A stretch of 64,000 nt of DNA from Mycoplasmataceae bacterium (GTDB taxonomy: Bacteria > Bacillota_I > Bacilli_A > Mycoplasmatales > Mycoplasmoidaceae): NCBI GenBank assembly GCA_031290395.1, contig JAITNN010000018.1, positions 1 to 64,000 on the forward strand, given 5' to 3'. Numbering within the stretch: position 1 is the first letter of the stretch; each line of letters begins with the position of its first letter. The notes beneath the pieces are model-generated. The model worked only from the letters and a program-made list of their open reading frames with translations. It was not told the DNA's origin and made no database searches. The position numbers and the translations under genes are program-made. Of the stretch, positions 1 through 64,000 are shown piece after piece.

Positions 1-37
1 TTTCAGTTTGTGTTCCCTTAATTGATTTCTTAGCCAT
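1..37 (-). CDS. Rubrerythrin, N-terminal fragment (runs off the window)
   Basis: Only the first 12 codons lie in the window. The reverse strand reads M-A-K-K-S-I-K-G-T-Q-T-E, which matches the usual rubrerythrin start (K-S-L-K-G-T-x-T-E-K-N-L). A weak purine-rich ribosome site (TTGGAG) lies just upstream. Rubrerythrins are di-iron plus rubredoxin-type iron proteins that reduce peroxide in anaerobes. That fits the oxygen-sensitive hydrogenase and PFOR further along. The identification rests on 12 residues only; the rest of the gene is outside the window. Confidence 0.6.
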   Translation of the reverse strand, partial: MAKKSIKGTQTE

Positions 38-116
38 AAATTGCTCCAATGTAATATGTAACATTATAAATCGTTAATAATGTCGGTTGTTAATAAATGA
101 CCACACAAATGCAAAT

Positions 117-142
117 AAAAAAAACGCCTCATTGAAGCGTTT
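117..142 (-). terminator. Rho-independent terminator, minus strand
   Basis: Arms AAACGC (122-127) and GCGTTT (137-142) form a hairpin. On the minus strand it is followed by eight U residues (complement of the A-run 117-124). It sits 18 nt after the stop codon of the minus-strand membrane protein gene and before the rubrerythrin start. Confidence 0.75.
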
Positions 143-159
143 GATAAAATTTCGTTAAT

Positions 160-606
160 TTATTTAGCAGTAGATGGCTTTAATAAATTTTTAAGACTAA
201 CAAGTAGTGTTATTGAAGTGCATGCAATTAATAATGGTCTAAGCCCATTTTGTATTGATTCAAGGTTTGCTCAAGCAGTGCTTGTCAAAAGAGTGTTGCT
301 ACTATAATCGTGGCAACTAATAGTCAATCATATAACGCAATCTATGAAAATCAAAATAATAACTACAAGCATCAAAATACAAGTAGGACATTTAGTTTTC
401 GCCACCTTGATAATTTGTAACACTAGTAATGTTGTGGCAAATACCACTGCCACAACATCTACAACAAGTCATAGTAATATTGTGTCGACATCTGGTGAGG
501 CTTTTACACCCACTGTGCCAATAATACTGATAGTAAAAAGTCCAATCGCTAATATTAGCTTTAAGACGCTTAGGGTAGATCAGCAACCCATTTTATTTTT
601 GTTCAT
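160..606 (-). CDS. Small polytopic membrane protein of unknown function
   Basis: A 148-residue protein that appears only when TGA is read as Trp. It starts M-N-K-N-K-M-G-C-W after a good ribosome site (GAGGAG, five bases before the ATG). About four hydrophobic segments are visible: roughly residues 13-34, 42-65, 77-97 and 121-136. A K-C-P-T-C motif, which could bind a metal or form a disulfide, lies just before the third segment. The gene ends just before a clear minus-strand terminator. I do not recognise the family. A plus-strand reading of the same DNA (344-628) gives a low-complexity, threonine-rich peptide that is probably the antisense shadow. Confidence 0.7.
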
Positions 607-674
607 ATTTCTCCTCTATATTTTATAATAAATTATAAAACATATAATTAGTTTAACCAACGAAAGGTTGAAGT

Positions 675-1290
675 ATGAAAATCAAAAGTTCTATTACAAC
701 GATACTTGCTACTAGCACTAGTTTAATTGTTATACCATTTGTTACATCATGTACTTCTACTCTTCATTATTATTTCAATGGATATCAAATTACGAATTCA
801 AAAAATCCTGAAATATATAAGCCTTTTATGCACGAAATGCCAAGGCGAACGCAATATGCTGATGTAAGTTCTGAAGACTCAAATATGCTAAATGATATAA
901 GCAAAAATATTAATATAGGCCAAATTGTCTATAGCATTTTAAGGACTCAATTAATCCTTAACCCCTCTGAACAAGGATGGACACACGAGTGGTTGAAATT
1001 TTAATGTGGCGTGAGATCATCATCAAATTTCACTACATTGATTGCTAAAATACACACAAATAGACTATGAAGGGAATATTGATGAATATCTTGCTGAGGT
1101 TAATTCTATTCGACCAGCACCGATAGCACAAGCGTACAATGAAAATGGCAACATTCATTTTATTATTGGCACATTGGATATGGATGGTCCATCATATTTT
1201 ACATATACAGATACTAATTTGACCACTGGCGTAGTTGAAATAGATTCGCATCCAATCCAAATGCATTTATTTATGTTGCCAATTGATTGA
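675..1290 (+). pseudogene. Secreted or lipid-anchored surface protein, frameshifted
   Basis: The first part (675-1004) starts with a signal peptide (M-K-I-K-S-S-I-T-T, then a hydrophobic run) ending at a possible lipobox, V-T-S-C, near residue 26. It stops after W-L-K-F. The next frame is open from about 955 to 1290 and continues the same kind of protein (N-F-N-V-A-W..., ending M-L-P-I-D). A single indel near the A/T run at 996-1002 would join them into about 204 residues. The joined product resembles the minus-strand protein at 60025-60678: both share a Y-S-I-(L/F) segment, K-F-(N/D)-(V/I) followed by W, and D-S-(H/Q)-P-I near the C-terminus. A -10-like TATAAT lies at 643-648 and AAAGG precedes the ATG. 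Function unknown; probably surface-exposed. Confidence 0.6.
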
Positions 1291-1396
1291 GTCAATTTTG
1301 TGTTGCCTACTATTTCGTGATAGCGTGATGAAATAATCTTTGGTATACCCCAAAACAGTCCATAAATAATGTGTATAATAAAGAGGAAAGATAGAT

Positions 1397-1606
1397 ATGC
1401 CACAAATTACATTAAAAATAGAAAATAACGAGAAAACTTTCAAAGACTTTTATGAATTAGAAGAATTTGTTAGTTTAGTAAAAAGTGTATTGCCTAACAA
1501 AGTTAGCAATGTTGAACTCTTAAATTTCCTTGATAAAAAATATTCTAAAATGCCAAAAAAAACTTATAAACATTTAGATGATTTCTTTAACGACGCTGGT
1601 GTTTAA
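1397..1606 (+). CDS. Putative antitoxin of a type II toxin-antitoxin pair
   Basis: A 69-residue, Lys/Glu-rich cytoplasmic protein with a good ribosome site (AGAGGAAAG) and a -10 box (TATAAT, near 1373-1378) just upstream. Its stop codon overlaps the ATG of the downstream RelE-like gene (TAATG), the usual coupled arrangement of an antitoxin with its toxin. No DNA-binding fold is recognisable by eye, so the antitoxin call rests on size, position and overlap. Confidence 0.55.
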   Translation: MPQITLKIENNEKTFKDFYELEEFVSLVKSVLPNKVSNVELLNFLDKKYSKMPKKTYKHLDDFFNDAGV

Positions 1607-1917
1607 TGTTAATCGAAATATCTAAGGCATATAGAGAATCATTTGATGCTCTACCCCGCACTTATTCTAAAAGTCAATTGGAAATAATTAGAAAGGTCAT
1701 GAAGCTTATATCTGATAAAAAAATCCAGATCGGTGATTATGACAATCATCACCTAGGAAAATTAAAGGTAGCCAAGATAGATGCGTTTGATTGTCATCCA
1801 CTGTATTATGATAATCATAAAATTGATCTAATTATTCTATACGGATATGGTCGAAAACAAAAACGTGTAATTTTTTATGATATCGGCACTCATAAACAAG
1901 TATTGGCTAAATATTAA
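1606..1917 (+). CDS. RelE/YafQ-like toxin (putative mRNA interferase)
   Basis: A 103-residue basic protein. The C-terminal part L-I-I-L-Y-G-Y-G, then F-Y-D-I-G-T-H-K-Q-V, follows the RelE/YafQ pattern, in which the last strand ends with G-T-H and a hydrophobic tail. Proteins of this family cleave mRNA on the ribosome and are neutralised by the product of the preceding gene. It overlaps the candidate antitoxin by one base. The histidines D-N-H-H-L-G and H-P-L-Y, which fall where catalytic residues lie in YafQ-type toxins, are present. The exact subfamily is uncertain. Confidence 0.65.
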   Translation: MLIEISKAYRESFDALPRTYSKSQLEIIRKVMKLISDKKIQIGDYDNHHLGKLKVAKIDAFDCHPLYYDNHKIDLIILYGYGRKQKRVIFYDIGTHKQVLAKY

Positions 1918-2210
1918 ATAAATGTTCGATAAGATAGTAAGCCGCCACCACATAGCAAACAATAATAGTAAAGTTTAAAATAGAAACGAACCCTACGCAA
2001 GATCATTTCCTAGTTTTTCATATCTATTTAAATTATGATTTTGGATAATGATAATGCTAATACTATGTGAAATTAATTTTGAAGGAATTATGAGTGCATA
2101 TAGATATCATTCTTGCACGCAAGAACCGTTTTCATAAGTTTGACTCGTATAGTTAGTCAACTTTTATATATCCACATTACTATTTCATTTGCTTCTAATA
2201 TAATTACCGA
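1918..2210. other. Intergenic stretch before the hydrogenase
   Basis: About 290 bases with no credible gene on either strand. The only clear signal is the promoter at its right edge, described separately. No strong terminator hairpin is evident for the toxin gene on its left. Confidence 0.5.
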
Positions 2211-2212
2211 AT
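2199..2212 (+). promoter_or_regulatory. -10 box giving a probable leaderless hydrogenase mRNA
   Basis: A perfect TATAAT (2199-2204) lies six bases before the ATG at 2211, so transcription should begin at or next to the start codon. No Shine-Dalgarno sequence can fit. The same geometry occurs before 9183 (plus) and 48274 (minus). Confidence 0.55.
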
Positions 2213-3629
2213 GCGAAAATTTGAAACCGATGTACAGAAATTAAAATACGACATCCTTGTTGAAGTAATTAAGGCTTATGATAACAATAAGATGAATTCT
2301 ATCTATACTGAGATTCCTAAAAAAATGTCACCAGGTCCAGCCCCAACCATGCGTTGTTGCATTTTTAAAGAACGTGCCATTGTTCAAGAACGAATTAAAA
2401 TGATCATGGGTGGCAATGCTGAAGAAAATCATGTCATTCAAATGATTGACATTGCTTGTGACGAATGTCCTGTTGGTGGGATTTTTGTAACCCCATCTTG
2501 TCGAGGCTGTCTAAGTCATAAATGTCGTGACGCTTGCCCAAGAAACGCTATTTCTATTGTAGAACGAAGGGCTGTTATTGATAAAACAAAATGTATTGAA
2601 TGTGGGCTTTGTGTTAAAGCTTGTCCATATCACGCCATTATTGATCAAGTGAGACCTTGTGTGGAATCATGTGGTGCTAAAGCTATTAAAATGACTGGAC
2701 TACGTAAAGCAACAATTGATCCAAACAAATGTATTGCTTGTGGTAATTGTGTTTATCACTGTCCATTTGGTGCTTGTGTAGATCGATCATTTATTATGGA
2801 CGCTTTAAATATTTTGAAAGACAAGACCCATAATGTTTATGCAATTGTTGCTCCATCTATTGTTGGACAATTTGATTATGTAGACGTTGAGCAATTAATT
2901 ACTGGTATTAAACAACTCGGATTTAACCGTGTAGTTGAAGCCGCTTTAGGTGCTGATGCCATTTTGCAAGAAGAAGCTAACGAATGACTAAAAGCTGGAA
3001 TTTTGACTTCTTCATGTTGTCCTTCGTTTAAGTTCTTTGTCCGTATTAAGTTTCCAGAATTAGTGAAATACATTTCTACTAGTGATTCACCTATGGTAGC
3101 AACTGGAAAGATTATTAAGAAGAATGACCCTAATGCTAAAGTAATCTTTTTTGGCCCCTGTGCTTCTAAGAAAACCGAATTCCAATTACCGCATGCTAAA
3201 CCATATATTGATTGTGTTTTGTCGTTTGAAGAATTACAAGCATTATTTGATGCGAGAAACATTCACTTGCACGATATTGCCACTACGAAATTAAATGACG
3301 CATCTTTTTATGGACGGATTTTTGCCAAAAGTGGTGGTATCACTACGGGTGTGAAAAATCTTGTGGAAAAAGCTGGTATAAAAAACTTTAATCCAGTGGC
3401 CATGAACGGTATTAAAGATTGTGAAAAATGATTAAACATCCTTAAGAATAACAAAGAAGTAAAGAATTTCTTTGAAGGTATGGCGTGTCAAGGTGGTTGT
3501 TTAAACGGACCACTTGGTTTAAAACACAATTTAACAGTTTTGGCAAACATTGATAAATTTGGTGAACGCTCTACTAGTAGAGATCCAAATGCATCAGTCC
3601 AAGCTTTTGAAGAAAGTGTTAAAAAGTAA
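2211..3629 (+). CDS. [FeFe]-hydrogenase, monomeric, with N-terminal ferredoxin domains
   Basis: A 472-residue protein read through two TGA Trp codons. It would reduce protons to H2 with electrons from ferredoxin. The N-terminal half has cysteine clusters of 4Fe-4S type: C-D-E-C-P, C-R-G-C with further cysteines (about residues 82-110), C-I-E-C-G-L-C-V-K-A-C-P (about 128) and C-I-A-C-G-N-C (about 173). The H-cluster motifs follow in order: T-S-S-C-C-P (266-271), G-P-C-A-S-K-K (about 315) and E-G-M-A-C-Q-G-G-C (about 420-430). The T-S-S-C-C-P form and the domain order resemble group B-type hydrogenases rather than the clostridial CpI type. The HydEFG maturases, needed to build the H-cluster, are not in this window. 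The glycerophosphodiesterase gene starts directly after its stop codon. Confidence 0.93.
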
Positions 3630-4556
3630 ATGAAAAAGAAATACATTGCACTTGTTGGCTGTTCCATTGTTGCTACATTTGCAGGAACACTAATCCCTTT
3701 AATTGTTAGTAGTGTATTGCATGAGTCACACGCATTCATTATTGCGCATAGAGGTTATTCTAGCAAATACTACGAGAACACAAAACAAGCATTTGAAGAG
3801 GCGGGAAAGAATTCTGCATATTGAGGAATTGAAACTGACTTATACAAAACTAAAGAAGGACGATATGTTTGTTCACACGATATTGATCCATTTGGAAAAG
3901 ATCAGCCTAGAATCATTGACTTAACTTATGCTGAATTACAAAATTACACAATTGACTATTCGCACAATTTATATGGTTTGAAACCAGAAGAATCTGAATT
4001 AAAAGGTCTAGCTACTTTTGAAGAGTATTTAAATATTTGCAACCAATATAACAAAGTACCAATTGTTGAAATCAAACAAGAAAATTTTGATCAAGCTGAC
4101 TTAAACACTATTTTGAATGAAATCCACGATACAACAAAGTATCCAACATTCATGGGCAATAACCACCCATGAATTATTTCATTTAATATTCATGTTTTAA
4201 GTTTTGTGAATATCTATTATGAAATTAACACCCCCCCCTACTCAATAAATCAAGAGGATCGTTGTGGTATTCAACTATTAGATGCTTATGATAGAACATT
4301 AGCAAATTACTTTGAAGATAATGTTAAGATCTTATTTCCAAATATACATGATGTCGCAATTAGTTTATGATATCCTCTAATAGATTTTAAGAGTATCCAA
4401 AGTCACCATTTTAGTGAGCATTATGTTGGCCTTTTCTTTATGAACGATGCAATTCCAGCGGACGACAACATTATTACAGCAATGACATATGCAGAGAAAG
4501 GCGTTAATTTTATTACTAGTGATTTCCCTTACATCTTGGAGAACTATGGTCAATAA
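3630..4556 (+). CDS. Glycerophosphodiester phosphodiesterase, membrane-anchored or secreted
   Basis: A 308-residue GDPD-family enzyme that would split glycerophosphodiesters into glycerol 3-phosphate and an alcohol. After an N-terminal hydrophobic segment (about residues 5-30, probably a signal-anchor) come the family motifs: H-R-G-Y-S with E-N-T (about 40-52), E-T-D (Ca/Mg ligands) with C-S-H-D, and E-I-K (about 150). The ATG directly follows the hydrogenase stop codon, so the two are probably cotranscribed. A run of eight C (4231-4238) inside the gene is striking in such AT-rich DNA. At its present length it keeps the frame (T-P-P-Y), but a slip would break the protein. In Mycoplasma, GDPD enzymes feed glycerol metabolism and host-lipid use. 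Confidence 0.85.
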
Positions 4557-5085
4557 ATCATCCAAGATAAAAGATTCAATAAGTCACATTGATACTGTGA
4601 GATTTTTCTCAGTAGCTTTAATTTTTTGTGGCATTGCTTGATTTCTAGTCATTGCATTATTAATTCTCAGTTCATTTGATGTTGCTGTGCCTATACTAAT
4701 TCCGTTTTGCAACACGGCTACTTTTACTGTTGGAGCGTTTGGTTTAATATTTGTCCTTGTAAATTTATATATGGCTAATAAATATTCCAACATTAAATAT
4801 AGTCTGCCCGCTAGAACATTATTAATATTATTAGTTTTCTTAAACTTTTTTATTACTGCTATTAGTTTAATCTTAGTGCTTTTTTCATATGGCATTTCGT
4901 TTGCATTTATTACTGGGATCTTTTTAAGATTTGCTTATATCATATTAGCAATTATCGGTCCAACAACAACGGTTCTAACAATCGTTGTGGACATATTAAC
5001 AATCGCATCATGGAAAACTATGAAAGTGCAACTTGAGACCTATCGCAGAGCGCGATTACTAAGAATAAAAAGAACCAAGCAATAA
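4546..5085 (+). CDS. Four-helix membrane protein of unknown function
   Basis: A 179-residue protein starting inside the end of the GDPD gene (11-nt overlap) after a ribosome site TTGGAG. Four hydrophobic segments are visible (about residues 20-42, 48-69, 84-112 and 118-150). They are followed by a basic tail (R-R-A-R-L-L-R-I-K-R) that should lie in the cytoplasm. The overlap suggests translational coupling with the phosphodiesterase. No family recognised. Confidence 0.7.
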
Positions 5086-5114
5086 TTACTCGGCTCTTAT
5101 TATTCTTATAAACA

Positions 5115-9099
<3,985 letters not shown>

Positions 9100-9163
9100 A
9101 TTTGCAAAATGTAAAATATAAGGTTTACTTTTTATAAATAATAACATTTGCAAAATGTAAAAT
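9100..9163 (+). repeat. Two 18-bp direct repeats with dyad symmetry (operator-like)
   Basis: ATTTGCAAAATGTAAAAT occurs at 9100-9117 and again at 9146-9163. The second copy lies within the near-palindrome ACATTTGCAAAATGT (9144-9158). The repeats start 46 bp apart, about 4.4 helical turns. The second copy covers the -35 region of the promoter at 9170, as expected for a repressor site. Confidence 0.6.
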
Positions 9164-9169
9164 GTAGTA

Positions 9170-9185
9170 TATAATTGTGCTTATG
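9170..9185 (+). promoter_or_regulatory. Leaderless promoter of the DUF4143 ATPase
   Basis: TATAAT at 9170-9175 is followed seven bases later by the ATG at 9183. No ribosome-binding site can precede the start codon, so the mRNA should be leaderless. Confidence 0.6.
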
Positions 9186-10484
9186 ATAAAACAAGATATA
9201 TACATCAAACGAATAATTGAAACAAAGATTCAAGAAAAATTACGATTAAGTGGAGCGGTGGTCATAGAAGGCCCAAAATGATGTGGGAAAACATCGTGTG
9301 GTAAGTTCTTTGCAAACACACTATTTGATTTATCTGATCCTAGTGGCAACTTTTCAAATAGAAAAAGCGCTATTTTAGATCCATCATCGGTGTTAGATGG
9401 TAAAAAACCTCGCTTAATAGACGAATGACAAGTCGCACAAGGCGTTTGGGATGCCATCAAACACGCCGTTGACAATTCAGGAAAAAAAGGACAATATATT
9501 TTGACTGGTTCATCCACGCCAAACGAAGATGATGAAAATTCACGAATACACAGTGGTGCTGGGCGAATGAGCAAAGTTCGCATGCGAACTATGACTTTAC
9601 AAGAAATTTCAAAAACAAAAAATTTGGTTAAACTTAATGACTTGTTTAATAACATTGATGTAAAAATAACACAAGGAAAATTGAAATTAGATCAAATAAT
9701 CGAATTATCAATTATTGGTGGCTGACCAGAGCATTGGGCTAATAATACTTCGTGTAGAGACGCATATATTCGAAACAAAGACTATTTAGATTTAATTGTA
9801 GGCAGTAATATTAAGGATAAAAACGGTAATGCTTATAGAGACCCGAATAAATTGAAATTGTTGATAAAGTCAATTTCAAGAAACGTGGCTACTTCTGTTT
9901 CGTTAAAAACCATCAATTTAGATGTTGGTGAAGAACAAGAAAATAAAGAATCTATTTCTAGGCCCACAATACTCACTTATATAGATTTCTTAAAACGTTT
10001 GTTTATTATTGAAGAAATACCAGCTTGATCCACGCATATAAGATCAACTGTGCGCTTACGTAAAGCACCTAAAATCATCTTAGCCGATCCATCTTTGGTG
10101 AGTGCATCACTAGAGGTATTACCAGAAAGTTGAAAAGCTGATCTTAATGCATTTGGATTTGTTTTTGAAAGTATGGTTTTAAAGGATTTATTGGTGTATG
10201 CTGAAGTCATAGATGTTTCAATCTCTCATTACCGTGATAACTCTGATTTAGAGGTTGACGCTATTCTTACTAAAGAAAATAACAAGTGGAGCGCTATTGA
10301 AATAAAGTTAGGTGTAGACGATGTTGAGGAAGGAGCATCTAATCTATTGCGACTAAAGAACAAAATGATTAAAGAAGGTAAAAACGAACCTTCATTCTTA
10401 GCTGTAATTGTTGGTGTTGGTGGCATTTTACAAAAAAGAGATGACGGAGTATATATTATTCCTTATGACTGTTTAAGTGTTTAA
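9183..10484 (+). CDS. AAA-type ATPase with DUF4143 domain
   Basis: A 433-residue protein of the AAA_14/DUF4143 group. The P-loop reads E-G-P-K-W-C-G-K-T-S (about residues 27-36). Walker B lies in L-I-D-E-W-Q (about 78), and the sensor segment is Y-I-L-T-G-S-S. The DUF4143 part (about 180-433) contains D-Y-L-D-L-I and ends in a nuclease-like fold segment with E-V-D-A-I-L and E-I-K. Such proteins are common in anaerobes and Mollicutes, often as multicopy accessory genes; their role is unknown, and some have been linked to toxin-like or defence functions. The dyad-bearing repeats and leaderless promoter in front suggest tight, perhaps autogenous, control. The gene stands alone. Confidence 0.85.
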
Positions 10485-10562
10485 TTAACTTCTGTGCGGG
10501 TTACGAAAGTTATACATACTTTTAATCTAATTATTTGATGTAAAAAAATTATTTTTATAGCC

Positions 10563-10586
10563 ATGTGATTCCAAATGGAATCACAT
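10563..10586 (+). promoter_or_regulatory. Perfect 10-bp inverted repeat after the ATPase gene
   Basis: ATGTGATTCC (10563-10572) and GGAATCACAT (10577-10586) enclose AAAT. No U-run follows on either strand, so it is not a classical terminator. It may be an operator, or the first hairpin of the leader RNA of the next operon. Confidence 0.45.
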
Positions 10587-10597
10587 AATAATAAAAT

Positions 10598-10727
10598 CAC
10601 CCGCTACCTTCCCATCGGTTTAGTGCTATACTTATTGTCAACATGCTGCATACAAAGATTTGTTCTGCGTACTAAGGTGGGGATGAACATTTTATATGTC
10701 CTTGCTAATAGCATGGACATATTTTTA
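10598..10727 (+). ncRNA. Structured leader with attenuator in front of the TM1266-ABC operon
   Basis: The block CACCCGC ... CCATCGGTT-TAG-TGCTATA (10598-10630) recurs almost exactly at 30185-30214. It is followed by candidate hairpins (for example TTAGTGC with GC..ACTAA, around a GCA...TGC stem-loop). A terminator-like hairpin ATATGTCC / GGACATAT (10694-10722) with a short U-run ends just before the ribosome site of the regulator gene. Conserved block plus terminator suggests a cis-acting RNA (riboswitch or protein-binding leader). No known riboswitch class could be matched by eye. Confidence 0.5.
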
Positions 10728-10743
10728 TTAAAAGGAAATGTTT

Positions 10744-10989
10744 ATGGAAAATCAAAGAATTGCTTTATTAGGTATTGTGGTAGAAGATACTAATATGGTT
10801 AACCAAGTTAATGAACTATTACACCAATACCGTCAAGGTATTGTCGGTAGAATGGGAGTTCCACACCGAACTCGTGATCTTTGTATCATTAGTGTTGTAC
10901 TAGAAGCTGACCAAGATACAATCTCAGCGCTATCTGGTAAGTTAGGTGCAATTAAAGGAATCTCTTCAAAGGTGTTGTATGCAAAATAA
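10744..10989 (+). CDS. TM1266-family iron-only hydrogenase system regulator
   Basis: An 81-residue protein of ACT/NikR-like fold. The family pattern is clear: R-I-A-L-L-G-I-V-V-E near the start, H-Q-Y-R-Q-G-I-V-G-R-M-G-V-P in the middle, and L-S-G-K-L-G-A-I-K-G-I-S-S-K-V at the end. Members usually lie beside hydrogenase maturation or hydrogenase genes. The ATG at 10744 is preferred over the one at 10738 because AAAGGA lies seven bases upstream of it. It overlaps the permease gene by 11 bases, so it is cotranslated with an ABC transporter, which is an unusual partner. Confidence 0.85.
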   Translation: MENQRIALLGIVVEDTNMVNQVNELLHQYRQGIVGRMGVPHRTRDLCIISVVLEADQDTISALSGKLGAIKGISSKVLYAK

Positions 10990-11845
10990 AAAAGATTTAA
11001 CCAAAACCCGTATTTTGTGAACAACCCTTGCTTGAATTGGCGGCCTTGCTTTAATATTCATTATTTGAACAATCTTATCAGCCACAGTTTACAAAGACAC
11101 CAATAAATTACCAGACATAGGTAAATGTTTCGTGACCTTTGGTCAAACATTAAGTGAGCCCAATGCTTGAGCAGCAATTGGTATCGCTTGGGGCCAAACA
11201 CTTGCTTGTTTTATTGGTAGCTTTCTATTAGCAATAAGTTTGGTATTATTAAGTCGTTATTGAAAGTTTGTAAGCTATATTATGATGCCTTTTGTAACAT
11301 TAGCAAGAGCATTCCCGACACAAGTGTTAATGATGCTAATTGTAGTATTTTTAGTAACTGTAAAGCCTTTAGTGCCAATCACTGTTGCCTTTTTTATTAT
11401 CTTCCCAATGGCTTATGAAGGTATTAATAATGCAGTTAATAATGTGAATAAGAACAACATTGAAATGATGAATGTATTTCATGTCAGCAAATGAGAGCAG
11501 TTTAAATCAATGTATGTGCCATCAACATTACCATACATCTTTTCAGCGATGGTTGCCGCATTCGGATTAACATTCAAAATTACCATTGCTTCGCAATTCT
11601 TACAATTTGTATCACCAGATATGGACCCATCACCTGGCTACCAATCCATTGGAGCTTTTTTAGGCGTGGCATGAAACAAAGGTTTATATGATGTGATCAT
11701 CGCTTGAGGTATGATCGCCATCATGATTAGTTTAGTGATGGAATTGATTATTAAAGAAATTGGTAGATTATGTATGCCTTCAAAATATAACGATCGAAAG
11801 ATAATTTCTAATATCTTTAAACATAAGGTGAAAGAACATGCTTAA
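10979..11845 (+). CDS. ABC transporter permease, NitT/TauT (SsuC-like) type
   Basis: A 288-residue integral membrane protein with about six helices, read through several TGA Trp codons. The cytoplasmic loop contains the EAA-type segment E-G-I-N-N-A-V-N-N-V, then F-H-V-S-K-W-E-Q-F and Y-V-P-S-T-L-P-Y-I-F, typical of permeases for nitrate, sulfonate, taurine or pyrimidine precursors. It overlaps the TM1266-type gene at the front and the ATPase gene at the back by 8 bases. Substrate unknown; a cofactor precursor would fit the context but this is inference. Confidence 0.85.
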
Positions 11846-12548
11846 GTTCAATCAAGTGTCATTTAAATATGGCAATAATATTATTTTAGATACATTTACT
11901 AAATCATTCCCATCAAACACAATAAATTGCATTATTGGTCCAAGTAGCGCTGGTAAAACAACAATGTTGAATATTATTGCCAACACTTTGAAACCACAGC
12001 AAGGTAAGATTGAAGGCTTAGATAAAAATGTTTCATATTTATTCCAAGATGAACGTCTCATTAATGAAATCACGGTATACAAAAACTTAGACTTTATCTT
12101 AAAAAGTGTCTATCCCGACTCCGAAACAAGATACAAACTAATTATGAATGGCTTAAAGAGTGTTGATCTACAAGGCACTCAAGATATGTTCCCTAGTCAA
12201 CTGAGTGGTAGTATGAAGCGTAGATTAGCAATGTTACGAGCATTCTTATATCCAAGCAAAGTCTTATTAATGGATGAACCATTTACAGGGTTAGACATTA
12301 ATATCAAACAACAAATCATTAAACTATTTATTACTTTGTGAAACAAGGATAAGAGAACCGTCTTCTTTGTTAGTCACAACTTAGATGAAGCATTAAGTGT
12401 ATCTAATAATATTTACATTATGAGTAAAAAACCAATGAAAATGATCGATGAATTCAAAATTAAGAGCTCGCAAAACAAACGTCAATTGTATAACAAGGAC
12501 CTTATACAAATAAAAAAGCAATTGCTACAAACAATTGCTAAATGATAA
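11838..12548 (+). CDS. ABC transporter ATP-binding protein, NitT/TauT type
   Basis: A 236-residue ATPase. Walker A is G-P-S-S-A-G-K-T-T (about residues 34-42), the Q-loop is in F-Q-D-E-R-L, the signature is Q-L-S-G-S-M-K-R-R (LSGGQ with the second G replaced by S), Walker B is V-L-L-M-D-E-P-F, and the switch histidine is in F-V-S-H-N. It pairs with the preceding permease. No substrate-binding protein gene lies next to it; the nearby lipoprotein on the other strand does not look like one. The last 30 bases double as a terminator for the opposite strand. Confidence 0.9.
12512..12539 (-). terminator. Minus-strand terminator inside the 3' end of the ATPase gene
   Basis: AGCAATTG (12517-12524) and CAATTGCT (12532-12539) form a hairpin. 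On the minus strand it is followed by six U (complement of 12512-12517). It would end the transcript of the convergent lipoprotein gene. Confidence 0.7.
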
Positions 12549-12563
12549 TTTTATCCTAAGCCT

Positions 12564-12994
12564 CTATGCTGGGATACCACTAACATGTAATATAAGTGGT
12601 TCAATTTTGGCAGGCAATTCTTTTGAAGTTCCACTTACCAATGTAATGCGACAGTCTTTCCCGTTATCTGCTGCTGTGAAGTTTGACCAAACAAATGAAT
12701 ATCAACTATTGTCCGGCGTTGGGGTTTCATTTGCTTCAACATCTCAAATTCCGCCATCGACCCCAGTCATTATTCAGATGGCCTTTGCTTCAACATCTGC
12801 AACGAAGCATTGCTCACCTTTGGTATTATAAATGCCTATATCAATAGCCCCCCCACCGCGTTAATTTCAGATGTACTAGCAGCTTTGATTGTGAAATCTA
12901 TTTTAGCACAAGAGGTCAATGTTGGTGCTACAGCACAAGTCAACAATCCTAGGCCAAGGACTGATGGTATTAATGTTTTTATTAGTTTTTTCAT
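12564..12994 (-). pseudogene. Lipoprotein gene frameshifted at a poly-G tract (possibly phase-variable)
   Basis: The reverse strand starts M-K-K-L-I-K-T-L, followed by a signal peptide with possible lipoboxes (L-L-T-C and L-T-S-C within the first 30 residues). It then continues A-K-I-D-F-T-I-K-A-A. At a run of seven G (12848-12854) the frame hits a stop after a few codons. Shifting the frame there gives a long continuation (A-I-D-I-G-I-Y-N-T-K-G-E-Q..., ending V-S-G-I-P-A) to the TAG at 12564-12566. Eight or five G would restore one protein of about 143 residues. A homopolymer at the start of a surface protein is a typical slipped-strand switch; simple decay or a sequencing error cannot be excluded. 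The plus-strand frames here are shadows. Confidence 0.65.
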
Positions 12995-13033
12995 AAGACA
13001 AATATTATATCAATTCAAAGTACTAACCCATAT

Positions 13034-13065
13034 AAAAACCACTAGCCTAAAGGCTAATGGTTTTT
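13034..13065. terminator. Bidirectional terminator
   Basis: AAAAACCA...AGCC-TAAA-GGCT...TGGTTTTT makes a strong hairpin with A-tract and T-tract on either side. It lies after the ferredoxin gene and upstream of the lipoprotein start (both minus strand), so its main role is to end the ferredoxin transcript. Confidence 0.8.
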
Positions 13066-13081
13066 GTTGTTATTAAGCTTA

Positions 13082-13255
13082 TTAATTCTTAATAGCAGAT
13101 ACTGGGCAAACGCCAACACACGCACCACATTCAGTGCATTTGCTTGCATCAACAACCGCTTTACCATCTGCTAATTTAATCGCACCAACTGGGCAGCTTG
13201 CTTCACAAACTCCACAGCCAATACAAGAATCTTTATTTACATTTGCTTTAGCCAT
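13082..13255 (-). CDS. 2[4Fe-4S] ferredoxin
   Basis: A 57-residue bacterial-type ferredoxin with two motifs: C-I-G-C-G-V-C-E-A-S-C-P (about residues 10-21) and C-T-E-C-G-A-C-V-G-V-C-P (about 39-50). It is the likely electron carrier between PFOR and the hydrogenase. The ATG follows GGAGAA. The gene has its own terminator downstream and stands just after pheT on the same strand. Confidence 0.95.
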   Translation of the reverse strand: MAKANVNKDSCIGCGVCEASCPVGAIKLADGKAVVDASKCTECGACVGVCPVSAIKN

Positions 13256-13291
13256 TTTTTATTCTCCTAATAATGTGTTTTTCATTATATA

Positions 13292-15640
13292 TTATTTTCT
13301 AATGGCAGCATGGTTTTCTACCATTTGCTTTTCAATTTGTTGTAAATATGTATCGATCGTTTTTGTATTGAGACCTTGGACATTGTTAAACCTAAAACGA
13401 ATGGTATAAGAGATTTGTTCTTCATTAATTACATAACGATCGATAAATTCATAAGAATCAATAAAATTGAGTTTCTCTAGAGCATCCAATAAGTTGTTTA
13501 TCTTTTTCAATGGGTGAATGATAAACGAAACATCTTTATAAATCGGCATTAGATTATTGATTGATGTAAATTGGTGCGATGGTTTTACATAGAGTTTTAA
13601 AAGCATATCCAGATTTAATGTTAAACAGTAAACGACTTGATTTTGTAAATCAAACTGTTTTAAATTAGATGATTTAATTGAACCAATATAACCAACTAGT
13701 TGTCCATTCCATTGAATTGCTAGTAGTTCATTACTATAAAACACCGTACTATCACTAGTGGTAAAGTATTCAAACTTAGTGTTGAATAAATCAGCAATGA
13801 TGTTGGCTAAACCTTTTAAAGTATTAATGTTCATCACAATTTTGGAACCACAAATACGATCTAGATCAATAGTTGGTGGCGCTAACAGAGTTAAGTTTGT
13901 TTCAGTGTTGTTACTTGCATAAATCTTCTGAGTTTCAAAAATTGGTGATAATTTGGTTTTGTAAGAATTATTGTATTGATAAACTTCTAATAAACCATTA
14001 ATTAAATTAGTCCTTAAATACGAACGTTCCACATTGTGAGCATTTTCAATTTTAATGAATTTAGAATATTTAAACACATTGAAAGATTTTAATTGTGTTT
14101 CGTTAGTCAAGTTATAAGTCTTTACTTCGCTAAAATAATTAGCATTAAGTAATGACTTTAACATGTTAATTAATTCATATTCCACATTTTTATGGGTTGT
14201 ATTAATTACACCAACAACTGGTTCTATTGGTAATTCATTAACATTTAGGAATTTGGTAATCTCCTCACTAATGTCTTGTGAAGTTTTCACATCAAGACGA
14301 TTCAGCGGAACAAGACATATGTTATTTTCAAATTCGTATCCTAAGTGTCTTAAATTAGCTTGAATAATATCTGGTTGTAGTTTAACACCAAGAATCTTAT
14401 TAATGTAATTAAAATCTACATCAATTTTAATTTGTGGTTGTTCTTTTAAATTTAATGATGGGTAACTAACTTGATATCCAGAAAATTGTTCATAAATGCA
14501 ATGCAATGTTAATTTCACTAAATAGTTTGAAACTACCTTAGAAAAGCGATGGGCCGCATCAGTTTTAATATCTAAGCGTTGTGACGTATTGCGAATGTTC
14601 ACAAAGTTAAAGTTAGCCACTTCAATTAAAATATCTTTTGTAGAATCGGTTAGTCCAAATTCTATCGATCCAAGGATCCCACCCAGGCAAATAATTTTGT
14701 CATCTGATTTAATCACAATGTCGTGTGGCGACAATCTATATGTCTTACCATCAAATCCAACAATACTATCATTTTCATTGGCACGTTTAACATCTAATGA
14801 ATTACTAATTTTTGTAGAGTCATAAACCGCCGTTGGAATATTAGTTAATAAAGTCACATAAGCCAAACGATCTAATGTATTATTGATGGGTTTAACTCCA
14901 TTATTTATCAATAAGCCCTTCAACAATCAAGATGATTTAGTGTGAGGAATATCTTTAATTTTGATTGTGGCAATACCATTAGCAATGTTTTCATCATATG
15001 TCAATGCAATGTCTTCTTTAAATGTACCTTTAAACTCGTCAACTTTAGGTCAAACAAATTCCCATTTAAAGTATGCTACCAATTCTTGACACAACGCTAA
15101 AACGCCATTCAAATCATTACGATTTGACGGTACTGTGAGCTCGTAAATGGTATCGTCAAGTCCAATGTATTTTTCGATGTCCGTATCACCAACAATCGCA
15201 TCATCTAATAAAATAATGCCACTAGCATCTTCGTTTGTTTGAAAGGCTATATGTGGTGTTAATTCACCATAAGCACATAGCATGCCTTGGGATAATACTC
15301 CACGCAATTCTTTATATTCTATCACTCGTCCATCATGTAACTTTGCACCGTTGAGTGCCACAATGACTTTTTTCTTTTCAGCAACATTTGGTGCACCACA
15401 CACAATATTGTTAACGTTGTCAGTGTTATCAATTTTAACTTCACAAATATGTAATTTATCAGCGTTAGGATGTTGACTAACTTTAATAATTTGCCCAATC
15501 ACTAAATTATTGGTCTTAGGATGTTTAATAATCCTTTCGACTTCAATACCAATAGTACTACAAGCATCAGTAAATTGTTGATCATCAACTGCATGAATTT
15601 TTGGAAGGAACTTACCAATTAAATATTTGGAAACAATCAT
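13292..15640 (-). CDS. pheT: Phenylalanine--tRNA ligase, beta subunit
   Basis: A 782-residue protein, normal for PheT, read through several TGA Trp codons. It begins M-I-V-S-K-Y-L-I. The tRNA-binding (EMAP-like) domain is around residues 40-150 (V-I-G-Q-I-I-K-V, then H-P-N-A-D-K-L-H-I-C), followed by the B3/B4 editing region, the B5 domain, the catalytic-like core and the C-terminal anticodon-binding (ferredoxin-fold) domain ending near R-F-R-F-N-N-V-Q-G-L. The start lies one base after the pheS stop codon, with AGGAAGG upstream. Confidence 0.93.
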
Positions 15641-15641
15641 G

Positions 15642-16664
15642 TTAGTTTTCCTTCCTAAATTGGTTTAAAACTCTAAAGTCATTGTTATACAAATCACGAA
15701 TATCAGTAAAACCATATTTTAGCATTGCAATACGATCAATTCCCAAACCAGCAGCTAAAGCTGACTTAATGGAAATATTTGAATTTTTTAAAACATTTTC
15801 ATGAAGCATTCCAGCACCAAGGATTTCAATTCAACCAGTTTGTTTGCACATTGGGCAACCTTTACCACGACACTTTGGACATGTCATGTCAACTTCAAAT
15901 GATGGTTCAGTGAATGGAAAATATGATAAACGAAACCGGGTTTGAACATTTTCACCAAACAAATGTTTTAAGAGACTACTAATTAATCATTTTAAGTTTC
16001 TTAAATTTAGTCCATCTCGCGCTCAAACTATATCAACTTGGTTGAATTGATGGCTATGAGTTGCATCGTCCTCATCATTACGATAAACATTACCAAAGGT
16101 GACAACTCTAATATCGGCATTTTGGTTGTTTTCTAAAACTTGTGAAGTAATTGCTGTGCAGTGAGTTCGCAACATGGTTGTCGCATTAATAAAAAAAGAA
16201 TCTTGGTAACTTCGGGCTGGATGGTTAATATCAATATTTAGATTATCAAAATTATATTTTGTGGAAACTACTTCATCACCAGACACAACTTGAAAGTCTA
16301 AAGATTTGAAAAATTCCAAAATTTGGTTAGTAATTAAAGTTAAAGGAGTTAAACCACCTTTAGTTAGGTTAACATTGTCAATGTTAATATCATAATCAAC
16401 TTTGTGCTGTTTGTTTTCACTTTCAATTCGTACTTTGACTAAAACTTCATCAATGATTGTGTTGATCTCGTTTTTGAAAATATTAACAAAGTTGCCAATG
16501 TCTTTCTTTTCAGTAATTGGTGCTAATTTTAATTCTTCATAAATTGGCGAAACATATTTATTAATAAAAATATTCCTAATTTCAACAATTTGTGTTTCGT
16601 TCAAACCTTCTTGGAGTTTTTCTTTGAGTTCTTTTAATATTTTGTTTGTATCAATGCTTTTCAT
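15642..16664 (-). CDS. pheS: Phenylalanine--tRNA ligase, alpha subunit
   Basis: A 340-residue class II aminoacyl-tRNA synthetase subunit. An N-terminal helical region is followed by the catalytic core: [10 protein letters not shown] motif 2 region, [17 protein letters not shown], and [13 protein letters not shown] motif 3. A cysteine cluster, [12 protein letters not shown], typical of many bacterial PheS, sits before G-W-I-E-I-L-G-A-G. It forms a two-gene unit with pheT. A -10-like TATAAT lies about 20 bases upstream of the ATG. Confidence 0.94.
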
Positions 16665-16742
16665 CTTGACTTAATTAATTTGTAATTATAAACAACATAA
16701 TTAATATGTTAAAATTATCAAACGATTATATTAGGAGTGGAT

Positions 16743-17285
16743 ATGAAATGTGCAATTATTGTTGTCGATATGCTAAATGACTTTGTTACTGGTAAATTAA
16801 CTTGTGAACGAGCTTTAGGAACTATTAAGCCTAATCAAAAATTGATTATGGCAGCTAGAAAAAAGCAAATACCAGTAATCTTTGCAAATGACGCACATAT
16901 AAAAGGCCTTGATAATGAACTTAAATTATGAGGTGATCATGCCATTGTTGGGACTAGAGGTGCTCAAGTCATTAATGAACTAAAACCAACTAGCAAAGAT
17001 TACATTGTTCCCAAACGTCGTTATAGTGGTTTCTTCCAAACCGATTTACAATTACTATTAACTGAACTACAAATCGACACTTTAATTATCACTGGATTGC
17101 ACACTCATATGTGCGTTCGTCATACCACTGCGGATGCATATAATTGGGGTTATAAGATTATTATTCCTAAAGATGCAACTGATAGCTTTACCAAAGAAGA
17201 CTATGAATATGGATTGAATTATTTAAAAACATGTTATGGCGCTGAAATTACCACCGTAGAAAATATAATTAAAAATTGAAAGTAG
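16743..17285 (+). CDS. Isochorismatase-family hydrolase, probable nicotinamidase
   Basis: A 180-residue cysteine hydrolase. The catalytic triad is visible: Asp in V-V-D-M-L-N-D-F (about residue 9), Lys in P-K-R-R-Y-S-G-F, and Cys in T-H-M-C-V-R-H-T. In Mycoplasma such a protein usually converts nicotinamide to nicotinate for NAD synthesis. The ATG at 16743 is chosen because AGGAG lies just upstream; the GTG at 16737 overlaps that site. It is followed closely by lysS. The exact substrate is inferred. Confidence 0.75.
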
Positions 17286-17290
17286 AGAAT

Positions 17291-18762
<1,472 letters not shown>

Positions 18763-18763
<1 letters not shown>

Positions 18764-19773
18764 TGGCTTTCAATTTTTTCCCAACTAACTATAAACCACT
18801 CTATGATCAAACGCGAACTCGTGGATACATCTCGCGTTACCACAAATTGTTAAGTGAAGCAATCGTTAAAAACTTTAACGCCATTCATATTGATGTTCCT
18901 TTTGTCTCTAATGTTGTTGACTCATGGAACGCTTATACAAGTGGTATGCGATTAATCACTTTTGATAACAAACATACTAGCGAAGTGAACGAAGTAATGT
19001 ATGATATTGGTAATTATTTGCATCACATTATCCAATCCACCATTACAAATTCCGATTCTTCAATTTATGCATATGCACCCTTAATTAATCGAGATGCCAA
19101 TGAAGAACTTGGACATTCAATCGTGACACAAAATTTTTACATTGAATTAAAATTCATCGATCAAGAGAATGTGAAACAGCAAATTTTACCGACAATTAAA
19201 AACGTGATTGGAATAATTGACCAAATTAACAAAGATATATCATTTGTTGATATTGGTAAAATGCTTTATTCACATCAAATGATGAATTATGTTTCTATTG
19301 ATGAAATTGCAAAACTATATCCTTTGTTGTCATTGCGTGCTGGTGTTAATCAATATGTCGCTACCAATGGTCCTACTGCTGTGCAAGGGCTTTACAAGAC
19401 GCTTTCCAACGGCAAACAGCTTGCTAAAGGATTACCAACTTGCGATGACTATGAGTTGTCTACTGTACTATTTGTTCTTAATAAAACAACTAATTCCGTT
19501 ATGCCAATTGTCAAAGTTTCACCACGACCAAATGTAGAATTAATCAAAAAACAATTGATATTGGATTTACCAAATGCACTTCAAGAACAAATCTATAATA
19601 AAACACTTTTTGATGAATCTAAAGGTTCAAGTCAAACTATGGGTATTCAGATTTTCTTTTCCAACTTAATGCTAATTAACCTTCATAAAGCCCACCTTTC
19701 TGAAGTGGTGCATTCAGCGTGATCACATGAATTTATTAAATATCTTAAAGAGAATAAAATTGAGGTAATGTAG
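18763..19773 (+). CDS. Divergent AsnA-like (aspartate--ammonia ligase) protein
   Basis: A 336-residue protein that follows the AsnA fold pattern along its length: an N-terminal class II synthetase-like part, L-I-N-R-D-A-N near E-E-L-G-H-S, Y-P-L-L-S-L-R-A-G-V, and a C-terminal stretch Q-T-M-G-I-Q-I-F-F-S-N with L-S-E-V. In E. coli AsnA the equivalent of the last stretch is Q-T-I-G-G-G-I-G-Q-S-R, which carries a catalytic Arg, and the central motif is V-D-Q-W-D-W-E. Here both are altered (no Gly-rich loop, no Arg; T-Q-N-F-Y-I-E). It may have lost asparagine synthetase activity or changed substrate. It overlaps lysS by one base and is followed at once by the DUF2779 gene. Confidence 0.6.
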
Positions 19774-21719
19774 TGATTGCTTTTAATAAACCAAAATACA
19801 TTCGTAAATATGATTACATTTATTATTTTACGCGCCCGCAAAATCAATGATTTATTAAAAGTAATATTTTAGAAGAATTCATCAATAAAAAAATTAGCGA
19901 ACTAAAACCCAAAATTGAGGTAGAAGATGATGATGCAGAAAACGAAGGTATCTCTTTTGATCCACTAGAAATTCTAAAGGAACTTAAATCTGAAAATCTA
20001 GAGATAGATCAAACTGACCCTAAGGTGCACGAAGGTAATATCATTGATAAAAAAGCACGTGAATTTATTCATTGAAAATTCCGTAGTCTTAAAGTTGTTG
20101 ATTTTGATGATGTCTATAAGGATAATCGTGATTTAGACTTTAGAGCAAATGAAACTAAAAAATTTTTAGAAAAAGATAATTACATCTTATTCCAACCAGT
20201 CTTTATTTATGACAATAAGGCAATTGCTTTACCAGATGCATTTATAAAAGAAAAAGGTAAATATTATTTAGTTGAAGTAAAAGGCACTAGTAAACCAAAG
20301 CCTCAACACTTCGTTGACATCGTCTACCAACAACATGTAATTAATCGTGTGTTAAGCGCATATGATGAATTTATAAGTAATTATTATTTGTGTCTTGTAA
20401 AATATGCCAAAGGTGACAAAGGATCTGTAGAATTCGCAATGACAGAGCACATTCCGATCAACCCTAAAGGTGGCATTGACTGATCCAAGAAAGACCAAGA
20501 AACATTATTCCCCGGTATGCAAAGATATAGTGACCAAGCCATCAAATATCGTGGAGAGAAGCGTTTAGGCAGCGATTCTGACGCGACAATTAAAGAGTTG
20601 TTGCAAGGAGACACTTCCAAGCTAGATAATCGAAAAATGAAGGTTTATGAAGCTCACATCGCATCTTTACTTGACGACAATTGTTTCCAAACTATCATTG
20701 ATGAACTAATTGCTTATAAACCGAAAGAACCAAGTTTAGTCCCTGATATGGTTCATTTTAAAACTTGGTTCAAAGATTATTCATTTCTTAATTTATTACG
20801 CACATATTACGCTAATAATCATGACTATCCCTCAATTTGTTGATCAGGTTTTGTATTCCCTATCAAAAACCAAGTTGTTGCTTATGAACAACATTTAAAT
20901 ACCGAAACATCCATAAAGAATTTTTTAATTAGTGAAGCAAATGAAGCAAGACAAAACGAACTTTTACGATTCTTTAGTGGCTTTTATAATTCGCTTTATG
21001 GTAGTTTCGCCCAAGGTGTGTATAAAATTAATGAAACCAAAACTCATCTTAGTAAACTAAAATCTAAAAAAGTTTATTTTGATTTTGAGAGTATTAACCC
21101 CGCCACTAGAGTTATTGATGATACGACACCTTACACACAAATAGTGACCCAGGTGTCTATCATTAGAGATGATGGTCGAGGAATAAAAGATGCTAAGTCT
21201 AATAATATTGTCATTGATCCACTTACAATAAGTAAAAATGATTTTAAAAACATCATTGATAGCATTTATGCCGGGATTGATTACAGTTATGTTGTTTACA
21301 ACAAATCTTTTGAATGTAGCCGATTGAACGAGATGGCTGCATACTTGAATGATGAACATTACTTTAGTAAGGTTAAAACAATTAACGAGAATATTTATGA
21401 CCTTGCTGAATTATTTGATCCAAGGAAGAATTTAATCACTATCGTTGGGTTACATGGTAATTACTCTATCAAGAATGTTTTGCCAATCGTGGAACAATAT
21501 GCTCTTGATATTTTTGAACAAACTGGATGTAAGAACTACCATTCCTTTGAATTAATCCAAAATGGTGGACAGGCTTTAAATCAAACTAGCCGTCGTTTCT
21601 TTAATCTTGTGAACGACGAACAATGGCACACTATTGTGAGTCATTTAAAGGCATATTGTGAAAATGATGTTAGGGCCATGATTGCCGTGGAATACTATGC
21701 AAAAAGAATATTGTTATAG
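19773..21719 (+). CDS. DUF2779-domain protein (RNase H-like nuclease fold)
   Basis: A 648-residue cytoplasmic protein. The GTG start at 19773 has GAGGT six bases upstream and overlaps the preceding stop by one base. The middle part carries a restriction-like segment (L-P-D-A-F, then Y-Y-L-V-E-V-K-G-T-S). The last 230 residues match DUF2779: Y-F-D-F-E-S-I (acidic residues of an exonuclease-like site), V-V-Y-N-K-S-F-E, and Y-C-E-N-D-V-R-A-M. Both halves therefore look nucleolytic. Homologues of similar length are common in mycoplasmas with unknown role; DNA or RNA processing or defence are possible. Confidence 0.7.
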
Positions 21720-21767
21720 TAAATCCAGTGTTATTTATATAATTACTACTCAATATTAGGAGAAATC

Positions 21768-21929
21768 ATGGCACAAAAAAGATACGTAAGATTAGAATGC
21801 ACTGTTTGTCATAGCATTAATTATTTAACAAAGAGAAATCCTAAATCTGAGCCAGAAAAATTAGAACTTAAGAAGTTTTGTAGTCGTTGTCGTAAAGTTA
21901 CATTGCATAAAGAAACTAAGGCTAAATAA
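21768..21929 (+). CDS. rpmG: 50S ribosomal protein L33
   Basis: A 53-residue basic protein with two zinc-ribbon pairs, C-T-V-C and C-S-R-C, starting M-A-Q-K-R-Y-V-R-L. AGGAG precedes the ATG. The stop overlaps the start of the M24 peptidase gene (TAATG). Confidence 0.9.
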   Translation: MAQKRYVRLECTVCHSINYLTKRNPKSEPEKLELKKFCSRCRKVTLHKETKAK

Positions 21930-22981
21930 TGTTTCAAAAGAAACAAGCGTTATTAGATCTTATCAAATCGCACAAAGCTGATAGCCTCATATCAATATCG
22001 CCAATTAATCGTATGTGGTTGTTAGAGGATGTGTATTCAGATTTTTGTTTGTTTGTTTGTAAAAATAATGAAATTCATGCATTCGTTGATATACGAGATT
22101 TCCAAAACATTCAACTAAAGTTCAAACACATCACACCACATCTATATCATAGTATTGATTCTTGATTAACTTTTTGTAAAGAATTAAAACTACAAAATAC
22201 CATCTTTGAATCAAACCAAGTTTATTATGATGACTTTAATAATTTTATCAAGCCAGTTTGCAAGAAGTTAATTCCAATTAACGGTGATGACTTAAGAATT
22301 GTAAAAACTCCTAAAGAATTATCACGAATGCAAAAATCAGCTGACATTACTTGCGAAGCTGTTAACCATTTAAAAAAATGAGTGAAAGTTGGTATGACTG
22401 AAAATCAAGTCGCTAACGAATTTTATAGACTCGTTATGTCTAAAGGTGCAAGTGGTCTAGCCTTCCCAACAATAGTTGGCTTTGGCGAAAATTCAGCCAA
22501 CATTCATGGTACACCAACAGATCGTAAGTTGAAACATAATGAAGTTATTTTGATGGATTGTGGTTGCGTTTATAAAGGGTATTATTCCGATATGACTAGA
22601 GTTTGATGAATTGGTAAATTACCAGAAAAAGCAATGATAATGTATCAAACGGTTCTTGCGGCTAATGAGTTAGGCATTAAAAAAGTTAAAGCTGGAATGA
22701 CTGGAATGCAATTAGATAAGATATGTCGTGATTATGTTCGTGAAAATTGAAACGGTTATGAATTACCTCACGGCACAGGCCACGGTGTTGGTTTGCAAAT
22801 TCATGAAAATCCTCGTGCTAATAAAACTTATAATGGCAAGCTTGTGGAAAATAGCGTTGTTACAATTGAACCAGGAATTTACGATCAAGAAATTTGTGGT
22901 GTAAGAATCGAAGATTCAGTTGTTATAACGAAAACTGGTTGTAAAGTTTTAACTGCCAAGTGTCCAAAAATTTGAAAATAA
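21929..22981 (+). CDS. Xaa-Pro aminopeptidase-like M24 metallopeptidase
   Basis: A 350-residue enzyme with a creatinase-like N-terminal domain (about 1-115) and the M24 pita-bread fold. Metal ligands are visible: Asp in L-M-D-C-G, Asp in Y-S-D-M-T-R, His in G-T-G-H-G-V-G, Glu in T-I-E-P-G-I-Y and Glu in R-I-E-D-S-V-V. It removes N-terminal residues next to proline in peptides taken up by the cell. Translationally coupled to rpmG. Convergent with pepF, 5 bases apart, with no clear terminator between them. Confidence 0.88.
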
Positions 22982-22986
22982 GTAAA

Positions 22987-24801
22987 TTAGGCTATTTTAT
23001 TTAAACGTTGAATTCATTGATCAATAATTTTTTTAGTTTCACTATAGACCTGATTGTCATTTAAATCAACGCCTAATAATTTAATGGTGTCCAAAGGCGA
23101 TAAAGAAGATCCGCTTGAAAGAAAATCAAAGTATTTACTAATAGTGTTTTTATCACCTTTATGAATTTTATATGCTACATTGATGGCAACAATTTGACCA
23201 ATCGCATATTTATATACATAAAAATTACCAGCATAAAAATGTGGAATCCTTAAGATGGTTGATTGTGAAAAACTATAAGGTTCTTGGTGAATCTTGTTTT
23301 TCATATCTTGAGCAATACCTTGATATTTATCAATCATTGTTAAATAAATTTGCTTAACGGCTTCTTTAGTGAATGGTTTAGACTCGTTGACATATTCATT
23401 TAACAAATATTCTGTATTACTAAAAATAATTTGTCTAGAAACAGTTGCGAAGAAATTATTAATCATTTCATCTAAAATCATTTTGCTCATTTCGAAATCA
23501 TTACGATATTTGTCTAATAAATAATATGATAGTAACATTTCATTTGTAATGGACGCGATCTCGGCATAAAAAATTGAAACATCGGTATAAATGTCCTGCT
23601 TTTTATTAATATATAGTGAGTTCATTGAATGCCCTAACTCGTGTGCAATTGTGGAAACAGAACGAATTGAATTATCAAAATTCATAGATATGTAATATTT
23701 ACTAAGACCTTTGGTACCATCAATTGAATAAGCGCCTTGCTGTTTCCCTGGCTTTGGCATCCAAGAAATCCACCGTTCATTAAATGCTGTTTGAATATTC
23801 TTAACATATTCAACACCCAATGGTTTGAAAGCATTAAGAATAATTCCCTTAGTTTCTTCAATAGTAAATTTAATTTCTTTTTTGTTGAGATCAACTGTTT
23901 TATCCCACGGTTCTAATTGAGAGATCTTCAATTGTTTTTTTAATAACTTATTAACAGTATTACGATATTTAATGAATGATGTTTTGTATTGTTCAGTATT
24001 TTTATAGAGTTTTGTAATTAGTTTTTCATCAATCTCGTCACTAAAAGCTGTAGCACCAACATAATCTTTAAACTTATGTATCTTGCTTGATGTATTTAGC
24101 ATCAAATAGTTGTAATATAAAGTTTGGGTGAAGGTATTTTCATAATTATGATAAGCTTCGTTAAAGTTTATTCAAGTAGACTTACGAATATCTCGATCTT
24201 TATGTTTAATGTTGATCATTACATCAGCAATTGTTTTTAATGGGATCTGTTTACCTTTGTTATCAATTGCATTTTTAAATTTAACTTCGCTATCATTCAA
24301 GGTTGAAAAAATTTGACTAAAGCCACCATTAACAATACCCATAGTTGATAAAACTTTTTGTTCCTCATCAGATAAAATGTGGGGCTTAGTTCTGAAAGTT
24401 AATTCAAAATCCCTATCGTAATGTTTTATTTTTGGGTCTTTTAAATACTTACGTATTAAAGATTCATTTTTGACAATCTCATTTGTCAAATTAGATAATT
24501 GGACATGAAACTTGTTACTATCGTTAGACATTTTTTGTGATCAGGCAATTCACTTCTGATTCGTAAGATCTTCATTGTAATTATTGCTAACATAATTGCC
24601 AACACGATTTGATAATATTTCATATTCGTCATCTAGCAATAACCATTTTTTAAAGTTGGATAAGCTCTTTAAAAAATGTGGATAAATTTTTAAAATTTCA
24701 TTTTGTTTGTTCAACCATTGTTGATATAGTTGATCAAAACTACTACCGTTTAGGATTGCTTCCAAATCCCATGTATACTTTGAGTTACCTGTGTGTTTCA
24801 T
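22987..24801 (-). CDS. pepF: Oligoendopeptidase F (M3 family)
   Basis: A 604-residue zinc endopeptidase read through several TGA Trp codons. The zinc motif H-E-L-G-H-S-M-N-S sits near residue 380, with the third ligand Glu in the following F-Y-A-E-I-A-S. The C-terminal substrate-binding segment I-P-H-F-Y-A-G-N-F-Y-V-Y-K-Y-A-I-G is typical. It degrades imported oligopeptides in the cytosol. No Shine-Dalgarno precedes the ATG; a -10-like TATATT lies about 10 bases upstream, so the mRNA may have almost no leader. Confidence 0.93.
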
Positions 24802-24846
24802 ATAATTAATTAATATAATGATTTTAAATTAAAAATTAGGAATACT

Positions 24847-25158
24847 ATGAACATTAATCAAATGATGCAACAAGCACAAAAGATGCAAAAAGAAATCCAA
24901 AAGAAATTGGAAGAGTTTGATAACAAGGAATTTGAATTTGATTATAAAAATGGTTCGGTAGTAGTAAATATGGGTGGTAACGGTAGAGTTACTAAATTAG
25001 TTGTGAACCAAACTTTAGTAGACCCAGAAGACAAGATTACAATGGAAGAAATGATTGCTGAAGCAATCAATCAAGCTTATGATTCTATCCAAGAAGATCG
25101 CGATGCCATTCAACAATCATCTATGCCAAAAGGTGGCATGCCTGGAATGGGATTTTAA
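24847..25158 (+). CDS. ebfC: YbaB/EbfC nucleoid-associated protein
   Basis: A 103-residue protein that starts with a Met/Gln-rich amphipathic helix (M-N-I-N-Q-M-M-Q-Q-A) followed by the DNA-binding sheet (V-V-V-N-M-G-G-N-G) and a Gly/Met-rich tail. In Firmicutes it lies between dnaX and recR. Here recR follows, but a 172-bp gap with a structured RNA candidate intervenes. Confidence 0.9.
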   Translation: MNINQMMQQAQKMQKEIQKKLEEFDNKEFEFDYKNGSVVVNMGGNGRVTKLVVNQTLVDPEDKITMEEMIAEAINQAYDSIQEDRDAIQQSSMPKGGMPGMGF

Positions 25159-25170
25159 GAGGAAAAATAA

Positions 25171-25284
25171 GTTTGACTTCGTTTTAAATTTATGGGATCG
25201 TATTTTGCGTGCCACGATCATTTCACACACGGGGTTTCACATTGCCCATAGTCGGTAGCTAGTCCATCCGATACTGAAGTCAAC
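25171..25284 (+). ncRNA. Candidate structured RNA between ebfC and recR
   Basis: Four nested complementary pairs can be drawn in 114 bases: closing stem TTGACTTC (25173-25180) with GAAGTCAA (25276-25283); ATGGG (25192-25196) with CCCAT (25245-25249); a hairpin GATCGT (25196-25201) with ACGATC (25214-25219); and a hairpin TCGG (25252-25255) with CCGA (25268-25271). It is more GC-rich than its surroundings and has no coding potential. It is not the SRP RNA, tmRNA or a tRNA as far as their conserved sequences can be checked by eye. Confidence 0.5.
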
Positions 25285-25290
25285 ATTATA

Positions 25291-25316
25291 TTGACAGCGA
25301 TAATGTATCATATAAT
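25291..25316 (+). promoter_or_regulatory. Probable recR promoter
   Basis: A consensus -35 TTGACA (25291-25296) and -10 TATAAT (25311-25316) are separated by only 14 bases, shorter than the usual 17. An AGGA ribosome site follows before the recR ATG. Confidence 0.45.
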
Positions 25317-25330
25317 TTTATATAGGATAA

Positions 25331-25927
25331 ATGAAACCCATTACTTTTGAGTATTTAGTAGATGCATTAAAATCGTTGCCAGGTGTTGGGAAAAAACATG
25401 CTGAACGAATTGCCTATTTTTTGATGTTGAAAGACGATAAATATATTCAAGAATTTATTGAAAGACTTCGCGATAGCCATGAAAAAATTCATTTTTGTAG
25501 ACAATGTAATAATTTTGCTGATGGTGAATTATGTGATATTTGTTCCAACTCATCAAGAGATCAAGATAAGCTCTGTGTAGTGTCATCAATTGAAGACCTT
25601 AAAAAGATTGAAGAAACTGGGTCTTATAGTGGCTTATATTATGTATTACAAGGTGAAATTGATGTGAAAACTAAACAGAATTTAGATCCTAAAATCATTC
25701 GCAAATTCATAGATTTACTAAAGTCACATGATTTTAAGGAAGTCATTCTTGCCACTAATTGAACGATTAATGGTGAAGGTACTGCCATATTTATTAAAAA
25801 AATAATCAATGAATTATCTAAGGCTAATATTTATCGGTTAGCTCTTGGTTTACCAATCAATTCAGCTTTGGATTATGCTGATAATGCAACTCTAAAATCC
25901 GCTATCCAAAACAAAACAAAATATTAG
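25331..25927 (+). CDS. recR: Recombination protein RecR
   Basis: A 198-residue protein with the helix-hairpin-helix (L-P-G-V-G-K-K-H-A-E-R), the zinc finger C-R-Q-C and C-D-I-C (about residues 57-71), and the Toprim domain (L-C-V-V-S-S-I-E-D). It acts with RecO in RecA loading during gap repair. One TGA Trp lies in the Toprim region (A-T-N-W-T), where most RecR proteins have A-T-N-P-T, an interesting substitution. Its end overlaps the convergent toxin gene by 4 bases. Confidence 0.93.
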
Positions 25928-26256
25928 GAATATTTAATACCTTTATTATTCATTCGTGTATCGATTAGCGAATCAATTCAAATTTCTGATGACTTTACAA
26001 AATATATAAATCAAAGTGTACTAATGACTCTTATCCAACGATAATCGACATCTAAATTAGTAATTTTTTTAATTTGATTCCCCATCTCTGGATACATAGA
26101 TAATGTTGTCTCAACACGCATTCATTCATCTAAAAATTTGTCAGAATGCTTATTCACTCTATTCATTTTTATATCTTCATTAATCATTTTAGAATAGTGA
26201 TCATGAATTTCTAATATTGCTTGTTCTAAATAATTAATTTTATATTTTATGTCCAT
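25924..26256 (-). CDS. RelE/ParE-superfamily toxin
   Basis: A 110-residue protein that only appears when TGA is read as Trp. It starts M-D-I-K-Y-K-I-N-Y-L and has Y-R-W-I-R-V, then F-I-Y-F-V, and near the end L-I-D-T-R-M-N-N, the RelE/ParE pattern of a core sheet followed by R-I-x-x-x-R. Its start overlaps the antitoxin gene by 17 bases. The target (ribosome or gyrase) cannot be told from sequence. Confidence 0.7.
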
Positions 26257-26542
26257 ATTTCTTGGCAATGTTCCTAACGCCCTCCATTGCCTCTTCCTTT
26301 GAATAATATTTTGCTTTACCTGTCTTACGCAATTCCATATATTCTTTTAATTGATCTTGAATATTTTGATAAATAAAGTCGGGAAGTTCATTAAGATATT
26401 GTTCTTCAAAAGCTCTTAGTTCCATAAGAATTGCATAGCCACTACCATTCTTAGTCAAATATATAGGCGCTTTAGCATTTTTGGATTCAAGAACTAACTT
26501 ATCCATATTTCTTTGTACTTGTGATGATGGTCGAATTAACAT
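26240..26542 (-). CDS. Phd/YefM-family antitoxin
   Basis: A 100-residue protein starting M-L-I-R-P-S-S-Q-V-Q-R-N. The N-terminal Phd/YefM fold is recognisable from A-P-I-Y-L-T-K-N-G-S-G-Y-A-I-L-M, the segment that forms the DNA-binding dimer, followed by a charged, helical toxin-binding tail. It should repress its own operon and neutralise the downstream toxin. GAGGAG precedes the ATG. Confidence 0.8.
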   Translation of the reverse strand: MLIRPSSQVQRNMDKLVLESKNAKAPIYLTKNGSGYAILMELRAFEEQYLNELPDFIYQNIQDQLKEYMELRKTGKAKYYSKEEAMEGVRNIAKKYGHKI

Positions 26543-26603
26543 ATTTACTCCTCAACTACATAATACATTAATTTAATGAAAATTTACAATAAATTTACAT
26601 ATA

Positions 26604-27236
26604 TTAACTTTGGAAAGTAATTTTGTAGATGGGTTCATTTAAAGCAATGAATTTTTTCTCGTATTCAGTTTGGACATTATTTAATATTTCATTTTTATCT
26701 AAATATAAATTTTCTGTTTTATATGTAATATTAAAATGTTTAGATGATTTTAATGATTCTAAAGAATATTCGTAAAGTCCTTGATTATCCGTTTTAAATT
26801 CAACTAATTTACCACCTATAAGTAATTCGTGATAAATATCTAGAAAATATTTAGATGTTAATCGATATTTCTCGTGACGCTTTTTAGGTCATGGGTCAGA
26901 AAAATTTAAATAAATTTTAGAAATAGAATGTTTCTTAAATCATATTAATAAATTTTTAGCATCATCATTAATGATAAATAAGTTAGTTGGTTTAATGCTT
27001 AATGAATCAATCTTTCTCAAAATTTTTAAAACTATGGTTTGATCTTTCTCAATACCAATGTAATTATTAGATGGGTTGTTTATTGCACTTTGAATAATAA
27101 AATCACCCTTGCCTGAACCAACCTCTATATATAGAGGATTACCATTAGTGAAATATTTATCATTGGGTTTTTGCAATAATCAACCATAGTTTTTTATCAA
27201 ACTATTAGCATCTTTAATTTTGCGAATTCGGCCCAT
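26604..27236 (-). CDS. trmB: tRNA (guanine-N7-)-methyltransferase
   Basis: A 210-residue SAM-dependent methyltransferase for m7G46 of tRNA. The SAM site is E-V-G-S-G-K-G-D-F (about residue 38), and the family signature D-P-W-P-K-K-R-H follows at about 103. It starts four bases after the mgtA stop codon on the same strand. Confidence 0.92.
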
Positions 27237-27240
27237 AGCT

Positions 27241-29925
27241 CTATAACCAACTATGGAATAATTTAATATAGACAACCTTCGCTAGTTGTGCTGTCACAAT
27301 GTATCCACCAACGATTGCCATTATATATCCGATCATAATGGCGTCGTTTGGTTCTGACAAGGGACTAAAGATTTTCAACCCCGGTGTCAGTGTCAACACA
27401 AATCCGATTAATAAAGTCACTGTCAAAGAAAGCACTACGGGTAATGATGGCATTGTGTTATGGAATGGAAATTTATTGCTACGTAAAATAATGATGACAG
27501 CACTTTGTGTTAATAGGCTTTCCAAAAATCATCCAGTTTGAAATAACCCAACTGCTTGCTCGGTAGTCATTCCAGAAATTTGAGTATGATTCCCTTGTCA
27601 CCCCATCACATAAAACATTACTAAGAATGTTGCAATATCAAATATCGAACTAACTGGTCCTAAGAATAACATAAACTTTAAAATACTCCGAGCATTCCAA
27701 TTTCGTGGTTTGTTATAAAAATCAGAATCCACATTATCTCAAGGCATCGCCATTTGAGCAAAGTCATAAATTAAATTTAATATCAATATTTGTTCAGGTC
27801 TCATTGGTAGAATGCCAAAACGACTCAATCAAATGCTAGCAACTAGCATGCTCAACATATTACCAAAGTTGCTAGAGACCGTCATTTTGATGTATTTAAT
27901 AATGTTGGCATATGTTTTACGTCCTTCAACACAACCGTTGCCTAAAATCGTTAAATCCTTTTCTAGCAAAATGATATCGGCGCTTTCTTTGGCAATATCG
28001 ACTGCTGTGTCTACAGAAATACCAAGATCAGCGACGCGCATAGCAGCAGCATCATTAATACCATCACCCATAAAACCAACAATGTGTTTATTAGTTTTAA
28101 TAGCGAGTACTACTCTAGATTTTTGCTCTGGTGATAATCTTGCAAAGATTGTAATCGCCATTACTTTCTTTTCTAATTCGTCTTGTGACATTTGTTCAAT
28201 ATCACTGCCAAGTAAAATTTTCTTGCCTTTTAAACCAACATGATTACAAACATATTTAGCAACTAAATCATTATCACCAGTTAATACCTTGACTTGCACA
28301 CCACGTTTTTGTAAATCAAGAATCGCTTTACGAGCCGATAGCTTAGGTGGATCAAGCAAAGCAACATAACCGATTAATTTCATTCCATCTTCATCTTTGA
28401 TATTAAAAGGACGATCAGTTGGAAGATTCTTATGGTTAGTGGCAATGGCAATGACTCGCATGCCTTGTTCGTTAAGTAATGCGACAGTCTTTCTAACTTG
28501 ATCACGTAATCTATTATCCAATTTAATAACATCACCTTTATATTCGGCATAGTCGCAAATTGATAGAATCTCCTCTAATGCCCCCTTAGTGATTAATTGT
28601 GTCTTACCATTGGGATCTTTCACGATTACTGACATGCGACGTCGTTGAAAGTCAAATGGAATTTCATCAATTTTATCAAACTGGTTATAAGAATTTTCAA
28701 ATCCTTCTTGCTTAGCCTTATCAATGATGGCTAAATCTAGTAAGTTCTTTAACCCAGTTTGAAAGTAACTGTTTAAATAACCATAGATTAAAACACGGCG
28801 GTCATCTTTACCTTCGACATTAATGTGTCTTTCTAGAACAATCCGATCCTCAGTTAATGTTCCGGTCTTATCAGTACATAAAACATCCATCGCTCCAAAA
28901 TTTTGAATGGAATTAATATTTTTAACAATCGTTTTTTGTTTAGAAAGTCTAAATGCTTCTTTCGCCAGATTGACCGTGACAATCATTGGCAATAATTCAG
29001 GGGTCAATCCCACGGCTAATGCAAGCGTGAAGGTAATACCTTTTAATCAAGAATCTGTACCTTGTCCTAATGCACCTTGTAATACAAAGACAACAATAAC
29101 CATAATGATGGTAGTTATTAGAAGTAATAGGCTTACTGCCTTAATGCCCTTGTCAAAATTAGTTTTTGGTCGTTTCTTTGTGATGGTTCTAGCAATCCTA
29201 CCAAAGAATGTGTTGTTACCAGTATTAAGAACTACGGCTTTGGCTGTACCGGATGAAACTGATGTACCCATGAAACAAAGGTTATTAACTTCTAAGGCGC
29301 TTTGATAATTTTTGTCTTTCAATATACCAGGGATTTTTTCCACTGGTTCAGATTCTCCAGTTAATGCTGATTGAGTGATAAACAAATCTTTAGTGCTTAA
29401 AATCATTAGATCAGCTGGAATCATATCTCCAGCCGCCAAATGAATAATATCACCTGGTACAATTTCGTCAATCGGTTTTTCACTACGTTCGCCATTTCTT
29501 TCGACTGCTGTAGTAGTTTCAATCATATCATTCAATCTTTCGCTAGCACGATCGGAACGAATTTCTTGGAACATTCTAATAAAGCAAGTTAAAAATAAAA
29601 TGCCTAGCACAATTCCAAATGAAAATCAATCGCGAATACCAGGTATTGTTGCGTCTAAAATAGCAATCACCATTAAAATAATGGAAAACGGATTGATAAA
29701 AGCATCAAATAAAGAGTGATACCATTGGTGTTGTTTACGTGTACCCAAAGTGTTTGGGCCATACTTATCACGGTGTTGTTCGTATTGCTCGCTGTTTAGT
29801 CCATTAATAGATGTATTTAATGATTCTAAAATTTCTTCATTGGATTTTTTAGCATCATTTAATAGGCTTTGATTTAATTCTGTAGAAATTTGCGGTAAAC
29901 GCTTTTTCTTTGGTGTTTTTGCCAT
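27241..29925 (-). CDS. mgtA: P-type Mg2+-importing ATPase (MgtA type)
   Basis: An 894-residue P-type ATPase. An N-terminal charged region is followed by the first helices, the actuator domain with L-T-G-E-S-E-P, the phosphorylation site D-K-T-G-T-L-T (about residue 360), the nucleotide-binding domain with K-G-A, and the hinge G-D-G-I-N-D-A-A-A. P-E-L-L-P-M-I-V in the fourth helix is typical of the Mg2+ class rather than of Ca2+ pumps. The ATG at 29925 has only a weak ribosome site (GTGAAA); a TTG at 29943 is the alternative. The long upstream inverted repeat suggests control by leader RNA. Confidence 0.9.
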
Positions 29926-29985
29926 ATTGATTTCACGAATCAAATATGTTAGATAGTTATCATTCAGCTAAATATTAATCAATAA

Positions 29986-30066
29986 GGTGGTTTTCATTAT
30001 TAAAACGCACCGAGTAATACTCATCTGGTTGAGAACTATGTGAACATATATCCATGAAAAACCACC
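29986..30066 (-). promoter_or_regulatory. Structured leader of mgtA
   Basis: GGTGGTTTTCAT (29986-29997) is complementary to ATGAAAAACCACC (30054-30066), with one extra A in the second arm. The 56-base interior holds smaller dyads, GAG-TAATA-CTC (30012-30022) and TATGT-GA-ACATA. On the mgtA strand this would form a long closed stem 60 bases before the ATG. A TATAAT palindromic -10 lies near 30090. The conserved bases of the ykoK M-box riboswitch were not seen, so this would be a different Mg-responsive leader or simply a stable hairpin. Confidence 0.5.
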
Positions 30067-30101
30067 TACTTTCTTTTCATTAATGTAAACATTATAATCA
30101 C

Positions 30102-30313
30102 TCTTTTGAGAGAATGAATGATTAAGAACAACTATTTGGTTTTTGAAGGAAGAAAAATATTACCTGAAAGTTGATATATTTACTCACCCCGCGGATCCAT
30201 CGGTTATTGCTATATTGCTTGGATAATTTTAGCAAGTCATCAATGCTATGCTTATAATTCATTTGTGCCTCCCTTAAAGGCATTTAAGATCGCGCCGTTA
30301 TTGGCGCTTTTTT
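30102..30313 (+). ncRNA. Candidate plus-strand RNA with the repeated CCATCGGTT/TGCTATA block
   Basis: A -10-like TATAAT near 30090-30095 could start a transcript running to the strong terminator at 30292-30313. It contains CACCCCGC ... CCATCGGTT-AT-TGCTATA (30185-30214), nearly identical to the leader at 10598-10630, followed by a hairpin TTGCT...AGCAA. No gene follows the terminator directly, so this is a free small RNA, a terminated leader, or a relic. A 45-codon minus-strand frame with a GGGAGG ribosome site overlaps it and is the alternative reading. Confidence 0.4.
30292..30313 (+). terminator. Rho-independent terminator
   Basis: GCGCC-GTTATT-GGCGC followed by six T: a textbook plus-strand terminator, with no annotated gene ending just before it. 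Confidence 0.85.
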
Positions 30314-30445
30314 AATTGCTTCTAAATATTAGCATTCACTTAATTAATCCATTCACTTAATTTATTTTTTCTCCAAATAGATGCCTTGGCTTCAACATAG
30401 TTTGCGAATTCCATCATTTTATGTTTTAATTGTCACATGATGCGA
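30314..30445. other. Gene-poor stretch with short repeats and a possible minus-strand remnant
   Basis: CATTCACTTAATT is present twice (30333-30345 and 30350-30362). On the minus strand a short frame from the (CT) tract down to a TAA at 30340-30342 reads H-K-M-M-E-F-A-N-Y-V-E-A-K-A, which looks protein-like and could be the decayed end of a gene. Otherwise nothing recognisable. Confidence 0.35.
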
Positions 30446-30467
30446 AGAGAGAGAGAGAGAGAGAGAG
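30446..30467 (+). repeat. (AG)11 simple-sequence repeat
   Basis: Eleven perfect AG units, 119 bases before the ATG of the BspA-like lipoprotein gene. A small hairpin (CGGC-CTA-GCCG) and a terminator follow it. It lies in non-coding DNA on both strands as far as can be seen. The same kind of tract interrupts the mod gene at 36135. Confidence 0.9.
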
Positions 30468-30502
30468 CCACGGCCTAGCCGTAATCTTTAATTCTCTATC
30501 CA

Positions 30503-30540
30503 AACAAGATATTAGCTTTTACTAATGTCTTGTTTTTTGT
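30503..30540 (+). terminator. Rho-independent terminator or attenuator before the BspA-like gene
   Basis: AACAAGA-T-ATTAG / CTAAT-G-TCTTGTT with a CTTTTA loop and a following T-run. It ends 46 bases upstream of the lipoprotein ATG, so it either insulates that gene or attenuates transcripts that pass through the (AG)11 tract. Confidence 0.75.
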
Positions 30541-30585
30541 TATGTCTTCCACCATAAATGAAGTCATTAAAAAAGAAAGAAAAAT

Positions 30586-32277
30586 ATGAACGCAAGTCAA
30601 GAAACAAAAAATAGAATTCATTACCAAGGTAGTAATAAAAAGAAAACACAATGATGAAAGATCATGTTGAGTTTTGTTATTGGTGGAGGCATTGCATGTG
30701 CTATTGCTTTGCCTATCACTTTAACACAAAGTTGTCATAATAAGGCAAAAAACATGACAGTATTTTATAGTTCCGACCATTATTACTTTACCCAATATGA
30801 TAACAATGTTTTTATTAAAGCACCAGTGATTGAAATACCAAACCATCCAGAATTAAATTTAAGTGATACAAAATTTACAAATGTAAACAATACATTAAAT
30901 AATATACATCTAACTTTAAATCCAACAAATGGAAGTATATACAGTTCTTACCAAAATTTATCTCCATTTGATGATACTCCAATTGAAATCCAAGTTGAAG
31001 GAAACGCAAACGGAGAACATTATGAAACTCAAGTTAATATTAAAATTACATGCGATGATTTAAATACTATATTTGATAGCGATAATTGCTTATCGCCTGA
31101 CAAACCAGAATTTGATGTAATTTTTAGCAGATATGAAGAAGGTACCTTTATTGATAACTATGATTTTTCTACCCTTGCCACAACTCACTATACTTCCATT
31201 GATTTTGGTGCTAATTATTTTGAAGGTTCATTGTTTTCAAACGACCCACCTAAAGAGTTGCAATTTGAAGGTCAAATTAAAGGTATAAAATTTGGAGATG
31301 CAACTTCTGGGCAAACAGGAAAGAGAGTCATTCATGATAGATCTTTTCAGGGTTGTGATGGTATCAATTTAATATGCTTACCGCCTTCACTTACCGCAGT
31401 CTCCATTGGAAATTATGCTTTTTGGGGTTGTTCACATCTATATGGTTTTATTGGAGGCGACTTAAACACTAAGCATTCCGGAGCAACAATTTCATCAATA
31501 TTAGCTGGTACGATTGATTACCCTGCAATTGGAGATAATGCATTTTATGGGTGCAGCTCATTAACTAGTGAATTAATAAGTAACTTAAATTTCAACCCAA
31601 ATGATTTACAGTACATAGAAAACGCTTCCACAAGTTATCTGGAAGGTGCTGGATTAATTAGTGCAAACGGTAAAGATTGAATAAATGGTGGTGGGTTAAT
31701 CGCAGGTGACTTAGGTTCAACCTTAACAAGCATAGATTTCTCAAACATTCCCACAGATAATTTTTCTTTGTTTACAGGTTGTTCGTCATTGACTGCAGTT
31801 AATTTAGCGGCAAATACATCTTTATCATCGTCTGCTGGTAGGACTGGAGATTTTGAGGCGTGCTACAGTTTATTTAATGTTAAGTTACCTTCTACCTATT
31901 CTAACGATATAGCACCTAGCACTTTTCAAGATTGCTATTCATTACAATCATTAAATTCAAACGACGATGATTTGATTGATTTATCTAACTTTAATAACAT
32001 AGGTGGTTATTCTTTCATGGATTGTTCAAACATTTGACACATTAAATTTTCTTCATCTTTAACAACTATAAGCCCTACAGATACTTTTAGCGATGCTGCA
32101 GACCTCAAAATTATCATCATAGATGCAACATCTGCTCCATCTGAAGATGCAGAGATAAATATTTCGTATTTGAACATTTTACACGGGGTTATTATCTACA
32201 CTGGCGATTTAGGAAATGCAATGCTATGAAAAAATGCATTCGGTTTAAATAGTTGAACGTTGGTAGGGGCTGTTTAA
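30586..32277 (+). CDS. BspA-like leucine-rich-repeat surface lipoprotein
   Basis: A 563-residue protein read through several TGA Trp codons. After a short charged N-terminus comes a hydrophobic signal segment ending L-T-Q-S-C, a likely lipid-anchor site. The first 200 residues are Asn/Thr-rich with beta-type segments. From about residue 235 onward BspA/TpLRR repeats appear: F-Q-G-C-D, F-W-G-C-S, F-Y-G-C-S-S-L, F-T-G-C-S-S-L, F-E-A-C-Y-S-L, F-Q-D-C-Y-S-L, F-M-D-C-S. BspA-type proteins bind host proteins or cells, and large families occur in Trichomonas vaginalis and its mycoplasma symbiont. The (AG)11 tract and terminator upstream suggest switchable expression. Confidence 0.82.
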
Positions 32278-32321
32278 TAAATAGAAAAGTAGGCATCTCA
32301 AGACATTTTCTTCAACATAAT

Positions 32322-32350
32322 TTGAATAAATAAATATTTTCATATAAAAT
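32322..32350 (+). promoter_or_regulatory. Promoter of the infC-rpmI-rplT operon
   Basis: TTGAAT (32322-32327), a 17-base spacer, and TAAAAT (32345-32350) make a good housekeeping promoter about 150 bases upstream of infC. Confidence 0.6.
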
Positions 32351-32415
32351 ACTATCCGTATAAAGAAAGTAGTTGCACAAACTCACCTGATAGATTTAAT
32401 CTATGGGTTGCCAGC

Positions 32416-32474
32416 TTTAAATACATATGTATTTAAATCTTAAGCATTGTGTTACTAACGCAATGCTTTTCTTT
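32416..32474 (+). promoter_or_regulatory. infC leader: 22-bp palindrome and attenuator hairpin
   Basis: TTTAAATACA-TATGTATTTAAA (32416-32437) is a perfect palindrome. It is followed by AGCATTG (32443-32449) / CAATGCT (32461-32467) with a broken T-run, a terminator-like hairpin 27 bases before the ATG. In Firmicutes, ribosomal protein L20 represses this operon through such a leader; the same role is likely here but the L20 site itself was not identified. Confidence 0.5.
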
Positions 32475-32500
32475 ATATAAAAAATTACAATGGAGAAAGA

Positions 32501-33019
32501 ATGGAATATCGACCAATAAATGAAAAAATCTTTGACTCAAAATTACTAGTCATTGATGAAAATGGAACAAAACTAGGAGCTATGGATAAAACAGCTGCCG
32601 TCAGTTTGGCAAGAGAACGAGGTTATGATTTAGTGTTATTTGTACCAGCGAGTAAAACTGGTGGATTAGCAATTGCTAAAATTGTGGATTATGGAAAATT
32701 CACTTACGAACAAAAGATGAAAGAAAAACAATCACGCAAAAATCAAAGTGTGATTAAAGTCAAAGAAGTTAAAGTTCGTCCCCAAATTGGTGATCACGAT
32801 TTAAAATGACGCGCTGATCAAGCAAAGGATTGATTAAATGATAATGCTCAAGTAAAGTTCAAAATCCAAGCTTATGGACGAATTGGCTACAAACCAGAAC
32901 TTATTCAAGAAACATATGATAAATTTCTTGGGCTGTTGGGTGAAACTGCTAAGGTATTAACACCATTAAAAAAATTAACACCGGTTTTATACGAAGCCAC
33001 CATTGTAAAAAATAAATAG
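32501..33019 (+). CDS. infC: Translation initiation factor IF-3
   Basis: A 172-residue protein with both domains. The N-domain has the conserved N-E-K-I near the start; the linker is Lys-rich; the C-domain has V-K-E-V-K-V-R-P-Q-I-G-D-H-D. GGAGAAAG precedes an ATG start (many bacteria use ATT or another rare codon here, so the rare-codon autoregulation seen in E. coli is absent). Confidence 0.95.
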
Positions 33020-33029
33020 GAGAATAATT

Positions 33030-33230
33030 ATGGGAAAAATTAAACATAAAACAAAAAAATCCGCTGCAAAGCGTTTTAAAATTACGGCTAGTGGTAAGAT
33101 TAAAATGAAACATTCACATCGTAGTCACCAAGCGCATAGTAAAACAACAAAACAACGTCGTCAATTACGACATGATACGTTATTAAGCCCAGCCATGGCA
33201 AAACGTCATAAATACACAATACATCGTTAG
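33030..33230 (+). CDS. rpmI: 50S ribosomal protein L35
   Basis: A 66-residue, highly basic protein starting M-G-K-I-K-H-K-T-K-K-S-A-A-K-R-F. AGGAG lies before the ATG. Second gene of the infC operon. Confidence 0.95.
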   Translation: MGKIKHKTKKSAAKRFKITASGKIKMKHSHRSHQAHSKTTKQRRQLRHDTLLSPAMAKRHKYTIHR

Positions 33231-33239
33231 GAGTTAAAT

Positions 33240-33587
33240 ATGAGAGTTAAAGGTGGATCCACTACAAGACAACGTCGTAAAGCGACAAAGAAACGTGTTG
33301 AAGGTGCATGAGGAACAAAACATACTTCCTTTAAAATTGCCCATCAAACATTATTAAGATCGGCAGATTATGCTTACCGTGACCGTAAGGCACGTAAGCG
33401 TGACTTTCGTAAACTTTGAAATACAAGAATTAATGCTGCTGTAAGAGAATTAGGTTACAACTATTCAACTTTTATTAATGCTTTACACAAAGCTAAAATT
33501 GCTATCAACCGTAAAATGTTGAGTGAACTAGCAATTAATAATCATGAAGAGTTTAAAACATTAGTTGAAACAGTTATGAAAAAATAG
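33240..33587 (+). CDS. rplT: 50S ribosomal protein L20
   Basis: A 115-residue protein, M-R-V-K-G-G with the long basic N-terminal helix (R-R-K-A-T-K-K-R) and the conserved [20 protein letters not shown] encodes two of its tryptophans. Likely repressor of this operon. Confidence 0.95.
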
Positions 33588-33593
33588 TTTGTC

Positions 33594-34088
33594 ATGAAAC
33601 TAGATTTAGATAGTATCTTTGAATCACAAACCATTCTTGATAAAACCGTCCAAACTAAACATGGTGTTAGTTATTCTCGTGTTTACGAAGAATTAAAATT
33701 GGCTTTATTCGTAGAACTAGGGGAACTTGCCAATGAGGTGAGATGTTTTAAATTTTGATCAATCAAAGGACCATCGGAAAAAGGTGTCATTCTTGAAGAA
33801 TATGTTGATGGTATCCATTTTATTTGTTCACTATCTATTGCTAAAAATGCAAGCCATGATTTTTTCATTCCAGATAAGATTGAATTATTAAATAAGGCTG
33901 ATCTTACAATCTGTTTTAACAAACTTTTTAGCCGTATGCCTTCATTAAATGATGCGGTTGGTATTAACAATTGATTTAAAGACTATTTAATGCTTGGTTA
34001 TCATCTTGGTTTTACTTATGATGATATTTACAAAGCATATTTTGCTAAAAACCAAATCAATTTTAAACGTCAAGAGGAAAACTATTAA
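33594..34088 (+). CDS. Dimeric (all-alpha) dUTP diphosphatase
   Basis: A 164-residue protein of the type 2 dUTPase family (MazG-like fold). The Mg-binding motifs are E-L-G-E-L-A-N-E (about residue 47) and E-E-Y-V-D-G-I-H-F (about 77). It keeps dUTP low and supplies dUMP. It starts 6 bases after rplT without its own ribosome site, so it is probably coupled to it, and overlaps the next ATG by one base. Confidence 0.85.
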
Positions 34089-34777
34089 TGAAACTAAACT
34101 CTGATTATCAAATAGGTCATGCTTATATTGATAATCAAGTGATCATGTATAAGTTGTATGTAAAACATACAAGAAATTCCTACATTCGTGTTACTAGGGA
34201 CAACCAAATTGAAGTTATTGCTTCAACCTATATGTCCAAAGCACAACTTGAATCCTTCATTAATAAATATATTGGCAAGATTTATAAACATACTAAACAA
34301 AGAAATGAAAAACAGCTCATTGATTTAGATCTAAACTACATTCACGTATTTGCTAAAAAATATTTAGTTAAGATTGTGAAGACACAATCCAAGAAATCAT
34401 ATGAATTCGTCGGCAATACCATTTATTTGCATCTTCATAAAGAAAGTGATAGGCTATTGCTAATTAAAAAAATGTATCTTGTTGAAACTGCACCTTATAT
34501 GAAGATAAGATTCACATATTGGGAAAAAACAATGAATCTTAAGGCAACATTGCTATTTAAATGAATGAAATCCAAATGAGGGGTTTGTAATGTAGCTCAT
34601 AAACAAATAACCTTGTCATTACAATTAGCGTCCTATGACAAAAACGTTATTGACTATGTCATTGTTCATGAATTAGCACATTTGGTACATCCAAACCATT
34701 CACCAAAATTTTGGGAACATGTTAGCAAATATATGCCAAATTGAAAACAATTAAGAAATACAATTAATTTAAGATAA
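34088..34777 (+). CDS. YgjP-like (DUF45) zinc metallopeptidase
   Basis: A 229-residue soluble protein ending in the metallopeptidase core: V-I-V-H-E-L-A-H-L (zinc HExxH) followed by H-P-N-H-S-P-K-F-W, with the third ligand in H-S-P-K-F-W as in other YgjP/WLM-type proteins, and K-S-K-W-G-V-C just before. Substrate unknown. Confidence 0.82.
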
Positions 34778-34803
34778 AATTATTTACTCTCGCAAGGAAC
34801 CTT

Positions 34804-36114
34804 ATGAAAATCATCAAAGTTGATCAACAAAAAGAACACATTAAATATATTGTGTCAGCCGATAAGGCTGAATGAAAACAATTCCAAGAAAATTCTTACA
34901 AAAATCTTGTTAAGAATTTAAAGTTACCAGGTTTTAGAGCTGGACATGTTCCACCTGAAGTAGCCAAAGGCCAAATTAATCAAGGTGAAATTATGAATGG
35001 TGCTTTAAATAAAACCATTGATAGTAACTATAAATTGTTAGTCCAAGATAAAGATTTTAAGAGTGAAGATCTTATTGAAGATGCTGTATCTATTGACTTA
35101 CAAAAAGTAGATAAAGACACATTAGAAATTATTTATATTTTTGAAAAATACCCAGATGTCACTTTGCCGGATTACAAGAAAATTAAAATTGACTATGTAG
35201 AACCAAAAACTGAAGATAGTGAAGTAGAACACGAAATTAACCATTTCACAAAGCGTGATAACATGTTGATTCCTAAAGATGATGGTGTCGTTTCTAAAGG
35301 TGATATGGTTAATTTTGATTTTAAAGGTTTTATGGATGATAAACCGTTCCCTGGTGGTGAAGCCCAAGATTATGAATTAGAAATTGGTTCTAACAGTTTT
35401 ATTCCTGGTTTTGAAGATCAAATGGTGGGATTAAAAAAAGGTGACAAAAAAACTATTGAAATTACTTTCCCGAAGGACTACCATGCAAAGAACCTCGCTA
35501 ATAAGAAAACCAAATTTGAATTAAAAATTAACGATGTTAAAACAATTCAAAAGCCAAAGTTAGACGAAGAATATCTTGCTCGTTTTAAAATTCCCAACAT
35601 TAAAACCGAACAAGAATTTAGAACGTACTTGCATAAACAAATTCACGAACAAAAAGAATATAAATCTCGTCAGAGTGCAATTGGTAAAATTTCACAATAT
35701 ATCATTGCACATACCAAACTATCTTATATGCCAAAATCTTTAGTTGATTCTGAAATCAAGAGATTAAATGAAGATACCGCCAAACGAGCGACACAAGCCA
35801 ATGTATCTATTGATGATTTCATTGTCAAAAACCTTGGATATAAAAGCAAAACAGATTTTGATAAAGTTATAGAAGACAGTGCCCAAAATAATTTAAAACT
35901 AGTAGTAGCTTTAGAGAAAATTATTGAAGAACTAAAACTAGATGTTTCGCAAAGCGAACTAGATGAACACTTAAGCAAAATGGCTAAAGTTTATAATACG
36001 GATGTTGAATCTATAAAAACTCGTTTCAACAATAATTTTGATGGTATCAGAACATTTATTCTTCAAGAAAAAGTATTTGATAAATTAATTGATTTAAATA
36101 AGGATTCAAAATAA
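34804..36114 (+). CDS. tig: Trigger factor
   Basis: A 436-residue ribosome-bound chaperone. The ribosome-binding signature is G-F-R-A-G-H-V-P (about residue 46; G-F-R-x-G-x-x-P in the family). The peptidyl-prolyl isomerase (FKBP-like) domain lies around 150-240 (G-D-M-V-N-F-D-F-K-G-F), followed by the helical C-terminal chaperone arms. The stop codon overlaps the ATG of the type III methyltransferase gene by one base. Confidence 0.94.
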
Positions 36115-37681
36115 TGAATAATCCTATCGCAGTCGAGAGAGAGAGAGAGAGAGAGCTCTTGAATCATATAAACAAAATAAGATTAATGAGTTAGAGCAAC
36201 GTCTTAATGATGGTATTATCATTAAGAATAATTATTTATCATTGAAACAATTGATTGAATTAGGCAATACCAAAGAACAAATAGATTTAGTTTTTCAATG
36301 AGGAAGTCAAAATCCACAAACTGGTTATTATTTTGATAGACAAGTAGAAAACTTTAGAGACTCTGCGATGTATTTGAAAAAAGTAGAGTCTATTAATGGC
36401 GGTGGAGATAATAAACTCATCATTGGTGATAACTATGATGCTTTGAACAATCTTTTGATTACACATAAAGAAAAAATTGATGTAATTTATATTGATCCAC
36501 CATACGGTATGAATAATGAGGGTGAGTTTGCTAAAACAAATTATGAAAACAAAATTGAACGTGATTCTTTATTGTCAATGCTCGAACCAAGGTTAGAAAT
36601 TGCAAAGCAATTGTTAAATGATGAAGGTGTAATTTTTTGTTCAATTGACGATAAAAATCAAGCATATGTTAAATTATTATTTGATAGAGTTTTTCAAAAC
36701 TCTAATTTTATTTCGAGTTTAATATGACACGCAAGACGCGGAGGGGGGAATGACACAAAGCTCGTTGCAGTAGATCACGAGTATATCATTGCATATGCAA
36801 AAAATAAAAATTCATGCTTATTAATAGGCAGAAAGAAAACAGATGATGATTTTGTTTTGCAAGATGAACATTTAAAAACACGAGGTAAGTATAATTTACA
36901 ACAATTTGATCGGGCCTCTCTTACATATACTTTAACGCTTGATTATCCAATAGAATGTCCAGATGGATCAAAACTTTTCCCTGGACATGTGAATAAATTA
37001 AAATGAGATCAGCGTAGAAAGAACACTGCTAAACGCAACGATTGGCGTTGGATGATGAGCGAAGAAACTTACAAAAAAGCCAAGGAAAATGATTTCATAG
37101 TTTTTGAAAAAAAGAACGGAGTATGAAGAGTAAAAGTTAAGACATATCAATTTATAGATTACAAATTAAAAAAGAAGGATAGACTATTAAAATTACGAAG
37201 CATCATAACCTCATCCAACACACAAGACGGGAGAAAAGATTTAGAAAATTTAGATATCAAATCTTTTGACTATCCTAAACCAGTTAAGTTAATAAGTGAT
37301 TTGATACAAAATTATGCGAAATCAAATGCAACAGTTTTAGACTTTTTTGCAGGTTCAGGTACGACTGCACAATCGGTTTTGGAATTAAATAAAGATGGTG
37401 GCAAAAGAAAAGTATTTTTATGTACGAACAATGATAAAGATGATAGAAATCCTAACGGCATTGCAAAAGACACCACTATTAAACGTTTGAAAAAAATTAA
37501 TATTCCTATTAATGTTTACGAAATCAATCAAGCAGAAATATATTCTGGTGATAACTCTTTATTAAATTTAATAGATGAGGTTGACTATGATTTACCTAAA
37601 TTTACATCTAGAATTAAAAAAATAGAATGAGTAACCAATAATTTCAAAGTTACTACTAGAGGTTTAATTAAAAAACCATAA
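36114..37681 (+). CDS. mod: Type III restriction-modification methyltransferase (Mod), phase OFF
   Basis: Beta-class DNA methyltransferase. From the body frame: D-P-P-Y-G-M (catalytic motif IV) lies upstream, then a target-recognition region, then the SAM motif D-F-F-A-G-S-G-T-T, the order expected for type III Mod. The ATG at 36114 overlaps the tig stop and reads M-N-N-P-I-A-V-E-R-E-R..., but with the present (GA)10-G tract (36135-36155) it runs into TAG about 60 bases on. Loss of one GA unit (or gain of two) joins the ATG to the body, giving about 521 residues. In the body frame no ATG, GTG or TTG lies between the stop at 36119 and the repeat. Low-level internal starts (TTG 36242, ATG 36368) would give truncated proteins. 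In the current state functional Mod should be absent or scarce. Confidence 0.88.
36135..36155 (+). repeat. (GA)10-G tract in the mod coding sequence
   Basis: Ten GA units plus one G directly after codon 7 of mod. Read as Glu-Arg repeats in all in-frame states. Slipped-strand changes of one unit shift the frame, so it is an ON/OFF switch. Confidence 0.92.
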
Positions 37682-39648
37682 TGATAGAAAGAATTAAATT
37701 TATTCAAGAAAATAAAGTTGATGAGTTATTAGCACTAACTAATGTTGAAGGCGAAAAAGATTATACTCTAAAAGCCCCAACCGGTAGTGGTAAAACATAT
37801 ATGGAAGGGTATTTGATTTCTAAATTACTTAATCAATATCCAAACGCAATAGTGATTTATCAATCTCTTTCCAAAGCCGGCCTAGCGAATCAAGCTTATG
37901 ATAAAATAATTAACCAATATCAATTTAATAATATTAATGCTTATTTAATTAACGCCGATTATTCTAATCAAGAGAGACCAACTGTTCCTCTAAATTACAA
38001 TGCTTATTTTCTTCCAAAAGATTTGTTCAAAAGTGGAGGCAATATCGAAATTGCTTTTAAAAATTTCTTAACATATGAAAATAATGACAAAACTAAATTT
38101 CTAATTCTAGATGAAGGACACATCGCCTCCAATAATATAGGTAAATATGCTGATGAATTCGATAGAATATTCGTGTTCACCGCAACTCCGCTCAAGGAAC
38201 AAATGCTACCAGGAAGATTTGTTGAACTTGATGAGGACGTTTGTATACAAGAAAATATTATTAAATCAAAAAAAGAAATTCACCAAAACGAATTAGAACT
38301 TTCTTTGAACAAACGACTAATTACAACGTTAAAAGATTGAAAAATAATTAAAGAACAATATAGAAGTAGCGGTATTAACCCGTGTTTGATTATTCAAATT
38401 TCTAACAAATTTAAAGGTAATAAAGAAAAAGAAGAGATCATCAATGTGCTCAATTCAAGTGGCATATTATGATACTATGATGATGCCAAAGGTTTTGAAA
38501 GTTCTGATCGAATAAACGACTTAAAGGGACAAAAATCGAAAGAAATTGCAAGAAAATATGTTGTCAGTGCCACATCCAATGTAGAAGTAGCAATTTTCAA
38601 GCTTGCATTTACAGAGGGTTTTGATATTCCACGGGCATGCTATCTATTACAAATAAGAAATACAGAAAGTGAAACATTAGATGAACAAGTCGTTGGTAGG
38701 ATTAGAAGAAATCCTTCATTAAAAGATTTTGATAACTGAACAAATAAACAAAAAGAGGATTTAATGATTGCTTATGTTAATGGTGTGGTTGAGCAAGAAA
38801 CTAAAAAAGTCAAATTTGTTCAAAGAACACATTCTTTGACATTCAAGACTACCACACTCATTAATAAAGTTCCTAGCATCTTGAATATTGCTAATCTTGA
38901 TCTAAATGCATATGATGGCATACCAATGAATATTTTCGAGTTAAATGACAAATGAAACATGTTGGATGGAAGAATTAAAAGTACCATTATTAAAAATAAC
39001 GGTGGTGATATAACAGAAAATGAATGAATCAAATATTGTTTAAATGTAGGGATACTAAACAGGAAAACATTCACTTTAAATTATCAAAATAATCTACGTG
39101 TTAGCGAAATTGAAGCAGAAATACAACAAAAAACATTCTATCGTAATGACAATAATTACATTATTTATATTAATAAATGAATATGAGAACACATCAATGA
39201 TAGAAGCAATGCTTACGATGTCGAAAGTTATGCAGAAGAAATCGTCGGAAATGAATTAGCAGATCCTTCTTTTGGGCTTACTAAATGAGGTAAAAATTGA
39301 TATAGTGGTTCAAAAGTAACATTTGAGTACTTTTTAAATCAAAAGGGGATGATGTTATTATCCCAACAACATCCAGATTTTTTCATTGTTAAAAACAACA
39401 AGAAATATTTAATAGAAGTTAAAAGCTATGTTAAATCTATAGCCCATAGTTTTGATAGTGATGACTACAAATCAAAGGTAGAATCCATCAAAAATCTTTA
39501 TCAAGAAGCTAGTAAAGTAACACAGCAAATTTTTGTAGTTATGCTACAAGATGAAGCACCGGCACATTTATGAACATCTTTTGTCTACGAAGACGGAAAA
39601 GTCAAAGAATTCTACGATGCAAATAAATTGAACTTCCTTATTTCCTAA
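37681..39648 (+). CDS. res: Type III restriction-modification endonuclease subunit (Res)
   Basis: A 655-residue helicase-nuclease. Walker A is A-P-T-G-S-G-K-T (about residues 32-39), the DEAD-type box is I-L-D-E-G-H, motif III is F-T-A-T-P, and motif VI is Q-V-V-G-R-I-R-R-N-P. Near the C-terminus a PD-(D/E)xK nuclease site reads P-D-F-F-I-V, then Y-L-I-E-V-K-S-Y. The frame is intact and independent of the mod repeat. Its ATG overlaps the mod stop (TAATG). In type III systems Res needs Mod for target recognition, so loss of Mod silences cutting as well. Confidence 0.9.
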
Positions 39649-40343
39649 ATATCTGAACTATCTTTTTTATAGTAGTTAAAAATGATTTCTTCTAAGTTGA
39701 TTTGCTCTGGCAAATCAACTGAATAATTAGCCTCCAGTTTAATCGTATCATCATAATTAGCAATAGCTACTGAATATATTCCCACATGGTTATATTCACG
39801 TATTCCATCAATGTGATCTTCTAGGCCGATACATTCATCAGTCCGTAGACCGAGATAATGCAAAGCAAACAGCACATTAGATACATTGGTTTTTTCTTTG
39901 GCAGATAGGCTTGAGAGTTGGTGTACAGAGTAATCACTAATGTAATCAAACTTGTTGTTTAACTCCATACACTTCATTTCTAGTTTGGCATTTGCAGATG
40001 TACTAACAGCAATTAGTTTTAAATCACGTTCTTTGGCATGATCAATAAGTTGTTTAACTCCGTTAATGATGTCATTTTTAGTAAGACCGTGTTTAATTAA
40101 ATGTATGAACAAATCATTTTTCTCATCGACAATTTCTCCGAGGACTTTATCTGTAAGTTTTAATTTATATCGCTTAGCGATCTCTTTAGCAATCCATAGT
40201 CGTGGTTTTCCAGCATAGTGCTTTCATTCCGTGTGAAGCAATGCAACACCGTGAAAACTATAAATACTCTTCCAAGCAAGAAAGTGAAAATGTGATAAAT
40301 TTGTAATTACCCCATCAATATCAAAAACAATTGCCTTTAACAT
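39645..40343 (-). CDS. HAD hydrolase, beta-phosphoglucomutase-like
   Basis: A 232-residue protein. The N-terminal catalytic motif F-D-I-D-G-V-I-T-N (two Asp) followed by H-F-x-A-W fits the beta-phosphoglucomutase subgroup. Motif II Ser lies in I-A-V-S-T-S, and the acidic motif IV in G-L-E-D-H-I-D-G-I. It would interconvert beta-glucose 1- and 6-phosphate after maltose/trehalose phosphorolysis, or be a related phosphatase. Convergent with res, overlapping by 4 bases. Confidence 0.7.
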
Positions 40344-40344
40344 A

Positions 40345-40653
40345 TTACACTTTCTCGATCTGTATTAGTTTTTCTCTCAAACCTTTGTCTGCAACTTGAT
40401 TATAAACTTTTGCTCGAGCATTCGCTTTCTTATACAAACCAAGTTTATCTTCATAATCATTTAAAAGCTTTTTACTATGCTTGATACTATCGGCTATTGC
40501 CATAGCTGATACATGATATTTAGTAGCCACCTCTTGAAAAGATAGATCATTAAGAAAATAATCATCTAAATAAGTCAATTGTTTTTTAGTGAATAGTTTT
40601 TGATAATACATTAGTAACTCGCTGTATTTAACGATCTCTTTATTATTCGCCAT
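40345..40653 (-). CDS. YlxM-family (UPF0122) putative helix-turn-helix protein
   Basis: A 102-residue protein of the YlxM family, which in Firmicutes accompanies ftsY/ffh and helps the signal recognition particle. The helix-turn-helix reads F-Q-E-V-A-T-K-Y-H-V-S-A-M-A. ATG 40653, inside the end of ftsY (11-nt overlap), with GGAG upstream; a TTG at 40662 is less likely. Confidence 0.85.
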   Translation of the reverse strand: MANNKEIVKYSELLMYYQKLFTKKQLTYLDDYFLNDLSFQEVATKYHVSAMAIADSIKHSKKLLNDYEDKLGLYKKANARAKVYNQVADKGLREKLIQIEKV

Positions 40654-41674
40654 TAATTTCAAGCTCCTTTGTTAATCCATGAATAAACATCTCTAAATCA
40701 AATGGTTCTAAATCATTCAATGATTCTCCAAGCCCCATGAATTTAACTGGTAAATTAAATGCATCCTTAATGGAAAGAATAATGCCGCCTTTGGAAGTGC
40801 TATCCATTTTAGTTAAGATAATCCCCGTAACTTTAGTTACTTCATTAAAAGCTTTAGCTTGGTTAATGCCAGATTGACCAGTTGTTGCATCTATGACAAG
40901 CAGTGATTCAATTGGTTGCTCGCCATCAAAACGTTTAATGACATTATCAATTTTTTTTAGCTCATTCATTAAATTGATCTTATTTTGAAGACGCCCAGAA
41001 GTATCACAGATTAAAATATCAATGTTATTTTTCTTAGCAAAATCTAATCCGCCAAAAACAACGCTTGCCGGATCTTGTCCATCTTTCTGTGGCTTATGAA
41101 TATCCACACCAATTCGTTTTGCTCAAACATCTAGTTGGGCAATCGCACCGGCTCTAAAAGTATCAGCTGCTACTAAGCATACTTTGTGTCCTTCGTTTTT
41201 ATATTTCTGAGCTAACTTTGCAATACTAGTGGTTTTGCCAACACCATTAACACCTGTAACTAAGATTACATTAGTTTTATTTGGTATGAATTTCATGCCA
41301 CTATCAACATCGGTATCTTGAATATAATATATGAATAGTTTATCTACGATAACTTGTTTAATTAATTTTGGATCGGTGACATTTTGATATTTCAATTCTT
41401 CAACAATTGCATCAAGTATTTTTTTGCTAGAACTAGTACCAATATCAAATAGTAATAATGTTTCTTCAATTTTTTCGATTAGTTCATCATCAAGTCGACG
41501 GTATTTGGTAGCAATTTCGTTAATTGATTGATTTAAAATACTTGATGATTTTTTTAAACCTTGATCAAATTTCTTTTGTTCAATTTCAATTTTTTCTTGA
41601 TTTACTTGGGCAATCTGTGTAGAAACTTTTTTCTTGCGCGAAAGTAAATCTTTGAGCTTGCTAAAAATACCCAT
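40643..41674 (-). CDS. ftsY: Signal recognition particle receptor FtsY
   Basis: A 343-residue SRP GTPase with a short charged N-terminal segment, a four-helix N domain, and the G domain: G1 G-V-N-G-V-G-K-T-T, the conserved D-T-F-R-A-G-A-I-A-Q-L, G3 D-T-S-G-R-L-Q, and G4 T-K-M-D. Guides membrane-protein insertion. Starts two bases after the smc stop codon. Confidence 0.95.
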
Positions 41675-41676
41675 AG

Positions 41677-44631
41677 CTATTCTTCAATCTTGTCTGTACC
41701 GTAATCTTTAGCTTGTGCTAAAGATACTTTAAATAAGCTAGTTACACCTTTAGTTTGCATTGTTGCACCAAAGAGAACATCACAACGTTCCATTGTACCA
41801 GGACGGTGGGTAATAACTACGAATTGGGTTTTGCTAGCATTCTCATGAATAATATTCCCAAAGCGTTCCACATTTGCTGGATCAAGTGCAGATTCGGCTT
41901 CATCCAAAATAACTAGCGGGAAGCTCTTATTTTTTAGAATAGCAAATAAAATTGATAATGCCACTAATGTTTTTTCTCCGCCCGATAATAAGTTCAAGTG
42001 TGCCATATTCTTGCCTGGAGGAGTGGCACTAACATCAATCCCTGAAGTTAAAACATTTTCTGGATCAACATATTCAACATGGCATGAACCACCACCAAAT
42101 AAGTATTTAAATACAGTAGGTAGTGTCTCATTGACTGAATCAATAGTCTTAGTAAAGTCCTCTTTAGCTTTCACATCAAGTTCTCTAATAGCCTCAACAA
42201 TGTCTGCTTTCGCTTTTTCAAGTTCTTTTTGTTGTTCTAATAATTCTTCATAACGTTTTTGTTTTGATTCTAATTCATCAATCGCTTCCATATTGATAGA
42301 ACCTAAACGATCAATTTCAGATTGTAGTTTACTAATGGTTTCGCGAGCTTGATTATCAGACATTGGTAATTCTGAATTGTAATGTTCACTAGCATATTCA
42401 ATTGTCATATGGTAGTTTTGGCTAATTTTATTACGAGCATTCTCCACCACAGCTTCACAACGAACTTTTTCAGTTTCATGTGCCGCAACAGTATCACGGT
42501 GTTTGTCAATCATGAATCTTAACTCCGTTAATTTTGCTTCCAAATCATCAACTTTGGCTTTGTGAATAGATTTATTTTGACGTGAAACACTTAATTCTTC
42601 AGAAACTTTATCTTTTCGTGAATTTAATTTAGCAATTTGATCATTTAATGTTTGCTCACTTCATTGTTCGCGTTTATCAGTTAAATCATGACGTTTTACT
42701 AGCTGGTCGTAGTCCATTTCGTATTTGTAAAGTTGGCCTTCACTAGCACGAACGACTTCGTCATAACGTGATAAGAGAAGTTTCTTTTCATTTTGTTTAA
42801 AAGTAACTTCGTTTAATTCAGAGGTAGTTTTATCTAAATCAATACGGTAATTGATCAACTCACCATCTAAAGTGTTAAATTCTTTTTCAAGCTCAACTAA
42901 TTTGCCTTCTAAATTTACAGACATAAGTGGGTTGATTCTATTAAACCCACCAGTAATGACACCGCCTGGAGCCACAATATCGCCATCTAATGAAATAACA
43001 CGATACATTTGATATGTGTACTTGGACAAAATAGCAGCAGTAATTAAATCATTAGCAATGACTACATTACCTAATAGGTAATTAAATGCATTGGCATAAG
43101 TATTATCAAATTCAACAAGATTATTGGCAGTATTCACAAATCCTTCTTGCATTTTTAATACTTCCAAATGCTCGTCTTTCACTGCGCGAGGTTTAATCGT
43201 ATCCAATGGTAAGAATGTCGCTCGACCACTTCTATTTCTTTTTAAAAAATCAACCGCAATTTTTGCATCATCAGTTGTGTCAACAATAACATTCTGAATG
43301 TTTTTACCTAATGCTGTGAGAATTGCTTTTTCGTATTCTTCTTTTACATTAAGGAAATCACGAACTACCCCACGAACACCACTTAATGCTTGACGATTTT
43401 CTACAATTGTTTTTACACCAATATCTAAATGACTACGCGATTCAATTGCATCACGAATATTTTTTACTTCCATGCGAGTCTCAGCTAAACGAATAGAATG
43501 CTTACTAGAAAGATCCATTAATTCATTACGCTTGGAAGTAAGCTTTTCCACAGTGTCGTTATAAGCCTCAATTTCACCTTGTAATTTTTCAGCTTTCTTT
43601 TTGGCATCTTCTAATTCATATTTAGTAGTAGCTAATAGTTGACGATAAGCTTCTGCTTTCTTTTCAACATTGTCTCCAAAGATATCACCTTCAAGCTTAT
43701 TTTTAATGTTAGATTTTTTTAACTCAACTTTATTGATTTGCTCAATTAAGTCAGTTAATTCCTGAGTTAAAACTTCAATGTTTTTATCAGCAATTTCCAT
43801 TTTTTCTTTAGAAAGCTTTAAAGACTCAATCATCGCCTTGGTATCGGGTTCAAATATTTCCAATTCATTACGAGCGTTTTTAAGTTCGCTGGTAATTTTA
43901 ATTAATTTCTCTTGAAAAAATTTAAGGTCTTTAACGGTAATAGTTAAATCTAAATGCATTAACTCTTTACGTTTCTCGGCAAATACTTTTGCTTTTTCAG
44001 CTTGTTTTGATAATTTTTTAACATCATTGCCTAATTCATTGGTGATGTCCATAATACGGTTTAAATTTTCTTCAGTGCGTGCTAATTGGGCATTAGATTC
44101 ATCTTTTTTCTTAGTATATAGTCCAATGCCTGCTGCTTCCTCAAAAATCGTTCTACGGTCCTCTGGCTTCGCTTCCACGAATCATTGTACCGTACCTTGT
44201 GAGATGATTCCCAACGACCCTTTAGAAAGACCGGTATCTAGAAAAATATCTTGAATGTCTTTCAAACGGCATGGTTCACCGTTAATAAAATATTCGTTGA
44301 TACCAGCACCACGCGTTAATCTCCGCGTGATGGCCACTTCTTTACCATCATAATGTAAAGACTTAGCTGCATTATTAAAAGTTAGCGTTACTTCAGCGTG
44401 TTTGGACTGATCATGCCCTTTGGAACCGTGAAAAATAATATCTTCGCTAGTTTTGCCACGTAATGTTTTACTACTTCTTTCACCAAGTACTCACTTAATG
44501 GCATCAACAATGTTGGACTTGCCACTACCGTTTGGTCCTACCACTCCTGACATTGATTGTGAAAAATCAATGGTAACATTCTGTGCAAATGATTTGAATC
44601 CGTTTGCTTTAAAACTTTTTAAAAAGATCAT
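41677..44631 (-). CDS. smc: Chromosome partition protein Smc
   Basis: A 984-residue SMC ATPase. Walker A G-P-N-G-S-G-K-S-N is in the N-terminal head, then come long coiled coils on both sides of a hinge (about residues 430-590, with G-V-R-G-V-V and D-G-D-I-V-A-P-G-G-V-I-T-G-G). The C-terminal head has the signature L-S-G-G-E-K-T-L-V-A and Walker B L-V-I-L-D-E-A-E. Somewhat short for a bacterial Smc (about 1180), because of shorter coils. ATG 44631, just before the end of rnc. Confidence 0.95.
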
Positions 44632-44632
44632 A

Positions 44633-45295
44633 TTATCGCCCCTTAACTAATTTCTTGTAAGCATCTTTGGCAGCTTGCATCTCAGCATCTTTAATTTTGC
44701 TACCATGACCTATGCCGCTCTTCTTAGAGTTAACATAAACTTCCGACCAATAATCACCATTAACATTATGTACAAGTTTGTAAGTGATGCTATGCTTAGG
44801 AAATTTTTGTGCATATTCTTGTAACATTGATTTATAGTCTAAGTTTTCATTTAAAGAGTGAATTTCATACAAATGAATAATAGTTTGTTTGAGAATAGTT
44901 TGGCACTTAATGAGGCCTTGATCTAAATAAACAGCACCAATAAAAGCTTCAAACACATCCTCAAGAATGTTATCTGATATTTGATTTAGTCCTCGAAGTG
45001 AATCACCAATTTTGATCATTCTTTCCAAATTAAGTACTTTTGCTGCTTTAACTAATGTTTTGGATTGAACAATAACAATACGAGCTTTTGATAAAGCGCC
45101 CTCATCCATATCTTTGTATTTTTTATAGAGATGTTCACTAACAAGCAATTCAATAACCGCATCACCTAAAAACTCTAATTTTTCATAATCAATAGTTTGT
45201 CTAGTATCGTGAGCATATGAAGAATGAGTAAAAGCCTCTTCATAGATAGCATAGTTTTTCGGTTTGATGTTAAACTGTTTAAGAAGTGAATTCAT
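44633..45295 (-). CDS. rnc: Ribonuclease III
   Basis: A 220-residue enzyme. The signature E-K-L-E-F-L-G-D-A-V-I-E (catalytic Glu/Asp) lies at about residues 36-47, the second acidic pair in D-V-F-E-A-F-I-G-A-V-Y, and a C-terminal double-stranded RNA-binding domain ends in A-A-K-D-A-Y-K-K-L. Processes rRNA. Position next to smc and ftsY is the Firmicutes order. Confidence 0.95.
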   Translation of the reverse strand: MNSLLKQFNIKPKNYAIYEEAFTHSSYAHDTRQTIDYEKLEFLGDAVIELLVSEHLYKKYKDMDEGALSKARIVIVQSKTLVKAAKVLNLERMIKIGDSLRGLNQISDNILEDVFEAFIGAVYLDQGLIKCQTILKQTIIHLYEIHSLNENLDYKSMLQEYAQKFPKHSITYKLVHNVNGDYWSEVYVNSKKSGIGHGSKIKDAEMQAAKDAYKKLVKGR

Positions 45296-46275
45296 TATTT
45301 TTTTCCAATTGCCTTGCTAATTTTGGTTACAACATCTTTTTCAACGGCTTCATATAACATTCTAATCGCCGAACTAAATTGCTGTTCATCAGCACTACCA
45401 TGAGTCTTTACAGCAATTTTTTGTAAACCCATTACAAAAGCACCAGCATTATTTTTATAGTCAAATGTTTTACTAATGCCTTTAATTGCAAATATCGATG
45501 TGATGGCACCTAATCAATTATAAAATTTCTTGTATTCAGATTTTAAGGCAGTTTTGATTGCCAATAATCCACCTTCAAGTGATTTGAGTGTAATGTTGCC
45601 GACAAAGCCATCTGTTACAGCCACATCTACCACACCATTCAATAACCCTCTTGGTTCTACGAAACCAACAAAATTAATGGATTTATCAGCTTTTAATAAA
45701 TTGTAGGCATCTTTGTGGTAAGCAAACCCCTTGTCAATTTCTGTTCCAATATTCACTATGCCAATTTTTGGGGAAGCGATGTTGCGGATTTCTTGACAAT
45801 AGATCGCACCCATAAGCGCAAATTGGTATAGATCTTCTCCAGTACATTCCTTGTTTGCACCAACATCCAACATCATAAATCCTTTTTTATTGATAGAAGG
45901 AATGTACGGCATAAAAGCTGGTTTATTAATACCATTAATTATTTTTAATAAGAAATATGACATCGGTACATAACAAATGCTAGACCCAGCTGATAACACG
46001 CCATCACCTTTACCTTCTTGAACCAATTGAATGGCTTTATACATTGAAGAATCAGTTTTGCGCATTGCAATCATCGCACTATCATCCATAGTGATCACAT
46101 CATTAGCATTCACTACTTCAAAATCATCGTTAGGTTTTAGGCGAGCCTTTATTTCGGCTTCTCGACCCACTAAAACGAATTGAACATCGTTATGTTTACT
46201 TTTAAATTTACGACAGGCTTTAATGGCTTCTGAAATATCGTTTTCAAAACCCATTACATCAATTACTAATCTCAT
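45295..46275 (-). CDS. plsX: Phosphate acyltransferase PlsX
   Basis: A 326-residue enzyme that makes acyl-phosphate for phospholipid synthesis. It begins M-R-L-V-I-D-V-M-G; family segments include L-S-A-G-S-S, D-V-G-A-N, N-I-G-T-E and A-V-T-D-G-F-V-G-N-I. Its stop overlaps the rnc ATG by one base. With FakA upstream it suggests use of host fatty acids. Confidence 0.93.
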
Positions 46276-46304
46276 AAAAACGTCAATAATTATAGTGTTA
46301 ATTA

Positions 46305-47996
46305 CTACTGGATTGCGATATAAAACGAGTAAGTAGGTTGATTCCCAGTTACGGTGCTAACTTTTAAGTTATGTGTTTCCGCTAAATATTTACGAATAAA
46401 CTTAACATCTTTGATTTCTGCATCAATTCCGCAAATCACACACGCTGTTTTTGCCTTACGCTTATTAGCAATTAGCTTATCACACAATTCTCGAATCACA
46501 TTTTGTAAATTGTGATTTGCCGAAATAACTTTTTTATCCATAATACCAATGAAGTCACGTTTTTTAACTTCAATATGCGAATATTTGACAAATTTACTAG
46601 AAACAGAAATCTTTCCAACTTCTGTATCGTTAATAATGTTATCCATTCCCTTAACATTGCTTCCTAAATCTTGAATCGGATCAAATGATAAGCAAGACAA
46701 ATATGAAGCAGCGATATCATGAGCATTGATAATCTCAATTTTCACATCATTAGATGTGAGTTCAGATGCTTCTTTAGCTGCAAGCACGACATTTGAATCA
46801 TCCACAATAATAATGACATGGTCCACATTTGTTTCACGAATCTTATCAACAAATTCTTGGATCGATGGGTTTCCAGAAACTTCTGTGTTAATAGTGTTAG
46901 GAATATTCAATGAATCATTGTATATTTTAGCCAATTGTGCTGATGGTACTGTTGCCACTACTTTAACGCCTGAAGGTATCTTACGCTTGGCCTGAATATG
47001 CTCTTGAATGTTTTCAAGAGTGGTGCCTGGATTTCTCTCAAGAAATTGTAAAGTCATGTTTTCTACTTTAACTTTATTAAACTCACCATATTGAGCACCA
47101 ATTTCCAATACGCGGTATGGAGTTATTGTGTGGACGTGTACTTTTACAATATCACCATCAACAACTACGGCAAGAGAATCACCAATTTTAGTTAATTGCT
47201 TTTTAAAATATTTAATATCAAATGTTGATTTGTGAGATTGCTTTAGTGACACTCTTGATTTTAATGTCATAATAAATTCACAACAATAACCAAATCCAAC
47301 ATTTGAATCTTCTAATTTATCAATAAAAGATTTTTTTGCCTCAATTTTTTTAAGTGACATTTTTTTCATTGGAGCCAATGATTTAGAATCTTTTAGGGCA
47401 ACTAACATGCCATCAAAGAAACGACATAATCCATAGCCGCCAGAGTCAACCACACCAACTTCTTTTAATTCTCGTAATAACTCAGGAGTCTTTAACAATA
47501 TCGCTTGGGCTTCTTTACAAGCAGTTTCCATTACATCTTCAATCGATTTGAAATTACGTTTTTTCAAAAGGTTCTCAGCAGTCACACGGATGACCGTTAA
47601 AATGGTTCCTTCCACAGGACTAGCAACTGCAGCATAGGCAACATTTTTAGCTGCTGTAAATGCACTTACAAAATCCAAAACACCAATTTCGGTTTTTCCT
47701 TCATGTAAAACTGATGTAAAGCCTTTAATAATCTGCGAAAAGATAACCCCAGAGTTCCCACGAGCATTCATTAATAAGCCACGAGAAAACTGTTTGCCTA
47801 ATAATTGAATGTCTGTGTAATCTATATTACGAATTGCATCAATCGCACCATTAATGGTGATCATCATGTTAGTCCCAGTATCACCATCTGGTACAGGGAA
47901 TACGTTTAATTCATTAATGTACTCATGTTCGCTACTAATAGCCTCACCACCAGCTATAAACATTTCTTTCAACTTTGTCGCATTTAAATTAATCAT
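46305..47996 (-). CDS. fakA: Fatty acid kinase FakA-like (DAK2-domain protein)
   Basis: A 563-residue protein with an N-terminal dihydroxyacetone-kinase-type DAK2 domain (F-P-V-P-D-G-D-T-G-T-N-M, then A-R-G-N-S-G-V-I-F-S-Q) and a C-terminal part of the YloV/FakA type. With a FakB carrier it phosphorylates imported fatty acids. FakB is not in this window. Overlaps the asp23 stop codon by one base, the usual asp23-fakA pair. Confidence 0.9.
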   Translation of the reverse strand: MINLNATKLKEMFIAGGEAISSEHEYINELNVFPVPDGDTGTNMMITINGAIDAIRNIDYTDIQLLGKQFSRGLLMNARGNSGVIFSQIIKGFTSVLHEGKTEIGVLDFVSAFTAAKNVAYAAVASPVEGTILTVIRVTAENLLKKRNFKSIEDVMETACKEAQAILLKTPELLRELKEVGVVDSGGYGLCRFFDGMLVALKDSKSLAPMKKMSLKKIEAKKSFIDKLEDSNVGFGYCCEFIMTLKSRVSLKQSHKSTFDIKYFKKQLTKIGDSLAVVVDGDIVKVHVHTITPYRVLEIGAQYGEFNKVKVENMTLQFLERNPGTTLENIQEHIQAKRKIPSGVKVVATVPSAQLAKIYNDSLNIPNTINTEVSGNPSIQEFVDKIRETNVDHVIIIVDDSNVVLAAKEASELTSNDVKIEIINAHDIAASYLSCLSFDPIQDLGSNVKGMDNIINDTEVGKISVSSKFVKYSHIEVKKRDFIGIMDKKVISANHNLQNVIRELCDKLIANKRKAKTACVICGIDAEIKDVKFIRKYLAETHNLKVSTVTGNQPTYSFYIAIQ

Positions 47997-48274
47997 TATG
48001 TGCCTCCATGAACAGTCACATTAACAACAACACTATATAAGTCAAATGATTTCTTGATATTAAAATACACATTGTCTTGAATTTCACGTGCAATTTGAAA
48101 CACATTCACGATTGGTGACAATGGCTTAAAAATGATGTTTAGAGCTGTGTGGTTGTCATTAATTGTCACACTGAAATCTTCATTAACATTCACGCCTGGT
48201 GTTTTAGCAACAATATTCGCTACTAAACGTATTACCAAACTCTCATCATAATTGATACGATCAACTTTTGACAT
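47996..48274 (-). CDS. Asp23/Gls24-family protein
   Basis: A 92-residue protein (M-S-K-V-D-R-I-N-Y...) with the Asp23 pattern: a short helix V-A-N-I-V-A-K-T-P-G-V, strands, then I-Q-D-N-V-Y. It nearly always precedes fakA. The ATG at 48274 is chosen over longer frames because a -10 box lies six bases before it. Confidence 0.8.
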   Translation of the reverse strand: MSKVDRINYDESLVIRLVANIVAKTPGVNVNEDFSVTINDNHTALNIIFKPLSPIVNVFQIAREIQDNVYFNIKKSFDLYSVVVNVTVHGGT

Positions 48275-48286
48275 GCACCAATTATA
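48274..48286 (-). promoter_or_regulatory. Leaderless promoter of the asp23-fakA-plsX-rnc-smc-ftsY operon
   Basis: TATAAT on the minus strand (complement 48281-48286) lies six bases before the ATG at 48274. No ribosome site fits between them. This is the third such arrangement in the window and fronts a conserved operon. Confidence 0.6.
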
Positions 48287-48412
48287 CCTTATTGATGGTG
48301 ATTTAACATTGTGGATGTAAGCTATCACGATTGTTTAAATTTTACTAATGTACTAATTTATGGGATTTTAATTAGCCTATAAACCTTTTTTCTAATGTTA
48401 GAAATAAAACCA

Positions 48413-48441
48413 TTGACATAGTCTATGCAAATATTTATAGT
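48413..48441 (+). promoter_or_regulatory. Nitroreductase promoter
   Basis: TTGACA (48413-48418), a 17-base spacer and TATAGT (48436-48441): the best consensus promoter in the window. A purine-rich AAGGAAAA precedes the ATG. Confidence 0.75.
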
Positions 48442-48485
48442 TTTTCATAATCAATCGTATATTTAATAAAAGTCCAAGGAAAAAT

Positions 48486-49082
48486 ATGAAAACAAAGATG
48501 CATGAATTTTTAAACATAATAAAAACTAGACATAGTAATTACACTATTGTTAATCAATCTACATTGGAGGAACAAGATTTGATTCATTTTATTGGTGAAT
48601 GTGTTAAATACAATCCATCAGCTTTTAACATCCAATCTTCTAGAATAGTTTTATTGCTTGGCAAACAAGGAAAACATCTTTGAGAATATGTAATTAGTCA
48701 ATTGACCAAGCCAATATCAGAGAGTGCCTTAGTAAAACTAAATAGTTGCTTAAACGCATATGCAACAATACTATTCTACGATGACACAAAAGTGACAATT
48801 CAAGAAGCACGCCAACGCAACTTGAGAGAAGAAGGTTTTGCTTCTTGAGCTTTGCAAGCCAATGCCATGCTCCAACACAGTTTATGGTTAGGTTTATCCT
48901 ATTTGGACTATGCTGTTAATATTCAGCATTACAATACACTAATTGAAATTGAGGCTAGAAATAAATATGAAATCCCAGATCATTGACAGCTAATTGCACA
49001 AATGTCATTTGGTAAATTTACTAAAGATGCACAGAAGCATAGTTATCTACCGATAGCTGAACAACTATTCATTAAGCGCTAA
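48486..49082 (+). CDS. Nitroreductase-family flavoprotein (Frm2/HBN1-like)
   Basis: A 198-residue FMN-binding oxidoreductase. The N-terminal R-H-S-N-Y and S-A-F-N-I-Q-S-S-R segments match the subgroup that includes yeast Frm2 and bacterial fatty-acid-response nitroreductases. A central F-Y-D-D-T-K-V and the C-terminal Q-M-S-F-G-K-F also fit. Likely a redox-stress or lipid-linked reductase; substrate unknown. Stands alone behind its own promoter. Confidence 0.75.
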
Positions 49083-49115
49083 TATTTTGATAGTCAAACA
49101 AAAGTTGTTTGTAAA

Positions 49116-49631
49116 TTAATCTTCCGAGCCTCAATGTTTGTCCATTCTTGCGTTCATTTTAATAAGCGTTGCGTTGATTGCTAATAAACTTTCATTGATT
49201 GGATCTAGTTTGGTCTTGAACGCTTCTTCTAATGCATCTTTAGTTACCATAGGTTTCAATGCTTTATCTAGAATGACTTCTAATTGTTTGTGCGTCACCA
49301 TAGGCTGCAATGCTCTATCTAGAATGACTTCTAATTGTTTGTGTGTCACCATAGGTTGTAGAGCCACTTTAAGTTGTTTATGTGTTACATATTTAGTTTT
49401 TTCAATTTTGCTCATAATAACCTTCCCTAATAGAATTTCCTCTAATTTTGTTGTAGAAATCTGGCCGATACTTTGATACTTTGAGCAAATTTCTATGAAT
49501 GCTTTATTATAAGATCTACTCTCCATAGTCCAATAATCTTTTTCAGTTTTTGCCCCATATTCTATAAGAATATTATTTATGTCTTCTATTTCTTCTTTTG
49601 ATAATGATTTATCTAATTTGATGATTTTCAT
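49116..49631 (-). CDS. Repeat protein resembling Mycoplasma DUF16 coiled-coil proteins
   Basis: A 171-residue protein. After a charged N-terminal part (about 100 residues) come repeats with the core V-T-H-K-Q-L-(K/E)-V, in tandem: (L)-Q-P-M-V-T-H-K-Q-L-E-V-I-L-D, followed by a C-terminal coiled-coil-like tail (M-N-A-R-M-D-K-H-W-G). K-Y-V-T-H-K-Q-L is the hallmark of the M. pneumoniae DUF16 family. TGA near the end is read as Trp, giving five extra residues. ATG 49631 is preferred to 49640 because GGAGG is nine bases upstream of it. Confidence 0.6.
49237..49371 (-). repeat. 51-bp tandem repeat within the DUF16-like gene
   Basis: Units starting at 49270 and 49321 are nearly identical (AGAATGACTTCTAATTGTTT in both), with a partial unit on the left. 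Each encodes 17 residues. Recombination between units could change protein length. Confidence 0.85.
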
Positions 49632-49660
49632 ATGCTTCATCCTCCCCTTATTAATACACC

Positions 49661-49745
49661 GAAAATAATTTTTTTGTAAAAAACTTTCGAATTATTTTCA
49701 GAATTTAGGGGTATTTTTGAACTTTTACTCTCTTACGAGAGTAAA
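49661..49745. promoter_or_regulatory. Two inverted repeats upstream of the DUF16-like gene
   Basis: GAAAATAATT (49661-49670) / AATTATTTTC (49690-49699), and TTTACTCTC-TTAC-GAGAGTAAA (49724-49745). Both lie in the divergent region between the DUF16-like gene and rpmF. The first lies just ahead of the DUF16-like gene's ribosome site and could shape its leader or bind a regulator. No clear U-run, so terminators are unlikely. Confidence 0.4.
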
Positions 49746-49892
49746 GAAATTATTTTGTGAATGCATAAAAATATATATTTTTATTAAATTAAGATTGAAA
49801 CAAGACCAATATCCCTAACAAAGATATGCAATAGTGGAGAATAATATTGTAATTATTAATATATAATCTCTCCCAATATATAAAGGAATTCT

Positions 49893-50069
49893 ATGGCAGT
49901 TCAACAAAGACGAGTAAGTAAATCAAGAAAGGGAATGCGTCGTTCCCACGATGCGTTAAAGAAAACAACGACAACAACATGTAAAAAATGTGGTCGTCCA
50001 ATTCAGCCGCATAAAGTTTGTCCATATTGTGGATATTACAAAGGCCGTAAGGTTATTGACGTTAAATAA
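49893..50069 (+). CDS. rpmF: 50S ribosomal protein L32
   Basis: A 58-residue protein, M-A-V-Q-Q-R-R-V-S-K-S-R-K, with a zinc ribbon C-K-K-C and C-P-Y-C. AAGGAA precedes the ATG and a TATAAT lies upstream. Stop overlaps the next ATG. Confidence 0.95.
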   Translation: MAVQQRRVSKSRKGMRRSHDALKKTTTTTCKKCGRPIQPHKVCPYCGYYKGRKVIDVK

Positions 50070-50290
50070 TGGCCAATCAACAACCTGAAACAAAGGAAAA
50101 TCTCTCTAGACAACAAACAGAAATGTTGAAAAACATAGATTTTTCAAGCATTCCATCTAGTGATGAATTTCAAAAAATAAAAGTTAAACCACAAAATCGT
50201 TGATTTAATTCCGTGATGGCTTTATCAATCGTTACAATCGGTATTTGCTTAGGTGTGATTGTTGGCGTTTTAGTGGCTCACTTTGCTTAA
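50069..50290 (+). CDS. Small single-helix membrane protein
   Basis: A 73-residue protein with a polar N-terminal part (about 45 residues) and one C-terminal membrane helix (M-A-L-S-I-V-T-I-G-I...). It overlaps rpmF by one base and is followed eight bases later by the alanine dehydrogenase gene. Probably tail-anchored; function unknown. Confidence 0.65.
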
Positions 50291-50298
50291 GGAAGATT

Positions 50299-51447
50299 AT
50301 GAAAATAGCAATATTAAAAGAAAATAAAAACGAGTACCGTGTGAGTTTAACACCAATCGATGCTAAAACATTGGTTGCCTCAAAACATGAAGTGATTATT
50401 ACCAAAAATGCCGGTACGGCGTCTGGATATTCTGATCGTGAATATTTAGATGTTGGTGTGAAAGTTGTGGCCACTAACAAAGAAGCAATTGGTAATAGTA
50501 ATGTGGTAGTCAAACTAAGTCAACCAACAAACGGTGAGCTTAATGAAATTACACCAAGACAACTATTGATTTCTCTTTTTAACTTGCCTAATAATCCTAA
50601 AGTATTAAGGGGATTGTTAAAAAATAAAATTACAGCTTTAGGAATTGAAGCATTCCAAGAAAATGGTACTTTTACATTATTAATTCCTAACGAACAAATC
50701 AAGGGGCGCTTTGGTGCGTTGCTTGGAGCTTATAACTTAGCAAAATTTCACAAAAACTCTTTGGGCAAAACATTTAGTCCTATTGCTCATAACAAAGAAC
50801 GTGCTCATTTTACAATTCTTAATGCTTCTTATTCCGGATTAGAAGCAGCACGTACTATTTTAGCCTTAGGGGGAGACTTGACTGTTTTAGAAAATGATGA
50901 ACATTTGGCAAAACAAGTAAAAGATGATAATCATTTAATTACTTTAGCAAAATTACATCATTCAAAATTTGAGGTAATTAAAGCTGATTTCACGGATTTA
51001 TCAAAACAAGTATCAATCACTGATGTTTTGATCAACACCAATTCTCTTCCAGGTTCATTAACTTCTAAACGAATTACTGAAAGAATGATTTCCACAATGA
51101 GGGCAGGAAGTGTTTTTGTAGATTTAGCAATTGATCAAGGTTTTGGTAGCGATACAGAAAAACAGACGACTAGTTTTGCTAAACCATCATTCCTTGCGGA
51201 TGGTGTAATACATTTTGCATTAGAAAATATTCCATCATTGTTTGCAAATTCTATTACTGTGGCCATTAGCACTATTCTCACAGAAAAATTATTTAAAGTG
51301 CTGAGTGGCGAAAATCCAATGAGCATTGTTAAAGACCATAAAATTCTTTTGGAATCCATTATGACTTATGATGGTAATTTGACTAATAAAATCGCGGCAG
51401 ACTCATTGCACTTGCAATATAAAACAATTAGCTCTTTACTAAAGTAA
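50299..51447 (+). CDS. ald: Alanine dehydrogenase
   Basis: A 382-residue enzyme with the alanine dehydrogenase/transhydrogenase N-terminal pattern M-K-I-A-I-L-K-E, E-Y-R-V-S-L-T-P, and a Rossmann segment in the middle. The dinucleotide loop reads N-A-S-Y-S-G-L-E-A-A, lacking the usual G-x-G-x-x-G, and V-D-L-A-I-D-Q-G follows. It would recycle NADH while making alanine from pyruvate and ammonia, another fermentation outlet. The altered loop leaves the cofactor or activity in some doubt. ATG 50299 follows AAGGAAG. Confidence 0.75.
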   Translation: MKIAILKENKNEYRVSLTPIDAKTLVASKHEVIITKNAGTASGYSDREYLDVGVKVVATNKEAIGNSNVVVKLSQPTNGELNEITPRQLLISLFNLPNNPKVLRGLLKNKITALGIEAFQENGTFTLLIPNEQIKGRFGALLGAYNLAKFHKNSLGKTFSPIAHNKERAHFTILNASYSGLEAARTILALGGDLTVLENDEHLAKQVKDDNHLITLAKLHHSKFEVIKADFTDLSKQVSITDVLINTNSLPGSLTSKRITERMISTMRAGSVFVDLAIDQGFGSDTEKQTTSFAKPSFLADGVIHFALENIPSLFANSITVAISTILTEKLFKVLSGENPMSIVKDHKILLESIMTYDGNLTNKIAADSLHLQYKTISSLLK

Positions 51448-51450
51448 TTA

Positions 51451-53277
51451 CTAATTTAAATTTAGTTTATGTTTATGTTTATATTGTTTATTCAATAAAC
51501 TAATTTTAATGTTGGTCTTCTTGATTTGTTTACTGTGTTTAGCTTGAGATTTCTTGATTTTCTCTTTACACTTAATTTTGACTTGGTTTTTCTTTGTTGT
51601 AGATGCTAATTCATTGTAATAAATAATTTGTTCTTTTAAAACTTGATCGCAATGTTTTAAATAAGACTGTAAATTTGTCATTTTATATTCATAAAATGTC
51701 CTAGGATTATTTTTCATTTCTTTTTTATTTAAAACTACCCCATCAATTATTAACGCTAACCAAATTGTTATAGTTAGACCTATTAATAAAAACATCATTG
51801 GATTTAGAAGCCCACCGATGGACGCGATATTTCCGTGAGAACCACCGGCATATAATGCTCATCCAATGATGGCAATTAATACATAATCGCTTTCACCATA
51901 AGAGTTATTGGCCCAAGTCGGCGGTGTAGTTGTTAATAAATTAATCTCAAGTCTTGGATCTGTGTATCAAGCCGATCCAGCAGTGATTGGAGATGCTAAT
52001 GTATTAAAAGTTGCATTAAATATAATCGGTACAAATGATACCACAAGTCCAACAAAGAATCCTGCTAACAGACATCCGAGGACACCACCACGATAATTAC
52101 CAAATATGCCAGCCGTCCCACCGAGGAAAAAGAACACGACAACGCTTGGTAAAATAACGGAAGAAAATGTTGTAGCATCTACTGCATGTAAAGCCAATGA
52201 AATGCCCATAGTGGCAATGCAACCTAGAAACGAAATGACAAAACCCAACATCACAGCAGTTGGTTGTGCTTTTAAAATGAGTGAAGCATCTACACTCATA
52301 ACTGCTCCTCTAATAAACCTTTGTGAGATGCCTTTAATGCAGTCTCGTAATTCATTCACCATCATAGTAATACCTTGAATTAATACAAGTAGACCAGCCG
52401 TAAACATGAAGGCATCTAAGATCAACGCCACTATTAATGATTGGTTATTTAATATTGTAGAAATTGACTCACCAGAACCTGGAACACAATATGCACCAAC
52501 ATATACAATCACAAATAAAATTGTCATCACAAGAACAATAGTAATATTGGAACTCTTTAAAAATCGCATTCAACGTGGTACATGCATTTCCTCAATTGAT
52601 GAAAAACGACCTTTTTTTAATTTACCAATTAACGTACCAACACCATTAGCTAAAGCGAATGCAAATAAACCATGATGGCACAAATTCATATTTTTCTCAT
52701 GCATCAATCCACGTACAGTACTAGTAGTAAGACTAGGAGCAAGCGTCGTATATATGGCAATCATTCCTGCACCTAACACCGCTGCAAGTATGCCTAATTT
52801 ATCAAGGGCTAAACACCCTTGAGGACCACACAATAAAAACATTGTAGTAATGCCTACACAGAAATACATCACAATGTGTGTAGATAAATAAATATTTTTA
52901 AAACGAGAAAATCCAGCCAATAAAAGATTGAAAACAATCGCTAATAATAACATTATTGACGCTGTTTGTGCAATTTGTTGAGACGCATTCATTAACCCGA
53001 TTGAAAAAGCATCACTAGCCGCAATTGAAGAAGAAGTACTAGTCACATCTACTCCAATTAAAATATTAAACATTCCTTTAAAGTGAACAAGTGATGAACT
53101 AATTGCACCACCTCCGATGGAAAGAATTAAAAATCCTAAAATCGTTACAAATGTTGATTCAATTGTTTGCAATACCGTGCGCCTAAGTAAAATGGAACCA
53201 ACTAAGGCGAACACTCCGACTACTAACCCGGCTGAACCAAAAAACGATTGGATGAAATTTATAATAATAGTACCCAT
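51451..53277 (-). CDS. ulaA: PTS ascorbate-type EIIC permease (UlaA/SgcC family)
   Basis: A 608-residue membrane protein with about eleven to twelve helices, read through several TGA Trp codons. UlaA-type landmarks: I-L-L-R-R-T-V near the start, L-I-Q-G-I-T-M-M-V-N-E-L, G-I-S-Q-R-F-I-R-G-A-V, and F-F-L-G-G-T-A-G-I-F. It carries a Lys-rich cytoplasmic extension of about 80 residues at the C-terminus (K-E-K-I-K-K-S-Q-A-K-H...) that ordinary UlaA lacks. No EIIA or EIIB gene lies next to it. It probably brings in and phosphorylates the sugar handled by the LacAB branch just upstream in the cluster; the substrate is inferred. Confidence 0.82.
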
Positions 53278-53292
53278 AAATTGATAATCCTT

Positions 53293-54181
53293 CTATTTAG
53301 CTAAACTCGCCACACCCATTAGAGCAGCGTTATTACCTAATTTAGCTTTAAGTAATTTAACATGCTCAAATGACGAAACTGGCTTTCGTGCTAATTTCAA
53401 TGATAGTGATTTTAATAGTGATATATCAAAATATTCATATTCAGTAATTTTGCCACCGAAGACAAAGCAAGATGGATTGAATAAGTAAATGTAATTCATG
53501 ATGCCTTCAATAAGTCCAACAAATCATGAATCCACAATTGTTTTAATTGCAGCATCAACATTTTGCATAGTCAAGGCATTCTTCAGCCGTGATAATTGTT
53601 GGCTTAATTTTTTTACAACGTTTGATTAATCCCGGAACGCTATAATGATTCTCGTAAAAATGACCATTAACTACCATTTGACCGCATTCACCAGAAGCAT
53701 AGGTAGAACCATAATATATTTCTCCATTAATGATTGGGCAACCTGCAATGCCAGTACCAATGGCCATGACGATTGCGTTTACCTTTTTTTTGCCTTTAAG
53801 TGAACCATACATCAATTCACCTTGCGTTGCTGCCTTAACATCATTCATTGCATAAAAAGGTAATTTACAATATTTCGCAAATTCTTCTCTTATATGCATA
53901 CCTTCATAACCCTGAAGGGTGTGGTTAGGTGATAACACAATATATTTTTTTGTATCAATAATACCAACCATTGTTGAACAAACACATTTAATTTCCTTGT
54001 GAATGTTTTTCATGTCTTGGGCAAATTTTGCCATCCCTCAAACAATATCTTTACCAGATGGATGCTGTTTTTCAGATGTACGATACTTGCCTTGTTGTAA
54101 TATTTTAATATTGTTTTTATTTTTAATCATTATGGCCCATTTTATGAATGTGCCTCCCATATCCAATGCTAGTAATTTCAT
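53293..54181 (-). pseudogene. ROK-family sugar kinase, frameshifted
   Basis: The first part (54181 down to about 53565) has the ATP site D-M-G-G-T-F-I-K and the ROK segment G-T-G-I-A-G-C-P-I-I-N-G-E with S-G-E-C-G-Q-M. It then runs into W-C-C-N and a stop at 53543-53545. The shifted frame supplies the normal ROK ending (V-D-A-A-I-K, then N-Y-I-Y-L-F-N-P, F-V-F-G-G-K-I, and G-V-A-S-L-A-K). One base too many in the A-run at about 53563-53566 explains it. An ATG (M-Q-N-V-D) sits at the junction and might allow a separate C-terminal fragment. Kinase activity is probably lost in this copy unless it is a sequencing error. Confidence 0.75.
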
Positions 54182-54182
54182 A

Positions 54183-55052
54183 TTATTTAACCATCCCAAT
54201 AGAACCTAAAATTTTTAATTTTTCAATAACAACTACTCTTGTTTTTTGTAATCCTAAAGGAAAATAATTCCGAGGGTCGTATCCGTGTTTTTCTTTATAT
54301 TTTCCTGAACGGAAATAATCAACTAATCCTTCTGTAAAAGCTGTCAATAATTCTGTGCCAACATTAAATTTACAAATACCTAATTGAATTGCTTTCTTAA
54401 TTTGAGCTAACGGTATACCACTACCACCATGAAGCACTAACGGCATATTTGATAGTGCTGTGTGAATTTCTTTTAAACGTTGAAAATCTAGTCCTTTTCA
54501 ATCTTTTGGGTAATTGCCATGTAAGTTGCCAATACCAGCAGCTAATGCATCAATACCAGTTGCCGCTAGATCTTTACATTCTTGAATACTAGCTAATTGA
54601 CCGTTTGTTTCTTTGTCTTCAGCTTTTCCCAAAACTGTTCCTACTTCACATTCAACTGTAATGTTATGCTTTTTAGCCAACGCTACGATGGTTTTAGTAT
54701 TACGTAAATTTTGAGATAGTGGTAATTTACTACCATCATACATTACAGATGTAAAACCATTTTTGATGGCGCTTAAAACCGTTTCATATTCACCATGATC
54801 TAAATGAATCGCCACTGGTACTTTAATTTTTCCATAAGTCACAATGCTTTTTACCATATTAACAAAATCCTTTGTCCCAGAAAAAGATTTTAATGCCTTT
54901 TGAGAAACCGCAATAATAATCGGCGATGAAGTATCATTGGCTGCAACAATCACTGTTTTAGCCATATCATAATTAATAACATTAGCATGCAAAACAGCAT
55001 ATTTGCCCAATTGGGCATGTTTTAACATTTGTTTCATATTCACTATTGGCAT
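54183..55052 (-). CDS. Class II fructose/tagatose-bisphosphate aldolase
   Basis: A 289-residue class II aldolase. Zinc ligands are visible: H-L-D-H-G (about residues 80-84), H in L-H-G-N-Y, and H in V-L-H-G-G-S-G. The N-terminus P-I-V-N-M-K-Q-M-L is typical. It may be the glycolytic aldolase or a GatY/KbaY-type tagatose enzyme; the LacAB neighbours favour a dual or tagatose role. Two bases separate it from the ROK gene. Confidence 0.85.
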
Positions 55053-55061
55053 GTTTTATTT

Positions 55062-55601
55062 TCAAGTCCTTGGTAATGGTATTTTAGTTTGTTTTGCACC
55101 ATTAGTATATTTACCATCTTCCCAATCTTTAATTTCTTTATCAAATTGGTGAATTGAATAGTTATTTTTCTTAATGCGTGAATCTATTTGCTTCATAATG
55201 GTTTTGTTACCACCTTGATATTTAGATTTCAAAAAAGCAATGGTAATAGCTTCCATTAAACCAATACCTGTAATGTTTCCACCCATACCCAAAATATTGC
55301 AGTTATATAATTCTCTGGATTTACGTGCTACTTCAACATCGCGTGTTAAGCAAACTCTAGCACCTTTAACTTTTTGAGCAGAGTTGCTAATCCCCACACC
55401 AGTGCCACAAATCACAATACCTAAATCTACTTTGTGAGCAACTACTTGTCGTGCCACTTCAAATCCGTAGATATCATAGTGTGTTCTAATATTATTATAT
55501 GTTCCGCAGTCTACAACTTTATGGCCCAACTTTATTAAAAAACCAACCATATGGTCTTTCATCGGTGTAACGATGTGATCACATCCTATCGCAATTTTCA
55601 T
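55062..55601 (-). CDS. lacB: Galactose-6-phosphate isomerase, LacB-like subunit
   Basis: A 179-residue RpiB/LacAB-fold protein. It starts M-K-I-A-I-G-C-D-H-I-V-T like LacB, has the catalytic Cys motif C-G-T-G-V-G-I-S-N, and the phosphate-binding R-T-H-Y. LacB forms heteromers with LacA to convert galactose 6-phosphate to tagatose 6-phosphate. Ends two b.p. before lacA on the same strand. Confidence 0.85.
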   Translation of the reverse strand: MKIAIGCDHIVTPMKDHMVGFLIKLGHKVVDCGTYNNIRTHYDIYGFEVARQVVAHKVDLGIVICGTGVGISNSAQKVKGARVCLTRDVEVARKSRELYNCNILGMGGNITGIGLMEAITIAFLKSKYQGGNKTIMKQIDSRIKKNNYSIHQFDKEIKDWEDGKYTNGAKQTKIPLPRT

Positions 55602-55602
55602 A

Positions 55603-56034
55603 TTACTGACCTTCCAACATCGTATCTAACATATCAATACGTACTTTGTGCCTACCGCCATCATATTGTGAAGATATGAAAGCCTTAACCATGTTTTTAA
55701 TTTGATGAAGTGTGGAAATTTCACCACCAAATGCTAATATTGTTGCATTATTATGTGCACATGTCATAAAAGCAGAATGCTCATCAGCAATTTGCGCTAC
55801 AACAATACCTTTGGTTTTTGCAATGAACATAAAAGGTATTGTTCCATAATCATCAATAGTAATGCCGCGATCAATCCTACCTTTTTTAATGGCTTCAGTG
55901 AGTGCATCACAATTTTTTAACAAGTCATTTGAACGATTCAAAATAATTGCTTTATGGCCAAGAGAATTAATTGTTAAACTGATATCCTTTGAATAACTTT
56001 TAAATTTTTCATTTGAGATTAATCCAATTTTCAT
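55603..56034 (-). CDS. lacA: Galactose-6-phosphate isomerase, LacA-like subunit
   Basis: A 143-residue RpiB-fold protein. It lacks the C-G-T-G motif (I-D-D-Y-G-T-I-P-F-M instead), as LacA does, and shares A-D-E-H-S-A-F-M-T, H-N-N and the ending Y-D-G-G-R-H-K-V-R-I-D-M-L, which are the LacA hallmarks. It would complete a LacAB complex with the next gene. Confidence 0.85.
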   Translation of the reverse strand: MKIGLISNEKFKSYSKDISLTINSLGHKAIILNRSNDLLKNCDALTEAIKKGRIDRGITIDDYGTIPFMFIAKTKGIVVAQIADEHSAFMTCAHNNATILAFGGEISTLHQIKNMVKAFISSQYDGGRHKVRIDMLDTMLEGQ

Positions 56035-56044
56035 ATATTATCCT

Positions 56045-57571
56045 TTAATTAATTTCTCTAAACTTCTTATCAAAGAAAGCAATAATTTGTTTTTCATCAA
56101 TTTCAAATCGATCTACCGCTTCGCGACAAATTTGCTTGTAGTTATCTTTGGCTAAATTAATATCTTTAACGAGATGCGTTTGAATTGCATAGTTGACTCC
56201 AAAACATGTCAATAGTTCCGGTTCATCTGTCACAACGATAATAGTCGCTGCGGGGCGAATGTTAGAAACTGTTCAAATTGTTTGCTTGTCACTAGTAAAT
56301 AACACCACAAAGTTGTATTTAAATGTAGGTGCTATTTCACCTCACTCAGGTAAACACTTCTTGGCAATTTTAAGCGCTATTTTCTTAGCATACTTCGGTA
56401 AATTAGCACGATGAAAGTATCATTCAATGGCTCTTTGATAGTCAAAAAGTAATTCAGATTTTTTATCAATTTGGCGCATTGTATAAACTGCTTCAACGGG
56501 GAATTGGCCTTGAGCCGATTCTCCCGATAGCATTGTCGCATCAGCACCACGTTCTACTGCAAAAAATACATCTGTAACTTCAGCTCTAGTGGGTTGAATA
56601 TTTTTTTCTAATGAATCGAGCATTTGCGTGGCAACAATAGATGGCTTACCAATCAAACGACATTTACGAATAATATATTTTTGTCAATAAGGTACATCAT
56701 AGAACGGAATTTCTAAAGCTAAGTCCCCACGAGCCACCATCACACCATTAGTTGCGTCAAGGATTTCATCAATGTTTCTAATGGCATGTGTGGATTCAAT
56801 TTTTGAAATAATCTGAATTTGATCCCCACCATTTTTGTCTAGGAAATTGCGAATTTCTTGAACGTTCTCTTTCGAGTTCACGAAACTTGCAGCAATATAA
56901 TCAACATTGTTTTTGATGCCAAATAAAATATCGTCTTTGTCTTTTTGAGACATGAAAGGCATGGAATATTCAGTGTTCGGTAAGTTAATACGTTTTTTAT
57001 CATTAACTAAATGGTTATTTAAAGCAATGGTTTTGATAATACCTTTTTCAACATCCACTTCGATGATTTTAAGTTGTAACTTTCCATCATCGACTAAAAT
57101 AATACCACCGGCTTTAACATCTTTAGCCATGTTATATGTATTAGTAGAATCTGTAACAAAAAATTTAGTAGAGTCACCCACAATTTGTTCTTTGGTGTAA
57201 ATAATAACATTACTATCTTTAGCGATTGGCTTAGGACCATCTTGAATTTGTCCAACACGAATTTCTGGTCCTTTGGTATCCAACATCACAGAAATATTAC
57301 GATTCAGTTTTTTGGACACTTCTCTAGCAATGTTAATTCTGACTTGTTGTTCTTCGTAAGAACCATGTGAGAAATTTAAGCGTACACAAGTGACGCCAGC
57401 TTTAATGATACCTTCCATACGTTGGTAAGCAAGCGTCACCATGTCAGCATTCTTAGGCTCTTTTAGAGAATCTAATGTTCATAATTTTTGAGTAATAGCT
57501 GGACCAAGGGTCGCAATAATTTTTGTTCTTTTATAATAACTTTTTACTCTAATCGGGGCAGCTTTACTCAT
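56045..57571 (-). CDS. pyk: Pyruvate kinase
   Basis: A 508-residue enzyme. Landmarks: [30 protein letters not shown] (catalytic Lys), [10 protein letters not shown], and M-L-S-G-E-S-A. ATG 57571 overlaps no other gene but lies two bases from the pfkA stop. Makes the pyruvate used by PFOR. Confidence 0.95.
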
Positions 57572-57572
57572 A

Positions 57573-58553
57573 TTAAATCCTATTTATTTTCTCAAAATGT
57601 TGTGCAGTTTGGATACGATTAATTTTTCGTGGCATTTCGATTGCTTTGAAAATATCAGTATCGATTAATTTACGATTCATTTCACCAATGGCGCGATTAA
57701 ATTTCTTTTCTTTAATGCAATTAATGCAATGATCTGCCATCGTAATTGCTCAATAACGATCACTAGCCGCAGGAACACCACCACGTTGCAAGTGACCGAT
57801 AATGTTAACTCTTGTAACACGACCCGTAATTTTTTCAACCTCTTGAGCGATATCGCTCAATGCTGGTATATTATTTTTTCCATAAATGTTTTCAGTAATT
57901 ACAAAAATACATGATTTCTTTTTATTTTTTCATGTCTCATTAGCAACAGCAATAAATTGCTCGGCATTCATAACATTTTCGCCGGTAACGATGGCTTCAG
58001 CATTGGTAGCAATGCCTGCTTGGATTGCTAGATCACTAAAACCACGCCCCATTACTTCCACAAAAGAAATACCAGAGTGTGAATCAAATGTATCACGAAG
58101 ACGATCAACTGATTCAACAATGGTTGTCAAGCATGTGTAAAACCCAATTGTTGAATCCGTTGATGATACATCGTTATCAATGGTTCCTGGAAGTGTCATC
58201 ACTTTCATACCAAGTTTTGCTAAACCAGCAGCCCCTTTATATGAACCATCACCACCAATCACAACTAAAACATCGATTTTATGTTTCTTTAAAATCTTTA
58301 CTGCTTTGCGCTTTGACTCAATTTGATAAAATTCTTTGCTTCTAGTACTGCCAATAACAACATTCCCTCTTGAAGAAAATTCTTCAAGATAGCGAATATC
58401 AGCTTTATGAAATTGTTCCTCTAACAAGCCTTTAAATCCATTGTAAATTAGTTCAACATCAATCTTGCTAGCTCTAGCTGATTTTACTAAACCAATAACA
58501 GCATTGTTCATTCCTGGTGAATTACCACCTGATGCTAGAATTCCAATTTTCAT
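57573..58553 (-). CDS. pfkA: 6-phosphofructokinase
   Basis: A 326-residue ATP-dependent PFK: A-S-G-G-N-S-P-G-M-N at the start, G-G-D-G-S-Y-K-G-A, P-G-T-I-D-N-D (catalytic Asp), and G-H-L-Q-R-G-G near the C-terminus. One substitution is notable: the classic G-G-D-A-P-G-M-N reads G-G-N-S-P-G-M-N here. It might also serve tagatose 6-phosphate, since no LacC-type kinase is present. Confidence 0.95.
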
Positions 58554-58562
58554 ATATTACTA

Positions 58563-59927
<1,365 letters not shown>

Positions 59928-59980
59928 ATGTCTCCTTATTTTTGATGTTATAAAATTGATAATTATTATATATACATTAT

Positions 59981-60006
59981 AAAAAATCACATACATAAAT
60001 GTATGT
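59981..60006 (-). terminator. Minus-strand terminator after the secreted-protein gene
   Basis: ACATACAT (59989-59996) / ATGTATGT (59999-60006); on the minus strand it is followed by GA and six T. It separates the 60-kb surface protein from eno, whose own TATAAT boxes lie just below. Confidence 0.65.
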
Positions 60007-60024
60007 AATTTCTATTAATGATTA

Positions 60025-60678
60025 CTAACTCAAAATAATTTTTTGATAAGTTCAAGAATACAAGAAATAAACATAATTTACGCCTCAATCAATTATGTAA
60101 AAACTATTTCTTCCTTTGCGTCTATAATAAACGACATTAGTGTTTAGGCCTTTCATAATTGGTGGGTTGTAGCTAAAGGCAAAGATAGGTTGGGAATCTG
60201 TTAATTCTATTTTTTGATGATTAATCTTAAAATACAATTCTCAATATCACGTATAATCATAATCTAGCGGATGCGATGGAGCATTATCCAGATCATATTT
60301 CACATAAGCGTTAAAAGAAATATACATATCAGAATTTGTTTCATGTTCTCAGGAAATAGAGTAAATCCATATATCAAACTTTCCTCAACAGTCTGGATAT
60401 AATTCGGCATCCATTTTTAGTGAATAAAAAATGGAGTAGGCAACTTCCATATTTCATTGTTCCGTACTTCATGTTTCCATTCGTTCGTATATTTCTTGCG
60501 GTTCTGAGTATGATGGTGGTGATTGGTCAATATATTTATCGTATTTGGAGAGATCGTCATTAGATTTTAAATGAAATTTAATTTCGCCAATGTTTTGGAT
60601 AATTGCCGGCGGTATCGTAGTCATTAAAATAACGCCCCCACCTATAGTTAACAATGTGATTTTACTTATATTTTTCAT
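60025..60678 (-). CDS. Secreted or membrane-anchored protein of unknown function
   Basis: A 217-residue protein with an N-terminal signal or anchor (M-K-N-I-S-K-I-T-L-L-T-I-G-G-G-V-I-L-M) and an extracellular part very rich in Trp and Tyr. Many of its tryptophans are TGA codons, so the standard code sees only 69 residues. There is no lipobox cysteine. It resembles the frameshifted protein at 675-1290 (Y-S-I-F; K-F-D-I-W; D-S-Q-P-I-F). Its start lies 5 bases after the ezrA stop codon on the same strand, so it is probably the last gene of that unit. Confidence 0.75.
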
Positions 60679-60683
60679 TTCTG

Positions 60684-62405
60684 CTAGCTTACAATAATGT
60701 TATTGTTTTTGGCACTTGATAAAATGACCGAAACAGTTTCAATCATTTGGTCAATTGTATTTTGATATTGACCTTTTTGATATAGATTTTCAGCAATGGA
60801 TAATGATTTAGCAATTTCAGCGTGTTCATTACGATACTTATTTACATAATAAATTAATCTTTGGGCATAAATTTTTAGCGATTGGTTGTATGTAGCGGAT
60901 GTAATTAGTAAACTAGTTTGCTCGCGTATTTTAGTTAATTCATCATTGACAATGGCATAGTTTTGGAAATAATTAGTAGTCAATTGAGTTTGTAATTGAT
61001 CGATGTGCTCGATAATATTTTTAATAGTATTAATACCATTTTGATCACTAGCAGTGTGTTGTAATTTGATACCCAATAATTGTGCTAGTGTCAATTTAAT
61101 ATCGGCCAGCTCATCATTAATAGTGATGGAATTTTTATATTTTGCACCAATCTCGTCTATTAAATTATTTAATTGAATTTTAAATTCAATAACTTTGTTA
61201 CCCAATTCACGAATTTTATATAAAAAATCTGTTCTTTGAATTAATCTGTAATTAGTAAATTCATTTTCTAAATTTTGATAATAAAGGACAATGCCTTTCA
61301 TATCATTCACCAATTTTGTTGTCTTATTAATTATTGATGCATCTTTAATAGCACTAAAGTATTTTTGAATATTAGTGAAGGCATTATTTACATCATTAAA
61401 TTCTTTGTACAAAATAGTCACTTGATCTTTTAATGCCTTCATATCTTTTTGAATTAAAACATTAGTGCGATCACCTGCTTCAATTTTTAACAATGCCTCT
61501 GATAATTGTTTGCTAGCTACCATTGCGTTATTTTTAGCGGCTTTAAATGAAAGACTTTTTAAATTTCTTTCCATTAATGTAATATTGCTTGAGCCAGTGG
61601 CAAAAGCCGTTTCTACACTACTATAGTCAGTAGAAGATAAAATTTTCTCCGCAGAATGTAATTCATCCTTAATGCGTTTTTTTAACGATTCTAAATACAT
61701 CAAGATTTTGTCTAGTGTGTAAAGTTGCATTGTCACTTGATAAAAGTTGGAAACACGAGTATTTAATTCATGAAGTAAAATCAATAACTTATCATTATCA
61801 AACTTTACGACATATTGTGCAGATTGTGTAATAGTTTCTTTAATCATTTGCCCCATATTATCAAATACTTCATTGCTATATCTTAAAACTAAATTGAATT
61901 CATAAAAATGTGTGATTTCATCGGTAATCTTCCGATACTCAATTAATAAATCAGAAATATCTTTACTATATTGTGTGGCTGATACCGATACATTTCTAAG
62001 GTTATTTACCATACCGTCACATTTTGATAAATCATTTTTAATTTCTTTTGATAACTTATATGAACTTAAATATGAATAGCGAGAGTTGATTACTGTTAGT
62101 GACATTAATTTTTTACGAACAATTTCTAATTGTTGTTCGAAAATTTTCTTACCATCGGTAATTTGTGTCATTAGCATTTTCAATTGCACATTACTTTTTG
62201 CCAATACTTCTAAATACTTAAACTTATTGGCAGCTAAAAATTGTGCAATTTCGTTGTATCTCTCTTTTAGCTGATATTCATTTTGCAATAATTTACGATG
62301 AAAGAAAAAAACAATTGAGAAAAAACCAAAAACAATAATGAAAAAACTTCCAATAATTGTTAATGCTAAATATTCAGGATTAATGCCTCTAATTGCTGAT
62401 ACCAT
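60684..62405 (-). CDS. ezrA: Septation ring formation regulator EzrA-like
   Basis: A 573-residue protein with one N-terminal membrane helix (about residues 12-35) and a long helical, spectrin-like cytoplasmic part, ending with Q-K-G-Q-Y-Q-N-T-I-D-Q-M. That topology and ending match EzrA, the FtsZ-ring regulator of Firmicutes. No TGA codon occurs in the whole gene. In a wall-less cell it may shape division or the cytoskeleton. It lies two bases after ackA. Confidence 0.75.
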   Translation of the reverse strand: MVSAIRGINPEYLALTIIGSFFIIVFGFFSIVFFFHRKLLQNEYQLKERYNEIAQFLAANKFKYLEVLAKSNVQLKMLMTQITDGKKIFEQQLEIVRKKLMSLTVINSRYSYLSSYKLSKEIKNDLSKCDGMVNNLRNVSVSATQYSKDISDLLIEYRKITDEITHFYEFNLVLRYSNEVFDNMGQMIKETITQSAQYVVKFDNDKLLILLHELNTRVSNFYQVTMQLYTLDKILMYLESLKKRIKDELHSAEKILSSTDYSSVETAFATGSSNITLMERNLKSLSFKAAKNNAMVASKQLSEALLKIEAGDRTNVLIQKDMKALKDQVTILYKEFNDVNNAFTNIQKYFSAIKDASIINKTTKLVNDMKGIVLYYQNLENEFTNYRLIQRTDFLYKIRELGNKVIEFKIQLNNLIDEIGAKYKNSITINDELADIKLTLAQLLGIKLQHTASDQNGINTIKNIIEHIDQLQTQLTTNYFQNYAIVNDELTKIREQTSLLITSATYNQSLKIYAQRLIYYVNKYRNEHAEIAKSLSIAENLYQKGQYQNTIDQMIETVSVILSSAKNNNIIVS

Positions 62406-62406
62406 T

Positions 62407-63597
62407 CTATTTCTTCTTATTAATCATTTCTTCTACATCTTGAGCAATCATTAGCTCTTCATCAGTACGAACGCAATAAATTGGATAATGACTATTGTTG
62501 GATGATATTAATTTGTAATCACTATATTTATTGCTCAAGGTTTGTTCATCTAATAAAAGTTTAACAAGCTTTACATTGTTAATTGTATTTTTAATCACAA
62601 AGGTACTATTTTCACCAATACCAGCAGTAAAAACAATAGCGTCTACTTTGTCCTCTAGCTGATTTGCATAATCTACAATATAACGAGCTACGCGTCTGGT
62701 ATACATTTCTATTGTTAATTGAGCTTCAGGATTGTTAGCATTACATTTCGCTTGTAAATCACGCATGTCGCTTGAACCACACATACCTTGAACACCGGAT
62801 TTTTTATTTAACATTCCATCAATTTCGTCATTTTTCATACCTTGTCTTGCCAAATAAATGGGAATAGACGGATCAATATCACCACATCGTGTGCCCATCA
62901 TAAGACCTTCTAATGGGGTTAACCCCATACTAGTTGCATATGACATACCATTCTTAATAGCAGTGATGCTCGCTCCATTACCTAAGTGACACACGATGAG
63001 ATTCAATTTATCTTTATTAAGGATTGTTTGCATTTGTTTATTAATATAACGATATGAATTACCATGGAATCCATAGCGACGAATCGCATATTTTTTAGCA
63101 ATTGTTTGATCAATTGGATAAATGTAATTAACTGGTGGAATAGTAGCATGGAATGTATTATCAAAAGATGCTACACTGACAGCATGTGGCAATAGTTTTT
63201 GAAAAATTTCAATGACTGTAAGTTCAGGCTCATTATGTAGCGGAGCTAATTTAATATGCTCACGAATTTTTTCTTTTACTCAATCTGTTGTTTCCACACT
63301 AGAAGTAATTTCTGATCCAGCCAGTACCGTTCTATGGCCTACACCAACAATTTCGTTGAAGTCTGTAATAATTCGATATTTCTTTAATTGCTCTAAAACA
63401 CATTCAATTGCTTTTGTGTGATTAGGCATAGCGGCATCAAGATTAACTTCCTTATCATCAAACTTCATGCTGAAATGTCCATCAACGAAAATTCGCTCGC
63501 ATAACCCTGAAGCAATTACTTTGTAATTGTCTTTTTCAAATATTTTAAATTTAATGGAACTGCTCCCAGCATTAATTACAACTATTTTTTGTGACAT
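62407..63597 (-). CDS. ackA: Acetate kinase
   Basis: A 396-residue enzyme: V-I-N-A-G-S-S-S-I-K-F-K at the start, V-G-H-R-T-V, the family segments F-D-N-T-F-H and R-Y-G-F-H-G, C-H-L-G-N-G-A-S, and F-T-A-G-I-G-E-N-S. Turns acetyl phosphate into acetate plus ATP, the energy-yielding end of the PFOR route. ATG 63597 follows GGGGA; the longer frame to 63624 is unlikely. Confidence 0.95.
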
Positions 63598-63642
63598 AAA
63601 TCCCCAATTACCTAATTTGAACAAAATTATATATTTTTTTAC

Positions 63643-64000
63643 TTATAAGCCTTGATTAATTCTTCAAAGACAAAAACTAAAAATAGTGGAATACTCTGCC
63701 ATCTTATCTTTTACAGTTGCAGCCAACTTCTCTGTCACTTCTTTTACACCGTAGAGTTTCATTAAACCTAATCTAATTCCATAATCAGTTATCGGTAGCA
63801 TATCATTTCGATAGTATGTGAACATTAAAAGCATATCAGTAGTCCAATTACCTAAATATTTATATTTAGTTAATATTGTCCTAATTTCATCATTAGTCAT
63901 CTTCTCAAGTTTTTTCAAATTTAATTTCCCATCAATAATGTCATATGTTACTTTTTTAATCAAAGATATTTTTTGTGGCGATAGACCAACTGCACTTAAT
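63643..64000 (-). CDS. DNA-3-methyladenine glycosylase (AlkA/HhH-GPD type), C-terminal part
   Basis: The last 118 residues of a helix-hairpin-helix glycosylase; the N-terminal part lies beyond the window. Visible: L-S-P-Q-K-I-S-L, K-Y-K-Y-L-G-N-W-T-T-D-M-L-L-M-F (hairpin region), and L-P-I-T-D-Y-G-I, which carries the catalytic Asp. The ending L-W-R-I-N-Q-G is read through a TGA Trp. Base-excision repair of alkylated DNA. Confidence 0.8.

Follow-up and report, generated by a model that had tools for sequence, protein, structure and literature searches.

Repeat-switched type III restriction-modification is not new for wall-less bacteria, with M. mycoides, M. agalactiae and Ca. M. girerdii all preceding the locus described here (PMC3498834, PMC9465063, PMC5476646). 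For the MmyCI system of M. mycoides, clones with 12 AG units lack the enzyme and clones with 10 AG units have it (PMC3498834). The mod genes of M. agalactiae carry tracts of 4-17 GA, and tract length tracks methylation (PMC9465063). In Ca. M. girerdii, repeat-length variants occur among the reads and both type III mods are OFF in the consensus (PMC5476646). Here, we describe a mod-res pair in the window, meaning the whole stretch of 64,000 nt that was analyzed, which belongs to the genome of an uncultured mollicute (1.01 Mb, 21 contigs, 92% complete). Read with code 4 (TGA = Trp), the gene order is tig, mod, res and then a convergent HAD gene (Table 1). Our main reading, held with a probability of roughly 0.86, is that a phase-variable type III mod-res operon lies behind tig, that slippage in a GA tract switches restriction on and off, and that the system is OFF as assembled in this one assembly.

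Table 1. Coordinates of the tig-mod-res-HAD region in the window, followed by tract-bearing loci elsewhere in the same genome (given by locus, genome and contig label).
Feature	Position	Strand	Basis or remark
tig (trigger factor), gene upstream of mod	34804..36114	+	Pfam Trigger_N, FKBP_C, Trigger_C
AAGGA, Shine-Dalgarno-like, 9 nt before mod ATG	36100..36104	+	sequence
Short ORF from mod ATG, 26 aa then TAG 36192 (OFF state)	36114..36194	+	frame reading
(GA)10-G tract, 21 nt, proposed slippage switch	36135..36155	+	sequence, dinucleotide shuffles
Mod body, type III N6-adenine methyltransferase, frame 36116, 507 open codons to TAA 37679-37681	36156..37681	+	Pfam, PADLOC, PDB, alignment
Res, type III restriction subunit, 655 aa (TGA = Trp); APTGSGKT, DEGH, QVVGRIRRNP, PDFF...IEVKS	37681..39648	+	Pfam, PADLOC, alignment, fold
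HAD-family hydrolase, convergent; right border of inserted mod-res cassette	39645..40343	-	Pfam Hydrolase/HAD_2; empty junction in relatives
Second type III mod	L056 3599-5303 = G000:C3:44598-46302, tract C3:44893		(CA)9 before DPPY, out of frame with upstream start (OFF)
Small methyltransferase, NPPY interrupted by (GA)11.5, OFF	L013 5339-6400, tract G000:C16:75195	-	
Eco57I-like N6 methyltransferase, (CA)7 about ten codons after ATG, in frame (ON)	L081 3205-4425, tract G000:C3:12378	-	
PAPS-reductase-like, HATPase, Z1-domain and unknown gene in a row	L012 5777-11135, tract G000:C16:22788		GA10.5 before first gene

The tig stop codon (TAA, 36112-36114) shares a base with the mod start codon (ATG, 36114-36116) in a TAATG overlap, and the res ATG overlaps the mod stop in the same manner. 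The sequence-only reading had described an ATG overlapping the tig stop and leading through (GA)10-G into a TAG, a description that proved correct to the base (36114, 36135-36155 and 36192). The tract starts 21 nt after the mod start, and the peptide read from the mod ATG before TAG 36192 is MNNPIAVERERERELLNHINKIRLMS. A set of 100 dinucleotide shuffles yielded no (GA)7 from the window, so a chance origin of the mod tract is not expected. The same reading had placed the Mod body in a different frame with no start of its own before the repeat. Indeed, TAA 36119 closes the Mod body frame (36116) on its upstream side, and no start codon follows in that frame before the repeat. By frame count, 6, 9, 12 and 15 GA units give an open mod of 519, 521, 523 and 525 aa, respectively, while 5, 7, 8, 10, 11, 13, 14 and 16 units lead to a stop within 30 aa. 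Therefore, mod is OFF as assembled, and either the loss of one unit that had been proposed to join the frames (9 units, 521 aa) or the gain of two (12 units, 523 aa) turns it ON. As in a phase-variable gene, the repeat unit is not a multiple of three, the tract lies between the start codon and the catalytic body, and stops occur in the other frames.

The OFF state might instead reflect an error in the assembled repeat count, with mod ON in most cells. The genome is a draft of 21 contigs, and repeats may collapse in assembly (PMC9465063). However, ordinary sequencing reads should be longer than a tract of 21 nt, and the genome has several further tract genes that are OFF. Even a wrong count would leave a switchable tract in place. 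We rejected assembly error on these grounds and consider it very improbable.

Judged by motifs and families, mod-res is a complete type III restriction-modification operon. Mod has DPPY at 36494-36505 and DFFAGSG at 37340-37360 (within DFFAGSGTT), and the alignment places its variable target-recognition region at about 36710-37312. This order, with DPPY before FxGxG and the recognition region between them, is that of a beta-class N6 methyltransferase, as expected for a type III Mod. Mod matched Pfam N6_N4_Mtase (3.5e-34), the PADLOC type III methyltransferase models (best MTase_III, 6.6e-59) and, among PDB sequences, three chains only: Mbo45V (1.3e-38), Mod 6k0w and EcoP15I Mod (2.9e-28). Res matched Pfam ResIII (2.9e-10) and PADLOC REase_III (1.5e-19). 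NCBIfam named neither Mod nor Res above its cut-offs, and a phmmer search of Res against the PDB returned no match.

The res gene is intact, as had been claimed, with a single open frame spanning 37681-39648. SF2 helicase motifs and a PD-(D/E)xK nuclease are united in this one protein, encoded directly downstream of mod, as expected for a type III Res, and its length of 655 aa is below that of classical type III Res. In an alignment of eight Res proteins, one of them the second type III Res of this genome, there is little variation in the Walker A motif, the DExH-box DE, GRIRRN or PD...ExK (invariant positions G35, K38, T39, D144, E145, G339, R340, R343, P565, D566, E579 and K581). The predicted Res model (pLDDT 74.8, pTM 0.42) has an SF2 helicase fold in which the helicase lobes were matched. 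With this model of pTM 0.42, the top VIA match was the type ISP restriction-modification translocase LlaGI (Z 15.5, 3.2 A over 176 residues), and EcoP15I Res was absent among the matches listed in the fold searches. The Mod-Res enzyme could be inactive.

Relatives of Mod are present in 31 of the 95 genomes of the family. A scan of genome contigs found no second strain of the window's species; it matched only the record of G036 (Mycoplasmataceae bacterium isolate Cf509_bin32, of the same genus as the window's organism), one other mollicute and distant mods. An Rfam scan of the window gave no match. The nearest same-genus orthologs with an N-terminus carry the GA tract at the same place, with 10.5 units in G046, 10.5 in G045 and 11.5 in G064, and the leaders before it are unrelated (MKLERG, MKHMAH and ...NLTAL, respectively). 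Repeat position is conserved in relatives and repeat length is variable, as in a phase-variable gene. The mods of G046 and G045 are OFF, and that of G064 is unscorable since its contig begins there. Elsewhere in the family, the tract is found either close to the start or immediately ahead of the DPPY motif, and some tracts consist of TA instead of AG. Among family mods with at least 7 repeat units, 16 of the 20 that could be scored are OFF and 4 are ON. The OFF share is near the two-thirds expected by chance, the excess not being significant (P = 0.15), and is thus consistent with a random walk among frames.

These counts bear on whether mod is instead a decaying gene, with a single frameshift acquired en route to loss and a repeat that is incidental. 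The window's mod is OFF, as are most mods of the family, and the G036 mod is internally frameshifted without a tract. However, 507 codons of the window's mod are free of any other lesion and Res is intact. Three orthologs of the same genus keep the tract in an identical position, the protein is under constraint, and the OFF fraction is that given by random switching. Decay was therefore rejected, and we regard it as very unlikely.

Constraint on the protein also indicates where translation enters mod. Over the 28 codons from the tract to the first in-frame TTG, the protein is 50-64% conserved with pS of 0.73-0.95 against pN of 0.23-0.37, and the N-terminal core has pN of 0.18 against pS of 0.65-0.67, in a test that is coarse because dS is near saturation and that says nothing about recent decay. 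Because the protein encoded by these 28 codons is conserved and synonymous change far exceeds nonsynonymous change, translation normally enters mod through the tract. This speaks against a working Mod being made at any tract length, whether by ribosomal slippage or from an internal start. Two candidate starts, TTG 36242 and ATG 36368, are in frame and ahead of the DPPY motif, but neither is preceded by a good Shine-Dalgarno sequence, and relatives conserve the protein encoded upstream of TTG 36242. Moreover, AG12 clones of M. mycoides were without activity (PMC3498834). We rejected this explanation too, and its chances appear slight in the extreme.

The tig-HAD junction is empty in six relatives (G054, G042, G038, G037, G044 and G045), where the convergent HAD gene comes straight after tig, its ancestral neighbour. 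The G054 tig is 75% identical to the window's and ends in DLNK-stop, as opposed to DLNKDSK-stop in the window, where AAGGATTCAAAATAATG begins the cassette. In G046, mod sits elsewhere, downstream of ffh. Given the empty tig-HAD junction in relatives and the different location in G046, the mod-res operon was acquired at tig. There, mod appears to rely on the 3' end of tig for its ribosome-binding site.

Different parts of the operon have different closest relatives. The recognition region of Mod is 71% identical to that of G036 and 27-33% identical to those of G046 and G064, the N-terminal core is 75-76% identical to all three alike, and Res is 33% identical to that of G036 and 51-53% identical to those of G046 and G064. 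This pattern fits an exchange of recognition domains between mod alleles, as in modA (PMC3311624); an exchangeable recognition domain is typical of phasevarions, without strictly defining them. The G036 mod, closest in its recognition region, has short stretches of GAGAGA close to its start and no GA tract, and its frameshift falls just before the DPPY motif (L016/L069).

The sequences establish the anatomy, the frames, the protein families, the conserved tract position in relatives, the constraint on the protein and the insertion site, whereas a changing tract length in this organism, an active enzyme and the use of the switch are our inference. Under the proposed mechanism, slipped-strand mispairing at replication would lengthen or shorten, by whole GA units, the tract that closely follows the mod start codon. 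With 9 units (or 6, 12 or 15), full-length Mod would be made and, in complex with Res, would methylate one strand of a short motif and cut unmodified DNA. With other unit counts, translation would end within 30 codons and the system would be off. The whole system would switch as a unit because Res needs Mod. The likeliest benefit would be bet-hedging between restriction on and off, trading phage defence against DNA uptake, cost or self-damage, and any methylation effect on gene expression is possible and would be secondary. As regards the benefit, the conserved Res speaks more for restriction bet-hedging than for gene regulation.

The sequence-only reading had suggested a phasevarion, whose main role would be to alter the expression of many genes through methylation by Mod. 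The same kind of mod genes control regulons in Haemophilus and Neisseria (PMC2667262), and GA length alters the M. agalactiae methylome (PMC9465063). However, the intact and conserved Res argues for retained restriction, and Algire et al. remark that an active Res implies additional functions. Given the intact Res, switchable restriction is an equally good or better reading than a phasevarion, and gene regulation as the main role is rather unlikely.

Putative repeat switching in this genome is concentrated on DNA methyltransferases and surface lipoproteins, as surveyed by a pattern search for GA, CA and TA only. Dinucleotide tracts occur at five of the six DNA methyltransferase genes found, a ratio that refers to the genes found, partly via the repeats themselves and partly via genome-wide Pfam searches that covered N6_N4_Mtase, N6_Mtase and DNA_methylase. 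These Pfam searches revealed no further DNA methyltransferases except a C5 enzyme, the only one of the six without a tract. The tract is inside the 5' part of the gene in four of the six: the window's mod (mod1, GA10.5, OFF), the second mod (mod2, CA9, OFF), a small NPPY methyltransferase (GA11.5, OFF) and an Eco57I-like enzyme (CA7, ON). A D12-class methyltransferase has (TA)8 just upstream. This (TA)8, at L085 2940-2955 (G000:C16:57439), lies between fusA and the start of the D12 N6 methyltransferase and is a possible promoter-type switch.

The second type III mod is followed by a Res of 786 aa, and an ATG nine codons before its tract is in the body frame. Two uncharacterised genes follow the Eco57I-like methyltransferase. 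Downstream of the small NPPY methyltransferase gene, and overlapping it, is a gene with a nuclease-like EAK motif. The two may form a repeat-switched type II-like pair, and through translational coupling the nuclease might be kept off along with the methyltransferase. At C16:22788, the GA10.5 tract is out of frame with upstream ATGs, and AbiEi/AbiEii-like genes are adjacent on the other strand; the row of PAPS-reductase-like, HATPase and Z1-domain genes is a possible repeat-switched defence cluster.

Among surface proteins, (CT)11.5 at L009 1290-1312 (G000:C1:1290) is inside a lipoprotein signal peptide. The body frame of that gene has no ATG before the tract, and an upstream ATG is in another frame (OFF as assembled). 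In the window, an intergenic (AG)11 at 30446-30467 (C6:30446) precedes by some 120-190 nt a gene for a BspA-type LRR lipoprotein, which starts near 30586 or 30652 and ends near 32280, and a short inverted repeat rich in GC comes after the tract. Loci C18:39132, C5:61715 and C7:10697 are laid out alike, and three of the four lipoprotein genes have BspA-type repeats. The arrangement suggests that surface lipoproteins vary in phase at the promoter or leader level. The sequence-only reading had overlooked this second long tract in the window, as well as the insertion at tig and the tracts at further methyltransferase genes. Tracts of (AT)10-11 at L082 2369-2390 and L084 2240-2259 end at the ATG of a BspA-type LRR gene and of a HAD hydrolase gene, respectively, and may affect ribosome or promoter spacing. 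Whether the species runs a combinatorial switchboard of methylome and defence is a tentative idea, to which we give somewhat less than even odds. If so, cells of one clone would differ in many combinations of methylation and defence.

These results extend repeat-switched type III restriction-modification to an uncultured mollicute genus and provide an example of such a cassette being acquired behind a housekeeping gene. The ModA genes of Haemophilus and Neisseria have repeat units that differ from the window's GA. Like the window's mod, ModA is repeat-switched and has an exchangeable recognition domain; regulon control was demonstrated in Haemophilus and Neisseria, whereas for the window's mod it is a possibility (PMC3311624, PMC2667262). 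MmyCI of M. mycoides subsp. capri resembles the window in having an AG-repeat mod directly before res and a sequenced clone that is frame-OFF (PMC3498834). Its shorter-repeat form is ON, with methylation demonstrated there (PMC3498834). The two differ in repeat position (320 nt into mod for MmyCI, 21 nt after the start in the window) and in the mod/res overlap (14 nt as opposed to 1 nt), and the MmyCI target is known to be TGAG (PMC3498834).

The M. agalactiae loci MAG1530 and MAGa1570-1580 share with the window a GA tract near the 5' end, a variable target-recognition region between conserved ends and a downstream res, and they are OFF in most strains (PMC9465063). Unlike in the window, switching and methylation (RCAC, GAAG) were demonstrated there, and some strains have tandem mod copies (PMC9465063). 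At the level of the genome, Ca. Mycoplasma girerdii is likewise an uncultured mollicute with dinucleotide repeats in BspA-like surface proteins and restriction-modification genes (PMC5476646). It differs in that type I hsdS loci are repeat-controlled too, one mod has a G tract, and length variants were shown (PMC5476646). The tract pattern here belongs to the class seen in Ca. M. girerdii; it strongly exemplifies a strategy already known and is not a new one. The window's system is real, and it is an ordinary case of a kind already known, set in a genome unusually rich in repeats.
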